Part shown: positions 1 through 64,000 of the stretch, piece after piece
Position numbering within the stretch: the first letter of the stretch is position 1
Layout of the letters: each line of letters opens with the position of its first letter
Program-made: the position numbers and the translations under genes
Source: Apostichopus japonicus
Lineage: Eukaryota > Echinodermata > Holothuroidea > Aspidochirotida > Stichopodidae
DNA: 64,000 nt
Assembly (NCBI RefSeq): GCF_037975245.1
Contig: NC_092575.1
Location: 2,797,001-2,861,000, forward strand
Direction of reading: 5' to 3'
The notes under the pieces: model-generated
Seen by the model: only the letters and a program-made list of their open reading frames with translations
Told to the model about the DNA's origin: nothing
Database searches by the model: none

Positions 1-1966
1 CTTTTTGCTCTAAAATTCCTATCAAAACCATAGAAATCTTCCTGTAAAGTTCCTCACAGGGCTTAATTTTTGGCCAGTTTTTTCCTCTTAATTCTTCTTT
101 CATTTTTAACTCTGCCTTTTGCTTCGTTTCTAACTGCATGTTACTCTATTTCTTTATCTTTGCTTTTACTTTTGATAACAATCACTCCTATAGCAGCAAT
201 ATATCACCGAGCATAACCTTCCCCTTTCCAATTTTGTGATATCAGTGTTTTTTTTTTTTGTTTTTTTTTCAGTAGTTTTCACCTTTTTTCAAAATGATTG
301 AGTTTAACAGTTGTGACAGCTTGTTATACACCTTTGAGCTGTTTCTTGGTCTTTAATTTGTTTATTTGTCTGTTTGTGTCTGTTTTGTCATGATTTGTTA
401 GTTCTATATTTGTGTTTATTTTGTGAAAGTTAGTCAGTTTTGTAAAATCTCTCCTGACTCGTGCAGTACAATAGCTTGAAAATCAATTCTTGGTTGGTTG
501 TCATGGTTACCTTTAAGGGTGTCTGTTGTACTTTTTCAAGGTCATCAGGGGAGATGTCACTGTTGGGTTGATAGAATTAAGTGTTTCATTTTGGATATTA
601 ATGTATTGTTAAAAGTACTATTTATTTATTTTAATAACTGACATTGAATGTTTCATAGTTTATTCGATTAGCTGTTAGAAACTACATCAGAGCAAATAGC
701 ATGAAATTCCAAACACGCTTGTTGCCTTCAACAAATTTTGTCTCCGTGGATGTCATTTATATGATAAGGAGCCATTTAGCTTATACAGAGCCTGCCAACC
801 TTTTTTTTTTCTTCGTCCAAAAAATTTTCACAGAGCCCAGATCGAGAAACATTGCTGGCTCTGAGTCAAGTATGATAAATCTCAGATGAGACATAGTTTT
901 GTAAATGATTAGTTTTTGTTTTTAATTTGAAATTGGTACAGATCTATAAAATCTGTTTTCAGTAATTATAAGTTGGCATTCGTCTGTGGCATATCACTAG
1001 TGGTCTCTTTTTTCGTTCTTTTTTTTTAGGCTAGATAATATACCATATTACATATTTGCTGGAGACTTATCAGTTTACTAACTTTTGTTCTAGTAACTGA
1101 AATGTATTAAATTATCATATTAAACACTAAAAGCAACACGCCCATGCAGGAATGTGAGAATTGCATTTAAAAAAAAAAAAAAAAAGTCAGTTCGCGATTC
1201 TTTTTTCAGCACATTTAAAAAAAAAAGGGATATAGATATGCCTCATGCAGAGACTCTCTTCAAAAAGCTCTCTTCATAATGGAAATGAAAAACAGGCAAT
1301 AAAGAGAATTGTTTTTCTCCAAACATATCTGAACTTTTAAATGTCGATGCAATTAATAGATATCCAATGTAAGAGGATAGTAAGGCGACGTTGAGCAACA
1401 TCAATTTCTCTTTCAAGGTAGAAACTGTTATTCTGACCAGAAAGTCTTCATTTTGATAAAGTAAAACCCAAGCTGATCTTGACAGCAAAAGAAACAATCC
1501 TTTAAAAAATTTGATGTCAAAATGACCTTATGGACCAGTAAGAAACTAGATTTACCGATAAGGTTCTTCGTCAAAGAGAGGAGATTATTTTGGACTTTTT
1601 CAATAATTGTCGCCAGAATATCCCTCTGAACAGTTACGAGCATCTCAAAGTTTAGACTTTACTTCTCGCAAAGTCCGTTTAATCAGCAGTTCAAGCTAGT
1701 AGTGAAAAAAAATCGAGAGCGGTTTGTGTTTAAATTTCTAAAGAGAATACCGATCAGGAAATCTTGTTCATATTCGACAAATTCCAAAAATATGAAGGAA
1801 GAGAGAAAAAAATGTATCGGCAATAACCTGTTCACATTCCTGCACACCAGCAATTAACACAAAAACATTTGATTTGCTATTTCATTTTTCTCGTTTCTGT
1901 TTTTTTAATTAACCGCGTTTTGTTTTGGGGGTCTAACCTATGATTTGTTTCTTTTTCTTTTGCAAG
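1..1966. other. Intron sequence upstream of the visible septin exons
   Basis: I found no exon with family similarity here on either strand. The stretch is AT-rich with several T and A homopolymers (for example near 252-270 and 1168-1184). Short open frames exist but have no recognisable domain and lack good splice context. Because the first recognisable septin exon at 1967 begins inside a codon, this stretch is most simply the intron before it, and the rest of the septin gene lies outside the window. Confidence 0.5.
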
Positions 1967-4003
1967 ACGAGCACCGGCTTCAGGAGGCGCTAGAGGTCAA
2001 AGGTTAGATTGTCTGTCATTAAATTTTGTAGATAGAGCAATCCACAATCCCTTCTCCCTCACCTCTTACCTTTTCTAGAGGTTGTTATCTCTTCTTTTCT
2101 TTTCTTTTATCTTTGTCTAATCTCTTCCTTTGTTGAATTTTTCTCACCCCAAAGAGCTCCGGAGGGCGGCGGTGACGAGAAAGATTCTCTGCTACAGCAG
2201 AAGGAGGCTGAGGTAAGTATCGTCTGCAAAAAAGTCAAATGTTATCCCCCCACCCCCCACCTCTACCCCCTCCCATCTCCCTCACCCTCGGAATAGTCCT
2301 CCATTAGTTTATTCGTCACTCAGAAGTATCGACCTTGATTGTCAACATTTACCTGGCAGGGCATTCAAAAGTCAAATTGATAAACATGAAGTTTCCAGGT
2401 GTCACCGATCCTCACTTTTGGCTGGATTAGATTTCATTCGTGGAACGTGACGATAAATACAACCCGTATCTAAGGTTATGGATTATCTTGTTACAAGGGT
2501 ACTTTTGGCATCGCGCCTCTCAAACAGTCTGGAAGAATGGAAAAAGGAGGGAAATTAAAGAACCATCTTTTTGTTGAGTGTGGGGGGGGGTATCATGCCA
2601 GTCCTGCATGTTTAGTCTTGGAAAGTAAGAGGAAAAAATCCTTGTTTTGAACATTCCTTCTTATCAATATAATTCCATAACTACAAATAAAAAAGTTTCA
2701 GTTTTGTCACGAGAAAACAAGAGTAACTCTCATCCATGTGTTGCTCTTGGCTTTCATCCGTGGTACGTGACGATATAATCAATCTGATTTCAAGGTATTT
2801 TCGATTATATCTTAACAAAGGTAGTCATTGAGGATTGATTAAAACATCCATCCTTGAGAAGTTTTTTTTGCATTTTTTTTTAAAGTAAAAAAAGAAAATC
2901 TACATAGTTAACATTCTGTAAATTCTGTAAATTGAAATTTCACAAATTTTTAGTTTATCCCTGAAGAGGAAGAATATTAAATAATATTTTCAAGTCATAG
3001 TTTCATAGTTTCATTTTGTCTTTAAAATGTTTAATGTACATAATAAAGCTAGCCTGCTTTGGTTTGTAAATAATTAGTGTGTATGGTTGAAAAGGAGAAC
3101 TGGTTATTGGAAAGTTAAGCTGCCTGCATAGCTGTGATTACTGACTACAGGTGTTATTTAGCCTGCTCACCCTTAGTCTGGGTAAACTTGTCAACTTTTA
3201 AATAGGTTATGATTAGGTTGCGTTGAGGTCTGAGGTCAAACTTGCTGACACTATTTTGAAAATGGATACTCAGTGATATCGAAAACATGACTTTAAAGTG
3301 GCTGTGTCTCGAATTCCCTCATAATACATCACGTGGGGACCACTGTCTTGGAATCACACAAATCCAGTAGGACACAGAATATGAACACAGAATTGAGGAA
3401 TTTAATGAAATATAGATAAAATAATCATAACTCAGGGTATAATCAAATCATGTAGCAATTAGTCCAATTCCCTTTGCATTTTATTGTTATTTTGCGGAAA
3501 ATTGATTTTTGGAACAGTTGGCTCCTTGTCCGTGTTGAAAAAATTAATTTTCTATATATATGAGGTATGTAAAGCATCTCCAAAGTTGCAGTCGTGGAAA
3601 GATTTGAAAAAGTCCATTCAACTGTTTTTAATACATACCACGCACACATATGTTTGGTATTGTACACCGTCGTCTCAGACCATAGCTGAGTAATCTGAGG
3701 GGTAGAGTGGGGATAAACCCTTGACCAACTTAAAATGCATTTAGGGCCTTTGTTCCATCCACAGAATCGTTCCCCCCCCCCCCCTCAGAGACATAGAGGC
3801 CCTGCCATGGGTGGGCCAGACTTTTACACAACCCTCGCAGGTACCGAGAATGATGAAATTTGCGGGCTAAATTTATGAAATTTTGCACTTTTGTTTTTTC
3901 TGAGCAGCTTCGGCGTATGCAAGAGATGGTACTCCAGATGCAGAGGCAGATGAAGGCCTCTAACTCCGGGAGCCAGGGAAACCTCAACTCGGAGGAGGTT
4001 TAA
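1967..4003 (+). CDS. Septin (SEPT2/4/5 type), C-terminal exons, 5' part outside the window
   Basis: Three exons were read: 1967-2002, 2157-2212 and 3908-4003, the last ending in TAA. Septins are GTP-binding proteins that assemble into filaments at the cortex and cytokinetic furrow. The GTPase domain is not in the window; only the C-terminal tail is seen. Spliced together the tail begins DEHRLQEALEVK, then has a Gly-rich hinge (PEGGGDEKD) and a helix LLQQKEAELRRMQEMVLQMQ ending in ...NLNSEEV. The ELRRMQEM.xxMQ.QM heptad pattern is typical of the coiled-coil tail of the SEPT1/2/4/5 subgroup. Acceptors are tgcaag, aaagag and gagcag; donors are gttaga and gtaagt. The acceptor AG at 2155-2156, rather than the one two bases earlier, is needed to keep frame. 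The exact paralogue cannot be told from the tail. Confidence 0.8.
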
Positions 4004-4025
4004 ATCAAGGTTAGAAGGAAAAAAG

Positions 4026-4402
4026 TTAAAGGCATTGAAGACTCGCCCCAAACCTTGTGCGGCCATCTGAGAAAGTTAACTTTCCGTTGCTTGCAAGTGA
4101 CGTTTTGTTCGTGTCGCTACAAAATGCAGACAGTACAGTAATGAAACGTGATACCGTGTTATCTGTAGCTGGACCTGAGATGTCCATCGCTGTATTGTTT
4201 GTACACTGTGCTGTGGGTATTGACCGCATTTGTATGTACTGACTGTACACTAGTGTCTAATTACCGATGGTAGCAAGATGTGTGTGTGTGTATTTTCTGG
4301 CATCGATGGTGGTGTCTAACACTTCTGTTCCACCTCATTCGAATCTAGGTCAGATTACCGGCATTAGACGTTTCTTTTTGCGCGAGTCTTCACACCCTTT
4401 AA
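4026..4402 (+). mobile_element. TTAA-flanked MITE, copy 1
   Basis: A non-coding element bounded by TTAA on both sides (4026-4029 and 4399-4402). Its ends are imperfect inverted repeats: the left begins AGGCATTGAAGACTCGC and the right, read on the other strand, begins AGGGTGTGAAGACTCGC. Two further copies lie in opposite orientation at 40759-41123 and 51640-51975. Shared interior blocks include GTGTCTAATTACC, the start of a TG run, and CGTTTCTTT near the right end. A TTAA duplication is the signature of piggyBac-type transposases, so this is probably a non-autonomous piggyBac-like MITE; no transposase is seen. It sits 22 bp after the septin stop codon, so it probably lies inside that gene's 3' UTR. 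Confidence 0.8.
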
Positions 4403-4771
4403 GAGCCTGTTTAACCCTGCATTTTGGATTCAACATAGAAATATGAGCTACAAATCAAATTCCTTGCAAGTTTGCAAATTCTCTTTTCTGAATCAAGTCT
4501 CAGAGAAATTTTGATTTCCGAGTGTATATACCAGGAATCACAAGCCTAACCAAATTTCTGGCGGAAGCACTCGCTGGGTAAAGCAACCCCAAATAGAATC
4601 TCGATAAATGCATTTATGTTCTCAGAAGGATGGCCCAAAGGAAAATTTACTTTGGAATGATGAAAGACCATAGTTCGAACACTCTGTGTTCTTTGTTGGC
4701 AAGAATGTTCCCAAGAAGAATCAAATAGAATGTATATTTCAAGATATTACGGGTAAAAAGTTCCCTTGTTT

Positions 4772-4946
4772 AATTTTTGTTATTGTTATTATTATTATTT
4801 TGTTTATTATTGTTATAACTATTATTATTTATTTTTATTTATTTTATTATTGTTATTACTATTATTATTTTTTATTATTATTATTGTTATTACTATTATT
4901 TTTTTATTATATTTTTTTTATGATTCTTATTACTATTATTATTATT
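4772..4946. repeat. Degenerate (TTA)n microsatellite
   Basis: About 175 bp made almost only of TTA and TTG triplets with a few T runs. It produces open frames rich in Tyr, Leu and Ile in two plus-strand frames (115 and 79 residues), which are an artefact of the repeat and not genes. Confidence 0.9.
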
Positions 4947-6894
4947 TTTTGGCAGGAGACTTACCTACCCCACCCACCAAACCATCCTGTACTCTCTGGA
5001 TATAGTCCTCTCTGTGGACGGACCAAACGTTGACCAAGGATAGAAGATTCCCTGTTTTAGGTGCTTTCAGTCTGGTTTTAGTGTAGCGTCAGATCAAGGC
5101 AAGAAGCCACACTGTAACATCCACCATTATCATTACTTTCTGCCATTGCTAGTAAATTACAAACACGCTCTTGGGAAATTGTATCGTAGTATAGAGGACA
5201 TATCATCTCTTTCTTTCCTTCTATTAGTATCATCATTATTTTATTATTTCATTTTTTATCGTACAAAGAGGTTGATTAACTATTTGGTAAGAACATAAAC
5301 TGCCTCTTTGTGCTGTATCAAATAGCATAGAAAAGTACAGGTAGAATCCACTTTTTCATAGAAGAATCTCCACTCCGGTCTGTCAATAAATCGTTATAAA
5401 AACATACCAAACTCTCTTCTCCTCTTGTCAATAAAAGCTAGAAACAAATACTTCTTCCAAAAAAAATAGCCTTACATCAGTCATAGTTTTCAGACAGTCA
5501 CCTTGGCAACTTTAAAATGAGAGTAGCAGTGAATAAGTTGACACTGCACAGTATTGCATAGAATAGGCTACAGCTTAGGCCTATACAACATATCCGGATA
5601 AGGATTTAATATCAGTTGCAGACATGAAGACCAACACCATGTCCAAAACTGTCAATTAAATGGTGTTTACCGTTGGATTTTCTGACATGAACTGTACCAG
5701 TGTCATGAAGAAATGACCAGTTTGAAATAGCTCAAGGAAATGCCCAATAATATGCCTGTAAATTTTACCGCTATTTTGCAAAATTCGGGAGAAGTTGACT
5801 GCATGGTTTGTTCTCACACTGCTTTGGGTGTTAGTAAAATAACTGGCAATCTTCATCTCATACACAGCCTATTTTAAAAAATTGGTTTGTTGTGAGCAAA
5901 ATTTTAATTTACATATTTGGCAAATAATCCATCGCATTGGGCATTTTAAGTGAAAGATCTTCCATAAGGTAGAGAAGGAAGTCATCAATGGGAGGACCGT
6001 ACAACAGTGTTTAAACAAAAGAGCTACCAAGAGGAAAATTGTCCTCGTGATCTTACATCACTTGAGCAGGGGAAACAAAAGTCCTTGAGGGAATGTGTGA
6101 AACCCATTTTCTAAATAATTTACAGTTTCTTATCGTAACCATGGCATTTTGTAATCTATTTTTATGGCAGGTTCGCTTAAAACGATAGTTGTTCATCTAC
6201 TAAGCCCAAACACTTTTAGACTTGATTCTTGATGAGAGTGTGCTTTTAAAGTAGTTTTGACCCTGTATATTTAAGAACCTTTTGACCTGTGACCCGACTC
6301 TTTATAACCAATGGATAGTTCCAACGTGTGGCCAATGGTACATGAGTCGAATGAGTTGCAACATAGTTTTCATCTCCCAAGACAACGTACCAGTATTTAG
6401 CCAGTCATTAAGTAACTGGTATACGTCACGTTCCATTGCTTATTGTAATTTATTTTTTTCTTCATTTGTTGTATAGGCACTGATTGATTGATAAAAGAGT
6501 ATCATTTTTTTTCTCTCACTCTTTGTAATACCATACCTGCTAATATTGTCTGGGTAGCTGTAACTTGCAAGAGAAGAATTTTAATCGACTTCCCTTCGAT
6601 CAAAGGGCTTTCTCCAATTTCAAAAGTTCAAAGTTGTTTTGTATTTGCAGAATGTAATGTATTTTGACTTTTGCAAATAATCCATTAGTCTGACAGACTC
6701 TCAGAATACGTGCACTGTAACATTACACATTGAACCCTCTGATGAAAGATGGGCCGCAATCATTTGAGCTGCTGAGATAATCATGAGGGTATAGAAAAGC
6801 ATCTTTACAGAAATTGATATAGTGAAGGGTTAAAACTTCTAATTTTTAAAGGAGTTTAATACGTTGAGATATGCTGTACGTTATTTGATCGTTA

Positions 6895-7379
6895 CAGTGG
6901 CGTGTAAAAAGGGGCTGCAGGGTGTGCCATGCCAATCCCCTTCCCCCATCCCCCCACATTCAACGGTCAGTTGGGGTAATGGTACAGTCGGGATTCTTTA
7001 CGTTCAGCCAGGGAAGAATTAGACCGTTGTTACGGGATTCATACCCTTTTCAACCTCACACAAACAATTGAGAGTATTTATTAGCACAACCTTGCAGTTA
7101 GAGCTTATTATAGACCTAAATTATAGTTTTAAATATGCCTCAAAATGCACCATTTTCAATTATTTCTTGGAGAGGGCGACCCGCACACCCCCCCCCCCCC
7201 CCCCATAACTAGGATCAACTCGCCTTCAACCACCCAAGGGCCACATCACTTCTTTTATGAAATCCTTCATATAACACTGGCACTTCCACAAAAAATCTAA
7301 CCCCCTGCCTGTATCAGGGAGGGGGAATTTTGGATATTTGTGCCCATCTCATCTTTGAAATCATGTGCACCCTCCACTG
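6895..7379. mobile_element. Probable degraded hAT-type element
   Basis: The left end begins CAGTGGCGTG, a common hAT terminal motif, and the right end read on the opposite strand begins CAGTGGAGGGTG. Just outside are the octamers GATCGTTA (6887-6894) and GATTCTTA (7380-7387), which match at six of eight positions, as expected for an aged 8-bp target duplication. The interior is non-coding and carries C-rich runs. The terminal inverted repeats match well only over the first six or so bases, so this call is weaker than the hAT MITEs at 19014 and 59300. Confidence 0.45.
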
Positions 7380-8660
7380 GATTCTTAACTGTAAAAAAAC
7401 GAAAATGCTTTAAATTGTGGACATTATTCCAACATTGGGAGTTTTGCTATAAAGTTGGTGCAAACATCAAGTTGGTCTTAATCATAAAGGAACCATTTTG
7501 GTTTTGGCAATAAAAAGTCTCTCTTTGTCAGTAAATATGAAATTTTTGCCTCTCCTTTTTTTGGCCTCTTAAATGTTGAAGTATTTGGGAAAGAAATTTT
7601 TTTTTACCAAAATTCAGTAGTCGATTTGCGTATGTCAAAAATATTTTCCAACTAATTATCATTTGTCTCAAGAAAATGTTATAAAATTTCTTAAAAACTC
7701 ATCGTTTTTTTTTCATGTATGTATTAATTCTTTTGATATCTTTGGCCTAGTATCAATAGATGATTGTGTTTTTGTTTCATATGTAGTTATGGTAGAGTTG
7801 TATTTCATTTATCACAGGAAGATGGTGTCAGTGCTCTGTATTATCATGGTCATTATTTATACTTTTGTTAAAGCTGATGTAAACCAATAGACCCATCGAA
7901 ACCAAAATCTTGCAGTCTGTTTCTTGTATTTTTTTCCTTCGAAGCATTCTCTAAATATTGTTCACCTTTTCTTTTTTCCTTTTTTTTAAAATACAAATTT
8001 GGCTGCTATAACGAGCAATCTTCTCCCTCCTCCATGCGCTCCCAAGCAAGGAATAAAATGGGTGGTAGACATGGTTAAAAACTGGCCAAAAATGAGAAGA
8101 GACATTTCTTTTTCTTTTCTTTTTCTTTCAAATTGGTACCTAACTAGGTTGCCAAAAGGATCACAGGTGTCGATAACGATGTAGAAAAAAATCCGAAAGT
8201 GATACAAACGAACGTGATAATATAAAGGTAATATCAGGAATATTGGTGCATTGAAATCGTCTAATACATGATAAGTAATTTTTCTACCAGAAGCAGTAAA
8301 CAAGTTTATAAATTATGTAGAGCAAAGGTAAATTCAAGTTGGACTTGGTACATTGTTTTACCACCTGCAACAGATATTCATATTTCATTTAGCTTTTAAA
8401 GCTTAACTGAACATTATAAAAAGTAACAAAGCAAATTGAAAGTTCTAAGGAATAAATTAGTCTCAGATATTTACAAAAGTTCATTACTATACAGTTGTAA
8501 AAACTGTCTCAACATCTACGCCGTCCCTCTTCCCTATACATTTCCCCCTGTTCCCTCCTCTGCCCCTAGCATGAAGAAAACGTTTCATCAATACAGTTCC
8601 CTTCACTGCGATTTAAAGTGACTTCCATCCTCTCGGGTACGGAATTCACTTAAGGTTTGA

Positions 8661-9538
8661 CTATAAGCGCAATTCCTCTCTCTGTATTTTTGCGTAAAGT
8701 TCTGAGTCCAATTGGATGTAATTTTCAGCCTTTTGGTCCAGAACAAAGAGTGGGTCCTTCACTAAGGTAGGATCGAATCCCTCCTGGACCAGAGTAAGTT
8801 TGGTTTGCTTGAAAGTACTGGTATGTTCCAATGTGTCGGGAAACCGTAGAAACCTGGGCCATGCGTAATTCGGTAACTTCTCGCTTACATGTTTGTAGAA
8901 AGCTTTCGGGTCAAATGTACAATCAGGTTTTGAAATGATGGATACCATCCCTGCTTTGCCGTAATTACCTGATGAGGGGGAAAATATATATAATATCTTG
9001 TCAACGGTAGTCAAGTCCAAATCATAACATGTTTTAAGATGCACAGTCAAAGTTGCTATTGAGTACAATCATTTTCAAATCTTCACTACATTTTCGATTA
9101 TTATCCCTTACTATTGAAAACTTTATTTTGTAATCTATGTCAAGTGTCTTGATAAAAAAAAACCTTTGGTCGGAAACTTAATGTCGTTTCTGATTGGACG
9201 AGTATTAATCACGTGTTCGATATTACTTCCCGCTATTGGTTTACAAACTTACCTGGTACTGGAACCCCATATACATTGGATTCCAGAATCGACATCATCT
9301 CGCAAAGTGTCTGAGAAACTTCTGTCGTGGCAACATTCTCACCCTTCCATCTGTCAAAAAGAATTACGGAAAAAATGTGTTGATAGATTATGAAATTACA
9401 AATAACTTAATGCTGCCAAAAAATATGATATGACATGCTTGATAGTGGTATACATATTCGTGCATATTGCAAATTATTATATAATATTTATTATTTTATA
9501 TATTTATTATTATAATATATTACATTTATATATAGTAC

Positions 9539-9586
<48 letters not shown>

Positions 9587-12500
9587 AACATATAAGTAAT
9601 TAAACGAAACTGCTGTTTCTATAGCATATATAAGAGATTATTCTTTTCAAGTTTATGTTTGAATTTCATTTTTCTTTTCTTATAACGTTAATTATATTCA
9701 TAAAGGTGTATTTTGCAATGAGGTGTCGTACACCATATTGAAATTTTCAAGTCAATGCGCGTTAACGTTAACTCACCTAAATGTATCACCTAGCCTATCT
9801 TTAAAATAAAGATAGTATTCTGTGTCTTGAACTAATAAGTCGCCACTGTTAAAGTAAACGTCTCCCTCTTGAAATGCATTTCTCAACATTTTCTTTTCGG
9901 TGAGATCTTTTTTGCCGACATAGCCTTCCATAGGAAATAGCTTGCTGACTGGGCACACGAGTAAGCCAACCTCACCTGTACCAAAAAAATGTTAAATTAT
10001 ATACATAAGTACGATTTCAGCTCTTATATTTATAATGAGAAATAATGAGTGCAATTATGGTTAAGTATGCATTGACTGCTAGAGCCCCTCACCCCGCCCC
10101 CCTTCCCCCTCCCCCATCACCCTTCCTCTCCACTCCTTTCCCCCATCCCCTCTTCTAGCTAATTCATTTATAAGGTTATCATGCACAACGTGATTATTAG
10201 GCATTTGAATAAGTTTTCAAACTCAAACGCCTTCGCGGTATAACCTGAACCAGAATATTTGCATATGGTGTACTCATACCTGGTTTCACTCGAAGACAGC
10301 GCCCTCTCTCATCTCTGTATGGCTGAGCTGTTTCATAATCATATTTTATAAGTTCTATCGGACAGAGTTTCTGGAAAAAAATAGAAAGATTTATAAAATT
10401 GGTTATTTAAAGGTTCTCAAAACTTCATTTGATATTGAGAAATGAATTAATTACGTAACGTATATCAAGTCGATGGAGTGGGAAAGTGATGGGTGGGGGA
10501 GCGAGGGAAGAAAGGGTGGGGGTCTTCAGAAACTTGAGAGGAATTGGTGACACTTCAGTTTTTGTATGAGATCGGACGGGCAACTGTTACACTATACAGC
10601 TATACGCCATTGAGAACATTGTCGCAAAAAAATAGTATTCTTTTGTGCGGTGCTGATGTTAAAAAAAAATTAAATTTTGGCGGGAAGGGGAATGGGGATT
10701 TAGCTGAAGTAAGATTTTGACAAATTGAGTCGTATTGACCTTAACATCTTTAGCAAGGCAGCAGTGTGTGTTTCTATTAGATGACGTCACCATTATTCTT
10801 AGGTCAAAGGTGAAATCATTACTCACAGCGAGAAGTGGAGACCATCTACCGACGGATCCAATTTTGTTATCTGTGTTCATAATCCCAAAGTTCGCTTCAG
10901 TGGCTCCGTACATTTCAACTATACGATTAATCTTGAACCGATTCTGTACCTCCTCCCAGATGTCCGGACCTAGACCGTTACCGACCGCTAACCGGACACG
11001 GTTATCCGACTCTTTAGGAGACTAAGAGCAAAACAAAAGGATAATTATTATTATTATAATTATATGTTAAAATATGAAATCAAAAATATAATTTGAATTA
11101 CTATATATTTTTTTAATATTTTAATTGATCTTTTTAAGATGAAGGTTATAATAACATAGGATCACATCAAAATTATCTTTAGAATCGACGCCACCATATT
11201 CGGAATTAACACTTCACGAAGGAAAGAACCGGACTGCGCGACTGCGCAACCGCACAATTACGTAACCACGGCGTATGAGAAAGAACAATGAAAAATGTAT
11301 GAGAAAGGACACTCACTTCTGGTCTACCCAATAGGTATCGAAAGAGCTCTCCGATATAAAAAATAACTGTTACGTCATTTTTTACGCAATCCTCCCAAAA
11401 TGCGGATGTCGAAAATTTAGACCTCAGAAGAACAGTGGCACCTGTACAGGGAAAAATAAAAACAGTGGGTCAATTATGATATATAGCATAGAGTATGGCA
11501 TCCCGGTAGGTTTCTTATCATAAAATGCGGTCCTAATATGATTAATTAGAACTGGTCCAAACCTGAGCCTCAGTAAACACTCATACATTAGACACATGGC
11601 TGTTAGGCGATCACTCTTGTGTAATATTGAGGGTTTATAAAGCACAGACATATCCACCGATAACGGTGCTCAATCAAGGCGCATCACAATATTACCCTGG
11701 TCAGTGATAACCTGTCAAACATAGAGACATTCCCTTCACATGGCAGCATCTGACATGTTATCTCACAGGTCCCCCTTTATTCACCTAGGTGAAGAGAGGC
11801 AATGGAGATAAAGTGCCTTGCCCAAAAACACAACGTTATGGTCTGGCCAAGACTCGAACCTGCAAACCTTAGATCACAAGTCCATTTAACCACTTGACAA
11901 CAACGTTTTCATCACGAAATGACATATTCATATATATTACAAGTCTTGGTCAATAATAACGGTTATTTGCATTTTTGAAATAGATGTTTCTAGCGTCTTC
12001 AGAGAAAGTAACCCATCAATCGGGTGCAACTTTCACTGGAAGTTGAATACAAGAGAGCTTAAGTTCTGCATGGATCAATTCCTAAGTCGAAATCCGAAAA
12101 AAAGCAAAAAGGAAAAGAAAAGAACAGTGTATAACAAAATAAATAGAAATATAATGTGGTTTAATCGTTTACCTGCTGTGGTGGCGTTGCTCAAGCCAAT
12201 GAAAAGAGCGGATACATGATACAGTGGTAGAGTGATGTAAAATACGTCCTGATTGGTCACCCCGCATTTACGAAGCATGTGACCTCCACCCATCATCTTC
12301 TTGTGTGAAAGTCGGCTTGCCTTTGGCATTCCTATACAGTCAACCAAAAAAATACAAGTCATGATTGACATCGCTTACCAACAAATGTCTGTCTTAAGAG
12401 TCAATTGCCGGGTGCACCCCACCCCCAGCCCCCCCCCCCCCGCAGCAGTCGGCAATATCATGACGAGTCTTAGTCTTAAACTTGTACACACTTTAAAAAA

Positions 12501-13174
12501 GTAATGAATTAATACTATATTATAGTGTGTATGGTTAATAGTAAAAGGTTATAGTAGGGGTAAATAGTGTTTGCCACATGTAATACAGTTGTTTAAGGCT
12601 CTTTATATGTTCGAACATATACATGCATCGAGTTACTCCATGCACACTATAACATAGACAATGCATGAGGCTTCTGTCAACTGTCCCCCTCCCCCACCTG
12701 CAATCTAAATCATGCGAATCCCTTCCCCGTTCCCCCTCTTTTTTCACTTGTTTGGAAACATAATTACAGGCCTTCAATACTGTCTCGCTGATCCCACGAA
12801 AGCAGCATGCCTTTAACTCTTTCAAGCACAATTTCAGATGACCTTTGACCGGGGAAGTAAACGCACCTGTTGTTCCAGATGTATATACGTAAACGAAAGG
12901 ATCCCTGAACTTGAGCCCTATACGAACTTGTCTGGGTAGGTTTAACTCATCTTCGGCCTCGTCCATGGGAATATCGACCTTACTCAGTGCCCGTACAATA
13001 TCGGGGAAACTACCGGCTGCGTCCTGCTGCCAAATTGTTATCTTGCGTGTCGCTAAATCTGGTAGTATCTCCTTTAAAGAAGCTGCTTGGTTTGTTCCTG
13101 TTTCGTAAGATTTCAAAAGATCACTATTTATATATATAGGCCTATATATATATATAGGCCTATATATATATAGG

Positions 13175-13208
<34 letters not shown>

Positions 13209-15529
13209 CCTATATATATATATATAGAAATCAATATATGTAAAGATTTCGTCGATAGATCAATTTAAGGGTTCGCCTACAAATCAATATAGGTAATGAT
13301 TTTGATATACGTAAAATGTTTGTATAGATCAATATAAGTAGATTGTATTTAATTATCTAATTACGTTTAATGTATGCAATATGAGGTATGATGTTCACAG
13401 ATTAAAAGAACGTTTACAATACCTGATCCTACAACGAGGACATTTGCTTCGCTGACATCCAAACAATGTAGAAGGCTTTTCGACCGGAGGTTGAAGTTCA
13501 AAAGAGCGCACGTGACACCAAGTTTTGCAAACCCAATCATGGTCCAAATGAGGGCAGGCTCATTTCCGAAGAGTAGGGCAACCTATGGTATTTAGAAAGA
13601 ACAGCTACGTATTAATTCTCCACAGCTAAATATTGCGTTCACAGTGACGAGATCACAACGGAGTGTTGCGTTAGAGTGTCCGACAAAAGGTGTGTAAAAT
13701 ATGCAGAAGATCCTATTCGTGTCAACTCAAAAACATGTGACCCTATTTTTTTTCCATGCCCTGAAGTTTTTTTCCCCCCATCAAATGTACTAACAGCGAA
13801 TTGCACAGTTTGTTTCTTTCTTTCTTAACAAATCTGAGGGCGCCACTGATGACATGTAAAGGTAACATAATACTTTGAACCGTACACTGTATTACGTTTA
13901 TGACGTCATAACCGGTTTTAATGATCAGTTAAACGTAATTGTGTTAAAACACTGATGGAGAACAGTGCAAGGGTGTACACTAAGATAGGAGGAGGGGTGG
14001 GGGAGGGGTGGGGTAAAATAAAATACATGGGAGGGGGGTCAACTCATTGTGTTTTGTCAAATGATGGAGTAACAAAGGAAATCCAGAAATATGTAACCAG
14101 TTATTTATGAATGAAAAAGGTATTCATTCGATCGGCAAGGTTCTTAAACCTTGTCACATGTTTTGATGTTCTCTTTTCGAGACGTCGTATGTACTTTCAA
14201 GGCTGAACTGTTATGTACTGTAGGAAACCTTCAATAAAAATGTCTAGACGTTCTGCAGCACAATGTTAGCGGAGATAACGGGGACATTTACCTTCAATCA
14301 TGTTGCATATACTACCTAATGTTATCTTGTACAAGGTAGTTAGTGTGGAGGACACTTTTGCATGGTTCTGGTTCATGTCATACCTTTTATAAGATCATTT
14401 CGAAATCATGAGAGAAACTAGTCACGTACATGTCCACGCATCAGCCATGCATGTTATCTGATATGTGATATAGGCCTACTCGGTTCGTATGGCCAATAGT
14501 CTCCTTGTGATAACGAACGTTATCTGTCTGGCCTGGGCGGCATTGTCTGATCAGGGAGTTGTTATGGAATCCATAACAACTCACTGGTCTGATCGTGCGG
14601 TGTGGTATGCGAAGGCCTTTTTATGAACAATATTGCATGCGTCGCGCGTGGAGTTATATTGATTCAATGCGCTATCGATGTATAGGCGAGACGGACGAGA
14701 GGTGGGGGAGGGGAGGGGTGAGGGTTCTTCACGACACCTAAATTGAAATTAAATAGTTTCAATCACTTAAGTTGTCAGTTTAACGGTATTCTAAGAAAAA
14801 GACGGCTTGTTCTATAGGTTTTGATCCACATGGTTTACACCAGGCTTTTACATTGTCTCCCCTTCTTACCTATATGGTCTCCCAATCCCACTCTCCCCTC
14901 TTGAAAAGGAGGAGTGGTTAGAGGAGGGTTAGCAAGAATATCTGCACGATAATTGCTTGCGATAATGCTGATCCATATAGGATAGAAAACGGCTTCCAAA
15001 CTGAAAACATTTTGCTCTTTGTCATTGGACTGCTTTTCCACCAAATTTGACCCCTTTGCACGCCCACCCTTCAGTAATACAAGACCCGCAGCACCTTCAA
15101 CTCGCATGGAAAAAAAAACCGAATGGGGTAAGATTCATCTAGTATTACCGATTATCATAAAAGAGGGAAAACTTGCCACAAGTCGTTTTAATGACCTACC
15201 TTATCTCCATATTTGAAACCACAACGACGTGCAGTGTTGGCAATCTTGTTAGCAATGACGTTTACATCTTTGTAAGTATATCGGCGCTCTTCGTGAATCA
15301 GAAATATTTTATCTGGTGTTTTCAGAGCATGTTTCTCGATTTCGTCTACGATTGTATACGGTACAGGTTTTACAGCTTCACAACGGGATAACTTCAGAGC
15401 CAGTCGTGTCATGTCTGTGAGGTAGGCCACATCGGAGATCAGGTGCGGGTTGTACAATTTGACGTAAAGAGCAGCGAAAAGACATAGAGTCAAGACGACC
15501 AAGATCAGAATAGAGACGTATAATAACAT
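8661..15529 (-). CDS. SLC27A2: Very-long-chain acyl-CoA synthetase / fatty acid transport protein, SLC27A2 type
   Basis: Ten coding exons on the minus strand: 15529-15200, 13582-13423, 13097-12867, 12331-12173, 11441-11317, 11021-10827, 10370-10280, 9975-9777, 9350-9253, 8968-8661. Lengths sum to 1896 nt, giving 631 residues, the usual size for the family. These membrane enzymes use ATP to adenylate long- and very-long-chain fatty acids and pass them to CoA, which traps imported fatty acids. A hydrophobic helix lies at residues 4-24. The AMP-binding loop YTSGTTGMPK spans 235-244, partly encoded across an intron. MYGATEAN is at 372-379, the ATP-binding Asp is in SGDLL (D476), and the FATP signature RLGDTFRWKGENV is at 491-503. 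The GIMN..IGSVGR context and ending LRL favour SLC27A2/A6 over A1/A4. All introns are GT..AG and close in frame. Exact orthology needs a tree. Confidence 0.93.
9542..9584. repeat. (TA)n microsatellite
   Basis: About 43 bp of uninterrupted TA repeat in intron 8 of the SLC27A2-like gene. It is preceded by a further 70 bp of near-pure A/T sequence and has no coding content. Confidence 0.95.
11650..11905 (-). mobile_element. tRNA-headed SINE in an SLC27A2-like intron
   Basis: On the minus strand there is a tRNA-like head: an A-box-like GTCAAGTGGTTAAATGG (about 11898-11882) and a B box GGTTCGAGTC (11860-11851). It is followed by a body with GGGCAAGGCACTTTATC and, further on, GCGCCTTGATTGAGCACC. 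That body motif is familiar from deuterostome tRNA-derived SINEs. The insertion lies in intron 4 and does not touch an exon. The outer limits are approximate because no clear target duplication was found. Confidence 0.7.
13126..13228. repeat. Self-complementary (TA)n-GGCC array
   Basis: TA runs interrupted four times by GGCC, giving repeated TATAGGCCTATA palindromes. The whole tract is self-complementary on several scales and could extrude cruciforms. It lies in intron 2 of the SLC27A2-like gene, ending about 30 bp upstream of the exon 3 acceptor (13098-13099 on the minus strand), where a pyrimidine tract would normally be. Confidence 0.9.
13583..15199 (-). other. First intron of the SLC27A2-like gene
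   Basis: A 1.6-kb intron, the largest of this gene, with no coding exon recognised. It carries G-rich tracts near 13988-14038 and 14698-14720 and the perfect palindrome at 14556-14582. Short open frames within it lack family similarity. Confidence 0.7.
14556..14582. repeat. Perfect 13-bp palindrome (GAGTTGTTATGGA arms)
   Basis: The arms GAGTTGTTATGGA (14556-14568) and TCCATAACAACTC (14570-14582) are separated by one base. The related palindrome at 16453-16484 shares the GGGAGTTGTT / AACAACTC core. TCTGATC flanks both sides in the same orientation. It is non-coding, within intron 1 of the SLC27A2-like gene. Confidence 0.85.
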
Positions 15530-16066
15530 GGTGAAGCATGTGACGACTGCACGCTGTGAGAGAAACCAAAAGCGTAAGGATTAATTTGTATGATATGCCC
15601 ACATACCATCTACGTCTATGTAGATATATACATACTTGTGATCGATAAATAACAAAATGACTTGATTTTTGGTTTTTTGTTGGTTTGGTTTTGTTGGTTT
15701 TTTTTTTACAAATTTCCTCTAAATTAAATCATTACAGGTAATTTGGGGAAATAAAAATTACCAATGGTTTGTGGTATGGTGGAATGTTTGAATGTGGATA
15801 GGATACTGACGAACCAATTGAACTAAACTCTTGAGGTTCTTATGAAATATTGACCCACAAATATGTGGGAAATATATAGCTGTTCAAATTATTAGTTACT
15901 CAATGTTGTACCTCAATATTGGAAGAAATGAACTTTGTGATTGTGTAGATAACAATATTTCAAGTCATTCTTCTAACTCTCATTGATTTGACTACCTACC
16001 AAGGCATCGATTATGGTTATCAGTCACGCAAATATTCAGTTTTCTTTTCGTGACTTTCGTAAAGCT

Positions 16067-16069
<3 letters not shown>

Positions 16070-16127
<58 letters not shown>
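16070..16127. repeat. (TA)n microsatellite
   Basis: About 58 bp of pure TA dinucleotide, followed by AT-rich TTAATATATTAATTATATATG. The longest uninterrupted TA run in the window; non-coding, upstream of the SLC27A2-like gene. Confidence 0.95.
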
Positions 16128-16130
<3 letters not shown>

Positions 16131-16452
16131 TATATTAATTATATATGTAAATCAAATAATTAAGGCAACACCTAATATAAATAGATGGGGAGAATACTCA
16201 AATCAAGAGATGACGTTAAAGTTGCATCCCAGTTATTGGAACGTACTTTTCGTAAAGAACTGCAGGTGCTTTCTGCAACATTTGTACAGGTTTGCTTCTA
16301 AAATTCTGAGTTAACCGAAAAAGAAAGCCTTGTAATCATAAAATATATAGTGCACTGTGTAAATAATAAAAGTGATTGTCTGGAGTTATATATACGTCTA
16401 TATTTTAAAGATTACTATAGTATTTGAACAGCGGCCACAAGAGATCGGTTTT

Positions 16453-16484
16453 ACCAGGGAGTTGTTCCATAACAACTCCCTGGT
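16453..16484. repeat. Perfect 14-bp inverted repeat with 4-base loop
   Basis: ACCAGGGAGTTGTT (16453-16466), loop CCAT, then AACAACTCCCTGGT (16471-16484). It could form a stable hairpin as RNA or extruded DNA. It shares its core with the palindrome at 14556-14582, about 1.9 kb away. No poly-T run follows that would mark a terminator-like element. Confidence 0.9.
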
Positions 16485-16799
16485 TTTACGGTATATCAAT
16501 CGCTCGGCGTGCTACGCACATGGTACTCCCGTGGTCACGTGTTACCAGAATCGTAACAATGCCGCTATTATTATTATAATTGACTAATAGGATATATAAT
16601 ACCGAGTTATGGTTATGTCACATGGGACGAAAAATTTTCCGTGGTCTTAACGGCCTCTGTTGTTTTAAGTATCAAAAACATTAAAGGGGAGATTACACGA
16701 GGGTATAGTGAATATGAAATATTTCCCGCCATATTTTCATACCGGACAGGGATACAGATTCCAGTAAATTTATTAGAAACAGATATGTATATATGTATG

Positions 16800-16804
<5 letters not shown>

Positions 16805-16838
<34 letters not shown>
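16805..16838. repeat. (TA)n microsatellite
   Basis: About 34 bp of TA repeat preceded by a few TATG units (16787-16804). It generates repetitive Tyr-Ile open frames on both strands that are not genes. Confidence 0.92.
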
Positions 16839-19013
16839 CACGTGACTGTTCGAAATAACAGATTGATTGTATGACTGCCTTGTTACGAAAATAATAGTTC
16901 ACAGGTTGGCCAATGTCATGAACCGTACACCGGATAACCTTTTTCAGGATATCGGATGTGCTGAAGGTTTGCCTGAAACACCGCAATAACCGCAAATCCT
17001 CACATGTATCGTTTATGGACAAGGAAATGGTTGCACTTTTAATCATTTATGTTTTAACCTTGCACTTTTCTCCGATAATTAGATAAAGGGTTTATTAGGC
17101 AGGAAATGTAAATTTTTGAGAACGATTTTGAACAAAGCAAATAGAAGGATATGACATCCTTCACTTATTTAAGTGGCTTGGGTTATAGGGCTGTTATAAA
17201 AGTGACAAACTTGAAAGTTGAAGAATTATTTAACAAATATATAGAAACCTCTTAATCTTTGCGAGATGTTGTTAACAAGTTAAATTTTCAAATGATTCCA
17301 TCACACATTGATTACAAACGTTGTGGTCAAGGTGGGATGTTGAGACTGATTATAATGGATTCCCTCTATCTTAATCTTTAACTGTAACGAACTGCCAGTG
17401 CCTAAGGGATGCCATCGACTTCAAATATGTAGCAAACAGTTAGTTATCCTATACGTGACGGCGAACGACATTTCTTACATAGCAGCGATCCTAGTGTATC
17501 AGTATATTATCACCGATATCTCAGACACAACTTTGGATACATTGAACATGTGCTACTCACATATACTTGGTCAATTTATAAATAACTTCATTTCATGTCT
17601 TTTAGATGACTTTCAAGACCGACCTTGTAGACCATCGTTTAGCTATACGGTATATCCATTCAGATGTGTCCAATGGCAGTGCTTCAATGACTTCCTAGGT
17701 CCTTAGAGATCTATTTCCGTACTGCCTCATTATTTGATACCAAATGTAAATGTAAGTGGTAGTGTTCAAGGTAACAAAATGATAAGGTGTTTATAAGAAG
17801 GTTGAAAAAGAAAAAGAAAAACATAGTTTCTTTCTCGGAAGTTCTTCCTGTTTTTTAATTTTCATTCTATTTATAGGGTATGACGTCATGTCCTTATCAA
17901 GGGGTCGATAATTTTAATTAACATGTTTAAGTGTTATCACCGTAAGATAGTTATCACTGTATAGGCAGGTAATGATTTACAAGGAAACATTACAAAAACT
18001 ACCCTCTTAATTTAATCATTTGGTACTTTAAATTTAGTTTAAAATTGTTTAGCGATACATTTATCATTCAATGAAATACATATAATTTAGGGCTACATGC
18101 AGTAGTTTTGGTAAAACATACATGTATAGCATTTTTTTGTCACGAGTGGCGGCAAAATAAAAACACAGAAACAAATTTTTCGATCGAGAATATAAGGATG
18201 GTAAGCAAATAGCAGAATACGGATTACGCAATTTAATCTTGATAAATTCTGGCTACTTCTAAAATACTTTTTCTGCATCCATTTACATTGAATGAAAGCC
18301 ATATTCATCTTAAAAGACGACGTTATTTTCAACAAGCACTACTCCAGAGGTCGTACAACAGTTACCTCTCAGTAATGTTGACGACTTGCATGCATTCATG
18401 TGAATGGACGTATATATAAATCTGTGGCGTATCTGATTTAAAAATTGTATTGAGGGAGCTGAATGTCCAAAGCCTCCACTCCACGTAGCTCCACCACGCA
18501 CGCGCATTTACTAACATTCACTAATATTGAATCTCTTCAAGCACACATTTTAGTTACCCTCCCTCTCTCACCCCACCCCCCCCCCCCCCACAACCACACC
18601 CAAATGTTGTAAATTGGCCTGCATTTACCGGTGCATTATAGTGATTAATATGTTTTTCCCTTTTTTTACCACAATTCAGTTTGGATAAAGTGGTGTTCTC
18701 AATCAGAAGTCAAAAAGAGTTCAGTTTTGGATGTACTAGTGTTCCGGTATCCGCAATCTATTCTTACATAGAAACTTTGACATTTAAATTAAATTATTAC
18801 AGGAACTCATCTACATTTTCTTGTCTTCCTGCTCTTTTTTTTTGTTTCCTTTTGTTTTCTTTGGAAAGGGCGGTGGTGGCCGTGGGAATCATGACACCTA
18901 CCAATGTTCACAGTAATGGCGGATTCACGCGGGCGTGCTGCGGCCATAGGCACCTCCAACTCCCTCCCCCCCCCCCTTTGAATATTATATGCGTCCCACT
19001 AGATAACTCAGAT

Positions 19014-19352
19014 CAAGGGCGTAGGAACCGGGGGGCTGGGGCGCCAGCCCCCCAGTGAAAAATATGGGGGGCGCGGAAGTATCATTCCACCCCCCGCTTC
19101 GCAAGTCAGAAAACCCCTTTTTCATTTCCAAATGAGAAAAAAATCTCATTTGGAGCATCAAATTGCATCTAAGGCCAGGTGAAAATGCAAAATTATTTAC
19201 AAAATGGAGTGGGTGATGAAGTGTGCTATATTGCACCAAATATCATCTGAGGCAACCTGGAAATGCAAAAATTTCCCCTTAGACCCCTCCCCCAGGCCGG
19301 CCATCAAACTTAAGCCCCCCCCCCCACTCAATAGTACCTTCCTACGCCACTG
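19014..19352. mobile_element. hAT-type MITE with perfect 8-bp target duplication
   Basis: The element starts CAAGGGCGTAGGAACC and, read from the other end, starts CAGTGGCGTAGGAAGG; these are terminal inverted repeats over about 16 bp. ACTCAGAT flanks it on both sides (19006-19013 and 19353-19360), a perfect 8-bp duplication as made by hAT transposases. The 339-bp interior has no open frame of note and includes C-rich segments and a local inverted pair (CAAATGAGA / TCTCATTTG). Non-autonomous. Confidence 0.85.
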
Positions 19353-22300
19353 ACTCAGATAACTTGATCGATATTTAACAACTAAAATTATGTACTTTAC
19401 TTAGTATAGCATTAACTATCTTATCAGTTAGTGGTTTATGCTGCATTAATCCTTTATGAGATTACTCTAACCGGGAAAAGCAAATATATGATATTTATTC
19501 GTTTTCCTCTAGCAAACCTGGCCAATTTGGTTACTTTATACTCATGTTATCATGCCATAAATCGCGACCAGATGGAACCTTGTGTCGAAACCTGCACTGT
19601 AACTATCGGGAGAATCTGCTTAGCATGGATATATGGATGACTACCACCTCCGTGATAACATGTTTTAACTTGGAAATACGACATTTTGAAAGTTTAGACC
19701 AACACTTGAAATGTATACCTCGGACATAATGAGTGATGTCATCACCAGCGCAAATGTCACCTGTATACGTATGTGTCAGTATGTGAACGTGGAATATCCA
19801 ACGAGAAAGTTTATTATTTTGTTGAACTCCACCCCACCACCAACTTCGATCCCATCCCCACCACCACCCTCCGCCCCTCTAAAAAGCAAATAGAGAACGC
19901 GAATCGGGCACTGTTTTTTTTTCCAAAGTAAATTGCTAGAGAAATAAGCAAGCATTTCAATTGTATATCACATATAGGCTACAAAACAGAAACTCAATCG
20001 GAATACCCCTTTAAAGGTAGTCAGTATAGGCCCCAAATTATAGCACGCTATAATTTGCTAGATGTTTTCAAAAAGTACTTTCCTGGAGGTATTTGCTCTC
20101 CAAATTGTTCTCAGACATTTTTATGGAACAGGCAAGATGGCTGAATGTCTAATTGAGGAAAATTTCCTCGAAGGTTTGAATGAAAATAGTTCAAGAATTT
20201 TGACCAAAGGTGACCATATTTCAATATATAGCATATTTGGGGCCGATACAGTTATGCATAATTAACACCAATATATAATCTAATAAACTTTCTCATCATG
20301 GGTACATATAGGTTATCAACAATTAACTGTAGAAATTGAATGGGATTCTTAACCGTCGTATTGAATAATACTTCATGAAAGGCTTCTAAAAAGCTTCTAA
20401 GTAACAATTTAAAAGTAAATATCCATCCGTAAAGCATACGGCCTAACAGTATTTCGGTCAGTTTTAACGGAGATAAAAGTCTAGAAAATCGGAATGAAAA
20501 TAAATCAACATTGTGTATATAGACACAATACCACATGTTTCTATTGCAGAAAATTAATCTGCAGGCGTTTAACTTTCATTACATGTATATTTCTATATTT
20601 TCTTATACACCACCTGCAAAACAACATGAAAATAAATTATGGCTAATAATCAGAATAATTTTTGTTAATACTATAAGAAATAAAAGCAAAATGTCATTTA
20701 CCTTGTATTCTTGGTTAATTTGAAGACACTTTCGTTCGTTGCCAGCTCCGGCATTAACAGATTGCAACAGGACCGCTGAAAATCGGTAGGACCGCTATCA
20801 GTAACAGGTAGCAAAGACATTTCAAATCTTGTAGTACCGGATTTTTAAGGAATTCGAGCAGGAAAGAATACAGGGATATCCCTCACGATTTTAGTCTGTT
20901 AGTTCCTCTTTACTGTTTATTTGTCCTTCGATCGGTCTCATGAATGAAACTTTTCCTATCATGCTCGCCTATATTGGTTTATGAATATTCATAACTATTT
21001 GTTAGGATACCGGTTCGTCTGTACATTTTTATCGGCATGAGTTTCTCAAACACTTATCCACTAGTAGCATGAGGTTTTATTACAAAATTCACCTCAAGTT
21101 GGAATCTAAACTCGATTTTAATTGGCTCCCTGTGTGATCTTTAGGGGGAGGTCGATAAATCATAACTGATATTTTTAAATGACACGCATGCCATTGCGCG
21201 ATTGCTATGGCAACCATTGTAATCTGGCGGTATTTATTTTAGCGTGTCTTCTGCTGCAAGTTCAATGTTCTCGCCCAAGTTGAGGAATGGTTTTCACGTG
21301 CTTGATGGATAAGCAAAGACAGTTACTCACGTGTACACGTGGAGGCATTCCTCTCAGATTGCTAAGTTCTAAATCAATGAAAGTCATGTAAAGTAAAAAT
21401 AAAGTATACATGAGAAAGGTAGTGACGTGCTCCGAATTATTTTCCGAACATAATACCATTTTAGATATGGGCGCAATACCTTTGTCTCCCTGAGACTGTC
21501 AGAAAAGTACATATGGACGTAGTTCCTGTTGATATAGGAGCTCTCCGGTCACATGTTACAACAACCAAGTCCCTATACCCCCTCACTCCCCTCCTTCCAT
21601 TGCTACAGTGAGAGGCATAGATGGTCGTAGGGCAAGGGGGGGGGGTAAACGTATACTTATCATTTCTCCCATCAGCTCACCACACCCGCCGCCCCTACTT
21701 CTGCCACGGTAAGGCCCGTAACCAGGCTGGAGAATGGGGACCGTCCTCTCTCACCCCACCCCAAGGACTAATGTGAGTTTGTCAAGATACTGGACACGGG
21801 TATTGTGCCTCTCCTAAAGTCCCATGTTCCACCCCCCCCCCCTCCCCATGCACTCCTTCTACCACCCCACTTAGAATTCCTGACTGGGCATGGCTATACG
21901 CTTTTGCGAATTTGATCAATCAACCAATAAGATGGCCAGGAAAGATAACTTGAAAGACAGAAGGAAAATAGTAACAGTGATTAATGCATTTATAGTAGAG
22001 TGTAATCACTAGTAATCTATACATTAGCAAACAAATGAATACAGTTGAGACATTTTTGATTGAACAGGGCTAAAAAACTACACGTTATCTCTGATGAGTA
22101 TAGGACCCTTATTTACAAATAGTGTGAATTGATGATAATTCGGTGAATTTTACACCTATTTTTATTCCTGGGACGATCCACAGACAGTCACCCCTATGTA
22201 GGAGTGGCCTTCATCGACACCTCCGCTAAACCCCCTTCCTTTATACAATTCTGGATCCACATCACCTGGCCCTTCCATAAGGATTCAGCACCCCCCCCCC

Positions 22301-24427
22301 ACTATTGAAATAATGTGCACACCACTGCACTATGTAATTTAGTAGTGCTAATGAAACGTTGCAAATTTCAACTTTGCATCTCAAAATACGGTCCCCTTCT
22401 GTGTTGGTTTCGTACTTGTTCTATCGATTTTTCAACCATTTACCTCAAAATGTCTTCTCCGGCGGACTTTGGCTTTTTTAGGGCTATATAGAAATTTCGA
22501 CTTTGCCTCATACTTTCGACTTATATATTCTGAATTCGACTATTATATCAAAATTTGCATTTTTGAAGTTTTCCTATGTAAGAGGTCGAACTAGAGGGAC
22601 CGGCAAGTCGAAATGTCGACAAATGACAAACACATGGACTTTCTCCTGATATTGTATCATATCAAGTGAGTGAAGGTCCCTTTTTGAATCCCCTCACCCT
22701 GGCATACTTCTTTTGACTTTTTAGAGAAAGGATATACCTCCCCACCCCCCCCCCCCCTCATAGTGACGCCCCTCGATCTCACAATTAGTTCAACATTCTA
22801 AGCTGAAGGACAGGCAATAGCCTGTCAATTGGTGCGCGTTCGCGTATACACATGATGGCATTTTTTATGAGCTTGCAATTGGTCACTTTACTGATACACG
22901 CACAACCCTTTTGATTATTGGTTGGTGCATGACGCATGACAAGATGAAGAAACATACTGTAGATGTGTACTAGTACCATACGTTAGCAAAGCCGATGTTG
23001 GCCAAATCATCAATAATATAACCTTCGACACCGAATACATAGAAGTCGATTTGTGAGAGTTGATGAAATATGGGTATCTTGCATAAATCTCTCTCAAACA
23101 GTAACATGTTTATTACATCGTCGTGACGCAAGGCGTTTTGTTTCTCATCCTTACAATTACAGTACACGGATTACAACACCGAACTGAGATACCTAACCGA
23201 AGGCTACTCCTTGGTTGTAATATAACCGTTATGCCTAACTTAGCTACAGTATAGGCATGTTAGGATAACGTTAGGCATCCATAGGCTAGCCGAAATTAGT
23301 CACAACGTCAGCAAGGTTAGGCCTCATATCTGAAGCAACCGTCTAAGGTTAAACAGAGAGAAGGCCTAAACTTGTTAAGGTGATACTTGGCCACATAGTT
23401 TAGACTAACATTAGGCACTGAAATTGCAAAATTGACTGATCAGAATGACTTTACTAAGTTACAACTTACATAGTAATAACTAATATAGGCTACTGTATTA
23501 GCCTATTTAGGCCTGACAGTGTTATTGAGCATGTAGACCAGCACCGTCTCTCAGATGCTCAGAGTATACCAATGAACAACAGTGTGGAATGGAAGATTGG
23601 TTTAGCCTAGTCATAAATGCATTGATGCAAATATAGGCCTAGCCTACAGTAGTAAATGGTGCAGGGTTAACTAGTCTTAAGTTTTTTTTTATGTGCTGAG
23701 TAAATTGACATTTTTGCAGCTCACTTTGAATGGTTCTCTCTAGAAACATGACATGTTATCATTTAATAATGAAAAGCAATGTACAACAGGCACATGGTTT
23801 ATAGGTCACAGTCTCCTTTAGTTTAGGGCAGGGTTAAAAACTGTTGTTACCAATGTTAGTGGTCAATAGCATTGTCCCAAAGCATGCAAATATTAGTTAA
23901 AGTTGCCACAAATCCTTCGTGTTAGACTCTTACCTTGTCAATTATTTCCAGATATTGGGGAGTGTCATCTTAGAAAATTAATGGGACCTTGTAACATCTT
24001 CACAGTTGACCAGTTACGATGATTCTATTGTATATATTTGGGTAATGCTGACTTACTGAAAGAGTATAATCTTCTATGTTACTGATATCTGTGAAATTGG
24101 GGCTGAAGAATTGGCTAACTTAGTCTGTACAATGAATTCTCTTCAGAAATGATGACACAAAGTGACTTGAGCAAAACGAAGCACAAGGAATGTGAAGGAC
24201 TTGGAATTCTTCTGAGACTGAGATGATAAAGCATCATATCGTGACACAAAACAGCTAGATGTGCTAAAAGGGTCATAAAGTTTTGTTAGCTTTCGACACA
24301 TGATCACACATCTTTTGAACAGTTTTGGCACATGGGAAAAGGAGGAAGCAGGATGGCCTAACTTTAAGACTATCATGCTACTGTTTTAATTAATAGTTCT
24401 TTTCCTTTGTTTGTTAGATATGTCAGA

Positions 24428-27400
24428 ATGGCCATGAAACCTGCCGAGAACCTTAAAAGTTTTGCCTACCATCGACCTCCATTTATTATTTTCTTGGTGT
24501 GTATTCTTCTGTTTGCTGTTGCCCTGATATCGCTGGGCATCTACATACAAAACCACGATGTCAGAAACTATGAAGATAAGGTAAATTTGCGTTTCCCATC
24601 TTTTTCTTGCCCCTCTTACTAGACGGTTTTCCACAGGGGTGCATCTTCTTCTTGTTTAAATCTCAAAGTAAACGACTTGAAGCCGGATTTTATCTCACAT
24701 TGACGTTTTCAATGAATCACTCTCAGTGATTTTATCGGATTGAAAACTTGCATAAATTTTTCATTGCAAAGGATATTCTCACGTTAGTAGTTCTCATGTA
24801 AAATGTATACATTGTACAAAATGTGTGTAATTTATTTTTTATTTTCTACATCATTTCATATGAAAACTTGAGAAGTGAAGTTTAATATTGTTATTGGACT
24901 TAATGTGTAGGAAAGCAAAAATATACTTTAGGACATGTCTAATAAAACTAAAGACATTGGTAATTTCGAATTACTGCATTTGGCATTGCACTATACCTCA
25001 CACTTACTGCTTCTCCCCCCACCCCCCCCCTTTGCCCTCTATCCTTTCCTACCTTCTGACCATAAGCCATCTATCTAATATTGTACATGGTATTTTACAA
25101 TGAAAGACATGATTTTAACATTAAATTCTTATTCCATGTGAACTTTGACCTTTCACCTACAGGATTGGAATGATTTCTTTGAGGATTTTTCACAACAGCA
25201 GTTCTGCATCCCGCTGAAAGATGGAATTCAGCGGAGGGAGGCCCCATTAAACGCTCTGGGTTCTACAACCCAGGAATCAATAACCGACTCCTTCAATCTC
25301 AACAGCAACGTATCGTTCTCCGTCAACTTGGAGTTACATCTGGCTGACAGCTCAATGTTGCAGCAATTAGTCGGTCTGACCAGTCTCAGCAGTACTGTTC
25401 CAGCTATCCAGATTAAGCTGAATAAAAGTGAGTGATCTGCATCACTGACATTTGAAAATTAAACAATTGAGCGAGATGGCACAGACATGTATCAGGGACT
25501 TAGAACTTAACTAAAATATTAATCATTGGGGACCAAGGGACTCCTCCTTCTTCTTATCATTCCCATCACCACATGATGTGTTAAGATGAACATTCACTTG
25601 TGATGGTTCTGAGTTTGGATAATTTAAGTCAAAAGGTCTGTCGGCCAAACTGCCTTGGAATGTTCATAAAGATAACTGTCCAATCAGAAGGGGATGCTGC
25701 TGTTATCGATCCTATGAGAAGAAACTTTCCCAGGCATGTCACGTCCAGTTTACATGAAGTCACATCATTATTTTCTATTGATACCGCCACCTCTCACCCA
25801 AACCCCCCCCCCCCCACTTTCCCATCTCCGATGCCTCCATAAAAAAGAAAGAACAATCCATGTTGTTAAGTTTGGTAAACACTTGTTTACAATACTCATA
25901 CTAGCATTTCTCACAAAGGATGTGATCATTGCTTTATATCCAGTAAGTTGGCAAGTGAGTTTCATAGTAATAGTGAGTCCCTAAAAGCTATGTACATCTT
26001 CAATGAATATTTACATGTAAATCTGCAGTTACGTATCCACATGTATCTCCTTGGGCAACTGCAAAGCTGGGTCCTTGAGATTATCCATTTCTCTCTCCGA
26101 TTTTTCAGAATACGATGAAGTCGATATGACATTTCATTTGACTCAACCCATTGAACTCCCAAGCTGTGAAGGGAAAACATGCAGTCCCTCCAAAGTGGCT
26201 GCTTGCGTGACTTTGGGAGTCACACAAAAGGCACTACCGCCCATCACTCACGCTGTGTAAGAACCAATCAAGTTGTTCTCTTTCTTTCTTGTCAAAGCCA
26301 AATTAAAATGTAGCCAAATCTTATGCATGATAACATTAGTACAGTTTATGAAAAAAAATTAGTCAGCCTGGACGACAGAAATTTTAATATGAGGCTAAGC
26401 AAGAGTGTATACAATCTGGGAACATGCAGAATGGCTTGTGCTTTATCCTTCTAGTCCATTGGTGACCTTATGAAAAGGGATATCGAAACCTCCGAAAAAT
26501 ATATCTATTATAGAACTTGTGAAATGAACCACAGTGGTCCAACACTGCCTACAGTCATAGAATGTTTCGTTGTTAAGATATAAAATGTTGCAGTTTAAAC
26601 CAAGTATCCGGACAACTATATTTCATAGTTGTCTTTGATGTCAAATTCATATACAATTTTTTTTTTACAGTTCTGTGCCAAATGTTTTTTATGTAGCTGG
26701 CTGCCTTTCATATCCATGTTCCATTTTTTCACCAGCAGTATTTATCTAAAGGAGTGCAAAAAACAACATGTAGCTACAATTCCTACAACCCAAAGTGTAA
26801 AGAAGTGTAAAGAAGAAGAGTTGTTGACCCTTGTTGTGAACCTTTGGTAGGGCCAAGGCTAGGTTTGGTTTAAAACCTGACGGTGATTGACCAATGTTGT
26901 TGGTGTCCGTTCAGTTACTGTGTAGCACTCAAAGCACTGATACAGTTATGGCATCTGTTGATAATAGACGACAACATAGACTGGTCTCGAGAAGTCAGAT
27001 GGCTCATTAGCATATCAATTTCAGATATTTTGATCTGTAGTACTTGAAGGAAAGTCGTCGCAACTATTGCTGGTAGCGTACTGTGCCTTGAAGTGCCTTG
27101 AGCTCTAGAACAAATGCCATCAGATGATAAAAAAGATTAGACAACAGGTTCAACCTGGCACTGATATCAATTACTAATTTTCTGAAATTTTCATCCCGGT
27201 CTATTCAAGGCCATTTGTTGAACCTGTTGCTGGTACTTGTTTTCAGTTCAATGATTTTGGCCATGTTGAGAATCCAGATATGATGCAGTGTATTCCTATG
27301 AAGCTTGTTTTGACCTTGTCCCGATCGGTCCAGGCTGTGAATTATCTTCCAAAAAAATTTCTGCTCTACAACTTACCAAAATTAAATTTTGGGTCTAAAG

Positions 27401-30295
27401 TCATTCGTATGTACCATTTCAACAGATCTTAATATCTCAGATTAGTTGAGAGTTTGATTAGTTTTAAGGTGAGAAAATATCACTGTAGTTCTGTATTATT
27501 AATTACCCATAATAATAATTAATTTCTGCTCTACAACGTATCAAAATGAATTCGTTGTCTAAAGTCATCCTTTCTTATTTTTTCCATTTTCCATTAATAT
27601 ATAGCTTGAAACTTTGATAAATCTTCAGATAAGAAAATACCACTGTTCTACTATTAATTTTCCTCTGCTTTTGTTTTATTTTTTAATCAGGCATCCTCAA
27701 GTATGTAATAAAAGTCTCCTGCATAGTTTATCAAACCCTTTGACTATGCTCCCCAAAAACCAGACAGATGAAGATACCTATTGTACAGATGGCCTCAAAG
27801 TAAACACAGAATATCTCTATGATCCAAAGTATACATTTTATCTCAGTGAGGTGAGTCCATTTTAACATAATTTACTACTAGTAATAGGCTCAAGCATTCT
27901 TCAGTTACAAATGTGTCAGTGAAGGATGAATGCATTTGAAATATAAAAAATCAGTTATGTCAGTGAAGTTTTCTGTCGTTGATTTACTCGTTAAGTTTTT
28001 AAACTTGTGTCTTGAAGGTCGTTCAGTATTGCCCTGGAATATGCTATAAAGTCAAATAATGGGCACTTCTTTGTCAAACTTCTACAAGGGATCTTCCAGC
28101 CACCCTCAACTCATTCTCCCTTTCTTGAAACTTTCATTCCTTACTTCATCACCAAGATTTGAACCCTCCTGAAAATTTGTAAATAATTTAGAGCGTCAGA
28201 GTCTGCTGAAAAGTTTTTTTGAAATGGGCATTTCGGCCATGAAAAATGTCAGGTCAATAGCGGTGACTGTTAAGGGTCTGTAAAGGCCCCAACATAACCA
28301 TGCTAAAACATCCGTTCCTGGATGTTTCCACCTTCCAAATTATCATCAGATATTGTGGAATGTTAAACCACAAGATGTATAAACGACATAGGATGCTTTG
28401 AGCACTGCAGTAAATATGTTTGGTGGTGTTTGAAAATGAAGGACGATTATTTGTAATTTTTTAGCATTATACTGATACCCCCCTTCAGTGCAGTACATGC
28501 AATGAGCTCCTGTGGAAACCGATTCTCAGCGGTCTTGTTTCGAACAAGTCATTGTAGTCAAACAAACCTCTCAGTGTTTGGCTTGTGAGAAATGTTTATC
28601 TCAAGAATTATCACAAGTGTCAATGTATCTTTATTAATGTCACTCATACCGAGGTGTGTAGATCCAATGCTTTCCTGAATAAACTATTTTCATATGAAAT
28701 ACCATTGATATATCATTGCAGAAGTATCCTTCAGAAATAGTATCTGTTATATTATTATGCAAGTTAAAAAAAAGTTGTATAAGTCATCTTTATAGCTTCA
28801 CCTCTCCCCCCCCAACTCATCTTTTTAGATTCACCTACCCCCGCCCCCTGCCCCATCTCCTCCCTTTTCTTTCATTCTATGATTCTTTTGATATTATTGA
28901 GAAATAAAATCCTGCAATGTATTTGAAAGGAAAACTTACTGAAAAATGGGGGTTGTCTTATGACAATCAGTGTTTATACATATTTAGCGAAAAATAATTA
29001 CAGAATTGAGGGTTGGTGTTGGGTAAGTGTAACTGTTTAACCCCATGGCTTTCTGCAGCTTGTTTAAATACTTTATCTTCCAATGATTTTTTTTTTTTTT
29101 GTCTTTTAAAATTTCCGTCTTGACAGGAGGAGAGGTCAATTATAAATCTTCATTTGATGTACACTAGCTATTTCCTGTTTATTATGCTCATTACGTGTGT
29201 CTTCTATGCCCTAATCAAAGGACCTCCCTTAAAGTCAAGAGTCATACATGAAAATGGTGCACACAAAAAGGTAAGAACAGCAGTTTAAATTCATAACCAG
29301 TATGATGTCTTCTTTTACTAATTATCCCTATGATCATTGTTTGAGGATCGTTTTCCCTGGACCCTGTCCCAGTTTAATCGATTCTCTCTTGCATAGTTTA
29401 AAGAGGAACATTTGTAGGATGGAATGAAGTCATCTGGTCCCTGGGTCTTCAGATTACAGTCCATGTTATCACATGTGTAATATTACTGCAATTGCAAATT
29501 TTCTCAATGACTTTTGGTTTGGAATCCCCTGTGGATAATCAACGATCTGAGGTCCGTGTGGTTACCACTGATTCTTCTGTTCTTTATAAGCGAGATGTTC
29601 ATCATTTAATTCAAGTCTTGTGTCACAAGTTTATAGTAGTGTGTTGTGCTGCATTTACAAACCTTTAAGCCCGACTTACGATCATTACGTGGAATTCTAG
29701 AGTTAGTCGAGCAGTGTGTGTGTGCGTGTTCTTGAGACTGCTATTGATCAAGATAATGCAAGTGTCACATAGAAGCGGCTTCAGTCGGAAGAACTGAGCG
29801 AGTAGTGTTTTCCCTAAGGGCAGTCAGCAGTGTGCTGTGCTTCATGTACATCTGCCCAGTCTGGACAAATCAAAAAGGACAACCACAGGACAAGAAGTTT
29901 AGATCATGTGACATAAACGACAACTGGCCATTAACAGAAAAAAAGTCATGTTGTGCGATGATCAGTCCTTCAGTGTACAAGGGTCATCTGTAAGACTATC
30001 GGTCTTCACGACGATGAAAAACAAGGTCGTCACGTTCTTGTATCTCTCCAACTCGCTTTACAAGATTATTTTGTCACTCCTGAGTGCAGTTTTGGTAGCA
30101 CTAAATGTAACATTCATTTTCCTCTGGTATAATTTTTTCTATTTCCCCTTCAATTCAATGAGAATTGCAGCCTTGAGACATGTCGTTGTCACACTGATGC
30201 AACAACACATTCATTCTTATTTATGAGTGTAGGCAGGAGAGGCGTGATATAACAAAACTCTTCAATTTCTCTTACAGCAACTGCTGCCCGTCTGA
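24428..30295 (+). CDS. TMEM248: TMEM248, two-pass membrane protein
   Basis: Exons: 24418-24580 (ATG at 24428), 25163-25427, 26109-26256, 27691-27850, 29127-29270, with a probable short last exon 30278-30295 (QLLPV, TGA). This gives about 295 residues, close to the family length. The start MAMKPAENLKSF matches the family's N-terminal PxENLK pattern, and a second in-frame ATG lies two codons on. A transmembrane helix lies at about 19-40. A luminal or extracellular domain follows with DWNDFFEDF and paired cysteines (PSCEGKTC, VAACVTL, HPQVC). A second helix at about 254-272 begins SIINLHLMYTSYFLF and is followed by a short basic tail. The family is a conserved animal membrane protein of unknown biochemical role. 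If the last donor were not used, translation would stop at 29288 after VRTAV. A 5' non-coding exon is likely, since the first exon has an acceptor (ttgttag) just before it. Confidence 0.88.
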
Positions 30296-33200
30296 TTATT
30301 CTGTGCCTGTTGAAGTTTTGACTAAGTGTCAGCTCACACTCTCCCTTCATCGGAATGAAAACAACAAAACAGAAAAAGAAATTACTTCTCGGATTTCTGG
30401 GCACACACTTTTGGCTTGTAAATTTGTCAAGAATGCCTGCGAAGTATGCAGACAAGTCACTTGTTTTTGATATGGGGTTGGCACGATTAAATTGAGGCTT
30501 TTAACAGTTCTGTATAAAAAGACATATAAAAATAATAAATGGACATTTTTACATCAAAGGATGAGGAAACCAAGAATATTTGTAAAGGTCAAGTTTAGTT
30601 TGGAGTGTCAACATCTGCTCGGTAGATGTTAATAGCATTTAAGGATCATCAGAAAAGGTACTCACATTAGATACTAACATAAACATAGATGTGGTTTGCA
30701 GAAAATAAATATGATAAACAATACTAAATCATTTTAGTCTCGTCAGGAATCCTGCTCAGAAGTTCAATATTTTATGGTAAAAAGATGTTCAGTGTCCTTC
30801 AGAAATGCTTTCTTCTGGCCGTCTGGCATCTGAACCTTTAAGTTGTATTCAAATTTGATTTATAGTGAAGTAGAAAAAGCAACCATCAAAAAGACTTTTT
30901 TTACTGGTTTACTCACATATTGCGTTTTTTCCCTTCTTAATCTTATATTGAAGATTTATTTCTCTCTGAGCCAAAAAGAATGACATTTCTTCTGTTCATG
31001 TCAAGAAAATCATTCCATCTTACTTTTTGTTCTATTATTGTCGTAGATTGGATAAACTGAGTGTATAAGAATGCATGTGCTCATTAAATGTAAAAAAAGA
31101 AGCAAAATAATCATCTTTATCTTATATCGTAGAAGTGCCTAAAATAAGCAACTTCTCCAGATAGCTGAACCAGCTTGTAGATCCATTGGAGGTAAAAACT
31201 ATTTTGCAAAATTATGTCACAAGTGTAAATATGTTGCAATTGTAAGTGAGTGTGTATGAGAAACATGTGTGGAATTTTAGTAATTTACGCAACATGGTTC
31301 ATGGAATGTTTAGTCCTTGCCACACATAGTGTCTCGTACACATTATGCTATAGTATTGAAAAAGCCCAAGATTTGAATCTGTGCCAGATTGTTTCCAAGA
31401 GACTACCTGGGAGGTGTGACCGTAGCAAAGGCTATCCAAATTGGTGGAAATTTGCTAAGGGCAGTTTTGTTTATGTTTTGCTGAAAGAACAGGTTTTCTT
31501 TCTTAAATGTTAAATAGGAACATGTCATTAAATTCCTCCTGGTTTATTATTACTAAAAACTAGGTATTCAAGATATATTTGTTTGTATAAAACTTGATTG
31601 AAACTTGGGGAAGAGTTAGAAGGTGGTGTGGGGGGATTGTGAAGTTGAGGAATGTCTCCCTCTGTTATAGGCTAGGATATATTGATTGTGTGTGGTATCA
31701 GGAAAAATCCTGTATAATTACTTCATGATTATCCCTACATTGGGTATTAGTGATTAATATTCTAAAATCTTCACATTTGTTTTGTGTATGAGTAAATTTT
31801 ATACAAAAGACCTTTATAAGTGTATGTTTCACTAAATGATTTGTTTCTTATGAATGGTTGAGGTTACCTGTATAGGCCTACTTTGAAAAGAATGGTGTAA
31901 TGGGTCCTCTGTTCAGTCACAAAGGAATTGCTATTGACAGCTTGGTGGTACTGTTCTGTTTCATCATATGTAGCAGAAAGTAAGAGTTTGTTCTGTTACA
32001 ATCACATGTGTTTTAAATAATGGGTGAACAATGATGTTTCTCTTGGTGGACAAAGTTTTTGTGTCATAAACAATTCTGTAAATATTAAATAAATTTGTGG
32101 AGTACTAAACAATTTTGGTGTGTTCATATATTATCTTTGTTTTGACTGTTTGTAATATACACAGTACCAATATTAGTTCCTGTGGCAACACATTAGCAAG
32201 CGTATTCAGTATTGAATGATCGAAATTGAAACTGATCAACACCTATCCATATTCCTATCTCATAGATGGAGCTTATTAATGATCTCTCCCATGAATTTGT
32301 GATATTTTATCTCAAAATAAACAACTTCCCATGCAAACATTCAAACTACACTTTAAACAATTCTTGACTTCGAAACGCAAAGTACTACTTGAACTTTGAG
32401 AAACGAGCTAAATCCGTGTCACTTGCTACAATACAATATAAATCGCAATAGCGCCACTCAAGGTCGCCGGCATTTTCTTTTTTGTATTCCGCCAACAAAC
32501 TTCCGTATGATAGTGCAATATTAATCATGATACATTAGCAACCGCGCTGTAACAGCCATGCGAACGAATAAGACAAGTATGCGATTTAGACGCCTCTGTG
32601 TGTATTGTGAGGGTTAAAATGGTAACGTTACAGTATCGACATGAATGGTCACACTAAACGGCGAGAGATTTATACTGGCTATTCGAGTATAACTATTGAA
32701 ACCGTTTTCTAAGTAGCAGCGGACAATCGACATTTACTTATCGACACTGCCAATATATGGGAACGATTATACAAACAAACGAATTCAAGATATACATATA
32801 CGTATATTAACAATATTGGGGAATATTACAATACAAACATGTACAGCAAAACGATGCTGAAACCAATAGTCTTGTGCAACCCGCATATCTTTATGATGTA
32901 CACAGGGATAGCTAACGTAACACAAGACATACTGGATTCAGTCTGAGCATAGAAAGGACACAAACGTTATGTATTGTAGAACAGCATTGCTTATGCTGCG
33001 TCACATAACTGTCAACACTGGTTTTAAACTAGACGAAAACTAGAATTAAAACTAGAGATAGATGCTATCCAATGTAAACAGTTGTTGAAAGCTCCCACAA
33101 TACACACGGCTGTATTTTCGTTGTGTACGTACGTAGTTGACTGTCTTACATCGATATGGAAACAACACTGGCAATGGCGTGACAAAGCATTTTATTTTAC

Positions 33201-34688
33201 TGGACAAAGAAATCCAGTTCTCCACAGCCTTTAGAACGAAATTATAACCGTGTTCCAACCAAAGCAAATCCCGCTCACTGGCAGTCTGACAGTTATAACT
33301 CGTACTGCGGCACCCGACCCGAATCAAAATGGAAATTGAATGTGAAATGCGGAATCAGCAACAACGGTTGTACCTGTTTTCTCTTTGGTAACGCTGGCCA
33401 AGTCAAATTGAAGCAGTAATGACGATGTTGTACGTTGGTAGGCAGTAGACTATGAATACTGTATGTTGGCGACGTCTCTTCACGATGGTATGTCAGGTCA
33501 ATTTATGGGATTTGACATGACAATTATAAGGTTGCCTTAATTCGCCTAATACAGACCGCAGAACGATGCATGCCAATGAGAATGCAGAAGTCGTTGCTAT
33601 AATGATATGAAAGAAATGTGGACGTTCTCGTTGAAGGTCTCACACGGAGTATGGCGAGCTGAGTGCGTGCTAGGTATTTCTAATTGGGCGTGTACAATTA
33701 CATAGGGGCTTATTAGGTACGCATGTACGTGGCCGACCACGAGTACTCGCGGATGGTTGTACTGTGTTCGATGAGAGTATTTTACACGATAAAGAAACAA
33801 AGAACGAACTGGAATCTTGTTTACTATATGTGTAATGCATGCAAAGCTACAAGAAAGAGGCACCGTCGAGATTGTACCTTTGCCTGACTTTAGAGGGTCG
33901 TCAGATTTGAAATTTGCTTTTGCAAGAAAATGATATCGGAATTCGAAGTCAATTATGTGTGAAGGGTTGAGCCGGACGTAATCTTTTCGGCATGAAATAG
34001 GAATGATTTGTTACGCCCTATTTTAGCTAAGACTAAGTGCGCAAGAATATTGGTGTGGAGAGACAGACAAGAGCTCGAGCATGAGGCGGATTATACATGC
34101 GCTTATATTATTTACCATATATATGCACGCTAAGTAAGTGTGCAAAACGCAGATTTGTGATTACCAGTTTCGAAAGGAACATCTCTGATCATCTCAATAG
34201 TGTATGTAATTATTGAGTAATGGTCGTGGCAGTAAAAAAAGTTTCACCATCTCTGCAAACTAACAGCGAAGTTTAATAAGTTTACGGCTGAATATCTTTT
34301 CGAAGTAAATCGGTGAAGCTGGGATCCGTCTCATGTGCGTCTGGCGAGCAACGACTAACCCAAGCTTGCAGCTCCAAACGACCCACCCAACGTGTTAACC
34401 TAAATCAATGTGCCTTGGCTATATAAGAGGCCTAAGCTACAACGCAGCTGGTACGCTCATCATATATACCCAAGTATACTGGCAGTTCTGACTCCTTCTT
34501 TGCAACCAGATCAACGAAATGCCAATGCAAAAAGAAAGATGTTTGCTGGTCGGGTCTAAAAACTGATGTTGACGAGGCCTATGAAATACTACCAGTCGCT
34601 GTTGGTCAACTGTCAACGATCTAGGCCCATGCCAACTTATTGAATTGAACAACTGGTATCCGAAGTTCGATTCAGAAGTTCGCCCATT
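29289..34688. other. TMEM248 3' region and intergenic DNA up to the MORC2 start
   Basis: No coding exon apart from the proposed TMEM248 last exon at 30278-30295. AATAAA signals occur around 30533, 30705 and 32088. The last, in AATATTAAATAAATTTG, is followed by a GT-rich stretch and is a reasonable polyadenylation site. From about 32.4 kb the sequence becomes less AT-rich with more CpG, consistent with the MORC2 promoter side. Short open frames here show no family similarity. Confidence 0.5.
34420..34427 (+). promoter_or_regulatory. Possible TATA box for MORC2
   Basis: TATATAAG in the context GGCTATATAAGAGGCC, about 262 bp upstream of the MORC2 start codon. The distance leaves room for a 5' UTR of roughly 230 bp. 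The motif and position fit; no transcription start can be seen in sequence, and many housekeeping promoters lack TATA. Confidence 0.4.
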
Positions 34689-37600
34689 ATGGCACTCGGT
34701 GGTTATCAAGGCCTTAGTCGAGCTGGGCTAACGTTCGACTTTCTCCATTCTACCTCGTGAGTGACAAGGCGCCGCCATTTTATACCATTACCGCCATAAA
34801 CTCTCCACATGAGTAAACGCATCTCGGAATGGTGCAAATGGATTCTCTGACATGGTGACGAGTTTCCTTGTGTCACTGACGCAATGTGTAGCATGCATGT
34901 GTGTAGCATTATCATTAGGCATAGACTATACATTTTCATTATAACCATTGCAGATTTTGATAAGTTACAAATACTTCATGGAGAGGGAAACATCATGCCT
35001 ATGATGCTGTGAATTATTTGCATCTAGATATTGATATTAGTTACTTTGACAAATGAGATACGTACAGGCTTAGAAGGAAATTTGCTTAGGATTGCACACT
35101 CTAGTGTTTGTTGCATACTTGCATGGGTTTGTGTAAAATGGTATTCAATGGTCAGTTTCGATATGATGCTTAGTATAAACATTTGAATCACCATCTTAAG
35201 GTGTCAAGCACCTGATGTATTGTGGTGTTTCTCAGATGTTGACTTTTCTTGAATTCAAAATTTCACGGCCTTCATCCCGGACCCAAAAATTAATGCCCCT
35301 TTCACATGAATAAACCAATGATATCTTTATACCAACATTGAACATCCATCAATGAAACTGTTGACACTCAACATATTTCGGCAAATAACTGATTAGGCCA
35401 GCAACGGCTTTGTATTACAATGACGCTTTGTTCATAATATCCAAATTATAAACAAACAATGGACCAGAGATAGAGAACTTTAACACTGACTGCTACAGGC
35501 CCACAGTAGACCAACAAGTTTATCATTCCATACTCATTTCCAGTCTGTACAACAGTGCATACTGGCTACAATGGAAGCATTCTGCGGCAGAATAACATCA
35601 GGATGTAGGGGTTTCATAACATTCAATTAACTATAGCTTTGCCTCCTTGATAATAATTTACTCATAATATCAAAATCTTAAACAAACAGTGGACAAGAGA
35701 CAGAACTTGAGCAGTGACTCCTTTGGACCCTCAGTAGATGGGCAGTTTATCCTTCCATAGCCTGTTCCAGTTCATACAATCATAACAATGGTTACATTCT
35801 GATAATGAATAACATCTCAAAAGAATGCTTAACAGATAATGAAGCGTTGCAACATATACAGATCACATGTAGTCATAGTATCACAGCGTGTCAAATACTA
35901 AATGTCTTTCCTCCACACTGTTCCATACCTGATCCAGAATCCAACCAGCAGATGTAAAGATTTCTCTTGTATCATGTAGGGTAAATCTTTTCTTGAACTT
36001 TCCAATGCCACAGAGGTGGACTAAGTATGTATTTAATAACATTGACATAAGTTTTCCACTATATGCATAAATGTGTTGTTTGTTGCAGAACATCCCATGA
36101 CTTTCTGTTTGGTGCTATGGCAGAGTTACTGGATAATTCAAGGTTTGTTCCACAACTTTTCATGTTCCCTTTTGAAAGACATTACAGATTAGTTCTTCAT
36201 CAATTTCATAATTTATTGAAATGAATCATGCAGAGGTAATGAAGTCTTACATTTAAATACATGAACAATTGAAAGTAGATAGAATTACGCCTTGTGATAT
36301 AAAAGATATGTAACCGTTATATTTCTGTTACAAAATTAACATACTGATATAAATAAATGAGGAAATGAAAAATTGAAATAATAAATATTTTACCACAAGA
36401 TTAACATAAAAAAATTGACTGATATTGATAGTGAAGAGCGTTCAATTTTATTTGATTGCAGGGATGCACGAGCAACAAGAATGGATATTTTCACTGGTAA
36501 GTAGTCAAGTAACTGTCCAAAAAAAACATTTTAACAAACAGTAGTGATTTGAGTAATCATTCTGTAGCGTGAACAGCCATTTGGTTGAGTTTTCATCTTT
36601 ATGGGACAGGTGTAATTTGGTGTTCACATTTTATGTAGCAGCGATTTTGGTTTTTGAATAGTTTGTCAGAAATATAATGGAGCTGCTGAAGTTCTCTTTT
36701 GCTGTATCATGCGTTTCAACTTGTCTATCTATATGTTCATTGTGCTTTGCAATGCAGGTTCAATTTATTTCTCAGGAGAGAATATGTATAGTGTGCTTTG
36801 AATTTCATGTGATGTCCAGCATGTTTTGTATAGTTCAGTTAAGAATGTTTAGTAACAAATAAGCACCCTTAAGCCAGTCCACGACAGCTTTCCTTTTGCA
36901 ATTTGCATTCCACACCGTTAAAATGTCTCCCCTGTGCAGAGATGTCGTCAGATGAAGATAGCATTTACTAGCTTATCTTACTATACGTACTTTCACATCA
37001 AATCTATCATGTTTGTGTGTCGATGGTCCCAGTTACTACAGAGCACTTACTGTGATATGGAAACTAAGAATAGGAAATCACTCTCTAATTGTTTTTGAAT
37101 TAGTTGTGGCTATTGTTGTGAGGCTGTTTGCATCATATGTAAATTTCGTCATTAGGAATCTACTGCTGACCTCTTATAATCATGTTTCATCACATGCATG
37201 TAATATAATGCTGGATAACGGAAAGCACATCATTTGGAGAAGATCCTATGACTCTTCCTGAAGCAAACAGCTAGTTTCATTAGTGTTCTAGCTAATAAGG
37301 AAATTATTTATTTTCAAATACAGATGAAGTATTAGTACCATTATGGAAACTGCAGTAATCTTTGCTAATAGTATATGTTTTCCCCTCACTTTGTTATTAA
37401 TTACTATGTTCGTACAAACTATGATGGTATTTGTACCATTGTACTTCAAGGATAAAATGCATTCTTAATAAAATGAGTTCCTTAGAGAACTGTGTCATTT
37501 TTACATATTTAACATATATACAGTATGTGTGGGATTGGGTTATAACTGTATCAGATTTTTTTATTTTTTATTAGCATACTTTATATATTAAATAACAAAT

Positions 37601-40600
37601 TACTTCCCTTCATTATTGGAAATGAGCCTGGACTCTTGAGATATGAAGCACTGGTATAGAATTTTGTATAAAATGATACATGAAACAAATAAAATTGTGT
37701 GTATTCATATAATACATGAACTGTATCTTGCTGTATATCTCATTAGTCAAAGTTGAGGTACTTTTTCAGAGTTGAAGTAAATGTCCATTTCTTGTGTATA
37801 TAGATGTATGTAAAGTAGATAGACAGGTGATTAATACAAGCAATTAACAAAGTACAGAGAAATGCATGTCTTACATGCAAGGCGTATGTTACCCGTGTTG
37901 AAAAAGCCTTGCTGTGATGTCTTGTCTTATAATTGTACTTTTGCAAATAAATATCCTTCTTTTGTTTGATATGTTTGAAAGTTCAAGGTAAAATAAATGT
38001 TTTTCACTTTTCTGTATTGCATCACTATTTTTTGTCTTGTTGAAGGGAGAAATGTTTATCGACCACGATAAGAACAGCTTTGGAACATTTGAATTGATTC
38101 ACGCCAACTGTAAATTTCAAATGGTTCCAAGACAAAATACAGTATGGCTAGAAAAGCATGCAACTATGATTCAGAATACAATTCAATTACTTTGTAAAAG
38201 CATGATAAGTTATATATCCTAGCATGGATTAATCAATCCTGTATTGCATGACAAACTTGCTATGCAAAATGGGCACACTGCTACATAGCAGTGCAAAGAT
38301 GTAGTTGTTGCTGTACACAGAAACCATAGAGTTTTATAATAGATGAAGTTCAGATCATTCCAAACTGCTACCCAGAATGTTATCACTAAGTCATTCCCTG
38401 AATCGAAGTGCTCTGTCTGCATTTGACTTCCTTCAATGTTAATCGTACAAGCAGCTACATTCATTGCACAGAAAGTACATAGATTGTTATCAAGTTTGAA
38501 TTCATGTTATCTGCAGACATCATGTTATCTGCAGAGTAATATATCAGTCAGTAAATGCAGGAAACCTGTATTTCCTCAGGCTCACAGTGACATTGCTAAG
38601 GTATGGAAGGCTAAATATTCCTGTACAATACTGCTTTTCATTTCCTTCTACGAAGGAAAGATACGTTACCCAGGAAGTATATAGCATAGATTGTTATCGC
38701 TATCGCTAATACTCTCTGGGGTTTGTAATATGCAGTTTTATAATAACACACTGGATCAACACAAGCGTCCCGAAAGATGCTTAGCTTGTTAAATGACACT
38801 AAGCAATCATTTATACGATGTGGGAATAAGAGTGGCTTGCAATATTCACTGCTTCTTACACCGTATGTATCCTTTAGGGCTTTGTGTCAAACAGACATGC
38901 TACAAAAGTCTGCTCAGTTAGAATGAATCAATATCAAATGATAGGGATTATCTCCTCGGATCCTACAGATCCTACAAGATTCACGATACTCACATCTTAC
39001 AAGATGAAATGATAGGTATTATCTCCTCAGACCCTACTGTGCCTTTTGTGTAAAACTATGCACAGCGCAGAGGATTATGTGAGCTGGCTATAAGAGGCTG
39101 TAGCCCCCTCAGCTTCCTACATTTGACATGGTACCTTATTCACGATACGCTATCACATCTTACAAGATGAAATGATAGAGATTATCTCCTCAGATCCTAC
39201 TGTGCCTTTTTGTGTAAAACTATACACAGCACAGGATTTTGTGAGCTGGCTATAAGAGGCTGCAGCCCCCTCAGCTTCCTGCAATTGACATGGTACCTTA
39301 TTCACGATACTCTATCACATCTTACAAGATGAAATGAGCAAAAACAGCATTGACTGGAACAGGATTCAAACCAGCAACCTTTGGAATTCATGTCTTGTGC
39401 TCTACCAACAGCCCTAAGTTGGTGAAAACTTCTATTAAACAACTCTTTACTGGGAGTGCCAGACACATTACAATAAAATGTACCTTGCATAATATGCAGT
39501 TTCATCTAATACAATACTGAAAGCAGCTGGGATGAGATTTCAGAGAGAATATAAGTAATTTAGTTTTAGTGATGGCAAGAAAGTAACACATTGACTTTGT
39601 GAAGATTCTCAAGATTTCTCACATATGAGACCTTTGACATGGTATTATGAATGCCCTAAAACTTATCATTTCTTGCAAATGGAGGGAGGGGGGGGGGGGA
39701 TATCACCTCAGTCCCATTTACTAATACCTCTGCACTGACTTCTACTGTTATCAGTGACATACAGCCAGTTGTATAACCACTCACTACATTGGAAAGTTAA
39801 GTGGAGCTGGCTGTTTTAAGTGAGATCCCTGAGTCATTGACTCTAGTAACTGGTTATTTCCACAGAATATCACCTCAGTCCCATTTACTAATACCTCTGC
39901 ACTGACTTCTACTGTTATCAGTGACATACAGCCAGTTGTATAACCACTCACTACATTTAAAAGTTAAGTGGAGCTGGCTGTTGCATATCCCTGAGTCATT
40001 GACTCTAGTAACTGTTCATTTCAACAGCGGAAAAGTATACACACCTGTTGTTTACACACCTGGAGTCACTTGACCTTTGAACTCTGTGACTCCAGTCAAA
40101 AACCCATTACAGCACGGCATACAACTGCTTTCATCAAACCCAAGATGAAGTAAATAAATCAAGGTTTTTTTATTACAAACCTAACATCAAACTGTTCTTT
40201 AATTAGGACACCTTTTGATAGTAAATTTTTTGATTACCTATACTTCTATATACTGTACTGTAACTAATCAGATGAATAGCACAGATCAGAAATTCTCAGA
40301 ACTTTTTAACTCTCTATGGCTAGTCAAGCTAATGAAACACATTTTTTTTATGGGCCATTAACTTTCCATCTCTTCTTTAGCTCATCCAAAATGGTTTTAA
40401 CATTTAAACAACATCGCTATCAGCGGCTGCTATGAGACCTCAGATTTCATCTCATTGAGATAACATGTAAGCTTATTAATGACGGAGAACTAATTGGGAA
40501 ATTATAAACAGGTCTGAAAAGAGCAGAAAAATTCTTTGCTCTTTTCAAGTGTGTTTACAATCCAATTGTTCATTTGTTTACATATACGAATAAAAGTCAT

Positions 40601-43600
40601 AATGTCCTATCAAAGCCCATCCACTTTCTGGGTCATATCAAACGAATATTGGTGTTGGATCCCTGGTCAGGGCAAATAGCTTACAAAGTATACAAATAAA
40701 CCTCACAAAGTTGCGGTGAATGGTTCAAAGCAAGTTCTAGCCCAACATTTCAGACACGTTAAAGGGTGTGAAGACTCGCGCACAAAGAAACATCTAATGC
40801 AGGTATTCTGACCTAGTTTCGAACAAGGTGTAACAGAAGTGTTAAACACCACCATCGATCTCAGAAAATACACACACAGCTTGCTACTGTCAGTAATTAG
40901 ACACTAGTGTACAGTCAATACATACAGCTAAGGTCAATACCCACAACACAGTGTACATACCAGAGATGGACATCTCAGGTCTAGATAAAAGATAACAAGG
41001 TATCACGTTTCATTACTGTCTGCATTTTGTAGCGACAAGAAAAAAACTTCACTTGCAAGCGACGGAAAGTTAACTTTTCTAGAGCGCGGCACGTGGTTTC
41101 GGGCGACTCTTTTAAGCCTTTAAGGTAGTGTTAGTTGGTGAGATTTATGTCAGAAGCTCATTTCTTTTACTTTTTGTGATTATTAAAATATATTATTAGA
41201 TTATGATCTAACCGTTCATATCCTGTAAGTGAGAGTGAAAATCCCAACTGGTATGAAGGTTAATTTTCAAACTAAAATTTAGCAAAAAATTGAGTTGTTT
41301 TTTTTGGCTTTCTTTTTTCCCCCTGTACAGTTAAGGATGAGAATGTCAGAGGTGGATTTCAACTATGCTTCCTCGATAACGGGGAAGGAATGAGCCCCGG
41401 TAAGTCCTAATGGAGTTGTTCAATGTTTCGGTATAGAGTTAGAGATGTAGAAACTTGACCCTGTATCATCAATACTTCAAAATGACTTGACAGTACAAAT
41501 TATTTCATTCCATGTTGATAAACTTTGTGCATGATTTTAGTTTAAAAAGGAACACTTTCCATTTGCCATCAGTAAGATGTGTTCAGTATCCTAACGTTAT
41601 TGGATGGGATAAATTCACAGTCATATGACAACAAAGGTGAACCGTGAGAGGTAAAAGCCAACTTATAAAAAAATGAAAACAGGTTTCTTGTCTGAATTAT
41701 TTTCAATAATGGAGGCGGCTTACTTTCCCCCCCCCCCCCTTTTTTATCTTTGTGAAGAGTATCACTATTCTGCACAGAGTACTACAGTGTTTTTCGTTTG
41801 TGAGTAAAATCCACACATGGGGCAGTTCTGTTCTGAGGTGATTCGCTCAAGTAATGCTCAAAGGATTTCAAATCAATTTTTTTTTGGGGGGGGGGGAGAG
41901 GTGGTGGAGATGGGGACAAAATAACAAATTTATAATCAATATATATATATTCCTTAATCAGACAATCCTTGTATCACATGACACAGCAATGCAAGCAGCT
42001 TGATACGTATTCTTCTTGCACTCTATTAACAGGAAAAGCTAGCTCTGTCATTCTGTTCGGTGAATCTTCAAAAAGAGGCACAGAGGGCCAATACATAGGG
42101 CAGTATGGAAATGGCCTAAAATCGTAAGTACTCATTCACATATTGCATTGTTCTATATATTGAGGGGTTGGAGGGGGTAGGGCGAGGCAGGGGGTTGAGA
42201 AGGGGTGTGACCATTTTCAACTCCAGAATGCTATTTTAGGTGGGTACCACTTTCCCTGTACTGATTTGTGTTTCTCTATTGGGGAGGATATTTTTGGGGG
42301 TGTCGGGGGGGGGGCACTTTTCGGTTTTGAGAAATGAGAAGGTTTATAAAATATCATTTGAGGTATACATACCTTCTTGAGCACTTTAGGCACCTTCATG
42401 TTATGCTATGCAATTAATTAATAATTAAATTTTTAGTGGGTAATTCTCTCATGTGAGAGCTAAATGAGTTTATAGATTGAGATGCAACTTTTATCTCCTA
42501 AATTTTTTTAATTTTTTTTTATGTCAATGTTAACTTTCCAGCGGTGCTATGAGAGTCGGTCGTGATTTCATCCTCTTCACCAAACAAGGCCAGACGATGA
42601 CTTGTATCATGATGTCAAGAACCTTCCTGGAGGAAGAACAGATCAAAGAGGTCATCGTACCCATGCCATCCTTTGATTCCAGAAATCAGAGACCATTAGC
42701 CAAGACAGCAGAGGAGAAAGCAAGGGTGTGTAGTACATGGTGTAACAAAAGAATATGGTTTGGGGATGGATGTGTGGTGGTTGGTGGGGGGGGGAGGGGA
42801 GGGTGGGTGTGTGTGTGAATGGTTTCTGCCTTAATGAAATTACTGCATACTGTGCCCTAGCCAGAGACCATGAGAGGGGTAAATATAATTCTGTGTAGTT
42901 ACAGTGCAACGCAAAATGGGTCAATCGCAGAAGTCACAGTATGCCATCATTTCTCATGAAACCAATACCAACCAAACTGCTGAGAGGAGAAAGTGAATGT
43001 CTTGAACGATAATTAAAGGGGTTGATAGAGGAGTACAAGAGTATTCTCCATGCCTAACTTGTGGTTATCTCAAGCTGCACTTTCATTTACCTACTCCCCT
43101 ACCCAAACTCAAAACAGTCACTGGTATAGCTGCTAGGGTACCATTTCTGTGAACTCAAAACAGTCACTGGTATAGCTGCTAGTGTACCATTTCTGTGAAC
43201 TCAAAGCAGTCACTGGTGTAGCTGCTAGTGTACCATTTCTGTGTACCCAAAACAGTCACTGGTAAAGCTGCTAGTGTACCATTTCTGTGTACTTAATAAG
43301 AGTTTTCACTTCCCTGTCGGTTGTTCTTTAATTTCCATTTTAATCAAGGTAATTACATGCTGGCAATTACATGAAATAAAATTGCTTCAATGAAAGAGAA
43401 AGTAGAATGGTTTTTATAACTCATTCTTGTTAAATAAGTGTCCTTTTCTCCTTTCCTTTGTTGTTATTGCAGCACCAAGTGGAGATGGAAGTCATATACA
43501 GGTATTCACCTTTCAATAACGACGACGACTTTTTCGAGCAGTTTCAAAGAATAAGGACCAATTCGGGTGAGTTCCTAAGTTCATTAAAGTCTTGATGTTT

Positions 43601-46600
43601 GCATGGTAAAGAAGATTGAAAAGCCAACAGTCATCATACAATAGAGTTGCTATGGAAACACAACAAACTTTCACACAGTTCTAGTGCTTAGTCTAAAGGG
43701 AGGGAACACAGTGTTTCAAATACGATAACTGCATTTCATTCACTGGGTGTTTTTTTTTTACTAAGCGCATTTAAATAATAGTCTAATTGCTAAAAACTTT
43801 ATGAATTACTGTACGAAATTCAGAATCATTCTATCAAAATTGTTCTTTGACATTTATATTAGCAACAGAACACCAAAGGATAAAAATCCAGGGTTATCTG
43901 TTCATGACAAAATTTGAATGCATAGATGTGAACTTTTTTTTTTTTTTTAACGAAACAAGACCTAATTCTTTTTCGTTTTGATGTGAAAGTATCTTTTGAG
44001 GAGCTGATATAATACATGTATATTGGCTAGAATTGGTAGGTCTGCCAATTGGAGTGGTGAGCATTCACTTGAATATAAGAGGATTTTCTGGTAAACTAAC
44101 AATGGTGCAGAAAGTTTCTCTTTAAGATATTATTCTTGATGTTTTTTGTAACATATCAGCATTCAGTCTGTGCATAAAAGAAATTTTCCTTCAAAATCGC
44201 AGAGGTTATGGTTGTTTGGATTCACATTATTTCACTTATCACAATTTGTCAGTCATACTAGTCGTTGAATTGGACATGAATGTCAACGTTTGCATGATAG
44301 TCTTGTCACCTCAAAGGTTACTTGACTTGTACCATTATGTTAAAGATAATTCTAAGCCGTTAGCTGAGACCAGGTGACATCTGACCTCTGCCTCACTGAC
44401 CTCTGCCTCACATTTTGTAATATCTTCTTCCAATCTATTTCCTCCAGGGACTTTGGTCATCATTTATCACGTCAAACTCCGCGACAACGGTCAACCGGAA
44501 TTGGACATCGTCTCGAACCAGAATGACATCCTCACGGCCGGTACTCCGGTGTCTGAAGATGCAGACGATTAGTAAGTTGTGAGAGCCGAAGAAACTTCAA
44601 GAATGGGATCAGATTTAAAAAAGGTCAAATAAAATAGGTTTAAAGGGTGTCATGGCAACATCACTAAAGGGATCTACAAACTGAAACTTAACTTTCCCTC
44701 TTTAAACCATAATGGGGTTTGATTTAGGTTTGAGAATCGTGCTACGCAGCACCCATGACGACCACAGAAGCAGACAGGAATATATTATTGACAGAAAATT
44801 TTAGCAAAGTAAAAATTTAAAAATTGGGACAAATATAACACACCATTTCAAAGCTAAATAAGAATTCACGTAGACAGGTCTGAGTGGTCTAGTTATGATA
44901 TATGAATGATGCTTACCTACGAGGGCCTACCTCTACTCCTGCCCACCTCCCGCCCCTCCCTCCCCCTCCGTCAGAGGCTGATGCCATAGAGCCAGAAGTA
45001 GTTCCGTCATATATCCAGTTTGAGGTACTCTCTTGAACAATGTACCACCTTTTATTTCTTTGTTTTAATTCAGTTCATCGATGTCTGTTTCTATTTCATT
45101 TAGTGTTGCACCGGAGAGGAAATCGTTATGCAGCTATGCATCCATCTTGTACTCTGAACCGAGGATGAAAGTCTTTATACAGGGTCAGAGGGTGCAGTCC
45201 AGGATACTCACACACTTGATGTATAAACCAAAGTAAGTAATGGTGTCATGTATCACATAGAAAGGAAAACCAGAATAGCGAAAACTGGATGAATCCATGT
45301 TTTAAGAGATAGAAGATGTAATTTTGAACCATACTCCTAGCACATGACTCCAAACCTGGGCCTGCAATGTAGGAATACCTCTGTGAATACTCCACATTCA
45401 TGCTACAAACGAACACAAGGACAAAATGGGTGAGGAAAGGGGGTGTGGGGGAGGTTTATTTCTAGTCGGCGTATCAACCCGAATGTGGATCTTCTCTTTT
45501 GTGTAGAATGTACGAGTTTACGTCGTATCGCTTTAAGAAGAGGTCTGAAGAAGCTGCCGCCAAAGCCATAGAAGATGCAAAGAAAGGTAATAGTCTCTTG
45601 ATCTTCTGACCCTAGACAAGAAAATAACCCAGGGAAGCATGCTCTGCCATGCATGGATACCCTCTCCTCGCCTCTCCTCTCCCCTGCACTCCCCTCTCAC
45701 CCTTGCACTCCCCTCCTCTCCCTATCAATCCCCTCCTCTCCACTACACTTCCTTCGTCCCCCTGCAGTCCCCTCCTCTCCCTTGCACTCCCCTGCACTCT
45801 CCCATCACCCTTGCACTCCCCTGCTATCCCCTCCTCTCCCCTCCTCTCCCCTATGCTGCCCTTGTCTCCCCTATTCTCTCCTCTCCCCTACACTACCCTC
45901 CTCATGCATTACCTCCACCTACATTCCCTACCCCTACAATCCCATCTCTCCTTTCATCCTCTCCCCTCCTATCCTCTTTCTATCTCACATCCATCTCAGG
46001 GGGGAACTGTAGCCCTCGTCTGTTTTGACGTGAAGCGTAATGCATCAGCAGCTTGCCGTGGAACAATCCTGGCTTACAATGGAATATCATACCATTCTGT
46101 GAAGTTTTGTGCATTTTTTATGAAGTGAATCAAATCATAAACTGCGTTTTTGTTCTGTTTCTACAGCTGAGAACATTGCCAGAGAAGCACAAAGCACTGC
46201 CAGAGAGCTTGAAATTAAGAGAAAGGATGCTAAATCAAAGGAAGCAAGGGTGAGCTTCTAGTCTTCTGTGATTGTTGATTCTTACACTATATAACTCATT
46301 GCACAATTCATTGTATCTGTGTCAAAGGTCAGGGTCAGACTAGGAACCCATATTTTGCTAAGGATAAGGAAGTACTCGAAAAGGTCCAGAGGACGGCTAC
46401 TAGGATGATTAGTTCCTTAAAGGGTGTTCCTTATTATAGGCGGTTACAACTGTTAATCTCACCACACTGGAGCTTAGGAGGTTACGTGGTGACTTGATTC
46501 AGATTTTCAAGATTGTGTATGGTTTTGACAATTTATCCTGCACTGACTTTTTCATGTTTGCTAATAGTAGTTGTACCAGAGGTCATTGTCTAAACCTTCA

Positions 46601-49600
46601 AAGTCACAAAGTAGGATTAATATTCAGCATAACTTTTTCCAAATAGGGTAGTGAATGAGTGGAACAGTTTGCCAGGGATTATTGTACTTGCTATTAGTGT
46701 GACTGGGGTTTAAGAATGCTTTGGACAAGCACTATAAGCATTGTAATCGTGCCTGAGCGTCTGTGTCTTCAGTTTTTTTCTCTCTTATAGGGTCCTTGAT
46801 GGGGACTTGAGTGACCCTCCTTATCCTTGTTTTCTACTAAACTAAACTAAATGATATTAACACAAGACATGTGTACCTGCCATGTTGGGTACTTAAGTGG
46901 TCAATAACATGGAACATTTGCACTTTTACTAGATTTCTGTGAGTGGTTTGCTGGAATTAATCTCCAATGTGCATCATATTAACTTCCAAATTGCTGGCTC
47001 CCATAAAATGGGAGAAACTGTGTCCACATCCTGACATTTAGAGGGTACTAAATGTAAGTTTTGTCGCCAGTCTCACCTGTGATTTTACTATAGGCAAGTT
47101 CTGCTGGTATCATGAAACACTTTATTTGAACCCCACTGTGGTAACTGTAGATCAAGGGGCTTGTCGACATCACTGGTTCGTTTTTGTTTTTTCCGGTAGG
47201 TTGCTGTTCGCCAAGCACAGATAAAGGCTGAGCATCTCCAGGCAGAGGCAAACATGAAGAAAGAACTTGCAGAAGGAAAAAAGAAGGCTCTGAAAGGCCC
47301 CAAGACGGTACAATTCTACTTTGGCATGAACCTGGAGAACAGAAGCCAAGAGGGAGTTTTTATCTTCAATAGGAGTAGATTGATTAAAATGTATGAGGCA
47401 CTGGACCTACAGAGGGAAGATAGTCTGTGAGTGTTGTTGGTTTACTTTTAAGTATGAAACGAAAGAACAAAATTAACACATTCTCCGCCAGTGCCGGTAA
47501 TGTTCCATCAAGCACACAATCTTGGGATAATTTTATGGGAATTGTAGACATTCACTATTAAAAGTATGGGAGTACAAACAACAAACTTATGTTAGTGTTC
47601 TTCAATTGTTGTCACACTGTTTGCTCTTCCTTCAACCGAACCCCCCCCCCACCCAGGGAATAATTTATCCAGTATGGCATGCAAAATGCTATAACGCAAA
47701 ACTGGCAAGATGCTATACAGGTACAAAGTTGTTTAGCAGTTTATATACACAGGAAACATAGCATTTTGTAAGAGACAATGTAACTGCCTTCAAAACCGCT
47801 ACACACAATTTCAATGCTAACTTATTCCCTACCCCCCTTCCCCCCCCCCACCTTACCACTTATACCTTTAAGCTTTGCTTTTAATGTTGTATATTGTATA
47901 CATTTTACTGTGTTGGCTTTGCATGGGAGAAGACTCTTATTTTAAGGGAAGAAAAAAGAATTAGCCCACATTCAGACGAACGTCAATCAGGCTTTCACGT
48001 TTCAACGTGTTCCCTCCATATTGTATGTATGTATGTATGTATATGTGATCTTCCCGCAAGCAGGAACTCGCGAAAGAAGCCATGGAGGCTTATAGACTCG
48101 CAAGCTGACCGAAGCCAATCTCTCGGCACACATCCATTTAACGTCGATGTCGGGAAGTTGTTATTGAACAACACCCTTGCCAGACGACACACATTGCTGT
48201 CGGCGGGGAATCGAACCGGGGATCTCATGACTGGGAGACGCCGGCGTTAACCACTAGGCTATATACTCCGCAATTCTCTTCACTGCTATATTCTCTATAT
48301 TCACTGCTATATTCTCTATATTCACTGCTATATTCTCTATATCCGCTATATTCTCTTCACTGCAGACTGTATCGTGGTATCGTCGGTATGGTTGAGGTTC
48401 CCTCAATCGTTCTGGAGCCGACCAGCAACAAGCAAGATTTTGCCGACCGAATGGAGTACCGGTTCCTACGAAAGATCATGAAAGATCACATGATGCAGTA
48501 CTGGAAAGACATCAACATCGGTGAGATTTTCATATTCCTCTGTTGCTTGCAGTTTTACATTTAAAAAAAAAGAAAATCGAGGCATGAAACAGAATGGTCA
48601 AGTATTTTGTAGTATGAATTGACCCTCAACCCCAGCAATTAAGATTTAATGCTTTGTTCTCTTTTCATTGAGAGAGATTTTGCAGAATGTACTTCTTTGC
48701 ATCAGTACTAGATAATATGTAAATATAATTGGATCTCTGTTCACGTTTTAAAAAAAAGCCTTGTTCTTTCAAATCATGATGGAGAATGACTTCCGCATTC
48801 TTTATCAGAATGTACCGTAGAAATGTCGGGCAATGCAAGTTGGCCTCCCCTCCTCCGAAATGGACTCTGTAAATTTGTGATTTCTTGTTATTTTGAAATA
48901 TCTGCCGTATGTGTCTGATAGTTTGGTTTTGAGTAAATCCACCTTTGCCCACCCCCCGCGGGTTATAATTGTGATATCACTGATTCAAATAATTCATCCT
49001 TCATGTAAGCTCTCATTTTAAAATTTAGAGCACGGATGCCACCATCCATGATGCTCTCTCATCCACATTATTACATTAAGATTAAAATTTAAGAGGAGTT
49101 CATCTTTTCTCTCCTTCAGAGAAACAAGGCGTTAAGAAGTTTTGGGAAAGTTACGGCTACATAAGCCCTCACTTCCACTACCATCCATCAACAGATGCTA
49201 AGTACATTCGGAAAAGGATCATGGATGTTCCCATTGTGGTACAGTGTGGTAGGTTCTCATTTGTGCAACCTAGCTTTAAAAGAAATCAAGTTTCTCATCA
49301 TCTCTTATATCATAACACCTAACCATTTGCGACATGGTTTAATGAGAGAATAACAAATTGTGTCTGTCCCTCGGTTGTTTCAGTCAAAACGTTTCGCGTT
49401 TCGTGTTACCAGAAATAAACACAGCTGAAGTGTTCTGACAGTTGTTGTATTATGACATATTACCTTTGATTATTAAGTAGTTGTTATTTAGGATTGCTGC
49501 CCTCTATCCTTAAGAACAGTATGTTTGTTTGGGTGTGCTGCTAGTGACTGCTAACTTCTACCATATTATATTGACATAACAATAACACGAGATAGAAAGC

Positions 49601-52600
49601 AGAATTACACACTGTATTAAACATCTTTTGTAAGAAGATAAAAGATAATACTTCAACAGTCAGGTCCATTAGAGTCACAAAGTCTGCTAACATCTAGTCA
49701 TTGGCCTAATGAGTGGTAGTACTCGATAACAATGACATCTGCTGGTCAGAGTTTTATACGCAGAGTATACTAAAACAAGACAATGGAAAATCAGCTATGA
49801 ATGCTGCATCATAGACGCAGGCTAACCATTGTTAAACAGTCTGTGAAATGAAACGATGCATTGAATCGCAACTCAACATATGCCGTGAGACAGATCCAGC
49901 AAACAATTATGATAGATTGTGTAAGTGGCGGCTGTATATGGCTAGAGGAGAGGTCACGGGTCACTGCGTTAAAAGCTTGAGTCATGACACAATTCATTGA
50001 TTGGTCCCTGTGGAGATCCTTTGATCGATCAATAAAATTTGTCTTACAAAAGTGAAGATCATACATATATTTAGATTATGTATAAAATATCTGATTAATA
50101 TATGTTTTGTTTGGAAACAAAATCTAGCAAGATATTTTTCTCTCTTCTCTCTTAGATAACTGCCTGAAGTGGCGGATTCTTCCGTTCTCAAACAGCCATG
50201 TTGGGCATCACTTTGATTATTGGGAGTGCAGTATGAACACCGTTGCAAGTCACAAAAGGTTAAATAACTATTTTACATACATTTCCCGAGGGAATGGGGG
50301 CTTCGCAAGAAGCATACACGATAGTGACAGTATCAAAGAAATTAGTATCTTTTGTCTTTTCGATGTCAGAGTTGTTTGCAACTGACAGGAGAACAGAGTA
50401 AAGATTGTTGAGTTGAAGACATTGCATTATGTTACCATAGAGTTAAATTTGTAGAACCACAATAAAAAAAATCATGAATAAGAAAAAAAGCTACCTGGAT
50501 TAGAAAGATAGACACGAATGATCGTCTTTCATGAGAAATCCAGAAAGCTGTGGTTTGAATCATGAGTCCCGAATCATGGTTTGAAGAAGCTGTGTGCATT
50601 GTATTGCTAACATTTCACAAGAATAGTAACCTTCCTGATAGATCCATTCCTCTCTTTGTTGATGCATTTAAACCTTGTCTATATATATCAAGTTATCAAC
50701 TGGGACGTTACTGTTAAAGCGGGGACCTCTTTGCAAACACTGTGCGATGGTCTGAGATGACCCAATGCCAATGTCGGACGACCAAAGCCTGTGATTTCAT
50801 GAAGGATAAACAATAGGTCAGATGCGTTATTATTTGTCAAAAGGGGATCGGACAATATACCTTTCCGGTTACTGTTGATATGAGCTGAATTGAAACTCCC
50901 AGGTCATTGGTGGGAGGGGATGAGGAGAAGGGGGGGGGGTAGTAGGTGAAGGTTAGAAGGCAGTGGGCTAAACGTTTGAAAAGAATCCCCACGTGGATGA
51001 TATCATCAGTTTTTGTTGCCTCTATCGAATGTGTTTCTCCGAGCTTCATCTTAATGTGTCCTTTGTATCGACAGTTGTAATGTCCCAGAGCAGAAGATGA
51101 ACATTCCATGCAAAGTACTTAAGAAAGAAACCAAGTCTGACGAGCTGAAGAAACAGAAGTTGGAAGCTGTAAGTTCCGCCATCATTCCTTCAATAAACCG
51201 CCGATGTTATACCATTCCTGGTATCTATCAGAGTGCAGAACGAAAAAAATCAGTTTTTTGGGGAGAGTGCATATCCCAATCAAGCACCAATCTCTCCCTC
51301 CATGAATCATTGGTATTAATATATGTCCCCGGTATTTTATCAAAGAATTAGTAGGGATCTTTTATTACTGGACAGTACCCATTCCAGCATGCACAAATCT
51401 TCACCTCACCAAATTGAGTCCAGGAAAACTTTGAAATTTGGTATTAAAGGACCCTGAACTCGACTGACACAGGAAGTTTTCACATCAAAGGTTTTGGGAC
51501 AGAAACCTTCCAGTGTTGGATAAACTGTTGATAGGGATGCCTCTTAGGAACAGACAATTTGTTGTAAAACCACATTGATTGATTTCTTACACTTAGATGC
51601 AGCCAACTATGTATTACTGTTTTACAAAGCTGGGTCACTTTAAAGGGTGTGAAGACTTGCGCACAAAGAAACATCTCATGCCGGTAATCTGAACTAGTTT
51701 CGAATGAGGTGTAACAGAAGTGTCAGACACCACCATCGATCCCAGAAAATACACACACAGCTTGCTACCGTTGGTAATTAGACACTAGTGTACAGTCAAT
51801 ACCTACAGCTACTGTCAATACCCACAACACAGTGTACATAGCAGCGATGGACATCTCAGGTCTAGATAATAGATAACAAGGTATCACGTTTCATTACTGT
51901 CTGCATTTTGTAGCGACAAGAAGAAAACTTAACTTTTTCGGCACGCTGTTTGGGGCGGGTCTTCAATGCCTTTAATACAAATATGCTACCTAACACACTC
52001 CTATAAGACACTGCATGATAAAGAAAATAAGAAGCTGCTGCAAATCCTGCAGTACATATTGTGTGAACTGTAGAAACACAACCAATTTTGTCCCACAAAG
52101 CCTGGCTGTAGGGTGCTGCAACACCTCCCCCCCCCCCCCGGGTGTCCTGTATTTGACATGGTGCCCTAAGTGAATACAATTTTCATCTTTCTTTATTTAT
52201 CTCTTTTTTCCTTCTCCTTTTTTTCATTAACAGGAGATACGAAGAAAGCAAGAAATGTTGAGTAAGATGCAGCCAGAATCTGTGAGTATAAATTGTTTCA
52301 AATGATGATGCATTTATAATTAATAATAAATAAGTTAAGATGCTCCAAAAAAGTGGATAGATTTAGTGCTTTCCATTCCAAACAGCAGGTATACCACAGG
52401 ATCATTGAGAGGTTACAAGTGATTAGTAAATACGATATTAAACAATATTCACTGTAAACACTAGGTTTCTGTTTACTTGTATTCCTAGCCTAATAGACTC
52501 ATTAACTTTAATGACCGTAAGGAACGATTGTTAAAGCTTTCTCAAGCAACATTTATTTATATTTATATATATTTTTTTCCCCTTACTGCTTAAAATATTC

Positions 52601-55600
52601 AGTCTAGGAGAGATAAGAAACACAAAAAGAGACGTTCTCCAAGTCCATCACCGCCATCTTCCCCAGAACCACCGAGGAGGTCATCAAAGGTCAGGAAACA
52701 TGTGAAGAGCGCTCCAGCCAAGGTGAGTACCCTATGGTCCCTATTGAGTACCATGAGCAGATGGGGGATAGTGGGAGGTGGGTGCCTGTGAGAAGACTTT
52801 AATAGGGGAACTGTTTGTTTTTGTATCTTCAAGTAGTCTCTGACAGCTTTTGAATATGATATATTTTTTTTGTGGTATTCTTGGCTATGGTTCAGAATGT
52901 TGTCATGGTGACAAGGATAAACAAGGTACCATCAGGATTGCTCCCCCTTCCGTATCAGCATGAGTTCATTTTTCAAAGTTTCATTTCCACTGATGAATGA
53001 ACAAAAATGAATGAAAAATGATCAAAACAACTGCAAATTTGGATCTCTGGGTCAGTCCTGGCTGAAGCTATAGAGAAACTAGACTGATCTATAAAAGATT
53101 ATAAAATAAATTTTATAAAAGCTTATAAAATAAAGTTTGAAGGAGACAATTTTTAAGGTTATAGGTAGATCGATTCTGTCATGTAGTGGCAAACTTCAGT
53201 ATGAATTTTTCCCACTGAGGAATTATATGGAAATTGTTCCGCAGTCTAAAACAAATTGCACAATGGTTGTCTATGATTCTCTGTTGATAGGTTCAGAGGT
53301 CACCTCCACCAAAACCTATTGCAAAGACAAAACCAGTCGGAAAGGCCAAACCAGTGGTGAAAGCTGTAAGTAAAAAGATTTATTTCTTGAATTGTTTTTT
53401 GGGGGGGAGGGGGGGGGGAGTAAAACTCTGAGAATATTTGTTAGAAGTAAGATTTAGTAAAGAAATGATAGATTGATAGGGAGGGAGGGATAGAGGGTGA
53501 AACCACCCTCCCTTTACACACACTTAAACTTAAAAGTAGTTATCAGCACAATCATTTATGTATACCTAATTAAAGATCTAATCTATAGCCTCCAATAGGC
53601 CTCAGAATGCAGCAATTGACATCAGAATTTTTTCTGGAGGACTACCCCCCCCCCCCCCCCCCAATACTACCTTCATGACCCCAAAGTATGAAAGTTGGTG
53701 AAAGTATGAAAATTGACTGATTCTGTTTTGTCAAGTCTGTAGTTGCTCAAGTTGGACATTTGAAGGAGAAGGCCAAGATAGTGCTGACCATCACATTCAT
53801 CGAATTTGTGGTTGGGCGGAGGGAGGGTTGGAAACAACATACTGTATTCTTAATTTCTTGTTTTGTTTTGATATAATTTCTGTACTTAACTAATCGCTGG
53901 TCCCTAACTGCTGTGGAGATCAAGACTCATATGGTCTTGAATATATTGTAATCTTGTTAACTTTGGGTTCACCAACAGTCCAAGCCAGTGGGTAAAGCGT
54001 CTCCCGTCGTCCAGAAGGCTGTACCACCATCACCTGCTCCCAAGAGACCAGCTGCTCCATCGCCACCAATGAAGGTGAGAGAAACTCCTTTCATTCACCC
54101 CCCCTCCCCCCCCCCCCTTCTGCTCTGCCGATACAGGTTTAAAATGGATAGATGGTACAAGCAATAACCACATCTGCAAAGGTTTCTATCTTTGTTTCGG
54201 CGACAAATTATGCTAACAAAATTGCTGTAAAAACTGGTAATAGACATACAGAGGTATGAAAGTACAAAAGTTTGGATGGGTATGAGAATAATACTATCTT
54301 CACTCCTGTGAAGTTTGATTAGAAGCAATAGCAGCCTGGTTGTTTTCATAATGATGTAGCTTTCTTTGATGAATTTCTCAATTTTTGTGGAGAGCCATCG
54401 AACTCAGTATCACATATTGCCATACTGTGCATACTTGTGCAGTACAATATTATCAGTACTGGATAAATTTTGTTATCTTTACCATACACTTTGAATTTGT
54501 CTGCAGTATTGCATAGTATCAATCAGCCACAAGTCCATTTCCTTCTTTGAAACATTTGATCGGGGGGGTCCCGTTCCAGTAAGTGTTAATATCAGTATTC
54601 AAACTACCAAGTATGCAGCAGATATCCCATTTCAGTTCCTTCTAAGGCAAGGTTCCACAGCCCTTATCTGTCAGGGAAGTTGATAATATATTAAGGTGTC
54701 TCCATTATTAGAATGGTATACAAGGAGTAGCGTATTGTGTTTTCTTCTGGATTTTGTATTTGTTTTTTGGCCCTTTCCTTCTTTTACAGAGAGCTGCTGC
54801 TGTTCGAGCCACAGCCCAAGTATCGAAGGCTGCAAAGAAACAGAAATTGTCCGCTTCCATGGAAACCGAAGAAATCAGTGAGGTGAGTAATCACCATAAC
54901 CTCCTGTCAGGTATTGTGGGGATTCTGCAGGCTCCGTGGGAGGAGGGGGGAAGGGGGAGGGGTGGAAATTGCAAGATAAACAAACAATAGTGGCACATGA
55001 TATTTTGTGCTTTCAGTAGCTTAAATATCAAAATCACACTTTTGTGTACTGTCACAATAAGGAAAGAAATCATAACTGTTGATCGATGGTGAAGTGTGGA
55101 ATATTTGGGTAAATTTTAAGACAGAATGTGAAAAGAGGGACCAGAGTCATATCAGTGAAAGGTAGGAGGGGAGGGGGAGGGGGTGGGGATAACCATATTT
55201 CCACTGCATTATGTTTGTCTGTGTATATACACACACATTCTGGTCTCACAATTCAGGCTAAATGCCATTGGCTGTCACTGTTTGCCAAAAGGACAAATGA
55301 AAATATAAAAAAGGCAGTGGCATTTTTCTGCTAATCTAGAGATGTTGCCGAATTGTATTCAAAGAAAATATGCCAGTGGGGTAAGTTTACTTTAGCAAGT
55401 AGATATTACTTTAGGCAGTGTCATTTTCTAGCAAAGTTTGTGAAATTTCTAGGCCTGAGGTTGGAACCTACCCACGGGGTGGGTCTGTTTCGCATTTATA
55501 TTGGCCGCTTCTTCCGTGCCTCTTTTGACAGACGGAGACAGAGAAACCATTTGGAGAAGAGAAGAAGAAAAGGACAACTCTAGATGCCGAAAAAGATGTT

Positions 55601-58600
55601 GAACCAGAAGGGGCAGTGTCCAAAGATGTTGATTCCTCATTGGATGATAAAACCACTGCAGCAGAGGCGGGAGATTCGACCTCGGAGATGGAACAGTCCG
55701 ACCAGCCGCCGGAAGTCGGCATTGATAGTAAGTGTCAACTTAGGGACAGCTGACCGGAAATTGTCGGTGTGAAATTATTGGTGACAGAAGGGGAAAAAAG
55801 AGCAACATGAAAAGATTTTGTCGAGGAAGAATACCATTAAAATTAACTTACTTAATTAATTTTGGTAGCATAGTAATTTGTGTAGGAGATGGTCTTGGTC
55901 TTCTCCTTCATCTTCTTTTCCTTCTTCTCCTCCTCCTCCTTCTCTTCCTCCTCATTCTTCTTTTTCTTCTTCTTTTGCTGCTTCTTGTTACAAACACTGC
56001 CAAATTCGATTTGATCCCTGTGAATTGATTTTAAGAAGGAAAATACTTAATGTATAATAGTTGTATAAGGTATAGTCTAATTTACCTTAAAAACTGTCTA
56101 TCAATTCTTCTGAGCTTTCTCACTTACACATTGATATGCTGGTTGTGTCAGTAAAAAAAATTGAATAAGTGTTGAGGGAATTGATATTACTAACTCTGAG
56201 AAGATGTGGAGGGGGAGGGAAGGGGGGCTCAAATGGAGGTGTTTGTTGATAACTATTTGATCTCGTTTTGATGTTTCTTTGCAGTGTTTGGTGAAAAAGT
56301 GGAGGCTTACATCAACGGAAGGTGGAATCCGGGAGTAGTAGTCAAAGTGAAGAAGAAGACTATGTCTTCAGGAGAGAGGTGGAGGGTGAAATTTGACAGA
56401 AATAGACAAGACAGGTTTGATAAATGGTAAGCTTGTGTTGAGCTAGCAGACGGATATTGCATTGGCTTTGGATTATCACATTGTCATTGTGTTAACTTAT
56501 ATTGTCATATCAGCTTTCTATTGCCATTGTGTTGCATTACGTTGTCACATTGTCCTGTATTACACTGTCATACAGACCTTGTCTTGTCATTGTGTTGCAT
56601 TACATTGTCACATTGTCCTGTATTACACTCTCATACAGACATTACCTTGTCTTTTCATTGTGTTGCATTGGATTGTTATATAGTCCTGTATTGCACTGTC
56701 ATACAGACATTACCTTGTCTTGTCATTGTGTTGCATTGGATTGTCATATTGTCCTGTATGCACTGTCATACAGACATTACCTTGTCCTGTCATTGTGTTG
56801 CATTGGATTGTCATATTGTCCTGTATTGCACTGTCATGACATTACCTTGTCTTGTCATTGTGTTGCATTAAATTGTCATATTGTCCTGTATTGCAGTGTC
56901 ATTACCTTGTCCTGTCATTGTGTTGCATTGGATTGTCATATTGTCCTGTATTGCACTGTCATACAGACATTACCTTGTCTTGTCATTGTGTTGCATTAAA
57001 TTGTCATATTGTCCTGTATTACAGTGTCATTACCTTGTCCTGTCATTGTGTTGCATTGGATTGTCATATTGTCCTGTATTGCACTGTCATGCAGACATTA
57101 CCTTGTCTTGTCATTGTGTTGCATTAAATTGTCATATTGTCCTGTATTGCAGTGTCATTACCTTGTCCTGTCATTGTGTTGCATTGGATTGTCATATTGT
57201 CCTGTATTGCACTGTCATACAGACATTACCTTGTCTTGTCATTGTGTTGCATTAAATTGTCATATTGTCCTGTATTGCAGTGTCATTACCTTGTCCTGTC
57301 ATTGTGTTGCATTGGATTGTCATATTGTCCTGTATTGCACTGTCATGCAGACATTACCTTGTCTTGTCATTGTGTTGCATTAAATTGTCATATTGTCCTG
57401 TATTGCAGTGTCATTACCTTGTCCTGTCATTGTGTTGCATTGGATTGTCATATTGTCCTGTATTGCACTGTCATGCAGACATTACCTTGTCTTGTCATTG
57501 TGTTGCATTACATTGTCATATTGTCCTGTATTACACTGTCATGCATACATTTCATTATATTGTCTGTGTATTACATTACATTGTCAAATTTGTTTTAAAT
57601 AACTTCAGATAACAACATTAAATGAAGAGAACCATTGATTTTGACCTAATGAAAATTATATATATCAGTACTTTTAGTTGATTGATCATCATTTTAATAT
57701 GTCATTTGGCAAAATGAAAAATATTTATTTTGCATTTCTCAATATCAACAGGTACGACAACGATAGCAAAGAGCTTAGGTTACCACCTAAGGTGAGTCAT
57801 TGCTAAATGATTTGATCATAGTAGCTCTTACGTTTTGTTTTATTAAAGCATCAGAATCAAATTATATATACGTTTTGTATTTGGTGACAAAGAACTCCAG
57901 CAATGGTTAGCAGTTGCATCACCTATGACGTGACCAGTTTTATTCAACAGACTGTTTTATCCATTGGTAGGAAAGCCTTACAATAATAACCACATTTGCA
58001 TGACGTCTCCAACTTGATGTCATTAATATTCATCAAATTGCAAGAAATGGCTTTCATTTTGGTGTGCAAATGTTCATGGATATTAACATGTATTGCTTAC
58101 CCAGACTATGAATATGATCGGGCACTGAAAACCACTAAACGTTTTATGGTTATTTTATGATGTACTTTAGGATCCAGAGGTGGAGGGTCTACCGATTGAT
58201 ATCTTAGAAGACGGTGTTCGAAAGATTAAAGCAACTAAAGAAGCATTGATACCGCAGGAGACATCAAACATTGATGCTCCATCCTCGGCATCCACTGATG
58301 GGGCATTAGCTTCTCTCCCGACGAATACCTCCGAGCCTAAGACCAACAAAGCCAAGCCTACAGAGAGTATCAAGCCCATGCAGAGGGAGACTCCGGCCAC
58401 GATACCAACCAAAGATGGAGATGGTGAATCGAGCCTTGCGATCGACGAAGCACCGAAACAGGAGAACAAGGAGGAGGAGGAGGAGCAGAAGAAAGCAGAG
58501 ACGGATCAATCGAAGGACAGCAAGGATGAGGAGAGATTGCGGGAGGAACAGAAGGAGATGAAAGCCAGGATAGAGGCATTAGAAAAGGAGAACAAGGATC

Positions 58601-61600
58601 TGCTGGAAGAGCAAGGAAGAAACAAGGAGACGTTGGAGAAGAGTAAGAAGGAGGATGAGAAAAAGAAGCTGACCTTAAACAGCCTCTGCGACGGATACAG
58701 GTAAGAGTTGGATACGGTAATGAAACAAATATAGATATATATATCATGTGGGGAAGATAAGTTTCTTATTTGTAGGACTTGCTGTACATATATTTGTATT
58801 ACTGTATGTGTATTGCAGTCTATTGATACTAATACTACTGTTTTTGTCTTTTGTCGTTTATGACCTGTGTAAGCCGAATTTCCGATTGAGATCAATAAAT
58901 TCAATTCAATCAATCAATTCAATGTATAGAGCTCATGTGATGATCTCGTCCGTCGTGGGCTTAGAAAAGGCACCGGAGGGGTAGAATTGGACAAAACTCA
59001 CGAGCAAAGTGAAAGTATGCACCACTAATAATAACAAGTCTGTCTGGTACAAGTTACTATGACAACCTACATGAAACAACCAATCATGTGCAGCCAAAAT
59101 TCTCTAGTGGTCTCTCCCTATATCCACACCAATAGCAAACTTTGGTCACCCTCTATTTCAATGGATCAAACCATCTAACTAATTCCTGTCTGCACCAGGT
59201 AATGCCTGCCCTGTAATCTCACAGTATGGATCTACCATTTTCCACAGGCTACACCATAGTCGTAATGCATGCGAGTTGTGTATAGCCTATAGTGTAGAGC
59301 AGGGGTGAGCAAACTTTTTGAATGAATGGGCCAGATATAAGGGGAGAAAAATTGACTGGGCCGCACCTAACCAACGACCTGCTGTTGATTTCAAACCTTT
59401 GATTCCGAGGACTTTCAAGCAATACTTAATCTGTATTCACAAAAACATAATGTCAACACAGTACAGTTGATAATTAATGGGGATAATAGGCCTACCTGAG
59501 AGCATCATTAGTGCCGATAAATTCTAAGCAGCAAGCTCGTTTTGTGTGATGATGTAAAATAGATAGATTTTTGTTCTTTTTCTTGAGACATCGCAAGGGC
59601 CGCAACAAAAAATTACTGACGGGCCGCAAGTGGCCCGCGGGCCGTAAATTGCCCACCCCTGGTGTAGAGGGTATATAAATGATACATAAAAAGCTACTTG
59701 CATTGAGAACTGCTAAAGGTGTCTCCAATTATCTCTACGGAAAGTTACCGTAAACAACTTACAGAAATACATTACTGAGCTCCTCTGTCTATTACAGATA
59801 AGAGTGGTTTGTCAAATTAAGTACAAAGAACAGACCTGTCAGGTGGCTAAAAACTTTAGCCACTGCATGAAAGGCAAATAAATAGGCAGCAGTGCTTTTA
59901 ATTATTCTCTTTGAGTTCATAACACTACCTGTGTCTGATACATTTTCATGGTGTTAAACAGCTTTTCCACTACAACAAAAGACTTTGCAGCCTTTTAAAC
60001 TGGAAGTTAAGTGTGGTTCTGATTCTTTTTATAGTCTCTGATGTGTTCAGACTCAATCTATTTCGAGAAAGAGAGGTGCTGAATAGATGTTCCACGACGG
60101 CATTACTGAGAGGGATAGAGAAGAAGGATAAGGCATGCATTGAGAGTTCACGGAATTTCTTGTTCCCTGCACACTATGAATATGTTTAAGGCATCGTAAC
60201 TTCGTAACCACTTAACTTTTTTCATTTTCTCTTCAGGAAATGTCTGAGGTACTTCCTCCCTCCATCTTGGCATATGACCAAGACGCAAGTTGGGAAGTTA
60301 ACCCCTGAAGAGCTAGTGACCTTTGACCTGAACGGAGTCTTTGAACATTACGAGAAAAATTTGAGAGAGGTGAGGGATTTTTTTTCCTTTTCATACTGTC
60401 TGTCATTTCTGTAGCACTTAAAAAAAAATTATCAAATCTATCAGAAAATGTTGTTTTTTGTTTATGTAAATAATCAGAGACTTGAAAGCTGGAATTCAGC
60501 ACATCTGTTTTACCGGGTGAAGAGGCAGCTTTATTCTGGATTTAATCAAGTGACCTTATCATGTAGTGATGGCAACGGGAGCTGGGAAACCTTGACAAGC
60601 TCACAGTACATTTTGACTGGTACGCTGGTGCATGATGAAAGTATACCAGCATGGTGGTTGTATCGAGATTGCGTAGCACGCGTCAGTCCAATACTACCCA
60701 CAAGTTCTCTCTTCAGTTTAAGGCTTTCTTCAGTGTGTACGTAATGCTATTGCCAGACTGTAATAATTCCTATACCAGTTAAGAAGTAGTAGTGCAACCA
60801 CAGTAGTCATGTGCCGGCCTTTCAGTGTCGGCAGTTATGAGTTTACTTTGTCTATTGTGAACAGATAGCCTTTGTGTCCATATGCAAAGAGTTGCTATTC
60901 AGGGGTCAGAAACCAAATTCATATTGGTGCATTGAACTGTATGATAAACCTTTGTGCTCAAGAAGTCTCTGTGCAAACAGAACTGATGTTGTTTAGATTA
61001 ATACCATGTCTTTGTGCAAAGTTACAATCATTTTTCATGGTTATGAACCGAGGGGTCGGGCACAGGATTGCCAAAAAATGATTGTATCTATTTTTATGCT
61101 GTCTGAGCAGTTGAGTGATACAGTGAACGATCAGGTTTGAAATTTGAATTCTCGTTTTGCTAGCTCGTCGGTGGTTATCATACCAGAGCGGAGAATAAAG
61201 AACAGGAGGCCAAAGAAATGGAAGAGAAACTGCACAACGTCAGACGGATGGTAGCCCAACTCCTGAGGACCATGACTGACACTCAGGTAATGTCAGGGAG
61301 ATGCTATGTTGAAGGGTCGAGGAGTGGGGGGTAGGAGGGGGGAGGAGGGGGAGGAGGAGGAGGAGGCCAAGGAGATGGAAGAGAAACTGCACAATGTCAG
61401 ACGGATGGTAGCTCAACTCCTAAGGACGATGACTGACACTCAGGTAATGTCAGGCAGATGCTATGTTGAAGGGTGGAGGAGGAGGGGTGGAGAAGGAAGG
61501 GGTTGGAGGAGGGGGGGTAGGAGGATGGGGAGGAGGAGGAGGCCAAGGAGATGGAAGAAAAACTGCACAATGTCAGACGGATGGTAGCCCAACTCCTGAG

Positions 61601-62703
61601 GACGATGACTGACACTCAGGTATTGTCAGGCAGATGCTATGTTGAAGGGTGGAGGAGGAGGGGTGGAGAAGGAAGGGGTTGGAGGAGGGGGGGAGGAGGA
61701 GGCCAAGGAGATGGAAGAGAAACTGCACAACGTTTCGTTTCGTTTATTCCAGTATAAATTGCATAAAATACAGTTCATAAATAGGAAAATGGTGAGTATA
61801 ATAAATAAAATGTTATGTGCATTCATAAAATGTATAAAAGTTAGGAAACAGTAACCCAATTAGGGAATAAAAATTGTGGAAACTATACAAATTACATCAA
61901 ATCAAGTCATTTAAAGTGTCATGTTGAATAAAAATAGATGCTCTGTAAAAAAACGAGTTTCTGAAAACTTGCACTCTATATGTTGGTGTCAATGCACGAT
62001 TCCTGAGATTATAGCTAGTGTGTCGACACAGTGATTTCAGTTCTGCATGAAGCGGGTGATTTTCTTCTCTTTGAATATTCCTGCTTAGTCTGATAAATTC
62101 ACGCCTAGCTCCACCATTGACCTGATCAAAAACGTCAGACGGATAGTAGCTCAACTCCTAAGGACGATGACTGACACTCAAATAATGTCGGGCAGATGCT
62201 ATGTTGAAGGGTGGAGGAGGGGGGAGGAGGAGGGGTGGAGGAGGAGGGGGGAGGGGAACTGCATTTATGTCCTCTTTCCATCCATATTTGAGAGGTTGGC
62301 TACATCTATGGTACCCATTCTTAAACTTGAGAGAAAGAGTGGGCATGAGGAGGAGGGGGGGTGGGGAGAGTGAGGTAGGAGCATGACAGTGTACCTATAT
62401 TGATATAGGAACCAGATGTGGATTGCAGTCATTGGATTAATCTGACAACCCTATCCCCAATAAGAGCCACCCCCCCCGGTCCTCCAGGCCTAACAAAATA
62501 GTCTGTGAAAGGCTTTCTAGTTTCAGGATTCCACGTCGTTGGAATTTATGGAAAGGTGAAAGTTTTAATTTTGTGTGGGAAGCCTTCAATTTGTCTTGTG
62601 TTCTTTCTTTCAGGACGATCTCTTGCCAGAGAACCAGGAAGGAGACGAAGTGGATGAAATTCTTGCCGTTTGTCTGAAAGAAGCGACCCAAAGCTCACAG
62701 TGA
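34689..62703 (+). CDS. MORC2: MORC2, GHKL ATPase and CW-type zinc finger chromatin protein
   Basis: Complete 28-exon model, 3405 nt, 1134 residues. Exons: 34689-34756, 36089-36142, 36462-36496, 41331-41399, 42033-42123, 42542-42725, 43473-43566, 44448-44571, 45104-45232, 45507-45586, 46167-46249, 47200-47426, 48366-48520, 49120-49248, 50156-50258, 51075-51168, 52234-52281, 52603-52722, 53291-53365, 53979-54074, 54790-54882, 55532-55727, 56285-56426, 57752-57791, 58171-58700, 60237-60369, 61164-61286, 62614-62703. Every intron is GT..AG and every phase closes. The start is fixed by [20 protein letters not shown], which matches the MORC2 N-terminus, followed directly by GTGAGT. MORC2 is a nuclear ATP-dependent dimer that compacts chromatin and works with the HUSH complex in silencing transposons and long intronless genes. 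The protein is about 100 residues longer than the vertebrate form, mostly in the linker and acidic C-terminal region. Introns carry SINE, LINE, hAT and TTAA elements and several tandem arrays. Confidence 0.95.
35427..35780. repeat. Diverged tandem duplication, unit about 230 bp
   Basis: Two related segments start near 35430 and 35661. Both contain CATAATATC, TTAAACAAACA-like and GGAC.AGAGA blocks, followed by similar wording to TTTATC.TTCCATA. They are well diverged and non-coding, within MORC2 intron 1. Confidence 0.6.
38939..39335. repeat. Tandem duplication, unit about 163 bp
   Basis: Units share ATCTCCTCAG (39021 and 39184), TGTAAAACTAT, GAGCTGGCTATAAGAGGCTG, CCCCCTCAGCTTCCT and TCTTACAAGATGAAATGA. 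A shorter partial unit lies upstream at 38939-39006 and another downstream to about 39335, where the tRNA-like sequence begins. It is non-coding, in MORC2 intron 3. Confidence 0.85.
39345..39430 (-). mobile_element. tRNA-like sequence, probable SINE head or tRNA pseudogene
   Basis: On the minus strand: GTTGGTAGAGC (D arm / A box), an anticodon-arm-like AAGACATGAATTCC, then GGTTTGAATCC (T arm / B box). Spacing between boxes fits a tRNA. The acceptor stem ends do not pair and there is no clear 3' terminus, so this is not a working tRNA gene. It differs from the heads at 11650 and 48020, so it comes from a different family. Confidence 0.55.
39699..40030. repeat. Tandem duplication, unit 167 bp
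   Basis: Two nearly identical units start at 39701 and 39868 with TATCACCTCAGTCCC. They share long identical stretches through CATACAGCCAGTTG and the CTGAGTCATTGACTCTAG ending. The second unit has small deletions near its 3' part. It is recent, non-coding and in MORC2 intron 3. Confidence 0.93.
40759..41123 (-). mobile_element. TTAA-flanked MITE, copy 2
   Basis: Reverse orientation relative to copy 1. TTAA at 40759-40762 and 41120-41123. The left end begins AGGGTGTGAAGACTCGC; the right end includes GGCGACTCTT and then CCTTTAA. The interior matches copy 1 read on the other strand, including the GACACTAGTGTACAGTC block. It lies in MORC2 intron 3, 207 bp upstream of exon 4. Confidence 0.85.
43106..43292. 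repeat. 46-bp minisatellite, four copies
   Basis: Units of 46 bp start at 43106, 43152, 43198 and 43244. Each contains CAGTCACTGGT, GCTGCTAG.GTACCATTTC and TGTG, with one to a few substitutions between units. In MORC2 intron 6, about 180 bp before exon 7. Confidence 0.92.
45650..45995. repeat. Polypyrimidine minisatellite
   Basis: About 345 bp that is almost entirely C and T on the MORC2 coding strand, built from variants of CCCCTCCTCTCC and TTGCACTCCCC. It gives long spurious open frames in all three plus frames (119-159 residues of Pro, Leu and Ser). It lies in MORC2 intron 10. Confidence 0.93.
46330..46850 (+). mobile_element. CR1-like LINE 3' fragment, dead
   Basis: Conceptual reading gives [17 protein letters not shown] from 46375, then after a frame change [19 protein letters not shown] from about 46470. 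These are the conserved C-terminal motifs of CR1/Rex-type reverse transcriptases, after the catalytic region. Frame changes and stops break the rest. The 3' end has a short AACTAAACTAAA repeat typical of CR1-like tails. It lies in MORC2 intron 11, same orientation as the gene. Confidence 0.8.
48020..48270 (-). mobile_element. tRNA-derived SINE with (ATAC)n tail
   Basis: On the minus strand the head has an A box TAGCCTAGTGGTTAACG and a B box GGTTCGATTCC, then a body of about 150 bp ending in an (ATAC)n tail (48023-48045 on the plus strand as TATG units). Structure, boxes and simple-repeat tail are those of a full-length SINE. It is in MORC2 intron 12, antisense to the gene, about 95 bp before exon 13. 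Opposite-strand open frames over it are artefacts. Confidence 0.85.
48276..48365. repeat. 21-22-bp minisatellite ending at the MORC2 exon 13 acceptor
   Basis: Units of the type TTCACTGCTATATTCTCTATA occur about four times between 48279 and 48350, and the last unit runs into CTCTTCACTGCAG, the acceptor of exon 13 (exon starts 48366). The array lies directly next to the SINE head at 48270. Its pyrimidine-rich units supply the splice-site polypyrimidine tract. Confidence 0.9.
51640..51975 (-). mobile_element. TTAA-flanked MITE, copy 3
   Basis: TTAA at 51640-51643 and 51972-51975; left end AGGGTGTGAAGACTTGC and right end GGGTCTTCAATGCCT. Same orientation as copy 2 and close to it in sequence through most of its length, with a short deletion near the right end. 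It lies in MORC2 intron 16. Confidence 0.87.
56462..57600. repeat. Satellite array with 128-bp higher-order unit
   Basis: The array is made of two alternating subunits of about 60-68 bp. Both contain TTGTC.TGTCATTGTGTTGCATT and TTGTCATATTGTCCTGTATT; one carries TGCATTAAATTG and the other TGCATTGGATTG. From about 56880 they alternate regularly with a 128-bp period (for example 57009, 57137, 57265, 57393). Units toward the left edge are more diverged and shorter. It fills most of MORC2 intron 23. Open frames of 115-165 residues with repeating Cys, His and Leu come from the repeat. Confidence 0.95.
59300..59661. mobile_element. hAT-type MITE with perfect 8-bp target duplication
   Basis: Ends are CAGGGGTGAGCAAACT and, on the other strand, CAGGGGTGGGCAATTT: terminal inverted repeats of about 16 bp with few mismatches. 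GTGTAGAG flanks both sides (59292-59299 and 59662-59669). Internal GGGCCGC and GGCCCGCGGGCCG near the ends are typical of hAT elements of the Charlie/Tip100 kind across animals. The 362-bp interior has no transposase. It lies in MORC2 intron 25. Confidence 0.92.
61206..62260 (+). repeat. Tandem array of MORC2 exon 27 3' part plus intron start (four copies)
   Basis: The last 81 nt of exon 27 (61206-61286) plus its donor and roughly 80-95 bp of purine-rich intron are repeated at 61363-61443, 61539-61619 and 61699-61733 + 62136-62181. Unit spacing is 157, 176 and 160 bp. Copies 2 and 3 keep an open frame and a GT donor (GTAATG, GTATTG); copy 4 has lost the donor (CAAATAATG) and is split by a LINE insertion. 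None of the extra copies has a pyrimidine tract before it; the preceding sequence is GGA repeats. Use as alternative exons is possible but unproven. Confidence 0.9.
61734..62130 (-). mobile_element. 5'-truncated LINE insertion in exon-27 copy 4
   Basis: A 397-bp insertion flanked by AACGT on both sides (61729-61733 and 62131-62135). Read on the minus strand it starts with [15 protein letters not shown] and continues through [12 protein letters not shown] and [11 protein letters not shown] to a stop at 61897. This resembles the extreme C-terminus of a non-LTR retrotransposon polyprotein. About 160 bp of 3' UTR follow, ending GGAATAAACGAAACGAAACG. Short C-terminal piece, 5' truncation, tail repeat and 5-bp duplication together fit target-primed insertion. 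The clade is uncertain. Confidence 0.75.
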
Positions 62704-64000
62704 GACCAAAATTCCAGTTCATAAAACGGACAAGATGGGCATCTAAACCATATATAGGGAGCTCGCGGATCATGTCCTCTCCTTTCTCCCTGCATCATAT
62801 TTTGGTCTTTTGGGTGGTTTTAAAGAATTTTTAAGAAATGTCTCATTTGCCTCATCAATAAGCAAGTTCGTACGCAACTATTTTTTCATGTTCTGATCAA
62901 ATTGCGACGTTGTGTGTGTTACAGAAGTGTCACCGAGCCTTTGCACTGTCTCTGTTAGCCTAACTAGCTCTACGATGTAAATTGCATGCTACTTGTGTCC
63001 AGTTCTGATTTTGTTTTCTTAAAACTATCACTGTTGGACAAAGTGACTCATAACACGTCTGAGGCAGTTGCATGTGGAATGGCTCCCCTTCTCCTTCAGC
63101 AGTTGGGGGTAATCATACCATCCGTCTTGGATATTCCTAATTCGGTCGAAGAAGATTGGTCGGCGAAAATAAAAAAGGGAAGGCATTTTGTATTCTTATG
63201 ACAGAAATTTGGCAACAACAAGTGAAGCCTCGACAAATGAGTTATTTCTAAATATTTTCTCATCTCATTGAAGTAAACCAGATGTAAGGTATAGACATCC
63301 TATATTAAACGCAGAAAAGAAAAAAAATGAAACCAGAAAACCGAACCGTTAATCCTGGCTCCACGAGAATAATAAATGGGTTAGTTGGGATTAAAATTGG
63401 ATTAGTGCTATTAGGATTATATGCTGTTTCTAATGAGAGCAACAGGCAAATTAAAAAAATGATATAAAAAAGAAAAAAATCAGCAGGAGTAAACATTTGG
63501 GACTTTTGAAGAAAATTGGTGATAACAGGGTCAAAAGCTACATATCATTGTATGCAGATATATTCATTTCATAATTGACATAAAATTCCTTCTTTGAGTC
63601 AGAGATTAGTCGATTTTATGTGAATGTGGGAGCTATAGAGGTAAATGAGTCTAGGAGGTAACTTTTTTTAGTCTGCCAGATATTAAACTGTATTCCACAA
63701 AACTGCGCGATTTGGAATGTAAATTTAGAGGGGGTAAGATGGCCATAATTTATTCTTCACAACAAAATAGAGGAAGAAGAAAAAGCCTAGTTTAATGTAA
63801 ATTAATTAAAATTTGATGGCTGCTTGGAGTTTCCTTTATGTATGAGGGTGTCTCTTGAAAGAAAAACGAGGTATATAACTGGACAGGTTTAGGAGTGAAT
63901 GAAAGAAGGGAAGATATCAGGGGGAGGGGGCTAGGGGGTGAGACAAGGGTTGGAGGTAGAGGAATCGAGTAGGTGATGAGAGAAGAATTTTTATATCTGT
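62704..64000. other. MORC2 3' UTR and downstream flank
   Basis: Nothing with coding similarity on either strand. AT-rich, with an AATAAT/AATAAATGG stretch near 63369 that could serve as a polyadenylation signal. The end of the window has purine-rich GGGGGAGGGGG tracts near 63920-63945. Confidence 0.5.

Follow-up and report, generated by a model that had tools for sequence, protein, structure and literature searches.

Downstream of a functional coding exon of MORC2 in Apostichopus japonicus, the end of that exon recurs within the intron, and the recurrences differ from it almost only silently. This raises the question of whether the copies serve as exons themselves or leave the transcript together with the intron in which they lie. 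The window (the whole stretch of DNA that was analysed, 64,000 nt long) had a G+C content of 38.2%. On the evidence set out below, we consider it likely that the array is made of young, unspliced, non-coding partial-exon duplications that were seeded by the functional exon and in part overwritten with its sequence.

To begin with, the gene bearing the array is MORC2, as judged by protein similarity, since it matched MORC2 over the other MORC proteins. In particular, an exon piece at 42540-42710 matched human MORC2 with an E-value of 5.7e-17, compared to 7e-9 for MORC4 and 4.6e-8 for MORC3, and a separate similarity search matched six MORC2 chains and only MORC2 (best E-value 2.8e-4). Moreover, the protein joined from exon 26, exon 27 and the last exon matched the human MORC2 C-terminus (9kql) with an E-value of 4.5e-10, the three sequences found at E-values up to 0.01 being all MORC2, and exon 27 was aligned with the C-terminal part of human MORC2 in 9cdg up to chain residue 1005. 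The name exon 27 is a label taken over from an earlier, sequence-only reading of this DNA, and its position is that of the exon before the last coding exon; it is 123 nt long with phase 0 at both ends. The host MORC2 gene is apparently intact. A 57-residue MORC2 exon piece gave no family in a Pfam scan, and neither did a 174-residue frame at 58180-58704, for which the PDB had no match at an E-value <0.01 (the best, TNFAIP3-interacting protein 1, reached 0.049). Elsewhere in the window, two exon pieces at 24428-25432 belonged to a transmembrane protein (Pfam TMEM219, PF14940; E-values of 2.2e-12 and 1.9e-7). The coordinates of the array and of the exons around it are collected in Table 1.

Table 1. 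Features of the exon 27 array and the neighbouring MORC2 exons, in positions of the window (slashes mark the ends of exons or copies)
Feature	Position	Strand	Remarks
MORC2 exon 26 (label of the sequence-only reading)	60237..60369	+	ends HYEKNLRE; acceptor tcttcag, donor GAG/gtgagg
MORC2 exon 27, penultimate coding exon, functional copy	61164..61286	+	acceptor gttttgctag, donor CAG/gtaatg
Copy 1, the 81-nt tail within exon 27	61206..61286	+	
Intron start and GGA-rich spacer ahead of copy 2	61287..61362	+	a frame continued from exon 27 meets a stop at 61332-61334
Copy 2 of the tail	61363..61443	+	frame intact, donor CAG/gtaatg, no usable acceptor
Copy 3 of the tail	61539..61619	+	frame intact, donor CAG/gtattg, no usable acceptor
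Copy 4 of the tail, left part	61699..61733	+	terminates in AACGT
5′-truncated non-LTR retrotransposon (LINE)	61734..62130	-	397 nt, inside copy 4
Copy 4 of the tail, right part	62136..62181	+	Met to Ile; end CAA/ATAATG where others have CAG/GT
Copy of the intron start and GGA-rich array end	62182..62257	+	
Last MORC2 coding exon	62614..62703	+	29 residues and stop; acceptor ttctttctttcag

The array is located in the last coding intron of MORC2, between exon 27 and the final coding exon. The last 27 codons of exon 27 were found three more times, at the coordinates and in the copy number that the sequence-only reading had given, and copy 4 was split by a LINE and devoid of a donor as it had described. 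The starting point common to copies 2 to 4 is an AGGAGG, found in exon 27 as CAGGAGGCC, and GGA repeats precede each of them. Open-frame copies within one gene, as looked for in a tandem-duplicated exon, were present in copies 2 and 3, copy 4 being split by the insert. The start-to-start spacings were 157, 176 and 160 nt, none of them a multiple of three, and, with these spacings out of frame and a stop at 61332, a fused or extended reading frame was rejected.

The genome assembly that was searched comprises 35 contigs with 671,581,487 bases in total. A search with exon 27 gave five matches at E-values up to 10, all of which fall within the array, exon 27 included, so that another genomic origin of the tail was rejected. 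When copies 2 and 3 with their spacers were used as the query, at least 92 genome matches were obtained; judged by the query coordinates, those outside the array lay mostly over the GGA spacers, often at positions 183-269 of the query. Short repeat arrays similar to the GGA-rich spacer at 61472-61558 occur on 19 or more of the 35 contigs (at least 92 matches). Other repeats were observed in the window as well: a tandem repeat array of about 1.1 kb at 56472-57590, which matches itself at offsets of about 63 and 132 nt and higher; a dispersed repeat, roughly 300-380 nt long and 85-93% alike between its occurrences, at 4026-4402, 40755-41123 and 51636-51935, the first being inverse to the other two; and three more local direct repeats, 88-94% alike, at 38979-39337, 39700-40027 and 43106-43303.

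The insert in copy 4 is directly followed by a target duplication of five bases (AACGT, 62131-62135). In the genome search with this insert (103 candidates, 40 scored), 36 of the 40 listed matches, its own included, began at query base 1 or 2 and had varied ends, so that its relatives have their 3′ end in common and differ in their 5′ ends. Upstream of the common 3′ end, one relative (L009) carries two reverse-transcriptase-like reading frames with a YADD motif, which we take to be a mark of reverse transcriptase. The 77-residue piece of the insert itself, when scanned against Pfam, matched no family. Thus, upstream frames read as reverse transcriptase, varied 5′ ends and a target site duplication, as used to recognize a non-LTR retrotransposon, were all found. 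The insert had three private sites in 396 when compared with the seven best-matching of the 40 listed matches, a count biased downward by the choice of the best-matching relatives, and this low number points to a young LINE.

A total of nine out of the 81 tail sites varied, all of them third codon positions, and eight were silent; the only replacement was Met to Ile (ATG to ATA) in copy 4. Compared to exon 27, copy 2 differed at six sites and copy 3 at five, every one of them silent. These are the numbers on which the sequence-only reading had built its case. The states of copies 1 to 4, in this order, were AGGG at sites 9 and 12, GGAG at site 21, CTTC at site 33, GGGA at site 45, CTCT at site 51, GAGA at site 60, CGGG at site 66 and GGGA at site 81, with site 45 alone altering the residue, in copy 4. 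With transition biases from 1 to 6, the binomial probability of at least eight silent sites out of nine ranged from 2.8e-5 to 2.5e-4. Without the three sites private to exon 27 (9, 12 and 66), it was 0.002-0.0078 (at least five out of six), and for the sites private to one of copies 2 to 4 only, 0.11-0.19 (at least two out of three). The earlier caution about the exon-27-private sites was thus well placed, since one would expect constraint on exon 27, and the changes in its own history would be silent anyway. The sites private to a single copy among copies 2 to 4 were two silent and one replacement, lying in copy 3 or 4 and none in copy 2, and the changes among these three copies were five silent and one replacement. 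Furthermore, the adjoining intron varied at 5 out of 34 sites and the first and second codon positions at 0 out of 54 (Fisher 0.007); restricted to copies 2 to 4, the figures were 3 out of 34 and 0 out of 54 (Fisher 0.055). Third positions varied at 9 out of 27 sites versus the 5 out of 34 of the intron (Fisher 0.13). Overall, the silent bias across the whole array exceeds chance and is statistically notable, while the evidence of selection specific to copies 2 to 4 is weak. Nine sites are few and were chosen after being seen, which lessens the argument from the silent bias and does not remove it, and some of them may be joint events (9 with 12, 51 with 60, and 81 with the adjacent first intron base).

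The relatedness of the copies bears on how many of these differences are independent. Copies 2 and 3 showed one difference in the first 70 sites after the tail, followed by a difference in spacer length, and this near identity indicates a recent duplication. Within the tail they differed at three sites, two of which were sites where copy 3 matches exon 27; for these reasons, the pair carries little independent information on selection. Moreover, at site 33 it is copy 4 that has the state of exon 27, with copies 2 and 3 sharing another, and at sites 51 and 60 it is copy 3 that does, with copies 2 and 4 sharing another, a conflict that points either to sequence exchange between exon 27 and the copies or to sites that mutated twice. 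The sequence-only reading had raised gene conversion as a caution, and the conflict among shared states makes it right as a possibility. Such exchange would have run from the functional exon to the copies. Recent seeding from divergent alleles was also considered and rejected: heterozygosity in A. japonicus has been published as 0.986%, and the available part of the same source also gives a nucleotide diversity of 0.00146 (PMC5437941), from which the diversity was estimated to be too low to yield easily five or six silent differences in about 20 silent sites.

Splice signals were then compared between the copies and the gene. The pyrimidine fraction at positions -20 to -4 was 0.00 for copy 2, 0.06 for copy 3 and 0.12 for copy 4, compared to 0.94, 0.71, 0.88, 0.65 and 0.71 for five acceptors of the MORC2 gene; for this control, seven AGs were scored and five used, one per exon, and those at 42032 and 42541 were chosen close to where the MORC2 match starts, one as the better of several, so that the control leans to good acceptors. 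Among the AGs within 60 nt before copies 2, 3 and 4, the fraction never exceeded 0.47, 0.29 and 0.41, respectively. Hence no acceptor-like sequence precedes any copy, a shortcoming against which the sequence-only reading had itself warned. Copies 2 and 3 have kept intact donors whereas copy 4 has lost its own, and the acceptor and donor that each copy of a tandem-duplicated exon would have were not found together, with donors in copies 2 and 3 only. With GGA repeats and no pyrimidine tract ahead of the copies, their inclusion in transcripts as 81-nt exons appears very unlikely. The pyrimidine contents of 0% ahead of copy 2 and 6% ahead of copy 3, versus 65-94% for the five acceptors of the gene, give no support to the proposal that they are alternative 81-nt exons altering the length of the coiled coil. 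If exon 27 instead ran on to the donor of a copy, the stop at 61332 would shorten the protein and not lengthen the coil. As the copies have or had donors and no acceptors, they would be removed with the intron and stay untranslated.

The silent bias was further explored by simulating array populations of 100 or 60 haplotypes, starting from four identical copies with two to seven copies permitted. Any replacement in the first tail was lethal, silent changes were neutral and the transition bias was 3; several samples were drawn from one run. Considering arrays with 7-11 variable sites, one replacement site at most was found in 0 out of 401 without exchange. When arrays could cross over with one another, the number was 2 out of 1,195, and when the exon 27 tail converted the copies one way, it was 10 out of 1,319. 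The models without constraint on the extra copies that allow exchange thus gave the silent bias in 12 out of 2,514 arrays, and the highest cells of the neutral models were 1/28 without exchange, 3/212 with crossing over and 3/251 with conversion. In contrast, when every copy was constrained, 832 out of 840 arrays reached it. An earlier run with and without crossing over gave 0 out of 3,826 arrays with 8-10 variable sites, the samples not being independent. Exchange alone therefore does not readily account for the silent bias, and the copies may still be under constraint. This outcome is the main result against the reading of the copies as unused. As regards purifying selection on the copies, the silent bias was strong overall, weak at the sites private to copies 2 to 4, and rarely given by neutral simulations. 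The claim that the copies are or were coding is supported in part, in that the silent bias is real and the constrained simulations fit, and falls short in that acceptors are missing and the evidence from copies 2 to 4 is weak.

That copies 2 and 3 now serve as 81-nt exons in frame, entered through purine-rich acceptors and adding 27 or 54 residues to the coil, would agree with eight silent sites out of nine, all at third positions, with the far better fit of constrained over neutral copies, with the intact donors of both copies and with the phase 0 of exon 27 at both ends, and an in-frame AG lies just before each GAG start, leaving introns of 76 and 95 nt. It is nevertheless held to be very improbable, considering the missing pyrimidine tract (0 and 6%), the two silent and one replacement changes at sites private to one of copies 2 to 4, and the very recent split of copies 2 and 3 (1 out of 70 sites after the tail), which leaves little time for selection to show between them. 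We would give as little credit to a weak use of copies 2 and 3 through purine-only acceptors, by which transcripts or individuals would differ in the length of the C-terminal MORC2 coil by multiples of 27 residues. Coding in the past would require that the exon was first duplicated whole, acceptor included, and maintained by constraint, and that truncation came later as GGA repeats took the place of the acceptor; such a past would account for the silent-only differences between exon 27 and the copies at sites 9, 12 and 66. However, the changes among copies 2 to 4 (five silent, one replacement) postdate the amplification, the truncated start common to all copies suggests that truncation probably preceded it, and the AGs at up to 60 nt before the copies have no pyrimidine tract like those of the gene's own acceptors, all of which makes this history very unlikely.

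Another possibility is that the CAG/GTAATG copy ends act as dual-specific sites, first as acceptor and then as donor, in a stepwise removal of the intron. The AG/GT at the unit ends is present in copies 1, 2 and 3 and absent from copy 4, and in copies 2 and 3 CAG/GT is kept with CTGAC shortly upstream, presumably a branch-site-like motif. The pyrimidine fraction before the ends of copies 2 and 3 was 0.41, above that at the copy starts, and sites of this kind have been reported in a tandem array, according to the available part of PMC10809524. Yet 0.41 is still weak, the site was lost in copy 4, and stepwise removal would be traceless in the mRNA and would not confine changes to third positions, so that such sites would explain the array with very low probability. 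Finally, a short stretch falsely duplicated in the assembly, or two haplotypes joined, might be suspected of a repetitive array of which one assembly was examined. On the other hand, the copies differ from each other, the insert of copy 4 is absent from the others and, if this is the assembly described in the available part of PMC10344927, its PacBio HiFi reads (mean of 14,729 bases) far exceed the 1-kb array; an artefact is extremely unlikely.

The array is probably best described as unspliced partial-exon duplications, for which the following course may be proposed. The duplicated unit would take in the last part of exon 27, roughly 34 nt from the beginning of the intron, and the GGA-rich spacer, and would have arisen by tandem duplication between the AGGAGG of exon 27 and the intronic GGA repeat through GGA microhomology. 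Further amplification would have followed, with copies 2 and 3 as the most recent. Copy 4 is the most decayed: it has a replacement, has lost its donor and was later split by the LINE. The coding likeness of the copies would be due to their having been copied from a functional coding exon and partly rewritten by exchange, with little time for decay. The confinement of all nine variable sites to third positions is not fully explained by these duplications; the leftover bias most likely comes from small numbers, the choice of the case, or a history of exchange outside the models simulated.

Exons duplicated in tandem and spliced either in a mutually exclusive way or as cassettes are known, for instance in Dscam, as described in the available part of PMC3236188. 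Like such a duplication, the present array consists of tandem copies of one coding segment inside one gene, but it copies only the 3′ part of an exon with its donor and lacks the acceptor, and any splicing into its copies is putative. It also resembles the dual-specific splice site array of polyubiquitin UBC in having tandem units of which copies 1 to 3 end in AG/GT, although, as far as the available text of that work goes, the UBC sites delimit coding monomers, whereas the MORC2 units are separated by intronic GGA-rich spacers and their sites are candidates only (PMC10809524). In potato RdRp, an intron was gained by a tandem duplication across an exon-intron boundary and the new intron was detected, again according to part of the source (PMC4974935). 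There, too, the duplication spans the boundary and brings splice signals along, but it crosses the acceptor side, while the MORC2 array crosses the donor side and its copies lie within an existing intron. As judged by title, the papers found on MORC2 together with echinoderms contained nothing on this array, which is no claim of its absence from print.

If the copies are unused, they would be a cautionary case in which exon fragments that cannot be spliced in show an open frame and silent-only differences, and such fragments might wrongly be taken for functional exons. Should the copies be in use, exons would be entered without a pyrimidine tract, and a repeat array would change the coil length of a chromatin-silencing protein. 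In both cases, the array provides a natural experiment on the transfer of sequence between an exon in use and the copies of it that lie in the intron.
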